Below the pieces are notes generated by a model that saw only the letters and a program-made list of their open reading frames with translations, was not told the DNA's origin and searched no databases. Source: Cymodocea nodosa (lineage: Eukaryota; Streptophyta; Magnoliopsida; Alismatales; Cymodoceaceae). Taken from it: 64,000 nucleotides of DNA. Each line of letters begins with the position of its first letter. Position 1 is the first letter of the stretch. This document shows, piece by piece, positions 1-64,000 of the stretch. The stretch covers positions 883,001-947,000 of the forward strand of contig CM072340.1 of NCBI GenBank assembly GCA_036874045.1, given 5' to 3'. Both the position numbers and the translations under genes were made by a program.

Positions 1-121
1 AAGAAAATGCTTCTGTACTTGCCTCAACTGCCTTGCTTTTTAACTGAACTTTTGTGTTTATCATCCAATTGATTTTCCTACCTCTGTATGTATCATTTAT
101 GTTTTAGAAAGTAGCTAGCAC

Positions 122-459
122 TAGGGATGGCGAAATGGGTTAGCATGTTGAGTTTGGATATGACATGATTATGACGCAACTCACTACATCCAATCCAAAC
201 TCAACATATTTACTAAACGTGTTGAAAAATCAAACCCAAGCATGACTTGCTTATTACACAGCTTGACCCATTTAACACATTTAACTTTACTAAACTTAAA
301 CCTGACCCATTTATTAAATAAGTTGAATAGGTCAACTTGTTTACAACTCTAATCTATTTAAATAATTAACTTGAACTCATTTATCCTTGACACAAATCCA
401 TTTAATGATGGGTTGACATGTCGGGTTGCATGGGTTGTGTTGGGAATTGCCCGCCCCTA
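122..459. mobile_element. hAT-like MITE remnant in the intron upstream of exon 913
   Basis: The block starts TAGGGATGGCGAAATGGG and ends AATTGCCCGCCCCTA, imperfect terminal inverted repeats of the TAGGGGTGGC type common to plant hAT elements. The inside is AT-rich and non-coding. The flanking 8-mers (GCTAGCAC and GTTCATAC) match at only four positions, so a target-site duplication is not convincing. The right end was later caught in a 140-bp tandem duplication. Confidence 0.5.
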
Positions 460-689
460 GTTCATACAAATCATATAAATTAATGTGCTACAGATGGCAT
501 ACAATTGGCAATGAGGTGGATACTTTCCTTGACAAAAAGTGCATTTGACGGGTTGACATGTCAGGTTGCATGGGTTGTGTTGCGAATTGCCCACCCCTAG
601 TTCATACAAATCATATAAATTAATGTGCTACAGATGGCATACAATTGGCAATGAGGTGGATACTTTCCTTGACAAAAAGTGCATTTTTA
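410..689. repeat. 140-bp tandem duplication
   Basis: Two nearly identical direct copies, 410-549 and 550-689, each beginning GGGTTGACATGTC and ending GACAAAAAGTGCATTT. They differ at only a few positions, so the duplication is recent relative to other repeats here. It covers the right end of the hAT-like MITE plus about 90 bp of flank, and lies in an intron. Confidence 0.9.
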
Positions 690-912
690 TTTTATATTGA
701 GGTTTGTATTTCTTCAACAATTAGTACATTTTCATTTTATAATGAGTCTTGCATTTTATAGTTTGAATACAATGAATCATTCTACATATCATGGCAAGCA
801 ATCAAAACAATTAAATATTGCATCCTTCCACTGAAATTAGCCACCAACTTATGACTTTATTAATTCTTCGTTAACTCTTCTGTTGTACAAATATAACTCA
901 TGCTGACTTCAG

Positions 913-3482
913 GTAGAGAAGGCTTTCAGAGAAGGGACAGCCCGCCAAAATGCACATAGTACATTTGTCTGTTTGGCCCTTAAATTGTTAGAAGAACGTG
1001 TTCATGTTGCTTGCAAAGAAATAATTACATTAGAGAAGCAGGCAAGTTAATTTAGCAAACTCTTTGCTCAACAATACTGTTTAAAGATACGTAAAATTTA
1101 ACCTTTATGGATCTCCCTTCTGAATTTCTTCACATACAGATTAAGCTTCTAGAAGAGGAAGAAAAAGAAAAACGTGAAGAAGAAGAGCGCCGAGAGAGAA
1201 AGAGAATGAAAGAACGAGAAAAGAAACTTAGAAGGAAGGAAAGATTGAAAGAAAAAGAGCGGGAGAAGAATAGAAAAGAAAGTGAATGTAGTGTGTTACT
1301 GACTGGTGTTGAAACATCACTAAGTAAATCAACCATTTATAACCATGAAGAGCTGCATAGCAGCCTTGAATCTGGGGATCCATATGGCAAGCAACTCATT
1401 GAGCCATGTGCCCCTGATATTGTTGATAAAAATTCAAGCAGCTCTGTCAGCTCCAAGAGTCATGACTTGGAAAGTGATGCTTTTCAAAATTCGCATTATA
1501 TTGGTGAAGAGTCTAATTGTATTGAAGATGCAAATGGTTCTTTCATACTAGAGAAATCAAAATCTTCTAGAAGGAAATTGAGATTGAAACAGGATTTCAT
1601 TTTCAGTCAATCTTCCAAGCAGTCTGGCAAATCTCAATTAAATATTGATGCAGACGGTCATATTCACCATGACTCATCTGAAATAAACTCAAGTGTTCAG
1701 AATTTTTCTTCATTCAGGTGCCATAGTGGAGTAAATAGGCATTCCAGAAGTAGCATGCAGCGAACAGTACCACGAAATTGTGCCCTAAAAAATGGAGACA
1801 AGTTACATGGTTCCAAGAATAGGATCCCTGAAGGTTATGACTACAATTCTTGTAGCTGCAACCACCATGCTGATGTTGGATCAGCGGACACCTATCATGT
1901 ATCTCTTGCCAGACCAGGGTGGGAGATTAGAACTTGCAGGGGACAGTCAACATCAGATTCATACAGGCAATTGTGTAGTAGTGGTAAGTACAATCGTGGA
2001 TGTCATTCAACTGATGATCCTGTTATTTCAAAAGGAAAACCTGGGACAGTCAATAGCCATTTAAGCAAGTCTGTTCTTCATATGAAGAAAGTCTGGGAGC
2101 CTACAGATTCACGAAAAAAGTTCACCAAAAATGCTTCTGATAATGACATCTCATCAAGATCTTTTCAGGTTGATTCCTCAGAAAGTGTTGGACAGAATAC
2201 AACAAAAAAGGGATGTCAACAAACTCATGATGCATCGCCAGCATCTAATGGTTACTGTTCACCTGGTGATTATAAAAACTCAACAGAAACTATTGCCTTA
2301 GGGGACTGTGTAGGTATTTCTAATATCTCAAATACCATTAGGGATAATGTTTGCTATGATAATCTTGGCGATGGAAAAATGCCCTGTCACTATTCCAAAA
2401 ACGGTGATGTGGATAAATCTGATTCATGTTCAGTTGGTAGTGCTTTCCCCAAAACTAACAGATGCGATACTCTAACGAGCCCATCAAATTCTGATAATTG
2501 TTCATGTCTTAGTGAGGTAGACAGCAGTTCTAGTTCCTGTAGCGCACATAACACAGAATCTTCATCCATCTCAGATTCAGAAGATGCTTGCCAGCAATCA
2601 CTGGGAAGAGAGATCTCAAGAAGCAATGATATTACTCTTAATTCGTGCCAAGATTGTGGGACAGAAGACAAGTGTAAAATAGATTCATCAGTTTCAGTCT
2701 CAAACGGTATGGCTACTGGAATCTCTGTTTCTGCTACGTGTGCAGGAGTTGACATCATAAATAGCAAGCCAACACAGAGGGCTCATATCTCTGATGCCAG
2801 TCGACATGGGTTTGAGACAGTTTCAAGACAGCAACAGATGCTCCCAATTCATAACAGCAGTTTTCATGTGTCATACTATCCTGCACCATCTATGTCATAT
2901 GAAAATCAGGTCCAGCCTTCGTGGTCAGCCATTCCCACCAATAGAATCATTTCATTTGCACCTCACCAATTCATATGTCCACACCCTCTTGGTTATGACT
3001 TACCAGCAAGCGGACCGTTAGATTTCTCCATGCAGTACAACAGTGTACAACCTCTAACAACAGGAATCCTTAATGCAGTCCAGCCTTCCACATGTCAGAC
3101 TGTAAACAATGTTAATGTTGTGAAGTTTGACGAGCAGAAAAGGGACTCCCAAATGAATGTTAGTCCACAAGCAAGTGGAATATGTTACTTGACGAAAACA
3201 AATAATGTTGTTGAAAGATCATCAACTCCGAATGGGCAATCCTCACAGAAGTCACGGTCGGGCAAAAAATGTGATAATGTCGACTCTGCTGGTCAATCAC
3301 ATAAGACATCGTTTTCCTTATTTCATTCTGGTGGTCCTGTGGCCTCAGGAAACAGTGTGGATCTTTTACCATTGAAAAATAAAACTGTGCAAGAAATGCA
3401 GACTAAAAATACCATCGACGAGACAACTGTCGAGGAATATAGCTTGTTTGCATCTAGCGGCGGTATATTTTCATTCTTCTGA
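913..3482 (+). CDS. NST1-like plant-specific charged protein, 3' end of gene
   Basis: Last two exons of a gene whose 5' part lies outside the window. Exon 913-1041 (43 codons, after a TTCAG acceptor) encodes a helix containing KLLEERVHVACKEIITLEKQ. Exon 1140-3482 (780 codons plus TGA) opens with a dense Lys/Glu/Arg coiled-coil or nuclear-localisation stretch over its first ~50 codons, then a long Ser/Asn-rich, low-complexity, probably disordered region, and ends in EEYSLFASSGGIFSFF. This arrangement is that of a plant family usually annotated stress response NST1-like; its biochemical role is not established. The intron 1042-1139 begins GCAAGT and ends CATACAG, so it is a GC-AG intron; the ATG at 1107 is intronic and not a start. 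Codons are intact throughout. Family identity rests on remembered sequence resemblance. Confidence 0.8.
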
Positions 3483-6400
3483 TGCGCTTGGAGAGAAAAG
3501 GGTGTAAGAATGGTATGTATTCTTCATAAGAAAGGGTTGTTGATATTATTGCTTTGCGACTACGTTGGTTGTGAAAGATTGTGCATTCACAAGTTGATAA
3601 AAATAAACTTTTCAAGCATTCGTTTTATTCAATTATGCTTTCCAGTTGCACCTTCGCAGTATCAGCAAGGGTACTTGTTTTCCCTTCCATAGAATATCTT
3701 CTTCATTATGAATGAATTTTTATCTAAAACTAGTCATTCCATCAAATAATTGTCTGAGGTACCCTTGTTTGTAGTTTTAATGTGCATTTTATGACATTGT
3801 TTTACCATCACGCGGTGGTTTTAACCTCCCCTGTTTTTCTCCTATTAGTTACTACATAACGTGCATGTTCATACCACAAAAATGTTTCTGTAGGTTATTG
3901 GTCTTTCTCATCTTTTCTTGGAATTCCGAGCTGTGAATGTGTTTTACCTTGATCCTATTGCACATATGTTGTAGCTGCATTTTTAATCACCTGTTCTTTA
4001 ATCAGTGTCATGTGGTCGTTTTAACTTAATATATCTCGTGGATATTCGAATCCATGCAAAGTCACTGTTGTTGTTAAAGAAAAACTTACATGCTGATACT
4101 GCAAAAAAGGTTCTGCAGGTAGTTGGTCATTCTCTTTTTTTAGTGTAATTCTGAGCGGTGAATGTGCTGCTCTACCAGCATATATCGTATCTGCACTTTT
4201 ATTCACTTGTCCTTCAATAAGTCAGTTTCTGTATCTCTCCCTCAGATTTATCGATTGATTGAATGAATGATCAGGATCAATTTTCTTAGGATGCATGATT
4301 TACATTCGTAGATCACACTAGTAAATGTGTTGCCATTGTTATAGAATGCTGGTGTGATGGTGTTCGGAAGTGGGGGTGCGTGAGATGTTCGCAGGGGTGT
4401 TAGGAGGCTAGCTCGGCGATGATGCTGCGTTGGGCTGTTTTTTCTTTTGAATGACAAGGTAGTGTAGAATTCGTGATAAATAAATAAGATACTTGACAAT
4501 GAGATCCATTGATAAGCCCTTGGCTGGTTACGCTGGTACTGGGTTAATTTGAATTAGGCATTGATTGCAACATCTTATGATGCGCAAAGTCCTCTTCACC
4601 GCTAGTTTGTTACTAACAAAATAGTGGGAAAAAAAATTATGCCTTTCAAATATGACATGAATGCAATATAAAACTTACCAATAATATTTTTAAAATTATT
4701 GGAATCCGATTTTGAACATACTTAAAGTCATAATCTTAATATGTGTTATTAAGAATTTTATTTTGATGATATATATTTTACTTAGTTTAAAAATAGGTCT
4801 AAATAAGTTTAAGTATATATAACTCTTTTAAAGTAAGGATTTAAAAGAAAAATTTTATATTTTTCTAGAAAGAGTATTCTTAATGGATTTACAACAAGAG
4901 AATGTAAGATATCATTCAATGACATAATGAACATGAGTATTTTGAAATTCAAAAGAATATGAGATTATGAAATTATGGAAATAGTGGATGAACGTGGAAT
5001 TTCAATTAGACTACTATAGATAGGAAATACAAGTTGTACTTTAATGAATTTCAATCTAGTATACGAATAATCACTTACACCATACAAAATTAATCTAAAG
5101 AGTTGAACATTAAAAGAAATCAATGTTGAAGATTAACAAGGAATTTAGAAACATAAGGTTTCAACAGTTGCTGAGGAAAAACTTAAAGAAAGAAAGGTGA
5201 GAAGTTTCATATAGTAAATTAGAATATCAAAAGGTGTAAGTTTTCTATATAATTATTTTTATTACTCAAGAGTAAATTTCAAAAGTATTATAAATTATGC
5301 CTTGTTGTAATAAGTTATAAAAATCATGTGTATAATAGATAAAGTATTTAGAAAAGACTTTACAATATATTTTGTGGGATTTAACGTCTAAATTTTTTAA
5401 GTGATAATTCACCTTTGTTTTTGTGAAGTTATTTTCAATCTTCACTCTTATGTGAGTCTGCCGTATAGATAATTTTCTTCTATATATTTTTATCAACGAT
5501 CATATCTTTTGTCAAATTACATAAATTTAGATTTTCTTTAGAATTCTTAACCAAGTAGTTTTGAATCTATTATCTATATCTATTTTTAAAAATTTCTCCT
5601 ATATTAATAAATTCTCTCCTTCTGATAAAATATTTCTTTCTTTCTTTCCTTCTTAAAGATATAAAAAAACCACTTAAACTAATTTTCTTTTATTTTACAT
5701 TTATTTGCTGCGACTCTTATTTTATTTCTAATAATATCTTTTTTTAACTTACATGGTGTCAAGAGTCGTTCCAACAACTCGTACATGGTGGCGTACGCCC
5801 GACAAAGCACGACGTCTAAACAAGCGAATTAACTATTTATTATTTATTATTTATTATTCTCCCCGTCAACGTTCCCCGAACACAAACACGCGCGCCATCC
5901 ATTCATGTACGATATACATTTGAGATTAAATAAAATAATACAGATTCCTTTTTTATTTTATCTTGGTGGATTCCTAACTAGCACCTTAAATTCAAGATTC
6001 CTTGCGTAACCGTACATGTTTCTTGACCAATAATTTACTTTTAAAATTTTCAAATATTTATTAATTAGTTAATCTATAATTTAAGGTAGCTATACCATGT
6101 ATGGTAACTTTCAAATTAATTAATCTATAAAATTCTACCATTCATCTGTAATCGTTTTTTTTTTTTTGCCCGTGGAGTACCAGCCTTACTCGTTTATGTA
6201 CCGAGGCCGAGGTAGATAACTCGCAAAATAAGAGGTGTAAAATGAGACTTTTATTACTTAAGTGAACCTTCGGGTTTTCTAAATAAATTAAAAGATTTAA
6301 AAGCAAAAATTAAGGGCTCCAAATAGATGAACCTTGCGTGATCCGTTTAACTAAATCCGATTGTCGCCCTTGCAACTATAAGATTAAATAATAATAATAA

Positions 6401-6514
6401 TAATAATAATGATATCCTTCGTCCTGGGACTTCTGTCGTTCCTCATCAAACCACCAAGAACTTTCTAAAAATTAACTCAGTTGTTTAACCGAATTAATTA
6501 ATCCAAAAATTTTG
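3483..6514. other. 3' UTR then gene-free AT-rich intergenic DNA
   Basis: The first 200-250 bp should be the 3' UTR of the NST1-like gene; GATAAAAATAAAC near 3595 is a possible polyadenylation signal. Beyond that I see no supported ORF, RNA gene or clear transposon end. Simple repeats include a (TTAT)n run near 5836-5858 and an (ATA)n run near 6388-6410. Confidence 0.6.
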
Positions 6515-6925
6515 TCACGAGAAGTTTCCTTTGATAATGATATTTTTGTACTAATTCAATTTGAATTCTGATAAGAGTTAGGAATATCATCATTTCTGGT
6601 TAACAATTCACATCTGAGTTACGAGAAGTTTCATTGATAATGATATTTTCGCATTAATTTAATTTAAATTCTGATAAGAGATAAGAATATTATTATTTCT
6701 GGTTAATAATTCATATCGGAGTTGGAAGAAATTTCCTTGATAATGACATTTTCGCGTCAATTCAATTTGGATTCTGATAAGAGGTGTGGATATCTTTATT
6801 TCTGGTTAACAATTCTCACATCGGAGATACCAGAAGTTTCTTTGACAATGATATTTTTTGCGTTAATCTATGGAGTTAAAGAGTATCATTATTTGTAGTT
6901 AATTAAACTATTACAATTCTTTGGT
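6515..6925. repeat. Four-copy ~103-bp tandem repeat
   Basis: A recognisable core, GAAGTTTCCTTTGATAATGA and variants, recurs with TTGATAATGA at 6531, 6634, 6737 and 6842 (the last as TTGACAATGA), giving spacings of 103, 103 and 105. Each unit also carries AATTCTGATAAGAG and ATTTCTGGTTAACAATTC. Copies have diverged by point changes, and the fourth is degraded at its 3' side. No ORF runs through the units. Confidence 0.85.
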
Positions 6926-7762
6926 AGTTCCTGCAGGGTTCTTTTTCCCAAATCAAATAATATTTTGGATTATATTTATAATTAAATTTTATTATATCAA
7001 GGAACTTTAAAATTAAAAGAAAAAATTAACTACACTAGAAAATAATAATATCATAATCAAATGGGACAGAAGATATACAAGGTTCGGTTGCAGGTGGATA
7101 CAGCGTAAAGGATGACGTTATCATCTTTTTTTTTTTAGGAAGTTATTAATTAAACTAAATAGCTCCAGCTATGCGGGGAGGATGACCTCATCCATTCCAA
7201 TTAAATTTTTTTTTTCTCAATGTTATTTATCGGTTCCTTTGTATTTCCCTTCTCAGCGCTTGCTTTATTTCATTTTTTTCATCTTTTGAATAGTTCAGAC
7301 CTTATTTGTTCTGTTTGTGTTAATTATAATTTTATAATTAAAATTATCTCCTTTAATACATCCACATTATTATTATTATTATTTTCTTAAACCCGAAGCA
7401 GGCGTCGTGGAAGCAACCCAATCCACCTCAGTACGCAACTTCTCCGTCCGGCCCCAGCAAGAAATCCTCCCTTGCAAGGTAAGATTTTTCGTACATTTTC
7501 TTATTATTTGTAATTTATTTTAAATTTATAAGTATTTTAAAGATAAATATGTATTAATTTATTCTAATATCATGAGAAATAATTTATTACCGTGAAAAGT
7601 TTCAATTAGCATGAGTTTTGTAATATGTTCTGATCCGATCGTCTTCAAATCCGCCACCGCCTCCGCCTCCGCCGTCCATCCTCTAAAACCACCACGCTTC
7701 TGGCTCTTCGCAACTTCGCCCCTACCTCTCTCTCTTGCTCTCTCCTTCCGAGGTCGATCGAC
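6926..7762 (+). promoter_or_regulatory. Upstream region and likely spliced 5' UTR of the TMEM45-like gene
   Basis: AT-rich DNA with an (ATT)n run near 7368-7384 gives way to CG-richer, CT-rich sequence from about 7390. TTGCAAGGTAAGATTTTT near 7472-7490 is a good donor, and CCTTCCGAG just before 7753 or TTAGCATGAG near 7613 could be the acceptor, so a short 5' UTR intron is plausible. Transcript data would decide. Confidence 0.35.
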
Positions 7763-8749
7763 ATGGGAACGATGGTCGGGCACGTCGGGCCGGGGCTGGG
7801 CTTCTTCGCCGTCGGGCTGTGGCATCTCGTCAACCACATCAGACTTTACTGCGAGAACCCAAGAACCTACGCCTCCCTCCCATGGTTCCCCTCTTCCGTC
7901 ATCTCCCGACACCTCGAACTCTACCTCATCATGATCGGAAGCTGCATCTCCATCGCCATGGAGCTCTTCATCGGCCCCCGAAACCACCAGCCCCTCGACC
8001 CCTCCGACTGGTCCATCCCCTCCAACCACCTCCATAACTTTGAGCATGCGTCTATCTCCCTCACCTTTCTCTCCTACGCCGCCTTCGCCCTCGTTCTCGA
8101 CAAGACCAAGCCCGGCGCCGCCTACGCCCTCGCCCAACTCCTCGCCGCCGCCGCCTTCTCCCAGCAGCTTCTCATGTTCCACCTCCACTCCACCGACCAC
8201 ATGGGCGTGGAGGGGCACTACCACTGGCTCCTGCAACTCGTCATCGCCGTGTCGCTCCTCACCACCCTCATGGGCATCAGTTACGACCGTAGCTTCGTCG
8301 TCGGCTTCGTGAGGTCGGCGAGCATCGTGTTCCAAGGGGTCTGGCTTGTGGTCATGGGCGTCATGCTGTGGACTCCGGGATTCATACCCAAGGGCTGTTT
8401 CATGAAGGACGAGGACGGCCACTGGGTGGTCCGGTGCCATAAGGACGCCGCCCTGCATCGGGCCAAGTCCATGGTGAACATCGAGTTCAGCTGGTACTTG
8501 GTCGGAACCGTCGCGATGGTGACGGGCGTCTACCTCTTCATGGCAAGAAGGTGGCACCCATATTCCGATGTGCCGGAGTACGTGCCGTTGAGCCAGGAGA
8601 CGACCTCCGCTTCCTCCACGACGTCGGAAAAAGGCGACGACAATGAGGAGACGGATAACACCACCGGAGACGTCGACGTGGAGTCGCAGAGGAACAAGGC
8701 CAAGCTTGTGGAGATACGGGGCTTTTCTCCCATGGATTTGGAAAGGTAA
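7763..8749 (+). CDS. TMEM45/DUF716 family multi-pass membrane protein
   Basis: Intact single-exon 328-aa protein. About seven hydrophobic segments (roughly residues 8-24, 51-71, 93-113, 118-140, 154-173, 184-204, 242-261) and the family's His-rich signature, FHLHSTDHMGVEGHYHW at residues 139-155, identify a TMEM45/DUF716 protein. Plant members are predicted endomembrane or plasma-membrane proteins with no settled biochemical function. The C-terminal ~60 residues are a hydrophilic, acidic and Ser/Thr-rich tail. The ATG at 7763 is chosen because the protein then begins MGTMVGHVGPGLGFF, as expected for the family; no better upstream in-frame start was found. The CDS is very GC-rich at third positions, unlike the AT-rich flanks. 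A 28-base poly(A) tract near 8850-8877 lies in the presumed 3' UTR. Confidence 0.93.
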   Translation: MGTMVGHVGPGLGFFAVGLWHLVNHIRLYCENPRTYASLPWFPSSVISRHLELYLIMIGSCISIAMELFIGPRNHQPLDPSDWSIPSNHLHNFEHASISLTFLSYAAFALVLDKTKPGAAYALAQLLAAAAFSQQLLMFHLHSTDHMGVEGHYHWLLQLVIAVSLLTTLMGISYDRSFVVGFVRSASIVFQGVWLVVMGVMLWTPGFIPKGCFMKDEDGHWVVRCHKDAALHRAKSMVNIEFSWYLVGTVAMVTGVYLFMARRWHPYSDVPEYVPLSQETTSASSTTSEKGDDNEETDNTTGDVDVESQRNKAKLVEIRGFSPMDLER

Positions 8750-10684
8750 GACGAGAACAACACGACGGCCCACCGCATGCAACGACGGCGAGAAGCCAGG
8801 TTGAGGTCCAGATGTCTGAATCCTGAACAGCACGTGACGTGAAATATGATTTTAAAAAAAAAAAAAAAAAAAAAAACCTCCTTATGGTCTGAACGCGTTG
8901 TATGCTTGTCGTTGTTGGTCAAAGTCAAAGACAAATCAATTAGTACTGATGTAAGTAATTTCAGCATCATCTATAACTAAACTTAGATTATGTTTATTGT
9001 AAATTAATTTAATATTTTATCTTAATATGTTTTCTTATTTATTTATTTTTAATATTTTATATACACCAATTAATTTACATCGTGAATTTAAATCTATTCT
9101 TATATCATGCAAGCAGTGTTTTTAAAAGTTTAAGATATTTTTTGCTTCGAATTGAAATGAAAAAGAATTTTCTAGTACACCATTCAAAGGTCGTTTTCAA
9201 TGCACGTATTTTCTTGTTCCTTGGGTATTTGAGTGATTTTTTTAATTATTAAATGAAATAATACGGTTTTAAACAATTTAAACTCTCGTGATCGTCTTTT
9301 TTTTTAAATTTTTACTTGATGATCTTGTGAGTGCCGATAACATTTTTACTTCAAAATATTTTAAATCATCGATTGGGCGAGTCAAAATTAAAAAGAAAGA
9401 TTAGTACGAGCGTAGGTTCTGCAAAACGTGCTCATATGAACATAAACTCAAAGTTGTATGAGTAAAAGTAAAAAATAAAAGATATATGAGACGCATCTGT
9501 ACAAATAAGAGACGTAATGAAATGCTCAGAAGATGTTGTATTTTACCCATTTTTATTATCTTAAATTAAAATATATTTCAATTAAGGTTACCTATTTTTC
9601 TTGGATAAAATTCTTACCTTATGATTATATTCTTCAACAAAAATAACGATATCACACACCTCATTTAAACTGATCGAATTTCTCACCAGCCTTCCACTAT
9701 ATTTATTCTCACCAACCTTGTTTTGTTCTTTCATTCTGAAATGAATCTATTGTATCTTCTCTTTACGGTTATGGTTTTATAGCTAGAGTTATTATTATTA
9801 TTATTTTATCTTGCAAAAAAGATATTATTATTAGAGATTCCAAACACATGATAAAATTTTGCACACAAATCGAACGTGTATTCATCATCGATCTAAAGGT
9901 TTTAAATTCCACCAATTTTTGTTGAATTTCAACCATCGATTTTAAAACGAAAATGTCGACGAATGTAACTCGAATGAAATTACAAATTAGTAAATAATAG
10001 ATTACGTCATAGATTGACTAATTGTACAGATGGACTTTAATTTAAAAGATTAATTAAATAAAAAGGATATATGCCACCAGCAGGAACAATTTCTTGTTTT
10101 CTAAAAGGAGGTTTGATTTGTAAGGAATATTAAGATCCGTATCTGACGTACGTTAATTAAACCACTATTTTCAAGTACGATGATTTTGAGAGAATCGTGG
10201 TTTATTTTTTTCAAACACAAACGATATTTATTGGTGTAATTAATTAATATCTACGGCAAACAAACACAAATCGAAAACTGAATTCACAAAGCCCATCGAG
10301 CCGTCTATTGGGTTGGGCCGATCTATTATGGATAAATCACTGCACCCACGTCAGCTGGGTCTGTTGCGGTCCATAACCGAAATCATCGGTTACATTTCTG
10401 TTATAACAAACACCGCAATATGTATTTTTACGAATGACCCCCCCAAAAAAAAATCTAACATTACAAGAACAAACGGGGAAAAAATACTGCACCTACGGTT
10501 TTTATGGATGTTTGGTCATGATATTACATGAAAAGAAAATCTTCATTATTGATACTTATGAATCGCTCTTACGGTCACAAATATCATGAATCACATAATT
10601 TTCATCAATTTTATTTATACAGATATAGTGTAAATCTTATTTACACATACATATTGTAAATTACATAATCTATTTCTACACTTA
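8750..10684. other. 3' flank and gene-free AT-rich intergenic DNA
   Basis: After the presumed 3' UTR the sequence is AT-rich with stops in all frames. A (TTA)n run lies near 9789-9806. A small less AT-rich patch at 10270-10450 has no convincing coding potential. No RNA gene recognised. Confidence 0.6.
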
Positions 10685-11326
10685 AGAGGTGTTTGTATAT
10701 TTAAAAAACAATGAAAAATGTTGAAAAAGAAAACGACAAAAAATGTTTTACCATTTTTTAAGTATTTGTATACTAAATGATTTTTCATCGTTTTCTCTCG
10801 ATATATATAAGAAAAAATTTCTTTTATTTTTTAATATTTTGATCTTTGAAACTGATAAAAAATGAAAGAAAAGAAAATATGAATTATCACAAAATATATT
10901 AAAAATATGTAATTTTGATATAGAAATTATTTATCTTTAATAGATAAAAATTAATATTACGAAAGATATGTGGAATAATAAAAATATATGAAATGTATTT
11001 TATGATATAACAATTATCACAAATGACTCTATTTTATATTATCTATAATAAATTTTGTTATTCTAAATCTTGTAGATACATATAAAAAATATTTAGTTTA
11101 TTAATTTTAACATTTTTATTTTATTAATAAATATATATTTTTTATATTTTATAATTTTTCATCATTTTCTATTCTATGTATAAATACATATATTTTAAAT
11201 TTTATTATTTTCTATTATGTACATAAATATCTTAATTTTCTACTAATTTATTATTATTTTCCTTCTCATCATTTTCTATGATATATATATATATTTTTCA
11301 TCATTTTCTACTATACAAACACTCTT
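10685..11326. mobile_element. Internally deleted PIF/Harbinger element (Tourist-like), 642 bp
   Basis: Ends are AGAGGTGTTTGTATA and TATACAAACACTCTT, near-matching inverted repeats, flanked by TTA on both sides (10682-10684 and 11327-11329), the classic PIF/Harbinger target-site duplication. Inside, around 10895-10960, is a short stretch resembling the transposase (Cys-Asn-Phe-Asp-Ile region). The 3' half matches the end of the transposase element at 37.9-39.5 kb, so this is probably a deletion derivative of that family. Confidence 0.8.
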
Positions 11327-11719
11327 TTAATAGTCTTCACTTGCACTGACTTATAGAAAAAGTACTTGTAATCATTTATAGTTAAAAATATTGTAAATGC
11401 TTGTTTTGTAATTTAAATACATAAATTTAAAATATTTTAACATTGATAGATTTTAAATCAGTATATTTCAATTATAAGATAAATATTTATAATATTTTTA
11501 ATCTTACCGTACTGAGCTCCTTTGTAATTAAATTATCAAAGATAAGACCTGCTCATTCAACTATTTCCAAAGAAGTTCCACCGTAACATCACGAAGAACA
11601 AGATACAACTTTCTAAAAATTTAACCAGTCTTTGATCTTATCAAATTCATCCATCAATCAATAATTCTGATACCATTAAACCCTAGAATTCCACAGGTGG
11701 ATTCCCCTGCTCGTCGTGA
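11327..11719. other. 3' flank of the MTP gene
   Basis: Non-coding. Presumed to include the 3' UTR of the minus-strand MTP gene; no clear polyadenylation signal was singled out. Confidence 0.4.
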
Positions 11720-13941
11720 CTAGCTACTTGGAGGAAGCTTGTTGAGAATGGAATGCTCGGGCTTGTGATCGCATTCGAAATCCAGATGAACAAACGCTCT
11801 CTCCACCTCCGGAAGTTCCTCGATTTTTATCTGAAGCGATTCGCCGATGGCGTGCGCGTCCTTCAGAGGCAAATCCTCGGGAAGTTCGATGTCGACCTGT
11901 TAGGGTTCGGGTTTGCATATCAGATAATGTTAGGGTTTGCTGGGAATAAATGTGGGATCGAATTATTAACAGTTTGAATTCGAATTTCACGAGGAGAACA
12001 ATGAATGATGGATGGATGGATGAATCTACAGCTGCACAAACCTCCACGAAGTACAGAACGCCGAAGGTGTAAGCTCGAACGGTGTCGACGCGCTTGATTT
12101 GGGCGTCGTGTCTTAGGACGAGGTATGTTAATTTCTGCAACATTTCGGGAGGGGCCGATTGACTCATAAGAGAAACTGCAGGATCGAAACAGATTGCAGC
12201 AATCAGACCAGTTGATTGATGCTCTCGACTGGTTATTATATTCATAAGATTTTGTGGTTGCAAAGAAGAGCTTTTTTTTCTTCTTCTTTCTTCTTTGTTT
12301 AATTCAAATCTTGGGAATGGAGAAGATGCAGAGGAGGGAAAATACCGACCAGCGTTTTCCATGACAGTTCCCGACCAATTCGTAATGGTATAAACTGCTA
12401 GGATGATAGCACCCACTGGATCGATCCACCAACAGTATTTGTCGCCAAGAACAGCAGCAGCTAACCCAACAACATTTGTGACAACATCAAAATAGTGATC
12501 CTAAAACTCAGCAGATGATTACACAGAGATGATCAGCAACAGCAACAGATGATCTGATTCATGTCGACCGGAAGAAGATGGATCAACCCAAGTAGAATGC
12601 ATACATACATACATACCTTTGCATAGGCACGGACAAGCTCGTTCCCTGAGGTTCTGCAGTAGAACCAAAGACCAAGTTTCACGACTGTGGCAGTCAGCAT
12701 GATTGCGTACAGCCAAACCAGTTGTGTTGGAGAAAGCTTTTCAGAGGGTTCGGGACGAACCAGTTGTTCTACTGCCTGCACCAGAACTTGAAATCCTGTA
12801 AAGCATGCGACGAGCAAGTTCAATTTGAAGAAATCCGAATCATCATGTACCACACACAGTTCAAAATCATGAAAATTTGTAGAAATTGTAGTGCCATATC
12901 ATTTATGTTGTCCAAGAGTGTGAAATGATGGCACATACCCAGAGTAGCCATGACGGCAGCAAAAATAATGATCCCCACGGGTTGCACACGCAGCTTGCCA
13001 ATTGGGTACTGGTAGACATTTATGTTCTTCATCGACAGGTGTGTGAACCAGAGAATGCCCCCCGCCATGAGATCTAGCAAGGAATCAAGCGTTGATGCAG
13101 CAATGGCAATAGACCCACTTCTTACGGTCGCATAAACCTTCGGTTCAGAAATCAACAAGTTCGATTAGTTCCCTGTGGCAAGCGGGCGACCAACGTCGGA
13201 GGCAGCAGTACATGGCTTGGTTTGACTTCTTTACCTTAAGCACCAACAAGATGATATTAGCATAGTTGGAGATCTTCATGGCGAACTCCTCCTGCTCCGT
13301 TGTGTTGTCATCTTCGTCGTGAATGGCTCCGTTCAGAGAGTCTACTTCCTCGAACGATTTCAAAGTGGCGAGCTGCTTCTCGTAGTATTCCTTCTCCCCT
13401 GAGTAATCAAATGGATAGAAACGAAGACATGAGTTGAAGAACATCACATGAACTCCACCCACCTTGCTTCCACTCTAACTCTGTCAACCACCACATTCTG
13501 TAAACTTGGGAATCGATTTCATCCGTTCTGCCATCCAACAACCCATCAAACAGGGATCCTCACAGAATCGATTTTTCCAAAAAAAAAAAGAGAAGGGAAA
13601 CAAGAGAAACAAGATTAATGATGATGGCTGGCACAATCAACAAACAAACCACAACACCCAAGGTGTGGTGAAGCTTCAAAAGGCCTACTACTACGTCTCC
13701 CGAACATTTATTTGTCTGGAAAAGGAAGGGAAGAGATCGGAGAACGATGCTTACCATGGAGGACGCCTTGGGATTTGGAAAAGTCAATGTGGTATGGGTT
13801 CTCTGGGTTCATACCACTCCGGATTTTCTCCGGCAACATGGAGACGAACCTGTTCCTCAGAGACCCAACCGAATTACATACCTCCCGGTTTGCTCCTCCC
13901 ATCAATGGCGTCTTCATGTCATCACCACCACCGCGCTCCAT
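11720..13941 (-). CDS. MTP9: Mn-type cation diffusion facilitator (metal tolerance protein, MTP9/10 clade)
   Basis: Complete minus-strand gene, seven coding exons in transcript order: 13755-13941, 13235-13398, 12939-13137, 12617-12795, 12350-12500, 12042-12175, 11720-11896. All junctions are GT-AG and keep frame, giving 396 aa. CDF proteins are membrane divalent-cation/H+ antiporters; this subgroup moves Mn2+ out of the cytosol. Both metal-site motifs of the Mn subgroup are present: DSLLD (residues 135-139) and DHYFD (244-248). Other landmarks are [20 protein letters not shown] near residue 63, [23 protein letters not shown] and the cytoplasmic C-terminal domain (about 295-396) ending shortly after HKPEHS. 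The text is closer to MTP9/MTP10 than to MTP11 or MTP8. The start is the ATG at 13941; the upstream in-frame GTG is not needed. The symbol follows the single rice member of this clade. Confidence 0.93.
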
Positions 13942-15792
13942 CACTCTTCTTCTTCTGATGATGATGATGCTGATGATGAGGAGGAGGGGAGATCAGAGGA
14001 AGATGATTTCGGATTGGATGGAGAAGAGCCGACACACAACAATCCAATCTCGAGAGAGCAAGTGGGCTGGTGCTATTTTGCCGTCTAGTGCTCGCTCAAC
14101 CCTCTGTGATTACGATGATTTGACAAAGAAAATGGCAGCGATTGAAGTCTCCTTCGTGTCTGCATCATCGGAAACAAGCTTCTTCCGTCCAACTTGTGTT
14201 TTCCATGGTAAATTAAATTCTATTATTTTTTCCTTCCCATCAATTATCGTAAGTTTTCTGCCAATTATTCCTTGCTAATTATCAACCTTTATTTAACATG
14301 TCAAGGTTTATCTTAACGATGTCGAATTTTTTTTATTATATTATTAACACAGATTTAAATCCTTAATTTTGAATTTATAGTTAAATTTTTTATCTCAGTA
14401 TAAAAAGGTTATCAAACTTTAATTTCATTATCCTTCCTAACAATTTTATTAATTTTCCTTTCAAAACAATGCTATTATATTTTTCAGACATTATAAGTTT
14501 GAAAATCTTTTAAAAATTAAAGTTCAAAATATATGAAAAAAATAAAAATTATTTTTTACCTTAGGAAAAAGACATTGCAATTATTTCTTACATTATTTAA
14601 AATAGAATCACAGATTTATAAGCACTCATAGATAAACTCCAAATCTTAAAAATATTGTAAATACTTATTTTATATATTAAATACATTATCTGTAAAAATC
14701 ATATTTAAAACAAACATACATCTCAGATGTAACTTTTCATTACATTTCAGGTGAAGTCTGAAGATTACGTTTGTAATAACAATGCTATTATTTTTACATT
14801 ATTTAAAATGGAAAAATGAGTGTGGACTCACTTATAGTTAAAAATATGTTTATTTTATAATTTAAATGCATCAATTTAAAATATATCAATGGTGAAAATT
14901 TTATATGTAATAAATAAATATCTTTTAAAAAAAAATATTTGTTTCAAATGTAATATTCACTATTAATTGATTTTATATTAATATATTTAAATCATGAGAT
15001 AAATAATTATGACATCTTTAACTTATCTATAGGAATATTAAACTCTATTTAAAATTTAAATTAAAAGGACGTTACAAATATAATAATTTAAACCCATTGG
15101 GTAAAATATAATAATTTGTCCAAATCAGTTTTGTGGACATCCACTTGTTTTTGGTTTGTCCACCACTTGACCATCCTATTGTCCGACGAATTATTTTGGT
15201 AAACAATTCCTAAAATTTTTTTGGAGTTGTACTATTTCGGAACTTTGATACAAAATTTTATTTTTTTAAATTTGTTAGGTAACCAACTCCTAAACAAATA
15301 ATTCATTGACTCGTGAAAAATTCAAAGTAGCAGGTAGAGAAATAAAATTAAAAGGTCAGGTTGCTTGATTTGTCTATGTAATCTACAAACGTGGATGGTT
15401 AGTGAAAATGAAAGACCAAATTAAGGAGGTGTATGCATTTTGGAAAATAAAAGTGTGGCTGGTTCTCGAGGGATTTTATTTATTTGTATTGAAATTTTAA
15501 CTTAAAATCAACTAATTATAAGTAAAAAAGTTCATTATATATAAAGTCTAATTTTATCATTATATTTAACTTTTCTAGCATTCTCTTGTTCACTTGTGAT
15601 TTATTTATGTACATGGATAAATGTGAGTGAAATTATTCTTTTATATATATAGAGAGAGAGAGATAAAGGGAAAGTAGATTAACAGGAAGTTCTCAAAGTT
15701 TTTTATTTATTGTATCATTTTATAAATTTTATGACTGGAAAAAGAGTTTAAACAGCATGTCTGATGCAACCAACCCACATTTAATTAATTAA
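13942..15792. other. MTP 5' flank and gene-free AT-rich DNA
   Basis: 13942-14120 is CT/GA-rich and probably holds the MTP 5' UTR and promoter. 14300-15790 is strongly AT-rich with no supported ORF. An (AG)n run lies near 15651-15662 and a (TTAA)n run at 15781-15799. Confidence 0.55.
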
Positions 15793-16017
15793 TTAATTAC
15801 CTTTTGTCGACGGTCGACGTTTACCGCCAGGGTGTGTCGCCGGCGGCGGCCGCAGGGGTTCATAGTTCAGCCGGTTCAGTCCGCCATGGAAGCGGCCGAA
15901 GAAGTCGTTCCGAGCTTGCACGAGAGAGGCCCACGCGCCGCCCGTCTCGTCCTCCATGTCAATCCGAGCTTCCAGGAGTGGGTCATCAGCCACACCGCCC
16001 GCATCCTTCCTCCCCAT
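15793..16017 (-). CDS. Small GC-rich ORF, short gene or orphan first exon
   Basis: A 74-codon ORF starting MGRKDAGGVADDPLLEARID and containing ARNDFFGRFHGGLNRLNYEP; I do not recognise it. Sequence upstream of the ATG looks like a GC-rich 5' UTR, and a TATA-like (TA)n run sits about 125 bp upstream. Near its end (minus strand) the sequence reads ACAAAAGGTAATTAATT: either translation stops at TAA to give 74 aa, or AAAAG/GTAATT is a splice donor and this is a first exon. No downstream exon is visible in the AT-rich DNA between here and the MTP gene. Base composition contrasts sharply with the flanks. The overlapping plus-strand ORF has repetitive Pro/Arg/Ser composition and is less convincing. 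Confidence 0.4.
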   Translation of the reverse strand: MGRKDAGGVADDPLLEARIDMEDETGGAWASLVQARNDFFGRFHGGLNRLNYEPLRPPPATHPGGKRRPSTKGN

Positions 16018-16099
16018 CGATGCTCCTCCTCTCAGCGCAGCTAGCTAGCTTTCCTCGAGAACTCCTCCCGGAACCCTAGAAACCAGGGTTAGATGATCA

Positions 16100-16153
16100 T
16101 GTGTGTGTGTGTGTGTACCTGAGGAGGTCGGTGGTGTGCGTATATATATATAT
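16100..16153 (-). promoter_or_regulatory. (GT)n and TATA-like (TA)n upstream of the small ORF
   Basis: A (GT)n microsatellite (about 16100-16116) and a TATATATATATA run (about 16141-16152) lie upstream of the minus-strand small ORF. The TA run is at a plausible TATA-box distance for a short 5' UTR, but it may be only a microsatellite. Confidence 0.3.
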
Positions 16154-17679
16154 GTGGAAGACAGCAGACAGGGCAGGCAGATGCAGGCAGGTGTTGAAGC
16201 TTAGCTTCTGGTGTGCTCAGACCTTGGACGTTAAAGGCTAGGAAACAGTACAGAGATGCAAGTTCTAAATTTTAACTCAAAATTTTTGATTAGAACATTC
16301 TTAAATAGAAGTTGATGTTAATGTAGTTAACGAAGTACATTCTATCTAAGACCAACATGCTTTTCCTGGCCTTCCAGTGAAAGCTTCAAGAAATGGGCAA
16401 ACGAGGTTGAAGCAGAGATTATAGACTAGCTTCTCTGGTCTTCTTTATTGAGAGTAGCCTTTTCTGCTTCTTTTCCTTATTGTACTTTTAACTCTGTTGT
16501 TTTTTTTAACCCAGTGGTGGGATCACAATTGATGGTATTTTAATTATGTTGCACTTTTATTGTTTTTTTTTTATAAAAAAAAATAATTGATAATGAATAA
16601 AAAGATTTATCATTATATAAACTTAAATTCAGCTTTATTTTAATTAATGTCAAACTTTTTCAATATTCTCTTTTACTTGTGGTATAGAAATTGTTATAAT
16701 ATTATTAATATTTTGCGAATCTAGAGCAAAAATTATTAGTTTACTTGTACCTCAATTTTGAAGAAAAGGCGGACAAGTACACATTGTTGAAATTTGAGAT
16801 TTAAGCCGACAGCCTACTTAGGAAGGAACCAATGAATCTTGATAAATCATTTAATCGTACATAAAAATAATCATTACCAAAAGTAATCATAATAATGTTT
16901 TTTTTGGAAATTCGTAGAAATATTTTATTGTAGAATTTGAATCTTGATGAAAAGTACGAAATTTCAGACAATCATAAATCTTATTATTATATCTTTTAAC
17001 CTTATATGAAAATAACATGCTCACAACAACAAATAAACATTTTTCACTGAATGTGATTTTCTTTTCATTCTCAGAAATTTATCTGTAGTTCATTGCAAGT
17101 AAATTTCTAAATGAATTTGTTGATTATTCATTTAGCAAAGTAATAACTAGACTAATGACTACTTTAGTAAAATCACCTATTATTTATTTTCATAATTGTC
17201 ATCCAATGTTGCTCCAAACATGCATGCATTATAAGTAGGCAATTACTGACAAAATGTAGAAATGACAATTTAAAACCAATTACTTTTAAATGAAAAGGAC
17301 TCTCATTATATAATCATCAAGTTTCATTCCCATTTGCTACTGGGAGACCATTTTAATACCCTTTCTCTCACTTGTAGTTTTTGTTTTGGACTTAAGTGTC
17401 TTTTATTTATGGATGGATGGGGTCCTTATAGAGAGATTACACATGAGTTTGACATCATATAGAAATATGCGATATCCATCAAAATCAATTAGTTATGAAA
17501 GGAGAGATGAAACCAATATAGTATATTTCAACAAAAGAAATATTGTTTTTAATTAATAATATTAATAAAATAACAATAAAAGATGACACATTGGTATCTT
17601 TAGTAATCAACAATACTGATTTACTAAATTTACATGAAATATCATCACCTCTCATGCCTAGACGTTTAAACCTTGCCAA
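16154..17679. other. Gene-free AT-rich intergenic DNA
   Basis: No ORF with coding character, no RNA gene and no clean transposon termini seen. Poly-T and poly-A tracts occur near 16500 and 16562-16585. Confidence 0.55.
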
Positions 17680-17900
17680 AGTTTGGATTTCATTTCACAT
17701 ATGAAAATACACTAATGTTTTCCAACAATCTTTACCCAATGTGTTATTTATATATCAGCTTATTTCTATAAACTACTTTAACAAATTGTAATTTGAACTA
17801 AAAACATTGAATGCAAAAAACTAGGATTACACATCTTTTTTGAAAATGTTTTTTTTTTTTTCATGCACTGGATTAAAATTAATCATTATTAAACAAACCC
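17680..17900. mobile_element. MITE, family M, diverged copy
   Basis: The right end, GGATTAAAATTAATCATTATTAAAC, is the inverted form of the TTTGGTAATGATTATTTTAA end seen at 18411. The left end near 17690 (AAAGTTTGGATTTCATTT) is weaker. Body layout matches the copies at 18411-18632 and 24306-24512. Non-coding. Confidence 0.45.
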
Positions 17901-17935
17901 TAAGTCAACCTAGAACTATATAAGACTTGAGTTAG

Positions 17936-18054
17936 GTGCATTTACACCTACTACCAGGCACTGACTCCTATAAGAACTCTGGAGTTAACTGTGTTTGGGC
18001 GAGAGCAGAACCAAGATGGGTGACCACTTGGGAAGTTCTCGTGCAGTGCCTATG
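17936..18054 (+). pseudogene. 5S rRNA-like head of the retroposon
   Basis: Collinear with a whole plant 5S rRNA from its 5' end (GTGCATTTACACC) to near its 3' end (TCTCGTGCAGTGCC), with scattered substitutions throughout and conserved promoter boxes. It is not a functional 5S gene: stem-forming positions are altered, no T-run terminator follows directly, and the sequence continues into the retroposon body. Confidence 0.85.
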
Positions 18055-18365
18055 GGCAGTAGTGTTGACTCTGCTCAAGCATTGGCAAGTTGTAGCTGTG
18101 TGCATCACTTACCAAAGTGGGCCTAGCAAGGCCCCCTACAAGCTTTCGTCTCCTTAGATACTTATGGTGTATACCAGGCTATTTGAGTGTCTATTGAGAC
18201 TCACATGTTATCACCTCCATGGATACTCCTAGTGTATACCAGGCTGTTTGAGTGTTCATGAAGGTTCACCTTCTATCACCTCAAAGGATACTCCTGGTGT
18301 TCACCAAGCTGTTTGAGTGTCTAATGAGGACTTTTTAAATAAATAAAAAAAAAAAAAAAAAAAAA
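17936..18365 (+). mobile_element. 5S rRNA-derived SINE-like retroposon, copy 1
   Basis: Full element of about 430 bp. The first ~119 bp align end to end with plant 5S rRNA, including GAGTTAACTGTGTTTGGGCG (box A region) and AGATGGGTGACCACTTGGGA (box C region). A specific ~95-bp body follows, then three tandem 65-bp units (GATACT at 18157, 18222 and 18287), then a poly(A) tail. The element is flanked by a perfect 14-bp direct repeat, AAGACTTGAGTTAG, at 17922-17935 and 18366-18379. A 5S-type internal Pol III promoter, A-tail and long target-site duplication are the hallmarks of a SINE mobilised by LINE machinery. The plant TRIM Cassandra also carries 5S sequence, but inside LTRs with 5-bp duplications, which does not fit. 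Confidence 0.85.
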
Positions 18366-18410
18366 AAGACTTGAGTTAGATCAATCCTAAAAAGTCAAGC
18401 TTAAGGTCAA

Positions 18411-18632
18411 TTTGGTAATGATTATTTTAATCACCATGCATATAAAAATAGCATGGCATTTTCAAAAACAATGAAACACTCATCATTTAACATAAAAATT
18501 ATAATTGTTCAAATTATAATTTTTTAAAGTTAATATTTAAAAATAAGTTGACATATAAATAATATATTTAATAATTATTATTAAAAATTACTAGTGCATT
18601 TTCATATATTAACTAAAATAATTGTTAATAAA
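18411..18632. mobile_element. MITE, family M
   Basis: About 220-bp non-coding element with terminal inverted repeats TTTGGTAATGATTATTTTAA and, at the right end, CTAAAATAATTGTTAATAAAC. The ends match those at 24306-24512 and, less well, 17680-17900. No clear target-site duplication, so superfamily is not assigned. Confidence 0.6.
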
Positions 18633-18961
18633 CGATCCAAGGAAAGCCATGATCCAATCTTCCAATCTATATGATCATTGTATTTTTCCAGCCAATTATT
18701 TATTTATTTAATTTTTAAGTCCTCCCCATCCTTGTTCTTTTCCCTGTAAAAACCGGATGATAACATTTTACTTCGCACAATAGTCTCTTCTCTTCTCTCT
18801 ATTCTATGTACCCTTAAATCACAATTCTCTTTGCATTCTCAAATAAAGCAACAAATTCATGCTTTAACAATCAAAATGTACTAAGTCCAAGTGTGAAATT
18901 AGTATCATACTTGGAATACCTCTTAACTAAAAGTTTCTTCACTCAGGCCAAATTTAGTTTC

Positions 18962-19399
18962 TTAACTAAAATATGTTTGTGCATTTAAAATTTCAATTTC
19001 AAAAACAACGAAATTCTGAATTACCATGTAATTATAGAATGTGAATTCTCATCTAAAGAAGAGTGAAATTGAATTCTGTCTTGAAAAATTCTTACATGTA
19101 TTTCAATTATTAATAAATGATATATAAATATTTAATAATATAATTATATAATATGTCAATTGATTAATATATTAAATTTATTAATTAATTAAAAATAATT
19201 ATATTACATTATTATCACACATAAATATAAAATTCTAATTTTATCTAATTTCATATTATACAAAAATACCTGAATTTCAATTTTCATCTAATTTTTGAAC
19301 GTGCATAAATAACTATATTTTAAATTCTATTTTTGTCTAATTTTGTAAAATTTCAATTTCTTCAGAATTTCAATTCTACGTATACAAATAGACCCTTAA
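18962..19399. mobile_element. MITE, probable PIF/Harbinger type
   Basis: Left part TTAACTAAAATATGTTTGTG, with AAATTTCAATTTCAAAAACA further in, mirrors the right part, TTTCAATTTCTTCAGAATTT followed by TACAAATAGACCCTTAA. A TTA/TAA trinucleotide at each edge fits a PIF/Harbinger target site. Interior is AT-rich and non-coding. Confidence 0.5.
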
Positions 19400-20460
19400 G
19401 AAGGGTTTGTGCCACCATGACTAACATGTCATGGTGGGAGATGAAGTCATTTTCGTCCATTTCCACCATTGTGATCTATTTGTGTATATTAGAGATGGGG
19501 AAAAATTATTTTCCCACATTGCCACCATATAAAAAAGTCAATAAAAATTTCATTTCCCATCTCCCCCCTTCCTTCCCCACTAAGAAATTTGTCGCTAGAG
19601 CGAAGAGACACATCTTCTACCCATTTGTGCATCTTCCAACTGTCCATGCCTCTTCTGCATGGGCCGCCTTCCACTACAACTTGTCTTACAACTTCACATA
19701 TATCTTTGCAACTTTGCGCCTGTCATCTGTCGTAGTTCAGTCTTGTAGCTTCACACTTGTTGCCTATCGTAGCTTGTCTTGCAGCTTTACGCTTATCGCC
19801 TACCATAGTTTGTTTGTCTTGTAACTTCACACACATCTTCGTAATTTTACACCTATCCTCTAGTGGTACATATCTCTCTACCATTCTTTGCCATTTTTCC
19901 TCCTTTATTCTGTGGTTCATTGGAGAAAATGCCTGCTTCATTTTTGTTATTAAGATCTATTTTGCATTTGTTGTTTTGCATTCGGGATGATGTGTTTGTT
20001 GATTTTTACAGTGGTTTTGCATTTGTTGTTGATGTTTTGCATAGCTTGCATGTGTGTTCGTGCTACAACCTACATGTTGAATGTTGTGTTAACAGTAGTA
20101 ATTGGTTGTTGATGTTTCACCATGTCCCACTGCACCAGCCCACACCCTTCCCTGAAGAACCCCAGATCTGCTTGACCATAGAAGTTGACATTGATCACGC
20201 TGCTCCCGCCCAAGACATGCCCCCCTCATGTTTCGCACTCCTTCCGTCGACGAGTGTCACGACTGCCTCGTCGACGATAGGATTTTCATGAAGCCTTCCT
20301 GGGTCATGACCCCTGGATATTCCAATGGGCTGCCCCCCACGATCCAGGAGGACTTTGTACGACACCGACGGCGTGGCGGCTAGTGGACACCTGACCGTGG
20401 CCCCGCCCACGATGACGTCGACATCGAGGTTTTGTTGATGCTTTTCTAGAGCAAAGCAAC
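19400..20460. other. Unassigned stretch with a GC-rich island at 20140-20440
   Basis: 19400-20120 has internally similar phrases (TTGTCTTGYAGCTTCACRC and variants near 19680-19850) but no protein I recognise. 20140-20440 is far richer in GC than its surroundings, with a 71-codon minus-strand ORF at 20195-20410 and a plus-strand frame ending near 20290. Neither resembles a known family to me. It could be a captured gene fragment. Confidence 0.35.
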
Positions 20461-20899
20461 CTTCATCAAATAACCAACAATGGGATCGTTGGTTATCAAA
20501 TAACCATCTATATTAGTGATAATATTTTTGCATATGTTTCAATTTAGATTTCCTTCTCTTAATATAATAAAGTAGACAACCAACTGCATTATTTCAATGA
20601 TTAATAAAGGACCATATATCTTTAAAAGAGTATCACAAGTTTTACCAGAAGAGGGCATCCTCATATATGATCCTCATATATGACAGTAACTAGACAAATA
20701 CCATGCTAATATGTTTTGCATGTCTGACAAATGCCAAAGTGCATACATGTTTGGATTTAATGCTTTGAAATACCTTATCAAATTGCTAGTATGATTAAGA
20801 CGTTCTCTTTATGCAGGTCATTGTAATTTTTATACAGGTCATTATTATTTGTTAATATAGTTACTATATGTTTGGTTGAATTTTTTATCTATAAAGTTG

Positions 20900-21720
20900 T
20901 ATTTTTAGGAAAATGACTTTAAAAAAGAGTAAATACGTCAATTGGAGCATGAAGCAGAACAAATTTTTTTAAAATATTTTATCAGCAAAAATTAGAAAAG
21001 AGAATGTCAAACAACATGATAAAAGATCAGAATAGATATTTAGAATGAAATCATTGTTAAGTACAATAATGACTAAGACAAATGTAGAAAAAAAAAATAT
21101 GTTGAAAGTAGAATGACAGACTTGGAGAACTTTATATAAAAATTTCCAAGCAAAGTAAATGAGAGTGAGACTATATCTATGACTATAATGACATTCTCAA
21201 AGAAATTTGAGATAAATTTGTGTAGGTGAAATATTTTATTTAATGTTATTCATGTCAGAATGTCAAACATGCTAGGGAAAGCCTTGTCCAATATACAATG
21301 ATTTGTAAACCGTATTTGATAGAAATATAGCAACTAGAGTAAATAGTCAAGTTCTCCAAGATTTTCAAGACACACAATATGTGTGACTCCTAAAGAACCT
21401 GTGAACACCTTTTCTACATTTAGTACATAGGTTCCCCAACAACCATGTAGTGAAGAAAATGAAAATACTACACCAAACCCTTATACAGGTAACAATATGA
21501 CTAGAAAGTCAAGGAAAAAAGTTTGACCACAATGGCTAAATCAATGTAAGAATTGAGTAGAAATTTGTTAAGGATTCTGAATTTACAACAAGAGAGCACA
21601 TGCAAGCAATGGAATTGCTAGAAAACCCTATCAAAAGGGCTTTCTTTCTAGGGTTACTAATAACGAACCATAGGAGTGGTTACTATATTACATTGAGAGA
21701 GATTGAACTATGACTATTGT
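20900..21720 (+). pseudogene. Decayed PIF/Harbinger ORF1 (Myb/SANT-like accessory protein)
   Basis: Plus-strand frames, broken by stops, read as pieces of the Myb/SANT-like ORF1 of PIF/Harbinger elements: YVNWSMKQNKFFLKYFISKN near 20930 and FTTREHMQAMELLENPIKRA near 21580. In active elements ORF1 binds the ends and partners the transposase. It lies upstream of, and in the same orientation as, the transposase remnant at 22150-23360. Inactive. Confidence 0.55.
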
Positions 21721-22149
21721 TTGTTATAATCATGTTTGTTTGAATATTTGACTGTGATGTAATAATTGCTAGTTGAGTTATTATTTAGTTAAAATATAAC
21801 TATTGTTTGTCTACGTTCATTGTTGTTATTATTCAGTTATGATTATGACTATTTGAGTTATTGACTTTATTGATTGATTATGCACTCTACTTTTGATGCT
21901 TTGTGAATTGTATTTGGTTGATTGTTGATATATTTCATGTCTTTGCTCTTTTACAAGTAGTTATTCTATACATAGACAACTAAGATGAAAGTAAAGAATG
22001 ACAATTACAGAGGTGAAGACAACGAATAGTGTTGAGTACCACAATCACAATAACATTAGGACTAGTTGCACAATAACAATCAAATGCTAGAAATCACCCC
22101 ACTAAACAAGTATATAGTAAAGAAAGATAATGATATACCAATATATTAT

Positions 22150-23360
22150 TAGATTCATCAATACCTCATCAATAATATAACTATTGAAAAATATATCGCA
22201 TGAGCTAAATTGTTTTTAGACAATTTTGTAAGTTGCTTAGAAGAGAGAGTTATACAAGATAGTCAAGGTATAAGTGTAGAAGAAAAATTAGTAATTTTTC
22301 TTGTTATAGTTGGTCAGAACCAATCATATGAGGTAACTACTAAGTGTTTTGGGAGATCTTCTTGGACCATTAGCACATATTTCAATGAGGTTGTCAATGC
22401 TATTATCAAATTACATGATATACTTATAGCAAAACCTTCATTATCAACACCAAGCAGAATTTGTAACGATCCAAATGTCTACCTATATTTTAAAGTAAAA
22501 CGTGATTTATATTATGGTGTTCTTATATTGTCATGCAATGTATTTTGACTTAGTAATTTTTTCATGTTCTCAATATAGGATTGCATTAATGCTATTAATG
22601 GTACACATGTCTATGCTACAATTTATCAAGAAGAAACTGTTAGATATAGGAATAGAAAATGTGAATTAATGTAAAATATATTAACAACTTGTAATTTTGA
22701 CATAAAAATCACATATATAATTGTTGAATGGAAATGATCAGCTGTAGATGCTTAGATATTATAAAATGTAACTTCCCATAATTTTGAACTTAAAAGACCA
22801 AATGGTATGTCATTACTTTCATACACATTATTTGTTTAATTAAATGTAAATTACAAAAAGTGTTAAATGATATGTATATGTTGCAGGTAAGTATTATCTA
22901 GTAGATGTAGGATTCCCAAATCGCCTAAAATTTATTTTCTCATTTTAAGGTATATGATATCATTTATCAAAATATGATCAAAATTGAGTTCCAACTAACA
23001 CAGTAGAAAATTTCAATTACAAACATTCTCAATTGAAAATTGTTATAGAACACACATTTTGAGTAATCAAACATCAATTTACAATTTTACGATGTCACAT
23101 GTCATTTCCATTTTAGACATAAGTTAAAATTATTTTAATATGTTTCCTTGTCTACAATTTCATTAGAAGAACATATCAAAAAAATTTACTTCAAGATCTA
23201 GAAGACGAAGCAATTGAAGAAAATATTGTATTACATGAGAAATCTATTAATAATATTGAAGATAACATAAATTGTACTAATAATCTAAGTATAGAACAAA
23301 GAAAAAAAGTTACTTCATATGTGCTTGTTATTATAGTTGTTTTAAATTTATACACAAAAG
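22150..23360 (+). pseudogene. Decayed PIF/Harbinger DDE transposase
   Basis: Exon-like segment 22210-22500 reads LDNFVSCLEERVIQDSQGIS and GRSSWTISTYFNEVVNAIIK. A second segment from about 22580 reads INAINGTHVYAT then YRNRKCEL and TCNFDIKITYI. A third after a TGTTGCAG acceptor near 22888 reads YYLVDVGFPNRLKFIF, VENFNYKHSQLK and IEHTF. These follow the DDE_Tnp_4 order, including first D (in GTHV context) and catalytic E (IEHTF). Several in-frame stops and frame shifts inactivate it. With the ORF1 remnant at 20.9-21.7 kb this was a two-gene autonomous element. Confidence 0.8.
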
Positions 23361-24305
23361 TTTATAAAAAATTATTAATATATATTTTATTATTTTATAA
23401 AAATAAATTTAATTATTATAAAAATCTTTATTATCATTTCTTATTACTTCCTTGTGTGTACAAATACTTCAACTTTCCTATCATTTTCAAGTGTGCACAA
23501 ATAACAAATCACTTTTTGTCATTTTTCACCATTTCTTTTATCTCCTATCATTTCATTTACTATCGAAAAATGTGTGGGTCCTTAAAATCCTTCCAATTTT
23601 TCTACCTTTTTACCACTCATTTGTCCACTTATGAAAAGATGCCAAGTCCAAGGGTTTATTTCTCTATTTCTTTACCGCTAATTTGTCCACCTTATGGAAA
23701 GATACCAAATCTAAGGAGTTATTTCTCTACTTCAAATTCCTCTAATTGAGTTTTTAGTTTACTACTTATATAATAGCATTAAACTCATAAGCACAAGATA
23801 ATATTCCAACCCAAGAAACCATAGGTAATTTATTTAGATTTAGGCTCACCAACTCAATCCCCAACTAGCAAGAACCTGGACAAATTAATGGGCACATGGG
23901 AAGGCATGGAAAAGCCCTTTAGATAAAAATGAAAAAGAAAATTCTACTAATTTAAAGCAATCTAATTTATGTTTAAGTAGTCTCTGATAGTATTGTTAGC
24001 TAGAGATATTATATAGAAGACACTAAATTTAGATTAATAAAATATATAGTCCAAGATCAACAACCTTTAATATTTTCAGTAGATAAAAAAATTTGATTTT
24101 TCATTGGAAATTATTTAGATCCACATTTTAAAGGTCATTCTAGAAACACAACTAAAAATATAATTCACAAACAGTTTTTAAAAAATTAGGACTTCATAAT
24201 ACAAATGATGAAATTAAAGAGATGTTAGATCGAAATATTAATTTTTATCAAAAACCATATTTCTATAAGAAAATACAAACCTGTCATAACACTTCTTAAG
24301 AGAAT
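23361..24305. other. AT-rich flank of the Harbinger element, no gene seen
   Basis: A C/T-rich, Ser/Phe-coding frame at 23321-23749 is low complexity and not a credible gene. Element termini were not found. Nothing else is recognisable. Confidence 0.45.
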
Positions 24306-24512
24306 ATTTGGTAACAATTATTTCAGCCAACGTATAAAAATATGCTAGTATTTTTCAATAATTGCAATCAAGCATATTATTTATATATTAACTAAGAAAA
24401 TATTATGATTTAAACTAAAAAGGCTGAACATAAAAAAGCTAAATTCTACAACTTATTTTGAGAATGTCAAATTACTTTTATACGTTGATTAAAATAATCA
24501 TTATAAAACATA
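24306..24512. mobile_element. MITE, family M
   Basis: About 205-bp non-coding element, ends TTTGGTAACAATTATTTCAG and CGTTGATTAAAATAATCATT, inverted relative to each other, with CAACGTATAAAA in both arms. It matches the copies at 18411-18632 and 17680-17900. Confidence 0.6.
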
Positions 24513-25096
24513 CGGTTAGTGTTGATAATTTGTGTGAACCTAAAGAAAGGATGTGGACACTTCTGCTTGAAATGGAGAAGTGTGTGTTTTGAAATCTGCA
24601 AGGAATTGCAATGTGAAATTTTTTACTACAATACAATAGAAGCAAAGCTGCAGAAGACGTTCCAACATGTTGATGTCAACAAATAATCTGTAACATGTAA
24701 TGTTGAGTTCATCTGGTCTTATTTAATCAGGAAAAAAAGGATCAGCAATTAAAAATCAAACTATGGATATTACTTTGGGGGATTCCAGTACTTGAATGTT
24801 TACAGCTAATAAACAAAATCCCAGTAGTATACCCAACATAAGAATTAATTTACAGTAATGAAATAAATTATAGAGCATTTTAGACAGATGGACAAGATGA
24901 ACTCAAACATTGTGACTTGAAGAGCTGTGAAGGATCCAAGCCCGGCTTGTGAAGGATTCATTCAAAGTTGATAAAGTTTAGTGCTGACCTGAATAGGTGA
25001 TGTGCCAAGATGAGATTACCGTTCTTGTCCATAGTCGTTCTGAGGATAAAGCAAGCCATGAATCTAGTGTGCATATAGAAGAGACGAACAAATTAA
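24513..25096 (-). other. 3' UTR and 3' flank of AUG5
   Basis: Non-coding. The part nearest 25096 should be the AUG5 3' UTR. The plus-strand ORF 24997-25263 is a shadow of the last AUG5 exon. Confidence 0.45.
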
Positions 25097-28000
25097 TCAC
25101 AGTAGTTTCTGATCATAAAATGCCATTTGAAGTTGCTTTACGAGGTTCAACCAAGTTGCCACATTTTGCCCATCCACAGTCACCCAATCCACAATGGTGG
25201 CAGCTGGTTGCTCCCACCACTCGTCCACCTGCAGAGGTGAAAAAGAAAACCATGCAATGTTAACCTAAAACAGATATAACAGTGCAGTTTATTCTCAGTA
25301 TGACACATAGTGGGGGTTATTGGCTAAAGCACAAACGGAAGATGAACCAATGTTGCTTACCAAGCCTCTAACACGTTCACAGTCTTTCAGGCAGTTCTGA
25401 GCATTCAAAACTGCATTCCTGAGTTCAGGTAACCATCTTTCCATAACAACCTTCTCTTGGTCGGCTGCCAGCTTCAGACAATAGTTAATCATCCTGCAAG
25501 CAACGTTCATGACATTATTAGTACGCAAAGCAAAGAGTCCTACAACGTAAAAGCTTGATTAATACAACTTCAATTGATATATGGTTACCTATCTTGTTCA
25601 TACTGCGTACGATGTGTGTGGTTCAATAAGATACGATTATTTTCAATAAGATCACGCCTTATGTTAACTAAATTAATTGCTTTAGATAACTCTTCCAGAA
25701 CACTGGCCTCAGAGCCCCGGAGTTTCAAACAGAAATCAAGCGACTCCAATACAGATGCCAAGCCAGAATCTGAACTTTCTGCACCCGTTAAGAAGTGCAA
25801 ATTTATCAGTCTATCAATGAGTGCAAATAAAATAAAATTATACAACAAAGTGCAGTGTCAATGAAAACAAATGGCATGGGTATAAGAAACCAACGGGTGT
25901 ATAGTATTTAACATGTTACCACAACTCACTATAATCATATTTTAACAAATTCCGCACTGACCAAGAATAACTTTCACGTTCCTTTCATGGTTTAAAGTAA
26001 TCGGAAAGCCATGCACAGGCTGTGGACGTACGTTATTGCAAATAAGTTCAAAGTACATTTCACAGAAAATGACAATTAGGATTATACTCTAGTAGTTTAG
26101 ATAAGGGAATTACATTTACCTGAATTGTATTGAAGTGCAGCAGATATACGACAAACTGATGGAATTGCCGATGGATCTCCAGCACCAGCTCTTGCAGTCA
26201 ACAAAGCAGCATTTTTTTCTGCAACAGCAACTGCTTCCATTCCTGTAAATCCGTAAGAGCCCATGTACTCTACCAAAGCCTACACAAGAGAGAAAAATAT
26301 CTTGTAACCACAACAATGCTTACATACCATTATGCAACTACGACCCAGCAGGAACACTCTATTTAGGAAAATATATTTTCAAAAAAAAATTGCAATGCCG
26401 AAATGTAAACCACAGAAAGGGACATTTGATTTCAAGCTCAGCAGGATGCCAAGCACATTTTTAATCTGGCTGTGACACAAATCACTTTTACTAACCTGTG
26501 GAGTTGAAGGCATCATGTAAAGGTGGTTGTTCAAACTTCTACAGAAGGAAGATACTTCTTTCTCAATGAGATCCTTTGCACGATTCGACATGCCTGATAG
26601 AGTAATGCATGCTGGAATTATAGTTTTTGAAGCATGTTGCTGTGCAGCTAATGGTTGTTGACTCCAGAATGCCGATGCCTCCTGCCAATATGTAATGATT
26701 GAAAAGGAACTTTTGATAGTAGACAAGATAAGAGGCTTCTTCTTTGAGAAGAAGATAAAACAAGGCATACTTCAACTAATTAGCAGAAAAATAAAGAAGA
26801 ATAAATCAGCAGGTTAGCATGTCAGGTTTAAATCAAATGCATAAACATCACTTTTTTAACAAAATGCATAAAGACCATGAAATGAAATATAAAAGAAACA
26901 AAACGTTTACAATATTGTACCACCACCAATAGCACAACAAATAGTTCAACCATTTTGATGCACCTTTGAACCATGCATCAGAAGAAAGATGGACTCTGAT
27001 AATCAATCTGTTTAAACATTCTCAACCTATTCTCTACTACTAATTAGTGATTACATTCTAGAACCTGTTTCTAATTTCCGAATCATCATTTGTACTCATT
27101 CTTTTTTTGTTGATCATATATTCCACTGTAAAGATAACTTAGTTGACATTTTGCATATCAACAAACCCTACGTTAGTGTGGCTTTTCAGATGACAGGATG
27201 TTAATAATGGAAAACATTAATAATGTTTGAAATCATATTCATTTCTTCTAAAAACTTTGATAACTGAAGTTATATCATTTGTTGTCAACTTGTCAATCTT
27301 TACATTGCAGTCTTCAATTTAAATATTTTTTGAATAAAAACTTGATTCCTTATTACTAATGCCTTATTACATGTTTTTAATACTTTAATATAATCTTGGA
27401 AACATTTCTTCAATAGAGTGTGAATCTTAACACTAATCTCAGCTGAATCCAAGGTTTGCGGTCTCATTGCCATTACAAATGTGGGTTTAGAGATCTCTAG
27501 TCTCCATTTGTATATGAAACGAGAATCATATGTATTTTTTTCATATTCTGGTTGCTGAAAAAATTTAAAAACGTGAAAATTATGTTGTATGAAAGCAAGT
27601 GTTTTACCATATTTGCTCGAAGAAGAGTAGTATAAATAGTTTCCAGCTCTACTCTACGAGAATCAAACTCTTCAATCTTCTTCCACTTTTTCTGCAATGA
27701 TTCTTCTGCTTCCTTCCATTCTGTACATAACTTATTTAGGCGTTCCACCTCAGAGTTCAATATACTTAAGCTTGCCCTCAATCCAGCAGCTTCTCGTTCT
27801 TTGGCCCAGACATCCAACTAACAGGTAATGTGACAATAGATGGCTTCAGCATACTGCCAATAGTTTATAGAGAGAAAAAATTACAAAGCACATTGCCATT
27901 GTTAATGGTTCTCTGAGATCAAAGGTTTACATGGGAGATGAGTCACCACTATCACAGAATCACAGTTGCAACTTTCTTGAAACAGACAGCAGTGAAAATA

Positions 28001-31000
28001 GATTTTTGTTTAGAAGCAAGCAGAGATTATGACACTAAAACCATTTATAGTTTAATAGATTAAGTAATTAATCCAGAATAGGAGGCACAGCAAAAAAAAT
28101 GCTAAAATCATGCTGTACCTCAAGCTGCCTGATATTGCCAATGCCTTGTGAGATCCCCGGAGGAACTTTTTGTGAGGTAATTAAATCACTGCTTTCATTT
28201 AGATGCTTGATAAGATGTTGGCTTAAAGTTTTGGCTTCAGCAGCCTTGTTCAAAGCGTCCTCTGTTGCCACAAACTGCTGCACATGTGCTTTCTGCAAGA
28301 AAATTACATAAGGATATAGGTTGAGCAACCAACAAAAAATATTTGTGGTAAAAGGTTATAGTAAGAAAAAAAGCTTAATATCAGGATAACATAACATGCA
28401 TTTTCACAATACCATGATTACCAATCTTTTAATACTTCTCTAATTTGTCAAAAAATACAATCAAGGATATTTTTAAATTCAAAATGCTTGTTAAAAATTT
28501 AAAATGAAGAATATTCTTGTAGAACAAAATTTTGCATGACACACTTCCTGTATAATACTAAAAAGATGTTAAGAAGGGTTGACAAAGTTTTCTAAAGCAC
28601 ACTGCACCAGCAGAAATGGCATCCTTCACACAGTTCATTCAAAGTAACATTATCAAATTTTTAAATTTTGAAGTTGTTTGATTCAACTTGTTTATATCCA
28701 CCCGTATACCAAAACACTCTTTTGGGAAAAATCTAGGAATCACAACCCTATGGGATTCTATATTATTATACATTTTAGGACAAAAGAACCTAATTACAAA
28801 GCTTTTTGGAATAAGCAATTTACTTGCCTATTTGGGATGTTTGGTTCATTTTATTCTGAAAAAAGAAAATTGAAATATGCTGTTGCAAATAAGCTAAGTC
28901 AAATGAAGCCTCAAACATAAGTCATATGCTGGATGAGAAAGCTTTTATTGATTTGATGTTGTGATGTTATGTTATGTTTAAGAAAAAAACACTTTATTTC
29001 TCAATCATTTATACAACTCAACAATGTTATTCCAACGTGGCAGATCAGGAAGATGACATCATTGTTTTTCCTTTATTATGGTATCAATTTGCATTCATCG
29101 ATCACAGAGTGAAAAAACATATCAAAACATGGAGTGAACCTTTCAGACAATAATTGCACTAACTGTATACAGAAGATTTACTTAAGTATGGAGGACAATT
29201 AGGATCATGCATTGATAAGATCAATATGAGGAATTTCTTTGATAGAGAGATCTCTGGGGAACAAAAGACTTGATAGGTTAGTAATTTTTTTGTTAGCATG
29301 CCTTTGAAAAGTAATGAATTGCATGCATGCCATTTTTTTGCTTACATGTCATTGAAAAATGACATGGAATTTGATGTTTTTCCATGGCATGCAAGAAAAT
29401 ATTTCATTATTAATCACCATAGCTGGTCACATGGATTCTTTCAAGCTAAACAAAATACCTGTCTTTCAAGAAGCTGATTAGAAGTTTGACTCATGGATAA
29501 ATCAGTCCCTCCCTTGCCATCATTACATACTTGATATTGCAAAGGGGAGTTTGCATCAGGGGAAGCATCTATTACTCTGTTGTTCTCATATTTGTATCTA
29601 AAGACCACAATCTAGTTAATTGTGTTGTAAAACAGAAGCGAAGTAGCAGAGCAAGTAAGAAGCCATGAAAACAAAAGTCACCTTAGAAGTTCAGCATCTG
29701 CTTTTATATCAATTTTTTCTGCTTCTCTGCGAATTAAAGCACTTATTCGTGATGTATATGCAGAAATTTCCTTAAGGAGAAGAGAAGGGTTCTTCAAAGC
29801 ATCAATAAGAATGGCATTGACCTCATCAGGTACTTCCTCATCAAGATCAAACCCTAATTTATGGGCATCTAAATAAGGGCTTGCATGAATACCATTCCCA
29901 TCGTAAGCAGGGAACGTGTTACATATTTTTTCAATCATTTGGCTAGCAAGGGTTTCACATGCCTTGCGGATATTTCTCTCTCGTGTGGTTTCCATTACTA
30001 TAACATCATCCGAAGTCTTATTTCCTTTGACAGTTGAATAGACAGCTTCTTTCTCAACATTTGCATTCAAATTATCAATGGTGTCAATGGTGTTGCTTGT
30101 AACAGAACTCTGAACATCCCTTGCCTCAGTGACATAGTACTGAAGACGCTTATGGTACTCCGCAAATATTTTAGCTGCCTCATCACATTGTTGATCATAG
30201 GCTTCCAACATCACCTGCTTGTGCCTATACAGCAAAACAAATGTACGAAGGAAAATGAAAATTTTATAAAGAAAGTAATAGGGATATGAGATATTTGAAT
30301 AGTTTGATACCTAAATAAACAAATTAACACCAAATAGTGCTAAATAGAATAGTATTAAAACACCTTACATTAGTAGTGAACAAATGAATAAACAAAATTC
30401 AGGTCATGCTAAAACAACATAAATTCTATGTCACTGACTCACTAATGCATGTTGGCTCATGTACCGTGTAGACTGGATTTTTCTGCATCAACAATATTTT
30501 AATGAAATGTATTGTGTAATACACATTTTTACAGAGAAACCACCTTGATGATAGAGTCACGTAAATGACTAGGATTAAAATTTCTCTTAAATTATGTGAT
30601 GGATTTGAAACAACAAAGATCTAAAAGAATATGGATCCAAGTTGTAAACCTGAGATGGATTTTGTAGAATATGCTGTAATAATAAACAAAGCATGTTAAG
30701 AGGCTGAAATAATAGCACAGTGCAATTGTCATGGTTATCAGAGTAAAAGGCAATTCCAAGGTGACATCTCCCATAATTGCCTCTGGTGAGAGATGGGGGG
30801 ACCAGTAGGGGCGCAAACAGATTAGATATGATACGGATATGTTGCTATCACCATATCCATATCCATTTTTAAATTACGGATATGAATACCTACAAATAGG
30901 AAAATGACATATCCTTATCCTCAAAAAATGGATACAGACACGGAATGGATAAAAGAGCACCAGATAGAGAATATCAGATGTAAAAGCTGATAATATGACA

Positions 31001-32200
31001 TACATGATAATTATAAGATGGTTCCCCAGATACAGATAATATCCGTATCTGACTATCTGTATGAAGAAAACGGATGGCTCCACTGAGACGAGATTATAAG
31101 ATGAGCCAGACAGATGGATGCAAGATTATGAAATGAGCCAAACAGGTGGAAATAAGAGATGATAAGGTTATCCCATGCTGTTGGAAGATGATATTCGTAT
31201 TTGTATCAGTTAAAATTGTAAGTACCATATCTGCTTCAAAATGAATACAGATACGGATCTTTTACAGATAATTTGTATCCATTTGCACCCCTAGCAACCG
31301 CCCAAGTAAGACAAATAGAAAAGTAAGAAATGAAGGAAATATATAAAACAGTCCACCACCTTATTCAGAGTAATACAATGGAAATCACGAAAATTGCGTC
31401 TTATTAATCAGTTAATGTCTGACAGGAAAATGCTTGACTCGGGATTGGGAGAAGACTTTAATCAGAAGATTGTGCCTTGCCTGTCGTATTATTTAGCATG
31501 CAGTTTCTGCATGGTATGGGCAGGACCAAGGAGAGAACTAGTTGCAGAGGCAATGGAAGTTTTCACGGTTAAGCCATTCCTCATTACCCTAGATGCCTAA
31601 GCACAGATCTGTGGAAATTGCACTAGTTAGCACCATAGTTGTGCGACGACAGTTGACAAGAGCATTCTGAATTCATTACCTAATTGGACGATTCCGACTG
31701 ACTGCCGCCAATTGATTCCAAACATTTTACATAAAGCATGCCCAGCTCAATCGGAAAATATAGGTCGTATCTTACCTTCCAGTGGACCTCTCGTCGAGCA
31801 CCCTCTTCCTCTCCGACTCCTCCCTCGCCACCTCCGCCATCCTAGCCCTCAACTCCTTCCTCTGCCTCTGCACGACCTGCCCCAACCTCGCTGCCTCCTC
31901 CTCCGCCAGATCCCTCTCCCTAACCGCTGCCTCCCTCTCGCCCAATGCCGCCAACGTCAGCCCTCCTTTCTTTCCCTTCTCTCCCTGCGCTCCGTGCACA
32001 AGTATGTTCCTCCTCACCGTCCCCACCGTTGCCTCCGACCTCACCCTCTCCAGCAGGAAGCTCCACACGGGGACCATGTTCCCCCGGCAGATCTTGCGGA
32101 GGGTGTCCAGGGACAGCGGTGGCCCTGTGTAGCCCATCTCCTTCTGCAGCCACTCCTGAATCGCCTCCGGCCGCGGGGCCGCGCTCACCGGATGCTGCAT
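25097..32200 (-). CDS. AUG5: AUGMIN SUBUNIT 5 (HAUS5-like)
   Basis: Complete ten-exon gene, in transcript order: 31776-32200, 29682-30224, 29459-29597, 28119-28292, 27608-27817, 26496-26681, 26120-26279, 25589-25778, 25361-25493, 25097-25228. All junctions are GT-AG and keep frame; product 763 aa. Augmin binds existing microtubules and recruits gamma-tubulin for branching nucleation in the plant spindle, phragmoplast and cortical array. The N-terminus has the family hallmarks [14 protein letters not shown] (about 11-24) and [13 protein letters not shown] [19 protein letters not shown]. Coiled coils follow at about 88-142 and 428-490 ([20 protein letters not shown]). Later landmarks are [29 protein letters not shown] and the closing DEWWEQPA...DWVTVDGQ block. 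The ATG at 32200 is chosen because [17 protein letters not shown] matches the family start; frame stays open upstream. Exon 1 is much more GC-rich than the rest. Intron 1 (30225-31775) holds a hAT-like element. Confidence 0.95.
30806..31293. mobile_element. hAT-like MITE in AUG5 intron 1
   Basis: Starts TAGGGGCGCAAACAGATT and ends AATTTGTATCCATTTGCACCCCTA, matching inverted ends TAGGGGYGCAAA. The inside repeats CGGATATG/CATATCC motifs in both orientations, giving a long imperfect foldback. The 8-bp flanks (GGGACCAG, GCAACCGC) do not match well. Non-coding. Confidence 0.65.
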
Positions 32201-33190
32201 TGGGACGAAGCCCTGGAGCAGAATGGCGGCTATCGGCGGTATCGGAGTGCCGGAGTGCGGGAATGGGAGGCGAAGTACAACCAGAGCTTTCGGTCCTGCT
32301 CTCTCATGACATCTCTGGCCCATGGGCTTTTTGGATTAAAATATGACAAATAATTCTCACAAGTCTTACACTTCCACTTCTCCCATGATTTTTGGTATAT
32401 ATATATATTTCTCTTTTTTTGTTTTTGTCTCTCACGTTATTCTTGTTGTCTGATATATAAGCTTTGTTCTTTATATTACCATCGTTTTTCTTATCATTCT
32501 CATCACTCACAGTTACCATCTGATGTCATTTATTACATTTGAATTCCGAGGCCACGGTTTGCTAGAGATCAAATAAGTGTATATAGGAGCATGTTTTAAA
32601 TTTTAATTAATCTTTGGTGTAAATAGTGCCGTGGTATGTTCAGACACTTGTTCCCTTGTATACAGGATCTGTTTATGCACCAACATTATCACATTATTGT
32701 ATTCGGCTCTTTCATTCTTTTTTATTTGGCAGATGAAATACAGATATGGAGAAGAATATCATGCAAGGGAAGATTATCAGTGATAGAGATATTTTTTTAC
32801 TCCTGTATTCTAAAACTTTCGTTTCGATGAATAATGCATTAGTTAGTGACGTGATCTCTTTTATGTTTTTGAAAAATTTGATTTCTTATACCCTAAGGTT
32901 TCTCTTTTTCAACATGATTAATTTGTGCATTCTTACGAGTTTAAAAATAGGAGGGAACTACGAGATTTGCTACCTTTAGTGGTAATTGTTATTGTTATCA
33001 TCTGATGTAAATGTTATTGTTTATCTTTTTTTTTTGTTATTTTTTTTAATTATCATTAATAAATATAAGTGGAAATATTAAACTTTTGAAAGATCTTGTG
33101 GAAGACAAAGAGTCAAAACAAGAACAAATACTCGTATAACTGATGAAACCATAAAAATTCATATTTACTTTTGTAAGTGATGTGAATTAT
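32201..33190. other. AUG5 5' flank and AT-rich intergenic DNA
   Basis: 32201-32330 is GC-rich and likely contains the AUG5 5' UTR and promoter edge. The rest is AT-rich and has no recognisable gene. Confidence 0.5.
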
Positions 33191-33539
33191 AGGTATATTT
33201 GTGTACCTAAAAAGTGATAGAAAAAAATAAAGAAGAAAACATTAGAAAGTTCAAAAAGTGACCGAAAAGAAAGTTGTCATAAAATTATAGTATTTGTACA
33301 CTAACCAGAAAGTGACAAAAAATAACAAAATATAATAAAATATGAATGAATAACATAAAAATGTTTGTAGACATCTCAAGTGTAAAGAAAAATTAAAAAT
33401 GTTTACATTTTCATAATAATATATATATTACATTTTGCCCATGTAGATAACATCATTTCATTACACATGGTATCAGCTATTTATTTCTTTTGTTGTTGAG
33501 TTAATCCTATTGCAATTGCTCTTTCAACTTCTCGGTCTG

Positions 33540-34830
33540 TATCTTCATATATTTGTGCATCATTAATATCTTAAAATTCTTTTAACTTATCTTGTAGATT
33601 TTTAAGTAAATCTTCTTTATCTCTTTTATGAATAAAATTATATAATAGAAAACATGCATGAATAATTTTTACTTGAGTTTTAAATGAAAATGATATATAA
33701 CCACGTAGAATTACAAAATGATATTTCATAATACCAAATGTACACTTGATCACTGTCCTTAATTGTGAATGCGTATAATTGAAATTTTCTATGTCATTTA
33801 TTGAAAGTTGAGATATATCATAATCTAATAAATGATATTTAACACCTCTAAATGAGTAGATAAATTTTGATCTATTTAGAAAATTAGCATCTACTAAGTA
33901 AAATTTACCTACAATAAAATAAATATTAGTCTAAAGATAAAATAAATGACCAACTAAACTAATATAAATATTTATTAGTTGGAACTTGAAGTCCATTAAA
34001 TTGAGAGATTACATCTTAATAACTCTAACATCAACAGCAGACTCTTCCTATACAGTAATAATATAAACAAACTTCATATCAAAATTACAAGCTACTAATA
34101 CATTTTATGGTAATTCACCCTTTTTTGTTTCTAAAGGGTGTTATTTCTTTTCCATGAATGGTTATTTTAATATGTGTACCATCTATTACATTAATACAAT
34201 CCTGTTATCAAATACAAGAGAATCATTAGAATAAATAATATCAATTTTTAAAGAAATGACAACAAATGGAAATAGTAGATTACCTTAAAGTATGGGAAGA
34301 TATTTGCATTACTAGAAAATTGTCTGTGTTGATGATAAATGTTTAACTAGAAGTTTTCCACCTAAATCAACTATAATATTCAACATCTCATTGAATACAT
34401 GATTGATAGTGTAGTCTAAACAATGAAATATTTCTCTTGTTACTTATATTTTTGATTTTGACCTACTATTACCAAAAATATAACTAATTTCTCTTATACA
34501 ATGATGTTATCACCATCACGTATTACTCATTCCATTCTCAATAAATCACAAAATTGTAGGAAGACAAACTAACTCATACAATATATTTTCTTACAATTAT
34601 ATGTTTGATTTAGTAAATTCGAATCCAACAATCTTCTAAAATAATATTGTATTTCTTTACTATATATGTGATCTATAACTAGTAAACTAATACTAGAATG
34701 ACATGTAATTGTACTAAAGTAATTCCATGCTAACATCATTATCTTTTGCTTTTTCCTTGCTCTTTCATCTTCTTGTTCTAATAGCAACCTTAACCTATGA
34801 GTCATTTCCTTTGAATTCATTTTCAAAGAA
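33540..34830 (-). pseudogene. Decayed PIF/Harbinger DDE transposase
   Basis: Minus-strand pieces in family order: near 34826-34569, RRLLDSNLLNQTYNCKKIYC (N-terminal region); near 33780-33571, NFNYTHSQLRTVIKCTFGIM then FVILRGYISF and IIHACFLLYNFIHK (C-terminal DDE region and catalytic-E block, here IKCTFG, with Glu replaced by Lys). Middle parts are interrupted by stops. The N-terminal piece aligns well with that of the plus-strand element at 37.9 kb, so the two share a family. The left edge near 33190 (ATAGGTATATTTGTGTAC) may be a degraded terminus. Confidence 0.75.
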
Positions 34831-34989
34831 TATCACCAATAACAAAATATCATCTATATTACTTGCATCAGTAAGAGTTTATAATCACCTACACATAACA
34901 TTAAATAGATAAAAGTGTATCATAACTTCAAACAACATAAAAGTCTAACATATCATCCAACAATATAAGAGTTTATCAAAAAGTTCAAC

Positions 34990-36125
34990 AACATAACAAT
35001 CAATAACATAACAATATAACAACCAACATCAGTAACATAATAGTTTAAGTACATCAACATAGATAAAACCTCAATCATGCTAATTTCTTGTCATTTGATA
35101 TAATTAAAAATTGTTTGAGTATTTTTGTATTTTGTAATAATCTAGTTGCTTGAAATTGTTCCTCATCGTTAAGCTCATATAGTGAGAATAATATGTTCAT
35201 CGCATCTTCTATTTTCTTTTCTTTCATATGCTTCATTTGCAACTTTTCTTTTTCTACTTCATTTCATTTTGTTATAATTTGCACATTTTCTTTTTCCACT
35301 TCATATAATCCATCTATAATTTCAATTCTACGTGTGTGTCTTTAAGATCATCTCTTACAAAATAATCTTTAAAATCATTTGTCATATCTTGAACTACATT
35401 GGACATTACTTCTTAAGACTTTGTATGCAATCGATGCTTCTTTTCCTTCTTAAAAGCATCTATTGTAGAAACATTGGTTAATGATGACTCTATTTGGATT
35501 GAACGAACCTCTCCATCTGCAACTCAATCAAATACTAGAGGAAGTGTCTCATTGTCAACATTTAAAGGAACATGCATCTCATCTTCATGTTGTCATTGTG
35601 AATAATCCTTAGGCTACCTTACTCAAGAACTAGATTCTATGTTGTATTCAAAAATAATTTACAATTGCTCAAATATAAGGTAAGGTTTTCCTTTACACTA
35701 TTTACAATTAGGATGTTTTTGCAATTGAAAAGAATAATTTATCAAATTTAGAGTTAAATTAGAGCCAATAACTAGAAGTTGATAAATTGCTTACAAATTC
35801 TGTCTAAATTTTTTCAAGTATATTAGTATATCCATTTACATAATCTCAACTCTATTTACTTTGAATTTAAATTTTTTTATAGTTTCTGTACATTAATCAT
35901 TAGGTCTTCATACAACTATCTACATTTTTACTTGTCATGCTATTTACACACTTCTCATTATATTATTCAATGACTTTATCTTACTTATCAGCTCTTATTT
36001 TTTCATCATAGTTCACCAATTACCTTCACTCAACTTTTTACATAATATATTCAAAATTTGTTACCCCAGTAATTCAACTTGTGTAACTTCGTCCTCCACC
36101 TCTTATTATTGTGGTAGACATGGTT
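34990..36125 (-). pseudogene. Probable Harbinger ORF1 remnant
   Basis: On the minus strand, stop-riddled frames contain LKKFRQNL near 35818 and IGSNLTLNLINYSFQ followed by HPNCK and KPYLIFEQL near 35665-35770. These resemble the C-terminal half of Harbinger ORF1 (KKFR...; ...P...LEQIF). Position upstream of the transposase in the same orientation supports this. The reading is weak. Confidence 0.4.
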
Positions 36126-36287
36126 GATTAATATCATATAAGAAAAATATATATAACAACAAATGAAAATGACAAAATAGTAATTTTTAATCTACTTTCA
36201 TGCTTACGTAACTTTCATGTTGTGACATATGTTTGATGCATTCCTAATAAATTGCAATCAGAAGAAGGACAAGCATCTAGAGAGAAA

Positions 36288-36675
36288 AACTTCTGCAACG
36301 TCAACCAGAGAAAGAATGCTGTGACATAAGTTTTTTTACACAGTAGTTTTCTCTCTCCCTGAATAAAAAGTAAACAAAAAGTTAATCAACACACCAACAC
36401 AATGATGTCTTATAAATAGTGTTTTCTAATCATCAACGTCAACTAGAGAGAGGGTGTGCACAGTCTCGTCCATATGACTTGTATTACACACAGTTATACG
36501 GTATGAGATACTTCACATAATACATAAATCCACAAAAAAGATAACTAAAATACCTTAGCTTAGTGTTTTCACCAACGTCAACCAAGAGAAAAGGATGTGT
36601 GCAACCAACAGTCACGCCCACATGACTTGAATTATAAACAGTTACAAAGTACAAGATACTTCACGTATCATGGAC
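36288..36675. repeat. Diverged ~145-bp tandem repeat
   Basis: Two units share GTGTTTTC, CAACGTCAAC, a GTGTGCA phrase, ATGACTTG and GATACTTCAC in order (36419-36525 and 36563-36672). A partial third begins at CAACGTCAACCAGAGAAAG near 36297. Non-coding. Confidence 0.65.
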
Positions 36676-37930
36676 AAACAGATAATCATTTTTAAAGCTA
36701 AATGAATCAATCATGCATTTAAAATATATATGGCATGTATACAAAATGTACGTGTGTGTGTAATTTTTTATTTGTTAGATTATATTTTATGAAGTACCAC
36801 TGCACCCTCCCTTGTAAACCTAGATAGTATACTAGTGTTTACTAATGGAAGTAGTGGTGGTAATAGTGATCATGATGATAATGACGATGATAACAACAAT
36901 TTGAGGCTTTTCATCAGTCATAACACAAATTATTATCAAGAAGCTTGTGATGCCAAGAATAGTATATAATGCTGTAAAAGAGTATAAAAATGGAAAAACT
37001 ATTATTTCAAAACTAACAGTAATTAACTACTATAATAACACATGATTACCAGCCAGCCATCAAAGCCCAATGCAACTGCAAGGTCAATAATATGGAAATC
37101 CTTATTTCTGAAATTGACAAGTTTATATGTCGAGATCATCACTCTGAATACAACATTCTTCTCATCATATGGCAAAAATAAATGTGGTACTTCTTGGCTA
37201 TAATCGCTTATGTTATGCTGGCTATAAATGTGATTGCAACTGCAAAAAAATCCCTTTAATTGTGATCAGGGTTGATAATTTGATTGGAAGTGCTATAATA
37301 AAACCAATTATAGAATTTTTATACAAGAAACTCTTGTTTCCTCATATTATATAGTATACGAGCATGGTATTCAAAAATTGTTGATAAATGTGAGTGACAA
37401 ATGGTATTCAAAAACATTTGATCTTTGTTACCCAAAAATAGTTGAACGTTTGTCATTGTTTGGATAAAGAGGGATTAGGGCTTACTAGCAAACTAGTGAA
37501 CAATTAGACAGACTGATGAACGATGATGCAAGTTGACAAACGGAGGTTGACGACACGAGTTGACGAATAGAGGGGAGTTGTTGGTCAAATTCTCAAATAG
37601 AGTTGATGAATGCAAGTTGACGACGCAATGCACAATGACAGTGGAGATGACACAAGCTCTTCTGAAGGTCATGAGCTGCTACTTTTGAGAGTTGTTAGTC
37701 AACCTGTCGAAGGTCGAAGGAGAGTTTCTATTGCTTTCAAATCTTCCAACTCTGAGAAAAAGGATGACTAGTTTTCCTCTTGTGTGACTTTCTTTGAAAA
37801 GTGAACACTTAAATATAGTAGAAAGTGATAGACACTTTCCATCAAATACAAACATATCATGTTTTTCCGCCAATTTCTTCTTCTTTTCTAATACTTTTCC
37901 CTCACTTTTCCTTGTACATAGACCTCCCCT
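36676..37930. other. Gene-free intergenic DNA
   Basis: Mixed AT-rich sequence with a short trinucleotide-like GAT/GGT patch near 36845-36895 and repeated GTTGACGA phrases near 37540-37630. No supported ORF. Confidence 0.45.
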
Positions 37931-37939
37931 ATGTTGTAA

Positions 37940-39527
37940 TGAGTACTTCTAAAATATACAACAAAGAAAGACAAAAATATATAACTACATTATTAGATCC
38001 ATATTTACCTAATCAAGTATATAATTATAGAAAAATCTATAGAATGAGTCAACATGTATTCTTTCATTTTTGTAAATTTTTGAGATGTGAATGAGTAGTA
38101 CAAGATAATAGATATATGAATGTGGAAGAAAAGTTGATAATATTTTTAATTACAATTAGACAAAATCAAAGAAATGATGTAACTTTTGAGCACTTTTGTC
38201 GATCTAGTTTGACAATTAATACATATTTTAGTGAAATATTGAAAGTAAAATATAAACTATTAATCAAGCAATAATCATCAACTCTAACATGGATTTAGAA
38301 AGATCTCCACGTTTATCTTTATTTTGAAGGTGAGTTAATGTTATATTTCAATGTCTTTTTTTAGCATTTAGACACATTACTATATATACTCCTTTTCTTT
38401 TAGGATTCCAATGGAGTAGTTGATGGTATCCATGTCAAAGCTAAAATCTACGGTAAAGAAACTTTATGTTGGAGGAATAGAAAAAGTGAATTATCATAGA
38501 ATATATTAGTAGCATGTAATTTTAATATAGAAATTATCTATCTTTAGTGGATGGAAAATATTAGCAGCTAATACTTGTATTATTCAAGATACACTTTTTC
38601 AACGTAATACTTTTAAAGTTTCATCAAATATGATACCAATAAAAATAATTGAAATGCTTGTGTATAGTAGAAATTATGGGATTAATATTTTTAACATTAT
38701 ATTCAAAACTTATGTATAAATTGCAAGTAAATATTACTTAGTAGATATTGGTTTTCCTAATAGGCTAGAGTTTATTACACTATTTTGAGATGTAAGACAT
38801 CACTTGAATGACTATAATACTTATAAACTTCCAATAAATGTAATTAAAAATTTTAATTATAGACATTGACAATTAAGGACAATAATTGAACGTACATTTG
38901 AAATAATCAAACATCGATTCTCAATTTTACGATGTTACATGCTATTTCCTTTTGAAATACAGGGAAAACTTGTTTTAGCATATTTTTTAGTTCACAATTT
39001 TATTCAAAAAGTAAATAAAATAGATTTACTTAAAGACCTTTAAAAAGAATTATAAAAAATACCAAATGATAATGTTTGATAAACTTTTATAGAAGTTAAG
39101 ATGCATCTACTATTACTAGATCAAGTTAAGATTATAGAAAATAAATTATTGATATAATGCATGACAATATTATGCGAAATATGTAAGATAATAAAGATGT
39201 GTGAAATATATTTTATCACATATGACTCCTTTTTGTATTATCTATGGTAAATTTTGTTATTTTCTATTTTGCAAATAAATATAAAAAAAATTAATTTATC
39301 AATTTCATCATTTTCTTTTTACAAATAAACATATATATTTTACATTTTGTAATTTTCTATCATTTTTTATTCTATACACAAACATACATGTTTTAAATTT
39401 TATGATTTTATGTTATTTTTTATTCTATATACAAATATTCTTATTTTCTATTAACTTTTATAATTTTCTATAATTTTCCCTTTCAATCATTTTCTTTTTA
39501 CATTTTCTAGATGCACCAAACACCCTC
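37940..39527 (+). pseudogene. Decayed PIF/Harbinger transposase element with intact right end
   Basis: Exon 1 region (37940-38325) reads DPYLPNQVYNYRKIYRMSQH then VEEKLIIFLITIRQNQ and CRSSLTINTYFSEIL. After an intron-like gap ending TTCTTTTAG (about 38400) comes GVVDGIHVKAKIYGKE, WRNRKSEL and CNFNIEIIYL. Further on is NRLEFITLF, then FNYRH and IIERTFEIIKHRFSILRC, holding the catalytic Glu. Stops and frameshifts are frequent. The right terminus CCAAACACCCTC at 39516-39527, followed by TTA, is a typical Harbinger end. The last ~380 bp match the deletion derivative at 10685-11326. No clear left end was found. Confidence 0.8.
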
Positions 39528-40439
39528 TTATATAACCATTATTTTTCTTATCATTTTCATCACTCACATTCTTTATGTAATATAATAACCATAATCTTAG
39601 CGAATTTCATAGCTTAATTTACTTTTATTCCTGCTCATATGCTTTCACCCGTACAAGTATTCATTATTTTTGTTTCCACTTTTAACTATTACTCCTATCA
39701 GGCCATGTTCAACGCTTACACAGCAAAGGTTGTTGTAAATATCTACAACTCTATTTTCTTAAAAAATACATAAGAGAAGTCTTTTTGTTTGTTGGTATTT
39801 ATAATTTTTCTTGTTATGAGTGTTTAAAATGATATATTAAATTTTATTTTAATATATCATCTATGAAATTCATGGAAAAGAAGTAAACAATACAATTAAT
39901 TATATGATTTATAACGTTGACAAGTAGAAACTAAGACAAATGAGAATAGATTGTATAATTTACAATATTTATAAGTTAGAATGAACAATGTTCTACATAA
40001 AATCAACAAATAAATGTCTAACGTTTATGATTCATAGGATAAGTAAATGTGTAATTTATGAGTTGAAGTAAATAAAAGAATAAAAACCGGTACGTGATTT
40101 ATGACATTTTACAAATAAAAATAAGTAGAATTTTATATAAAATCAACAACAAGAATTAGCACAGGATTAACGAAAATGAATGTTCATAACCTTTTTTTAT
40201 TACAAGCACTCGTAATGACATTTCATCTTTTATAAAGTTGGACTTTTTGCATCGAAGCCCAATTCATTAAGTCTGCTTCATTTATGGTAGTATATAACGT
40301 TAAATTTTATTTTACCAATTTATCCTCTTTTAAAGAAAAATATTCATCGTTTAAATTCAATCCTCTGATGTCCATAAGGGTTTAAATTTAAAAATTAAAT
40401 CTCTTTGATTCCTTAAAATCAATGTATCTTCGATTCCTT
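39528..40439. other. Gene-free AT-rich DNA
   Basis: No ORF, RNA gene or element terminus recognised. Confidence 0.5.
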
Positions 40440-40988
40440 ACAATTAAGGCAAAATACAATCTCTTGAGATAGTTGACCACTTAGGAACTTCTCATGCAAT
40501 GTTTATAAGTAGTAATGCTGATTCTACTTAGGCGTAGGCAAACAGTAGGTATGTATTCTTACCTAAAAAATCATATATCGACATTGTGAGTATTGCTTCT
40601 ATCAGTACTTTTAATCGAACTAGTGAATGAGACCATTTAGATACTCCTAACTAGTTAAAAATGTTTGAGAGACAAAGTGTGTGGTATATGAGATCAAATT
40701 TTAAAAGAGTGTTATTCTAAGTATCTAGGAATGTCTACTATTGCAATGTTTTATCTTCATGGATATTTTTAATGTATATTAGGTTATTTAAGTGTTTATA
40801 AAGTATCACCTATTATCAACTACATAAATACTCTTGATTTAAATGTCTATGGAGTTTTAATTGTTATTACGTATATGGATATTTCTAAAATATAAGTTAT
40901 CTGAACATTCATAAAGTATCATTCGTTATAAACTACATGGATACTCTTAATTTGAATATCTATGAAGTGTCAACTTAAAAAAAAAAAA
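40440..40988 (+). mobile_element. 5S rRNA-derived SINE-like retroposon, diverged copy 2
   Basis: GATAGTTGACCACTTAGGAA and CTTCTCATGCAATG (40468-40501) match the box C region and 3' end of the 5S head of the copy at 17936. GTAGTAATGCTGATTCTACT (40509-40528) then matches its body (GTAGTGTTGACTCTGCT). Further on, phrases such as TGGATACTCTTAATTTGAAT recur in the manner of the 65-bp units, more times than in copy 1, and the element ends in an A12 tract near 40977-40988. The 5' part of the 5S head is missing or unrecognisable, and no flanking duplication was found. It is older than copy 1. Confidence 0.7.
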
Positions 40989-41689
40989 CTATAATAATAA
41001 GATCTTAATATATATATATATATTACCAAACTAATATTAACTTTTGATATTTTCTAAAGAGTTATAAATAAAAACGCAATTTTTCACCGATCGTAAAAAT
41101 TGTAAAATTACGGGCTTGAATCGATAAATTACGTCTGAATTAAACAGTACATGAGAAGAAAACACACAAATTAAATAATACTTTACCTCGTCCTTTTTAA
41201 CTTAAATTATTAATAGACTGTCGAAGTAGAAACCAAAATAAATTGATTAAAAATATAATAAGTTCACGGAGAATATATTTTTTTAAACATCATAATATAA
41301 CTTGTGTCCCTTGTGTAAGAATGGGCCTTCTGGAAGAGCATTCAAAGTATTATGAATTTTAAATTATTAAATACTGGAACAGCAGAAAAGGAAAGATTAC
41401 GGAATAGTAATTAAAATTCTAATTTTAAATCTAAACATCCACGAACATTTTATAAAAACATACCATCACGTACCAGGATAATAAAATTTAGCATCTCACA
41501 ATCTCTAAATCTAAGACTTCAAATTCTATTCGAAAAAAACACATTACGATCAATTAAAAATAAATGATAATTTAATTCATTAAAAACATCAATATTCGCG
41601 GCGGTGCCTTAAATGGGCCGGGTCCGATCGTGTCGGTCAGGTTAAAAAAAAAAAATTATTATTTGTGAGGGAGGAGAGAGAAAATTAAT
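40989..41689. other. Gene-free AT-rich DNA upstream of the GPA1 5' region
   Basis: A (TA)n run lies near 41009-41024. From 41595 sequence becomes GC-richer (GGGCCGGGTCCGATCG), which may be core promoter of the transcription unit starting near 41690. Confidence 0.4.
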
Positions 41690-42110
41690 TTTCTCACCAC
41701 CCTCCCTTGCCTTACTCCCTTTCACTCCCGGACGACCGTGCGAGGGTTTCGCCGTTCTCCCGAGCGCGCTTGGCGAGCGACCATTCGGCGACCGACGGTG
41801 GTGTGCACGCGAGGTGAGTTCGTCCGGTTGGCGAAGGGCTACTGGCGCGGAGGAGGAACCGCCGCTGACTCCGTTCTCCTCTGTGCAGGCGGTCTGTGCG
41901 TGAAGGAGGCGATTCCGGCGACCATCTGTGCTAGCAGAGGGGGCGTCGCCGCGTTTGGGTTGTCCGTGCTGCTCGCGTGCAGGAGGAGGGAGTGTCCGAC
42001 TGATTTCTGTAAGAGAAGGGGGTGATTTCCGAGCTCGGCGAAGAAGTAGAGGATTTTTTTTTTTGGGGGGGGGGGGGTGTTTGTTGGTTAAGCTATTTTG
42101 GTAAGTATAA
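41690..42110 (+). promoter_or_regulatory. Probable 5' UTR exons of GPA1
   Basis: A CT-rich start (ACCACCCTCCCTTGCC) leads into GC-rich sequence with a good donor CGCGAG/GTGAGT at 41813/41814 and acceptor TGTGCAG at 41888, giving a 75-bp intron. A second donor, ATTTTG/GTAAGT at 42110/42111, could join to TTTTCCAG at 46817, just before the GPA1 ATG. No ORF here fits a known protein, so non-coding leader exons of GPA1 are the simplest reading. A T11G13 tract at 42054-42077 would lie in the leader. An unrelated noncoding or transposon transcript is the alternative. Confidence 0.45.
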
Positions 42111-42349
42111 TTCTAGTTTTGCCCAAATATGCATGAATAAACCTCCATTGCAAATTTTTAAGTGATAGTTAACGGATATACATATACGTGGTTGATATGT
42201 TGGTTTCTTATAGAAATGAAATGGGATGAAATAATAAACCTCTATTTCGTTTCTATTTGAATGATTATCAAAATGCATGATTGATCATGTTACATTTCTA
42301 TCCGATTTAGTATTGAAAATCATGGCTGAAATATTTATTTGTTCGTGCC

Positions 42350-43080
42350 AACGGGCCATGCTTGGGCCGTGGCAGCCATGACTCAGCATGAATAGTGCTC
42401 AGTCTGACATGAATAGTGCTCAGGCTGCCGGCTATCCAGGCTGTGTGGACCATTACCACCATCAAAAAAGTTGAAACACTTGTCTGACTGTCAATGGCGG
42501 GAGATGATCAGATGAAGCACGCATCCATGGCTCCCCGAGTCTTGATGCACTTGACCAGCCTTGGGCTTTTTCGAATTCTGAACCCCAGATAGGCAAGGCG
42601 TGGGTCCCACATCACCACAATCACAATGGCAGAAAGCTTCCTTTTTTCTTTGAAAGATTTGAAATAAGATTAGAGGGACAGAGATTAGAAAGCTTCCTTT
42701 ACAAAAAGCAAGAAAACAAAGGAGGCTAGATAAATATTCAGAAAAGTAGAAGAAGATCCAAACAAAGGGTGTGCTTGTGCACCTAGAAGTGGCCAGAAAG
42801 GAATTTGAATACTATCTAATTTCAGGTGTAGGGGCGTTCGTGCACATTAGTTAGAAAGGAATTCAAGTTTTGGCTAATTCTCGGTATAAATACTAGACAA
42901 AATTAGAAATTATCTCCTCCCCCCTCTTGAATTGAAATTTTGTGTCCCCCATTTGCAACCTCTCATCTTCATTTGCACTTGTCTGTGACTTCTCCTCCCT
43001 ATTAGAATTTGAATTTCATCAGATTTTTTTCCAACCAATTTTGAGTACACAAATACCTCCAAAATACAAGAATGGAGCAG
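42350..43080 (+). other. LTR-like promoter segment
   Basis: Contains two related upstream phrases (AGAAAGGAATTTGAATACTA and AGAAAGGAATTCAAGTTTTG), then GGTATAAATACTAG at about 42883 and a CT-rich stretch, the architecture of a plant LTR U3/R region. Tandem ATGAATAGTGCTCAG phrases lie near 42388-42424. No ends or partner LTR were found. Confidence 0.35.
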
Positions 43081-44124
43081 TCAGATTTGCGATGATCTAA
43101 ATCACTCTTTTGCTTCTACTTCATTGGACCACCTTGGGGGGGCTTTAGGTAATGGAGTTGCTCCAATTGGGCCATCACTAAAAGCGAGAGAAGTTGTATG
43201 TTGGTCTCAAATTGACAAAACTTCATTTGCAATTTTAGTATCTGTACCTGAAGAGAAATGTTATAACCAAAAAGTAGCAGTGTTATGAACCTTTGAGAAT
43301 ATCAAGATGATATTCAAATTAATACCTCTAAAGATCAAATTATTTCTATAGAATCATACAATGCAAAAGAAAGCCAAGATAAGAGTATTCCAAGTTTGAT
43401 ATAAAATTTTAAAATTTATATTTGGGCAGAGGGAAAAAAAAGCAGAGAGTGTCTTTCTTGGTCAAGCCTTTTGTTTGACCACAAACCACCACCACTGCCT
43501 CTTGTGCTTCAGCAATCCACCATGCTCTCCTTGCTTCTCCCCTTTCCTATAAATCGTCCTCTACTACATCACTTCCTGAGCAACATCAGATCCAGTGGCA
43601 CAACTACCACTAACTTTGCCTCTTATTGCTACTTGGAGTTGGAGAACAAGCATCATTTTAGTGAGAGCAAATGTATTTTTACATATGAGCATTCAAATCT
43701 AAGTAGCGATGGTAAGGAAAAATTAGTTAGTTCCTCAGTTGATTGACTCTCTTCCTCTTGTTTGTGATTTCTGTTCTGTTGAAAATGATGTTGTTTGGGT
43801 TGGAATTTTGATGAACTTACACAAAAAATATATGACAATGATGCGTAACATAGGGAATCCTTGGGAGGGAGAGTGGATGGTGGAGTGTAGAAGACAAGGA
43901 GCTATATGTATTGAGGTAAGGAGGTAAAAAATTTGCCTCAAGTTATAAAAGAGTTATGATGCAAATCTACAAAAACACCAAGAATTAGTGGATAGATTCA
44001 GTTGTGAATCTCTTATGAAGTAGAATTAGCACAATTCGGTGAACAACTATATTTATTGTCTTGTTTTGGCACAACAACTCTTGACAATGGACCGCTTTGC
44101 CCCTTGACCCCTCTTGCTTGCGTT

Positions 44125-44890
44125 GCCCTCACTTAATCCTTCCTAGCATACAACCTCCTTTCCTTGAGCACCTGCAAAATTGTCTTTAGGTGAACCTCAC
44201 GTTCCTCTCTACTCTTGGAATAGATTGATCACTACAAATTGATCCTGGTAGGGCTGAAAAATCTTTTTTATTAGGTCCATAAATGCTGTCATCTTTTTTC
44301 TTCTTAAACAAAACTGATGCTTCCTAAGGTGAGATAGTTTCTTGAATAAATTTCTTCTCTAGCAGCTATTGAAGTTGAGTCTTCAGCTCTTTTAAGTCAG
44401 TTGGGGGGATCCGATAAGGGCCTTGGATATTGGTCTAACCCTTGGTTTGAGTTAAATAATGAACTCTAACTCCTAGTTCATTGGCATCCCTAGCAATTCT
44501 TTGGGAAGCTTGTCAGTATAATCTCCAACTATCAGGATATCCCCAATCCTAGGCAGATCTCTCTCACTTATACACAATTGCCAAAAATCCTTGAAAACCC
44601 TTTTGTAAACATTTCTCTGCTTTTAGGGCTAAAAAGAATCTGGGAGAGTATTTACTTAAACTCCCAATGGAGAATTCCGGCTAACCTAGAATTTGGAAAC
44701 AAATTCTCTTCCTATGACAATCCATGTTGGCATAAATGGTAGTTAGCCAATCCATGCTGAGGATTACAATGGAATCTTTCATTTCCAAAACATGCAATCT
44801 ATTAATAAATCTCTGCCATGAATATTAATTGGGCAAGACCTGCACACGTGTCCAACTATTAGGACATTTTTGTGAGTGTTCCTACAAGCA
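44125..44890 (-). pseudogene. Ty3/gypsy pol fragment (protease-RT), internally deleted
   Basis: On the minus strand, near 44770-44700, frames give a MDWL-like protease/RT junction (SMDWL context). Near 44415-44290 they give TDLKELKTQLQ, LLEKKFIQETIS and a KKK block, the start of gypsy reverse transcriptase. Directly beyond, near 44270-44125, is REEREVHLKTILQVLKERRL, which belongs well downstream in RT. The catalytic core between is missing. Frames shift repeatedly. It lies in the inferred 5' UTR intron of GPA1. Confidence 0.65.
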
Positions 44891-45804
44891 ACTCATTCCT
44901 AAGAGTTTTACCAGGTAGTCCAAAATCAAGTAAAAACAAGGTAGAAACAAAGGAATGAGTGACTCCTAAGTCCCTCAATGCATATACTGGAAATGTGGAG
45001 ACTCAATGATACAAGTTACTGCATCTGATGTCTTGGCCTTTTGCTTCATAATTCTCATCAGCTTTTAATCAACTTTTAAATTGATTAATCAATTTCTTTA
45101 ACAGATATGCAATATGGAAGCAAAATAATAGTAAATAACATGAAATAAAAGCACACACCATAGGAACAATAATATTTATGGTGGTTCACCAAATAACTAT
45201 GTTCATTCTTCAAGAAAAATTGCTTGATCATACACTATATCTAGTGTTATTCTATGTAACACCTTGTCATTTACACCAATGATGTTATGTGCCAACATTT
45301 CCCTTGCTGGCTTGGTCGATTCTACCAAGTTTGCCTTTAACCAATGCCACTAACTCCACCACCTTGGTTAATTCTGCCAAGTCCACCTCCTTACAATTGA
45401 GGAGCCTTTCTTACAACTGAGTCTTCACTACAATCTGGTGAGTTGCGTTTAATAATAAAAAAGAAAATAGCACTTACAAACTGCAACATTAACTCCCCTT
45501 TGAAAGCTTTTGAATGCAATGTTTGAGAATGCTTGTGTACTTTATGAATGCAACCTTTTTCATTGCCTTGGAGAGTGCAATAAGACCTATTACATCAATA
45601 ATTTCTTGCAATTCCTGTCCATTTGCTTAGCACGGTCTGTGGATGCCTTTAATATTTCCTGGACACATAATATTTCATCAATAATTTTACTTGTTAAAGT
45701 TTTTTTCATCTTGAATTTGTTTCTTATGAGCTTCTTGCTTGTCTTGCATCATCAGTTTGATTTTCTTTGCTTAGCTTTGCGCCTAGAGGGGATGGAGAGG
45801 AGAG

Positions 45805-46330
45805 AAATGGTAGCAGTTAGGGTTTCTCTAGGGAATTCTTGGGCTTTGATACCATATAAAAATAAGAAATGGTGGAAGTAGTGTTGATCCTTTAACACAA
45901 GGCTTATACATATGGGAACAGGGAGAGGGCTTATTGCTCCTAGAGAGGGTGGAGTAGGCTTGTGGAGAGGAGAGAGGAAGATGAGAAGATGGTGGGTTGA
46001 GGAGGACAAGAATGAGGTGACAGCTAGAGTTTCTCCAGGGAATTCCAAGGATGTGATACCATATGAAAATTAGAAATGGTGGAAGTAGTGTTGATCCCTT
46101 AACATAACATAAGACCTATATAAATGGAAGCAGGGAGAGGGTTGATCACTCCTAGAGAGGGTGGAGTAGGCTGTTGGAGAGGAGAGAGGCACTTGAAATG
46201 GTGATGGGTTGAGAAGGACCAGAATGTGGTGGCAGTTAGGGTTTCTCAAGGGACTTCTTGATACCATATGGAAGTTAGAAATGGTGGAAGTAGTGTTAAT
46301 CCCTTAACACAACATAAGGCTTATATAGAT
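45805..46330. repeat. Three-copy ~210-bp tandem repeat
   Basis: CAGTTAGGGTTTCT-type phrases occur at 45813, 46021 and 46233, each followed by GATACCATAT, AGAAATGGTGGAAGTAGTGTT and a downstream GAGAGGGTGGAGTAGGCT block. Copies are about 85-90% alike by eye. This is the same family as the modules at 50.7-54.3 kb. Confidence 0.75.
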
Positions 46331-46874
46331 AGATGTTACAAAGAGTAAACACATACACAACAGCGAGTGTGGGATCAAACCCTTGATGCAATATTAAACC
46401 CTATTAGGATCCATATAATGATCCATTTATTCATATACTCTGACACTACATATTATAACTTTGAGTGATAAATACTTGTATAAATACAGGTTATAAATGG
46501 TAAACACACATATAAGAATCAACGTGGGATTAAACCCATAATACAATATTGAACCCTATTAGGATCTATTTGTTCATATGCTCAAACATTACATATTATA
46601 ACTTTGCGTGATAGAGACTTATTAGTGCAAAGTTGTCTTTATTCATTGCATTCAATTTCCATTTTTGTTGCACATGACCACGACCTCTACTTATCTATTT
46701 TTCTATCTATATTGATTTCTTGATGTATTACAATATGTTGACAGGATATGCTGAATTGCACATATTTCAATTAGTTTAAAAGGAACATATTTACTCCCAG
46801 GAGTTCAAATTTTCCAGTACATTTGATCCATCTTAAGTAGCACGACATCCATGCTCAATTTTGCACTTGAAGGC

Positions 46875-49800
46875 ATGGGCTTGCTCTGCAGTAAACAAAA
46901 ACCTTTAAATAACATTGATGCTGTGGAGAATGCACAGGTATATTTGTATGCCTCAATATGGTTTAATATGTTACCAAATTTTGAATTTGCAAATTTATAT
47001 AAATGAATTGTCATATTTGTTATCTATTATTATAATCCAGTAACAATGTGAACTATAAATTAACGCAGTTTATATGACATTAGTGCTTTGACCTCTAAAT
47101 TTTTGATGTGTTTGATCTGTTTCTCACATTACTTTTGTGTTCTCAGTCTGCAGAAATAGAGAGGCGAATTATTCAAGAAACGAAAGCTGAAAAACACATT
47201 CACAAGCTTTTATTACTTGGTATGTTTCTGCACTTTGTATCATGTTTCAAGAGAGGGAAAACATCTTTCTTTTTTTGAGAACTGTAAAGCAGTGGAGTGT
47301 ATTAGTTGTGATACTGTTGTAAATTAAATATATGCTCATAGTTTAGAAGAATGTAGTCTATTTATTTTACATGAAAGACTGGATATACACACTTCCCATA
47401 ACAATAAGGTTAAAACTTCAAAGAATATTACTTTGGAAAGGTTAATGGTAGAGTGCTAGTACAGTGTTCTCTCCTTCAGAAATGGAAATGATCATTATTT
47501 TTCTCTTGAAATTGCAAGATGAGTGATGCAACCAAACCTCCTGCATGTTAGGAATTTGGACCGCCTTGCTGCAGTTTCCATGTAACTCGTAAATTTCTTC
47601 AGGTCATAATGGAATCTGTGGCCTCCATGTATATGATTGTTACAAATCAATATCAACACATTTAGGTTTAACTAGCAAACTGGCATGTGTAGAGCATAGG
47701 ACGTTCATTAAATTGTTCTAAATAAGGCAAGGCATATGTTAAATTATTCATAAGTGTAAACATGTGTTAAGCATACTTCTTAAGTGCCTAGGTGCTAAGG
47801 GGGCCAAAGAAGGGTTCCTTGGCACCCATACAAATATTTATTAAGTATATATTATATATTTATATGGGAAAATTCTATTGTTGGCACTGACAAAATTTTT
47901 TGTTGTGGGTGCCCATTTGAGTTAATCCTATCGTGAATTACGTAGCTAAGCAAGAAGCAAGGAGCAAAGAGCGAGAGTGGAGAGTGTGATCATTGTTCTC
48001 ATCATTAATCGTAAAACTAAACAAAGAGTAGGGAGCGAGAGTGTGAGTGGGGCACCCACAATAAAAAATGTTGTCAGTGCCTATAATAACATCACCCTCT
48101 ATTTATGTATATTGAATAAAAATTATGTATGGATTTAGCTTCATTATTTTCTAAATAACATTCAAATACATAAATAAGCCTAAGATAATATCAAAATATG
48201 AGGTGTAATAATTCTAATATGTATAATTATATTTTTCAATAATTATGTATAATTTAGTATTTCTCCAAAAAATTTATATTCAAGTTTTTTGCGAGGAAAA
48301 ATATTTAAACTTTAAAAAACATATATTTAATTAAATGGATTCAAAAATCTATTAATTCAAAACATGTGAGGTGAGTTGCTAAGGCATGACCCATTCATTC
48401 CTTGATGCCTAGGCACGTGCCTTAATAAGGCGGCTTTAAGAGATCCCAAAATTAACTAAAACAAAATAGGTATTAGGTAGAATAAAGGGTTTCAAGATGA
48501 TGCATAGGGTATGTTAAAGGAAAAGGTTTATAAATGTGTATGTGGTTATCATTAGTTACAAAATGAATTATTGATCTTATTAATTTTCTAGAATTTTCCT
48601 TTTAATTTTAAGGGTATCTTCCTATCACATAACACTCTAAAAACATTTCTTCACTTTATTCATCTTACCTTAATCCTATGAATAACATCCACTATAATTC
48701 CAACATCACTACTTATTATAAATCCTAAGTATTTAAACATTTTACTTTTAGTATATACCTTCATCATTATTTCTATTTTCATTGAAACTACATTTCATAT
48801 ATTTAGTTTTTGACTTTTTCAATCATTTGGACTCTAAAGTTTCTCTCTACGATTGTAATCTAGAACTAATTTTTGACTTATTTTTATCAACTAAAATTTT
48901 GTTATCAAGAAATAGTATACGTCAAGGTATTTTTCTTTGAATTTCTTTAGTTATTTTGTCCATAATCAAAGCAAATAGATATAGACTTAGCGATGACTTT
49001 TGGTGTAAACTTTATGTATATTGGAAATTCTTTAATTTTCTCTCTCATAATTTTAACACTTTCAAACAGATATGGCCTCAGTATGTGGGATGATTGTAAA
49101 ATAAGATACAACTGTTTTAAATTTGATAAGAATGGATTAACTTCACCTTTCCCAGCAGCTAACAGTGTAGTTTTAACCTTTTTCCGAAGGATTGCTTGCT
49201 TGTAATCAAATATTTGCCAAACACGTTGGAAAAATAGTCACTGTGGCAGAGAAGCTCTAAAAGCACAAATCTGTCACTTTTTTCTGGGATTTTTTCTTGT
49301 ATTTCTTTTTCCACTTCTTCTCATCTTTCTTTTTCATACACTTTCCATTATTTGTTCTAAAAAATATTAGCTTTCTTTTTGTATTTTGTTCTTTGTCATG
49401 GTGTCCTAAGAATGGCAATATCCGCCAACCAACTTCAAGGGAGGATTTTTCATTCATAGCCTATACTAGGATCAAAACCTAATTATCAAGGTGTTACGAT
49501 GAGGTGCCTTGGATATTGCCTAGATGGCACGTGACAAATAAATTCAAAATGGTAGTTTCCTTAGGTGGTTGCCTAGGTGCTACAAATCAAGATTAAAAAC
49601 ATCTCAGTTTTCTGTCACATATTACATGTTTGTATGTATTATTGATGGATGGATATATTCAATGGAGACCATAGTTAGAAAATTGTAATATACAAAAATA
49701 AAGTAAAAGCTAAAATAATGAATTTTTTAAATATTTAAAAAATTTAAGAAAAAAATATATGGCTAGGCCAAAAATGTCTAGTCTTCTTATCATGCCTTGG

Positions 49801-52800
49801 CACCTAGGCTAGCTTGTTGATAAGTATGGATGAAGACCTTGATCTTGCTGTTCATTTGTAATAGAAGCTAGACTTATGTCAACACACCCTCAAGTAGATG
49901 ATGGTCATTGGAGCTTGTAGCATTTGATAATATCTATTTATCATTTTTTTGTAGCTGGAATTTTTTATGTAAATGTTACATGCCAGTGGGACTTGTACTT
50001 ATGACACTGATGTGATTTGCATTTGAGATATTGACTTCTATTATCAATTGATGAGAAGATTTTTTCCTCCAGGAGCTGGAGAATCAGGAAAATCCACAAT
50101 TTTTAAGCAGGTTGGACGATTCTTGTTATTTTCTACCAACTCATGCATCACTTGATCTACCATGGAACACAATCTCTTCATATGTTGCAGATAAAGCTTC
50201 TATTTCAAACTGGTTTTGATGAGGCTGAACTTCGGAGTTATACATCAGTTGTTGATGCCAATGTGTTTCAGACAATTAAAGTATGCAATTCTGAAAAGGG
50301 TGTGTTTATTGTTTCTCTTTAATTGTAAAGAGTTCAGTGTTAACTGCAAGTTTCTACTGTGTAATGTTTGTTCATCCCCTTTCTCAACGCTGAAGAGTTT
50401 GAGTTTTTCTGCAGATATTGTATGATGGAGCTAAGGAATTGTCACTAAATGAAACTACTTCCTCGAAGTATGTTGTGTCCCTTGAAAATAAGGTTTGATT
50501 ATGTTTTTCCTTGTTTATGTGGTACAGAATATCAGCTAGTCAATCTGAGGAATTATTGTCTCTAATGTTTAAATAGAGGAATTATGTTGTTGTTATAGAT
50601 TAATGTTTTCATCAACCTCTCTCTCTCTTTATTGTAGATCCATCATGAATAAATATTTTTTTCCCTCTATAATCATTATTAAAATGGCGAGGTCACATCG
50701 TTTTTGCTTGTAATAAGTATTACACTATGTGAAAACACAAGCAATAAATGGAAGTGATTATCTTTATTAGTAAGCATAAGGTCTCTATATGTAGAGACAA
50801 CATAGAAAAAAGAAATACAACTTAAGCAATGTGGAAATAAACCTACACATAATATCTTAATATTCTAACCCTCCCCCTTAAGCTAGAACGTTCAGCTTGC
50901 AGCAAACTTTATAACTCAACAAATTTAAATGTAACAGGAAGCAATAGATACGTAAAGGAACATAAAAATCAATTGTTGTATTAGTAATAGCAACAAAAAG
51001 CAGTGGTAGTTACTATAACAGAAGTAGTAGCGATAGAAGTAATCTGAGGTAAGTTTAAAAGCATTATATTTTTAATAGTAGTAAATTAACTATTGAATGA
51101 TACAATCTAAAATAATAAAACAAATAGGCAAATGTGGTCTATCCTTATAAAGTAAAGATAGGTAGATAGATGTGATCTATTCTTAGAATTTTTTATGAAA
51201 TTTTTTTTTTTGTGATTTGTTTCTCTTTTTTTAACTTCCACCTTTTTACTTTCTTTTTCTTAATTGCCTTGTTTTTTGACACTTCCTTTTTTACTTCCGT
51301 CAAACTTCTTATTCCTCCATTTTCTCTCTCCACTCCTTTTTTCTCTTTTCTCTTTCTTTCTTCTCTTTCTCTCTCTTCTTTTTTCACTCATGTGCCTCCT
51401 AAACCCTTATTCTTCTTCCTTTTCTTTGTCCTCTTCCATCTGCAATCATGGGTAGATGGCAGACAAGGAATAGGTGGTGGCAAGAAGTAGGTCAAGAGTG
51501 GTCATCGTTTTCTTTGAATGAGTACACATGGATGTAATGGAAGTTCACAAGGTTGTGAGGGTTCATGCAAGGCAACAATCAAAGTCAAAATCAGAGGTAG
51601 TAGCAACAACATCGATCACCACCTCCTCCAGCACTGGAGCCATAGTTGCCTTCATCTTGACCAGTAATGGCAATGGGGGATCAAACCCCCTACAAACTAA
51701 TGGGACTACAAACATGATGGTATGGGCAAACAGGTGGTCTGATCGTTCCTATGGTTTCTTGTAGAGGTGGGAGTTCTAGGTTGATGCATAATATTAGAGG
51801 AATAGGTGGCATGACGGTAGGAGTGTTTGTGCAGTGGCTAGTGATGGCATAATATTAGGGGTAGGAGTGTTTTTCTTCCATTGATTGATCAACTCTTCTC
51901 CCTTGGAGAGGTGGAGTGGCTAGGGAGAAAGGAAGGGGTAAGAGTTTGCAATGATGGTGGGAAAGGGGTATTAGCAATCATAAAATCTCTACATATAGAG
52001 ACAACATAGAGAAGACAAATACAACTTAAACAATGTGGGATTAAATCTACATACAACACATAATATTTTAATATTCCAACATACTATAATCTAGAAAAAA
52101 AATTTAATAAGAGTTTGGCCCAAGATTTGCACAGCAATCAGGTAAAGCAAAAACACTCCAACCAAAGGGGTGTAGCACACACCATACACATATTTCCTTG
52201 ATGAAATAGAAAAAGTAGTGAGTTTTCAAGTTCTTTGCATCATGAAATTGAAATACTTGGATTGCTTGATGGCATTTGCTTTTGTTTTGTTGGTGATATT
52301 AGCATGTCTTCTTGGGTTTTTGTTCTTGTAGCCGAAGCAATATAGTTTAGATTAAATAACATATGTAGAGTTTAAACTCTTCACAACCATGCTAATGATT
52401 TAGTAACTTTGCTCATCTTTGAATATGGATATGACTTGTGATCTTGGGTTCTTTTGTGGCTGGCTTGGCTTGGATGACTTAAGTTCTATGCCTCGCATGA
52501 AAATACTTATGTAAGGCCTAGGAACCACCAATGCTTATGGAGACAAGCAAAATGAGGAATGAGAATGTGTGATCAATTTTTGAGTAGATAGTATTTCATG
52601 TGTTATAATTATGCATTAATGGAGTATTTGTAGCCGTGGTGTGTGGTGATTAGCGGTTGGTGAATGTCTACTGGTCCAAAAATGAAGTGTTTGATGACAG
52701 ACGCACAGACATGTCCGATTGGTGATTTAACCACCTGGCCCTTGGCACAAATGAGTGTTGCTGTGGTCTAACATGATGACCTGGGGTCATTTGCCTCATG

Positions 52801-55800
52801 GCTCAGCTACTGGGGGCTCATTTGGGATAGTAGAGGGTCAAGTCAATGTTGGCTTGGATTATGGTTTGAATGGGTCCAACTTGGTTACATGTTACTATCT
52901 ATGAACTTAATTCTTAACATCGAAGGTATGGTACTAGATAGATCTTTTGCATGTCTAGGAAATCTTCAAACAATTTAAAATGACTTCTTCCTCTTGAACT
53001 TAATCAATGTTCAAACTTCTTTTGCTCGCTGTTCTAGCCCCTTCTTCAACCAACCATTTCTTCCTAACTTAATTCAACAGAACAGCAACACCCTCTCTTT
53101 AGCCAATGGACTTCTTGATCATGAAAAATGAAGATAATCTCCTTGCACCGGGACATTCTATTTTCTTTGTAGAATATGCCATTAGCAAACATAAAACCTC
53201 TATATATGAAGGTTATATAAAGAGGACAAATATATATTAAGCAATGTGAAACTAAATCCATAACACTCATATAATCCTAATACATTATTTATTCTTAACA
53301 CACTCTCTCATGCTGGAGCATCTAGCTTGCAACATTCTCGATAACAATTCAACAAACTTAAACACAATATGACATAACAGATATATAGAAAAGACCAATT
53401 GTTGTAACAGAAGTGGGAGAGAGGCTAGAGGCTTTGGTGGTGGTAAAGTTGGTTGACATAGGGGAAGGGCAGTGACAGGAAGGGAATCTTGGATCCTTAT
53501 TGATGACAACAAGAGAGGGTTGCAAAACCCCTATTGGTGTTGACTATGGTGGGGAGAGAGTTAGGGTTTCTCCCCTTATTTTGTTGGAAGTGACAAGATT
53601 GTTAGGTGGTGTGGGAGTGAAGGTGGAGAGATCAGAAAGGATTAGAGGATAGAGAGAAGGGTTTGGATGTGTGTAGAGAGGGGCGACCCCTATTGGTGGT
53701 GACTATGGTGGGGAGAGAGTTAGGGTTTCTCCCCTTATTTTGTTGGAAATGTTAAGATTGGTAGTTGGTGTGGGTGTGAAGGTGGAGAGATCAGAAAAGA
53801 TTAGAGGATAGGGAGAAGGGTTTGGATGCATGATAGAGAGGGATGATCAGCATAGGGGTGACAATAGTCAGTGGTGGTTGAGAATTAGTGGAAAGCAAAA
53901 GAGGGATTGGACATGGGTGGAGTGGTGTTGATGGTGGCTTGATTGGACAAAATAGATGAGCAGCATTGGTGGCGGCGGCCTGAATAGGGGCTGGCGGTGG
54001 TGTGGTTGAGAGGAGGGTGATGATTAGAGTTTTCCTCCTCTTTACCTAAATCTTTCACACTTTTGGACTTTCAAAACCTATGCTCTAATATCATATGAGA
54101 ACACAATCGATAAGTGAAAGTGGAATATGCCATTTAACAAATATAAGACCTCTATGTATAGATGTTACATAGAGAATACAAATATATCTTATAGGTAATA
54201 TGGGACTAAACCCACAACACTCATATAATACTAATACATTATTTACTCTAACATGTTGGAATATTGAGAATTCCAAAAGTAAATGCAGCAACTCACTTCA
54301 TAACCAATGGAGGTGCTATCTTGCTTAATACCCAAATGGCGAGTTGCTTGATATCCAGACTGACAATCTGTTTCATTAGTTTCTTGGTACGTATTAATCT
54401 GTACAGTGATAGATATGAACAAAAGACTTTCTGTACACTCAAATCTGCAGTGTCTTGAACTGTCCAACACCAGCCTTGCTGGAGAAATCCTTGGGAATGT
54501 ATCGAGACTAGTTAATTTGAAGTTCCTCAATATTCTGCAGAATAACTTCTTTTCTGATGTCATGTATAGGTTTGGAAGTCTCCCAAATTTAATAATCTCA
54601 ACACTTTGATCTTCCAGCAATAGATTTTCTGTTTCTTGTCGTTGTTCAAGCAAGGAAGGGGCTGACATGTGGGAGTGGTGAAAAGTGGAGGGGAAGGGAA
54701 GAGGGGTGATGGCATCAGGGATTTTGTCGAAACCTCATGCATTTCACCATGTAAAGTTTTTTCTTTTGGGTCTGGACCATCAGTTAGATCCAACGGTTTT
54801 CCTCTACCTAACTTAACTGGGCAATGCCACTGCTGACGACACAAGCAAAACTGAACCGTTCTTTTTTAGGTTGGTAATTGAAATTTGGCATAATTGTCCC
54901 ATGGGACAAATAAAAGAATGTTGTTTCTTTAGATGGACAGTAACTGTTGAATTTTTAATAGTAGGGGATGTGGTCTGTTCTTTGATCAGTTTTCTCCTGA
55001 ACATCATATGCCTGGGTTCTATTGTTGATGCTTATGATACAACTTAATGACAAATTTTTCCTGATAACTAGGTAATTGGAGAAAAATTATCTGAAATTGG
55101 TGTAAGATTGGATTACCCTCGTCTTACCAAAGAGCTTGTACATGACATAGAGAGCTTGTGGAAAGATGATGCTATTCAGGTAGTTCCAATACACGTAACT
55201 TAAAAGTTGTTTTCCCCTTTGTTGTAAACATCATAAAATATGGTATGCAGGCAACATATTCTTGTGGAAATGTGCTTCACATACTGGATTGTACTCAGTA
55301 TTTCATGGAAAATTTGCAACGAATAGCAGATGCTAGTTATGTTCCAACAAAGGTTGTTGTTATATTCTTTTGTCATTATTTTCAGATTTTTGTTCTTTTT
55401 ATGCTAGCATTGAATGAATAATAATTTGCTGTCAAAAACATATATTAGCTGTAATGAATGTAAGGTTTGAAACTTGTACTTGCTTGAGCAAGTTGGGCTG
55501 GCCAGCAGGGTGGGGCTAGGACGAGTAGAGTTATTACAATCCAATTTAATTGTTAAGGCTCTAAAGTATAAATTACTGTGGGAGGAAGTAATTATTGACA
55601 TGATAATGGATATGTCACCAGCCATAACTGATGAAATGGAAATGCTGTTTATTCAAGTTATTGTACATAAGGAAATTATCATTTCTGAATCTTGAAGAAT
55701 ACATTTGTCATGGATGACTATTAGACATGATTCTTTTATTTGCTTCTATTATCACATTTAAGTATTGCTGAAAAATCTTTTTTTTATGAATTCTAACACA

Positions 55801-58800
55801 TGATCCTTATATTACAGGAGGATATTCTCCATGCAAGGGTTCGAACAACTGGTATTGTAGAGATACAATTCAGGTTTATGATGTAGACTTGTTTTTGGTC
55901 AGCACTTGAATGGACGCATTTTGAATTGATTTATGTCTGTACTTGATAAGCTATTCTTTTTGGTTAGTCCCGTGGGTGACAACAAAAGAAGCGGTGAGGT
56001 TTATAGGCTTTATGATGTTGGTGGTCAAAGAAATGAAAGGAGGAAATGGATCCATTTGTTTGAAGGAGTTTCATCTGTCATATTCTGTGCTGCCATCAGC
56101 GAGTAAGGCTAGTTTTTATGGATAAATTTGCTTTCAGATTAGGTTACTGGATTGATCACATCAAAGGTTTTTAATTACAGAGTTCTTCAGCATTCCCATT
56201 TTTTGTTTTATCTGAATCTTTGTTGGTTTGCATGTGGTGTTCTGCCTGGTCTCACATGTTATATTTATCATGCTCTATGATTTTGGTTCCCCTCTACAAA
56301 TAGTATAGACAAAACATTTTCATCTTGATTGGTGGTTAGTTTTATCAACAAGCTTGAAGCCACTGATCGGGAGTAACAGGGTTCTTCCCTGTTGCCAATC
56401 TGGAATTCTTCTGAAAATAAAATTCTTGAGGTGGTTAACTGCTAAAAGCAGAGTCATTTAATAATATCCATGAACATACGTTGCTGATGATGGAGATTGC
56501 ATATTTTCCTTGTGCTGAGTTATGGAAGACGACAGCCTTTCTTTCTCATTGTCAGTCCAAGTGTCCTTTATTTTTGGTTTAGTGACTTGCAGACATGCCT
56601 GCTTCAATGTTATCTTTCTTGCAACATTCCAATTGTCATTTAGAAATATTTAGGTCTATTTTTTGCCTTATTGTTCTTATTTTCAGTTTTTTATTTTATA
56701 AATAAAAATATGGTTTGGCAGCTGTGTTTCTATTGAAATGGTCCCATGTTGCCCAATGGAAATGAGACTTATATACTTATAGTGAGAGATCTCTTTACTT
56801 ATCACTATTTGATTTTAAATTAGACGTTTTGCATTTTTTCCAAGGTATCAAACATAGGCAGACCTAAATTAAGGTCAGGTGGGGCACGTGCCTTACCTGA
56901 TTTTTTGAAAGAATTCAACATATATGTAATTAAAAAGATTAATGATTGTATAGTATATGGTTTGTTTTTAGAAAAATATTATATTATTTGTGCTTTACTA
57001 TTATTTGAGATTATAATCCAATACTCACCATGACTTTTAAGAAAATAATCTTCCTAACAACAAGGATGATAAAAAATAACTTGTAGAATAAAAATAGTGA
57101 CAAATTATGAATGACTTTTTGATTACCTATATTGCGTGCTAAGAATGTTGAGAATAAAAGTATCATAAAATAGTTTTAGGATATGGATACTCAATGAGTC
57201 ATTCTCTGAGTAACTAATTTAAGTATACTATAATATCATTTTCAATTTATTCTAGCAACTTTATTTTATAAAACCTAACCAATTTTTTTATGTTTTGGAT
57301 TGATATTTTCTACGTTATATTTTTCAAATTTATAAGATATAATTATATTTTAATTAGTACCCCGTCTTACAAAGAATTTTAGATCTGCCATTGATATCAA
57401 AGCTACATAAAATCTTCTATGTCAAGATTTTGCGTATTTATTTGATTTAAAAATATAGATTATTTCACAACAATAATAACAACAATTTAGGCTATAATCC
57501 TATGATGTGGAGTCAGCCGTATGAATTCTTGTTTCCAAGTATTTCTATTTATGATCAAATCTTCAATTAAATTACATATATTGGAAATTTTTTCTCACAA
57601 TTTCTAACTAAATAGTTTTAAGTTTTCTACTACTTTTAGTTTCTTCCACACTAATTATTCTCCTTTTTAACTCGTACATCTTTCAGCTTCCTAAGGATAA
57701 AATCAAATCACTTAATTTTCTCTTATCTTTCATTGATGCAATTCCTACTTTAGTCCTAATAAAATTATTTTTTAGCTTATCCCTTATCAAATTGCTATTC
57801 ATTTCACTAAACATTTGCATCTCTACAATACTAACCTTTTTTATATGATTATGCTTTACAACTTAATATTTTGAACCATAAAGTATAATTAGATGAATAT
57901 TAGTTTCGTAGAATTTTTCTTTCAATTTAAAAAGGTATCCTTTTATCACATAATACTTTAGAATCATTTCCTTCTCATTATCATCCACTCTACTTTCTTA
58001 TGAATAACATTCTCTAAAATTTTTTTATTACTTCCTATTATAAATCTTAAGTACTTAAAAGTCTTACTTTTATGAATCTTATGGTCATCTACTTGTATAC
58101 TTCAATCATTATTCCTATTTTTATTGAACCTACACTCTATGTTCAATTTTTGTCTTAGTCAATCTAAACCATATAGACTCTAAGGTATTTGTTCATAATT
58201 GTAATTTACAATATTACTTTTGTCAATCAAAATTATATCATCAGCAGATAGCATACTCATGGTATTTCTCTTTGAATTTCTTTAGTTGTTTCATTTATAA
58301 TGAAGACAAACAAATATGAACTTTAAGAGGACCCTTGGTGTAAAACCTCTGTTGGAAGTTCTTCTGTTTCTTTTCCTATAGTTTTAATACTGGTAATTTT
58401 TTTTTATGCATTTCCTTTTTAATATCAATATATCCTATGAGTACTCTCTTTTTTTCTGAATCTATCACAATTATTCTCAATTAACCTAAATTTTTCTCTC
58501 ACTCATTTAGTTTCTTGTACACATAATATGTTAATTTTCCTCATTATTATATCTACTAATGTTATACTCTTAACAGTCAACGTTTCTATATTCCAAGTTG
58601 TTAACTTAATTTTATTGTTTTTGAACTAACTTCTTTACTCACACTCGTGCATTAATTTGTAATAACTTTTGCTTATTTTCTTTTGTATACAAATGTTAAT
58701 GCAAGGCCCTTAACTTAAGAACGTTACATTCTGAGTGTGCAATGTTTCTTTATTGTTTTCTTTTCATTGTACTTGAGGTTCAACACATTGCGTAGTGAAG

Positions 58801-60683
58801 AGGATTATGTTCTAACAAATTATCTTTAGAAGTTATGTTAATGAAAGATTGATAAGCTTTTATAATTGATTGTTTGCCTAACATTAATCATCCTCCTTTT
58901 TTTCAGATTTGGGACTAGCTACGATGGGGTTAACTTTCACAAGAAGAGTTAAAATATGAATATTTGTAGGATCCAAAAAAGTTACAAGTAAAGGAAAGTT
59001 TTGAAATAATCTCATATTAACAAACGAGTATGAAATTTACACATTTGTACAATAAATGTTCTTTCCACTTATCACTAATTTCGAGGTAGATGGCTCACAT
59101 TTCCATGCATTTCATTAATTAAAAATAGTATACTTGTAAAGAAATTTCACTTTCTAAACTAAGAAGAATGATCGGATGTCCATGTAATATTGGGCCTTTG
59201 GATGAATTGACAATTAGACAATATGAAGGATGGGTTCTTGGACTAACAGGCTTATCATGTTTTGCAGCTACGACCAGACACTGTTTGAAGATGAAAGCAA
59301 GAACCGTATGTTGGAGACTAAAGAACTTTTTGAATGGGTTCTTAAGCAGCAGTGCTTCGAGGTTTCTTTCAAAAAATAAAGCACCACAATTTGTTTTGTA
59401 CTTTCTTTCTAATTCACTGTTCTTTTGCAGAAAACATCGTTCATGTTGTTTCTTAATAAGTTTGATATTTTTGAGAAAAAGGTCCCGAAGGTTAGTTAAA
59501 ATTGGGAGAAATTGCAATAGAAGTCATTTATATGAGCATCTTACCACCTTTGCCTACAGGTTCCACTGAGTGTATGTGATTGGTTCAAAGATTATCAGCC
59601 TATGACGCCAGGAAAGCAAGAAGTTGAACATGCATATGAGTAAGTTTTCCTCGATATGCAACTAAACTAGATTGTGTTCACTTAATTTTCTTTTTGCTAC
59701 TGGTATATTGCAATCTGCAGCGGTTATTTAACAATAAATTTTACAATCTTAAATCTCTTTTCTGATCTTTCATCTATGAGGTTTTACTGGTGTATTGTTC
59801 ACACGCCCAAAATAATCTGTGAGATTACTAACCGTCCATGATTTTAGGCTCGGTTTTTTAGCATTCTGGGTAACTTTTAGGAAGAACTTTTTGACAGTTT
59901 CTGAAAATCATAAACAAACATCCTGTTAGGTTGGAACTTTTAAACTTTTTGGCTTGTTAGTTCAAAAATGAGGTTGAAAATCTAAAATTTCAAAAGTCAA
60001 AATATGAGCTTTTTCAGCTTTTGGTGCATTGATTTTTCAAAATGCATTTATTTTCTGCACAAACAGGTTTGTTAGTTAAACTGGATTTTATTAAAACCTT
60101 CTAGACCTCAAAAAAGTTCTTTGAAAACGTCTTTTGCAATGGAAAACTAACTTACTGAAACGTTGAGCTTTTGAAACGCATAAAGAAATCGAGCCCTAGC
60201 TAAGAGCATGACGGTTTCGTATCTTTTTCAGAGCTCACTGACCACAATATGGTCTTCTCAGTTTCACAAACCACAATCACGTAATATCTACCATATCTTA
60301 TTCTTTCCTTGCACAAGCGCTAATGGTGGATTCTGCTGCCAACATTACATCGTATTATAACTCGGCTGGCAACATCTTGAAAGCAGAAGTGTCTTGGTTT
60401 CAATTCTAGTGAAAAAACATTACTAATATCGGAAAAAATCTGTATGGATATCTTTTTGCCCAGCATTGTTATCATTTCTGACCTGACTTAACCCTCTAAT
60501 TCCAGATTTGTGAAAAAGAAATTTGAGGAGCTGTACTACCAAAGCGCTGGCCCTAACCATGTCGACCGCGTATTCAAGGTTTACAGAACAACAGCCTTGG
60601 ATCAGAAACTTGTAAAGAAGACTTTCAAACTGCTTGATGAAACCCTGAGGAGGAGACGCCTCATTGAAGCTGGTTTGCTGTGA
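46875..60683 (+). CDS. GPA1: Heterotrimeric G protein alpha subunit (canonical Galpha)
   Basis: Complete gene, 13 coding exons: 46875-46937, 47147-47219, 50073-50110, 50191-50280, 50415-50492, 55072-55179, 55251-55352, 55818-55873, 55968-56102, 59268-59361, 59431-59490, 59560-59639, 60506-60683. Every junction is GT-AG and in frame; 384 aa against 383 in Arabidopsis GPA1. It is a membrane-tethered GTPase working with Gbeta-gamma. The MGLLCS start carries the N-myristoylation Gly2 and palmitoylation Cys5. G boxes: GAGESGKST (46-54), RVRTTG with switch Arg (191-196), DVGGQ with catalytic Gln223, NKFD (288-291), TTALD (354-358). These all-intact residues argue for function. Sequence is XLG-unlike: no N-terminal extension. 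The exon 9/10 junction codon is GA/C, giving AISDYDQ where plant Galphas usually have AISEYDQ. The C-terminus, [11 protein letters not shown], is the long non-grass form. Introns 2, 5 and 9 are 2.9, 4.6 and 3.2 kb and packed with transposon debris. Confidence 0.96.
47873..48090. mobile_element. Hairpin MITE in GPA1 intron 2
   Basis: Long inverted ends: left GGCACTGACAAAATTTTTTG then TTGTGGGTGCCC; right GGGCACCCACAATAAAAAAT then GTTGTCAGTGCC. About 33 bp pair with few mismatches. Between them AGCAAGGAGCAAAGAGCGAG and AGAGTAGGGAGCGAGAG are related direct phrases. Non-coding. Inserted in a degraded region with GCCTAGGTGC/GCCTAGGCAC ends (about 47725-48435) that may itself be an older element. 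Confidence 0.7.
48560..49010 (-). pseudogene. RTE-type LINE reverse-transcriptase fragment
   Basis: On the minus strand, [10 protein letters not shown] (about 48990-48957) is the conserved SPYLFALVMD block, and downstream [19 protein letters not shown] text replaces the FADDIVLVDE catalytic block. [14 protein letters not shown] text follows near 48830. Frames are broken. It lies in GPA1 intron 2. Confidence 0.6.
49011..50040. other. Rest of GPA1 intron 2
   Basis: T-rich low-complexity tracts (49275-49400) and degraded GCCTAGGTGC / GGCACCTAGGC phrases (49500-49815) like those at 47.7-48.4 kb. No coding potential seen. Confidence 0.45.
50725..52090. repeat. Direct-repeat pair of an interspersed repeat in GPA1 intron 5
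   Basis: 50785-50870 and 51985-52080 are related in direct orientation: TCTCTATATGTAGAGACAAC with GAAATACAACTTAAGCAATG on the left, TCTCTACATATAGAGACAAC with CAAATACAACTTAAACAATG on the right. About 1.1 kb of non-coding, G-rich/T-rich sequence lies between. The layout suggests a TRIM- or LTR-like element, but no TG...CA ends, PBS or target duplication were found. Confidence 0.55.
53165..54260. repeat. Second module set of the same repeat, with a 159-bp tandem duplication
   Basis: 53175-53300 and 54120-54245 are related direct modules (AACCTCTATATATGAAGGTT / GACCTCTATGTATAGATGTT, each followed by CACTCATATAAT.CTAATACATTATTTA), similar to those at 50.7 and 52.0 kb. Between them 53529-53687 and 53688-53848 are tandem copies sharing GGGGAGAGAGTTAGGGTTTC. 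The phrase GTTAGGGTTTCT also links this block to the tandem repeat at 45.8-46.3 kb. Confidence 0.65.
54439..54600 (+). pseudogene. Leucine-rich-repeat gene fragment inside GPA1 intron 5
   Basis: A single plus-strand frame reads [20 protein letters not shown], then [15 protein letters not shown] and FGSLPNLI. That is about two and a half LRRs of the plant extracellular type (LxxLxLSxNxLxGxIPxxLxxLxNL). There is no signal peptide, flanking LRR array or kinase domain nearby. It is probably a gene fragment carried in by a transposon or by duplication. It sits between splice sites of GPA1 and is not part of that protein. Confidence 0.6.
56853..57394. mobile_element. hAT-like element in GPA1 intron 9
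   Basis: Ends ATAGGCAGACCTAAATTAAG and, inverted, CAATGGCAGATCTAAAATTC, flanked by TATCAAA on both sides (56846-56852 and 57395-57401). A 7-8-bp duplication fits hAT. The left end also contains GGTGGGGCACGTGCC. Non-coding, 542 bp. Confidence 0.65.
57490..58400 (-). pseudogene. RTE-type LINE reverse-transcriptase remnant
   Basis: On the minus strand near 58270-58205, [13 protein letters not shown] is the FADDIVLVDE catalytic block of plant RTE-clade LINEs with the two Asp residues kept; the F before ADD is replaced by S. Upstream frames have a decayed FALIMD-like block near 58310. More 3' text near 57650-58150 parallels the fragment at 48.6-49.0 kb, so both derive from one family. Multiple stops. 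Confidence 0.6.
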
Positions 60684-60922
60684 GACTCACCAATTTGTCT
60701 TCAAGATGTCCGCACATGCATTTTGGAGTCCTATTCTTGTTTATTTCTTCTTGGATAGAAAATTCTTACTCAGTTCTGTTGGGTCGAAGCTCTTTAGAAG
60801 GTCTGGGATTTTTGTCATCTATCTGTTGTATACTTTTAATTCTCCGAACTGTGGAAGTTGGGACCTTTTGGGAGGTACGGGTGCGCTGATCATACTGCAT
60901 AATCTTACTATTCATATGTACA

Positions 60923-60928
60923 AATAAA
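60923..60928 (+). terminator. Likely GPA1 polyadenylation signal
   Basis: AATAAA about 240 bp downstream of the GPA1 stop codon, followed by an AT-rich stretch. The distance suits a plant 3' UTR. Confidence 0.5.
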
Positions 60929-61199
60929 ATGCAAGTAGAATATTTTACATGAATAACTTGCATATAATTGTCTTCCATCTTCTCTCTTCAAATTCCCTCC
61001 TTTTTCATTCTCATCTCCTTACTAAGGTTGAAGGTGTAAGATTTCAAACCTCAATTTTGTTTATAGATTCAGAACTCATGACTAAAAGAATGGTGAAAGA
61101 CTTTCTCATCATTCGTATGACCGATTTCGTTTATTTTTCTCGTTTTGTTATCAAGAGATCCACAACAAAAATAGTAGGGGTTCTATAATTAATTAAAAT

Positions 61200-63160
61200 A
61201 AAACATGACAGAAAATGCAAATTACCCATGCTCTTTACTTCCCGTTTCCTCCCCTTCCTTCCCTCCCAAGTTGTGGATTTTGACCCAAGCTTTTGACCTT
61301 ACACCAGTTGTGGATATCAGACTTCTCGTCAGACTACGTTAGGTTAAGGGAAACTTGTAATAAATTGTAGTGTAATGGAATTGTATTTGTTATGAATGTT
61401 GTGATACATGTATACATATAAAATACGTTCGGATTCGAAAGTAAGGGGTTCAAGCATTAACTTTTGTCCTTAACTAGGTCTTCACTAAAGCTAACTGGGA
61501 GGATCTTTCCACTGGTAGTCCATCTATCCTATCTATCTATCTCTTCTTACGAATGAATGGTATCATTTCTCATACTTCCATTTTATCAGTAATATTCATT
61601 AGGTGCATCATAGGTCGCCTGCGTATTCGAGTTTGACCGTCTAGAGTTATCCAACAGCTGCAGAGAGTGGTAGTAGGTTGGTATCAAAGCCAACCACAGA
61701 CCAGAAGGACGAGCTACGTGACTTGCTTTTCAATATGTAACAGGAGCAATTACCGTCATTAACGGAAGTTGTCAAGAATCAAACGTCGAACGACTAGAAC
61801 AGTCGTGAGGGTCGCAAGACACTAGCCAGCTGAGAGATTCCTTCCAACCCGAAAGAGACAATCGAAAACGAAGGATTCCTTCCTCGTATCTCTCTAAAAA
61901 TGTCTTTCCCAGTCTACGGGGGTGATGGTAACGAGAGTGAGAATGTTTTTTGATTTCTATAAAATGCCAAAGTATCAAAAAGATCGGCATTTAGCTTTGC
62001 ATCTTAAAGGGGATGTCATTCAGTGGTTCCAACGATATGACAATTTAAATAAAAGATTGACGGTGGAAGGAGTTCAATAAGGATATCATATCTCGATTCA
62101 GCGTTGGGGGATGTCAAGCTTCCGATGACCAAACTATCAAAACTGCGGTAGACATCATTGGTGAGAGAGTATCAAAATCAGTCTGAAAAGATTTTGAATT
62201 GCGTGCCACAGGTGAGCGATCTTGATGCGACCGCCATCTTGATTTGTTAGTGGATTGAGGGAAGAACTAAGAGCGGGGGGGGGGGGGGGGGGGCAGGTGG
62301 TGGAGCCAACGTCGCTTGTAGCTGCCATGTGGGTGGCCAGAGTTCAGGAAGAAAAATGGAAGAGACGTAAGGAGGTTTTAACAACAGCTATAATATCAGA
62401 GATCGCCAGGCAAAAAAAATTGTGTTATAATTGTGACGAAAGGTGGACTAAAGGGCACAAGTGTAAGACTCAGAACTCTCTTCATAATTCAAGGGGATTG
62501 AGAGGAGGAGGAGGAGGAGGAGGACGACGAGATGTTTGAGGAGGTAGAGGATACCTTGGAACCTGTGGTGTCATTACATGCCGTCACAGGCAAATACACC
62601 CTCGAACGATCAGGATGTGAGGTGAGATCGGAGGCCAATCAATGTTGGTTGTGATCAGGCGGGCTGCTAAAGCCGAAGGAGAGTGTAAAGGGATTGTATT
62701 ACATTGCCAAGGCCATGATATTAAGGTGGACATCAAATTAATAAAGATCGGTTTGTATGATATGATATTAGGAGTACAGTAGCTGGCTTCTTTAAGTGAT
62801 CTGGAATGGAACATGGAGAGCAAAGTTTTACGATTTTTGCAAGAAGGTGAGAAAGTCAGGCTGCAAGGAACAGTTACAGATGATATCAAAGAGGTGCCCA
62901 AGCGAGAAATGAAGCAAGAATGGATTCATGCTCGTGGTCGTCGTCTTGCAATTTGTATGCTTCAAGATGATCGGCGACCGGGGTGACTAGTGAAGAGATT
63001 AATTAATGATCTTCTACCATATGGTATGCAGATGTATTTTAAGAATCCACAGAAGTTTCATTGGCATGAGACGAAGATCACTGGATTATCCTCAGAAGGG
63101 AGCTCAACCTGTCTCAGTCCCTCCTTATCGGAACTCGCATTTTTAGAAAAAAAATGTTAG
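61200..63160 (+). mobile_element. Truncated Ty3/gypsy retrotransposon (5' LTR part, PBS, gag, protease start)
   Basis: A primer-binding site TTGGTATCAAAGCC at 61678-61691 is complementary to initiator tRNA-Met with one mismatch. Upstream DNA with ATACATATAAAATACG near 61410 is presumably the LTR; its outer end is not defined. Downstream, shifting frames give FPVYGGDGNE (about 61905), a HLKGDVIQWFQRYD gag block (about 61995-62040), GLREELR-like text, and the zinc knuckle LCYNCDERWTKGHKCK (about 62418-62466). SLHAVTGKYTLE (about 62570) then marks the protease approach. Frames break often, and an internal G19 tract lies at 62275-62293. RT, integrase and a 3' LTR are absent. Confidence 0.75.
61678..61691 (+). 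other. Primer-binding site (initiator tRNA-Met type)
   Basis: TTGGTATCAAAGCC differs by one base from the usual plant LTR-retrotransposon PBS (TGGTATCAGAGC core). It separates the LTR from the gag region. Confidence 0.75.
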
Positions 63161-64000
63161 GAAAATTCTTTACATAAATAACGTCGATGATAAAAACTTA
63201 AATTATAAGTTCAGTATTGACTGCATGCGGGATAAGGTATATTTCACACGGCACCTTGGGTTTTTTTTATTGTTGCTTGCAAATTGAGTTCTTTCCTGCA
63301 TTTGATCAGTTCATGAATGCTCACTTATTTTGTTTTTACTTCTATTTCCAATCCATCATGTTATCTACTTAAGCGCGTCTTTTATCTTTTTCCTATATTT
63401 CCTTGGTAACAGTGTGGTGGCTGATTTTTCGATGGCAACCATCGGATGAAGCCTCATGATCCATATGCTGTTATTCAAATAATGAGAATAATCCCGTTCT
63501 GAGTTTTCTTTACAGGAGCATATTAAACAATGATAAATGTCATTTTATCTGCATATTTCCCTTTGCTGTCGTAGGCCTTCCATTCTACCACCATTACAAG
63601 TTTGCATAATGCAGCAAAGATTTCGTTAAATGCTTCGGTAGAGATGTTTTTTTCACCCTACAAACATTTAATCTTATTTTATTATGTTCATAAAGCATGA
63701 TATGAGTACCATTTTTTTGATAAATGGTAGATTATATTAAATACTTCATAAGATATTAAAGATTCGTTTGTAACATTTAGAAGGTCAAAAGATAAAAGTT
63801 AGAAAAGTTAAAAATTAGAAAATCAAAAAAATTAAGAATTAGAAAGTTGAAAAGTAAAATTTGAAATTTAAACCTAACATCAATGGAAACCTAGAAAATT
63901 TATATAATTATTAAAATTTTAATATTATATAATAAAATAATAATATAAATTAAATAAAATGATATTAACAATAATAAAATAATTAATATTTTTTAGAAGA
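63161..64000. other. Gene-free AT-rich DNA to the window edge
   Basis: No ORF or element end recognised. From 63780 on it becomes low-complexity purine/AT sequence with repeated GAAAAGTTAAAAATTAGAAA-like phrases. Confidence 0.5.

Follow-up and report, generated by a model that had tools for sequence, protein, structure and literature searches.

A probable 5S rRNA-headed SINE family of Cymodocea nodosa, dispersed and in telomere repeats

What kind of element in the plant Cymodocea nodosa begins with an almost intact 5S rRNA sequence, and what moves it? The sequence lies in a stretch of 64,000 nucleotides (contig CM072340.1 of assembly GCA_036874045.1, positions 883,001 to 947,000, hereafter the window), in which positions 17934-18365 are a SINE made of a 5S-like head, a specific body, 65-bp units and an A-tail (Table 1). 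The initial annotation had recognised the head, body, tail and flanking duplication, and all are found, with adjustment at the edges. It rightly set the start at the 5' end of the 5S sequence, but the true first base is 17934 (AGGTGC...) and not 17936, because AG opens 43 of 47 copies at the same base and because, where a duplication reaches at least 9 nt (27 copies), it stops exactly before this AG in 24. The duplication is perfect, as had been claimed, but 12 bp and not 14 bp long, the longer reading having arisen because AG by chance also follows the 3' duplication. Likewise the array of three 65-bp repeats is present (18167-18321, 2.4 copies with 81% matches in TRF), but as two full units and a partial third of 51 bp, after which the A-tail begins. 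The RNA of the window copy is predicted to fold more stably than shuffled sequences (z -6.6, 0 of 100), and for the fold of 18140-18337 (z -4.8) none of 200 shuffles is equally stable. Elsewhere in the window is an open frame (7763-8749) for a protein like transmembrane protein 45, whose relatives carry PF04819 (best-scoring named relative among the proteins listed, Colocasia, 59%), and for two proteins of the window the relatives are all distant (best 66% and 42%; best-scoring named, the same Colocasia match and Macadamia, 34%).

Table 1. Features of two SINE copies in the 64,000-nucleotide window, numbered from its first base
Feature	Position	Strand	Details
5' target-site duplication AAGACTTGAGTT	17922-17933	+	12 bp
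SINE sub-family A without A-tail	17934-18335	+	402 bp; 97.3% to 47-copy consensus
Full-length 5S rRNA-derived head with internal control region	17934-18052	+	cmscan RF00001 1-120/120
Family-specific body, head to repeats	18053-18154	+	
65-bp units: 18155-18219, 18220-18284, 18285-18335 (partial)	18155-18335	+	Predicted long hairpin
A-rich tail	18336-18365	+	
3' target-site duplication AAGACTTGAGTT	18366-18377	+	Chance AG directly after
Old decayed sub-family C copy	40467-40834	+	Alignment with L051:4998-5575: 370 columns, 73% identity, E 2.3e-54
Decayed repeat remnant of the same C copy	40951-40988		Whole copy 40467-40988

The head fits the Rfam 5S model RF00001 over its entire length (model 1-120 of 120, 42.1 bits, E 2.4e-5), with 17934 at position 1 of the model, and is the sole Rfam match at the gathering threshold within the 64-kb window. 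When heads were tested by cmscan at 17 of 59 loci (the window copy, L001, included), 19 of the 20 copies of sub-family A there again matched at full length, 18 of them above the gathering score; the second copy at L012 and two diverged heads not counted as sub-family A (a 5S-head fragment at L004 and a sub-family C copy at L030) gave no match to the 5S model at E 0.01. Compared with a plant 5S sequence, the head consensus is the same at 87 of 116 positions, and at 39 of 48 in positions 50-97, the control region. We infer that this internal control region drives RNA polymerase III transcription of the SINE. The missing TTTT in the SINE consensus was considered as polymerase III evidence and rejected, as 531 of 2000 shuffles likewise lack TTTT, so that its absence has no significance, and 7 of the 47 copies contain it.

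Searching the genome (374.6 Mb in 28 contigs) at the DNA level gave 49 matches and at least 47 near-full-length copies, a number that is a lower bound because 40 of 1025 candidates were scored. The 47 start within query base 3 and extend to base 380 or beyond, leaving out two fragments and L002 (which repeats part of L009), and as the best matches to the window copy they are not a random sample. They have the fixed 5S 5' end and the A-tail predicted for them, the tail varying in length, and their number establishes a family in place of a lone copy, ruling out a single chimeric retroposition.

The plant element Cassandra, a TRIM, likewise carries 5S-derived sequence and a probable polymerase III promoter, but is an LTR element, with duplications of 5 bp. 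That the copies here belong to a Cassandra-type TRIM or solo LTR, i.e. a non-autonomous LTR element with 5S in its LTR, is so improbable that we reject it on ends, duplications and tail, for although Cassandra is the known plant element with a 5S-like sequence (PMC10853983, PMC10886601), the first base of our element is the 5S start, its A-tail is of varying length, its duplications are mostly 12-16 bp, and neither paired terminal repeats nor the LTR-type ends with 5-bp duplications named beforehand as contrary evidence were seen in the copies read.

The manner of insertion is recorded in the flanks of the copies, which we classed as 29 dispersed and 18 telomere-flanked (13 by threshold, 5 by inspection). 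An exact duplication of its own of at least 9 nt borders 23 of the 29 dispersed copies, and in 20 of the 29 it measures 12-16 nt, in line with the 10-16 bp anticipated. Mismatched pairs of 5' and 3' flanks from the same 29 copies reach 9 nt in 3 of 812 cases and 12 nt in one of 812, and another control with 5 telomeric copies included gave 23 of 1122 mismatched pairs; no exact duplication of 9 nt was found at six dispersed copies (L018, L021, L026, L029, L032, L035). At the 23 dispersed sites the first base of the duplication is A in 20 and the second is A in 18, and C or T precedes it in 20, i.e. the cut sites are mostly Y/AA. These duplications and this cut site are, as read from the sequence, marks of L1-type target-primed reverse transcription. 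The copies thus very probably represent a 5S-headed, A-tailed plant SINE family with L1-type insertion, presumed polymerase III transcription and presumed mobilisation by an L1-type LINE. Judged by eye, several dispersed copies (flanks of L004, L007, L008, L015, L026) are embedded in or adjoin DNA of one kind that resembles AACTTAACGAGTT and may be another favoured target.

The tree built from 46 copies (L010_2910 left out, bootstrap not settled) has short end branches, with a median length of 0.016 changes per site and 16 of 46 at or below 0.01, which indicates that SINE activity is recent. The lineage itself is older. Two older sub-families, which the initial annotation had missed along with the telomeric copies described below, have the same 5S head as sub-family A: sub-family B (L058:137-385, about 250 bp, one 65-bp unit), with partial relatives at 88% at L010 and L049, and sub-family C (L051, about 4999-5575, also given from 4998; 578 bp), which has additional body sequence. 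Their heads fit the 5S model over its full length at 33.2 and 29.2 bits respectively, against the Rfam gathering score of 38. Together with the decayed C copy in the window, sub-families B and C indicate that the SINE lineage is old and that its repeat number has changed.

Eighteen of the 47 copies are situated in CCCTAAA repeats near contig ends, all with the 5' end outwards. Within 60 kb of a contig end lie 19 of the 47 copies, compared with about 0.9% of the genome; clustered terminal copies are not independent, and counted by end the comparison is of 10 ends with 28 other copies. All 18 terminal copies that adjoin CCCTAAA repeats are on the + strand at left ends and on the - strand at right ends, the nineteenth (contig C3) being an ordinary dispersed copy, and the 28 non-terminal copies are divided between 16 on the + and 12 on the - strand. 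In the 46-copy tree 17 telomeric and 29 dispersed copies are intermixed (the labels change 14 times, the mean after shuffling is also 14, and 310 of 500 shuffles are as low), which fits common sources of both groups. At the start of contig C17 the first 10 kb (L042, C17:1-10000) are nearly unbroken CCCTAAA, and SINE and LINE sequence occur there at 30-40 kb.

Such an arrangement could be read as that of a satellite or segmental duplicate of the subtelomeres, with strays elsewhere, and not of an active retroposon. Copies do stand head-to-tail in the subtelomeres of contigs C1, C7, C10 and C16, and the element contains the 65-bp repeats, but neighbouring telomeric copies are separated by an A-tail and CCCTAAA, 29 of the 47 copies have no telomere repeats at their flanks, 23 of them with duplications of their own, and in the tree the telomeric copies form no cluster. 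On the duplications and the tree we reject a satellite as the main explanation and regard it as very improbable. Single SINE copies may have been duplicated locally, as L009_8843 and L009_2118 form a pair with support of 100/98.

An unlikely, though less remote, explanation of the telomeric copies is that they were attached to open chromosome ends, like HeT-A/TART of Drosophila, the 3' overhang priming on the A-tail and telomerase then extending the end. The 5'-outward orientation and the junctions of A-tail with AAACCC are as this would predict. However, 11 of the 18 telomeric 5' junctions fall after CCC or CCCT, the equivalent of a 13- or 14-bp duplication as in the dispersed copies (the other 7 vary), and at L020 the 14-bp duplication includes one non-telomeric base. 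Insertion into existing repeats by the L1-type route is the reading that we retain for telomeric and dispersed copies alike.

Interleaved with the SINE copies in the same CCCTAAA stretches is a LINE of about 6 kb, which encodes a DUF4283 ORF1 and an ORF2 with Exo_endo_phos (8.2e-7), RVT_1 (1.1e-35) and zf-RVT (1.3e-19) domains. By its predicted APE endonuclease, reverse transcriptase and zinc-binding region, and the A-tail present, it is a divergent L1-type element; ORF2 matches 44 database proteins at E <=1e-100 with 27-36% identity (best 35-36%, named plants 27-32%). Distinct LINE-ORF bases make up 57,531 of 136,109 terminal bases and none of 107,006 interior bases, 64,000 of the latter being this window. 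Where contig ends have readable sequence, 12 of 14 show LINE-ORF matches (the right ends of C14 and C18 show none), and four further ends consist only of N over 10 kb. At contig ends 105 of 105 matches point 5'-outwards (49 + at left ends, 56 - at right ends), these matches being from overlapping queries and so not independent. Two chromosome ends carry open ORF2 frames of 1117 aa that are 7 residues apart (L052:763-4113 and L048:5397-8747, both on the - strand), and frames so nearly identical suggest recent LINE activity. The LINE 3' stretches end in an A-run followed by CCCTAAA-type repeats in 9 of 11 cases, the exceptions being L052, whose stretch is cut off there, and L048, which shows repeats only. 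In 10 of the 11 (by eye) the A-run is preceded by the motif GCAGGACTATCC..CTGATGAAT...GGATAG, for instance near 5740-5795 in L011; it is hairpin-like (CTATCC...GGATAG), is missing from the SINE and is possibly a recognition hairpin.

Is this LINE the partner of the SINE? The earlier description of the SINE as LINE-mobilised follows from the hallmarks of insertion. A blastn comparison of the SINE with the LINE 3' ends found the A-run alone in common, other matches having E 0.6 or worse, and a shared SINE/LINE 3' domain was not found in the LINE 3' ends read. Because the A-tail is all that is common to both, the LINE is a putative partner, and because the conserved hairpin-like motif of the LINE is missing from the SINE, a different LINE may move it. 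We infer that the SINE is moved by the telomeric LINE or by a LINE of the same cleavage preference.

The possibility that another, relaxed plant L1 moves the SINE, whose telomeric presence would then reflect only a shared T/AAA cleavage preference, is a substantial one, if somewhat short of probable. It is favoured by the lack of telomeric LINE 3' sequence in the SINE beyond the A-run, by the dispersal of 29 of the 47 SINE copies when the LINE is absent from the 107,006 interior bases read, and by the many flowering-plant SINEs that are poly(A)-tailed without homology to LINEs (PMC3747384). Against it stands the strong enrichment of the SINE in the last 60 kb of contigs, the home of the telomeric LINE. 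The telomeric LINE is the best candidate partner, and we lean towards it, in preference to another L1, as the element that moves the SINE.

In the mechanism that we propose, TFIIIA and RNA polymerase III would transcribe the SINE from its 5S internal control region, and the protein of an L1-type LINE would capture the A-tailed RNA via its A-tail. The LINE endonuclease would nick the strand reading TT/R, and the resulting T-end would prime on the A-tail, followed by target-primed reverse transcription. T/AAACCC in telomere repeats would be a favoured site on one strand, and as CCCT/AAACCC offers this site on one strand only, every 7 bp, the telomeric copies would all acquire the same orientation.

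SINE3 elements of fish, Lepidoptera and others resemble the window family in their 5S-derived 5' head, specific body and LINE-type insertion, and SINE3 as first described in zebrafish has a 3' domain in common with a CR1-type LINE. The family here differs in its plant host, poly(A) tail and internal 65-bp units, and in that a LINE-derived 3' domain was not found, only the A-run being common to it and the LINE 3' ends read, all from an L1-type element. The candidate partner is L1-type, but the tails listed for 5S-headed DeuSINEs are CR1-type or RSg-1 (PMC3747384). Plant tRNA-headed poly(A) SINEs are alike in A-tail, duplications, dispersed copies and the want of a 3' domain in common with L1, but in the window family the head is 5S. 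The LINE too has analogues, as TRAS/SART are telomere-repeat LINEs of Bombyx. These, like MoTeR and FoTeR of fungi (PMC12857005, PMC7367193), are also non-LTR elements in telomere repeats, but here an L1-type plant LINE occupies TTTAGGG-type repeats and a SINE occupies the same repeats.

SINEs with 5S heads have been published from animals (PMC3272025, PMC10886601) and from the fungus Aspergillus fumigatus (PMC5063351). No plant 5S-headed SINE was found in the accessible open-access literature, a body of text that omits most subscription papers and Repbase, and within that scope the record agrees with the suggestion of a family possibly new to plants. Nor was a LINE-SINE pair in plant telomere repeats found in the accessible open-access literature (including PMC11490119, PMC5738225, PMC4700185, PMC6410037, PMC7360632 and PMC6387171), most subscription papers again lying outside it. 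Screens for plant SINEs that take tRNA boxes as their starting point could overlook families with a 5S head. In AnnoSINE (PMC8825457) the SINE-Finder step uses tRNA box A/B and would not find such a family, and the step dropping tandem-repeat-rich candidates might remove it; candidate heads are later compared with 5S.

In plants the 5S promoter is not confined to the LTR-type element from which it is known, Cassandra, but stands at the head of a LINE-type SINE as well. This bears on the speculation reported in PMC10886601 that Cassandra arose by insertion of a SINE3 into an LTR, a scenario that calls for an element such as a plant SINE with a 5S head. The chances are about even that the chromosome ends of C. 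nodosa comprise telomerase-type repeats, a telomere-targeting L1 LINE and its own 5S-promoted SINE, that this SINE belongs to the first plant 5S-headed lineage, whose several sub-families differ in age, and that the two form a LINE-SINE pair colonising plant telomeres, the SINE also in the interior. The telomeric niche shared by the two elements is a testable plant case of retroelements using telomere repeats.
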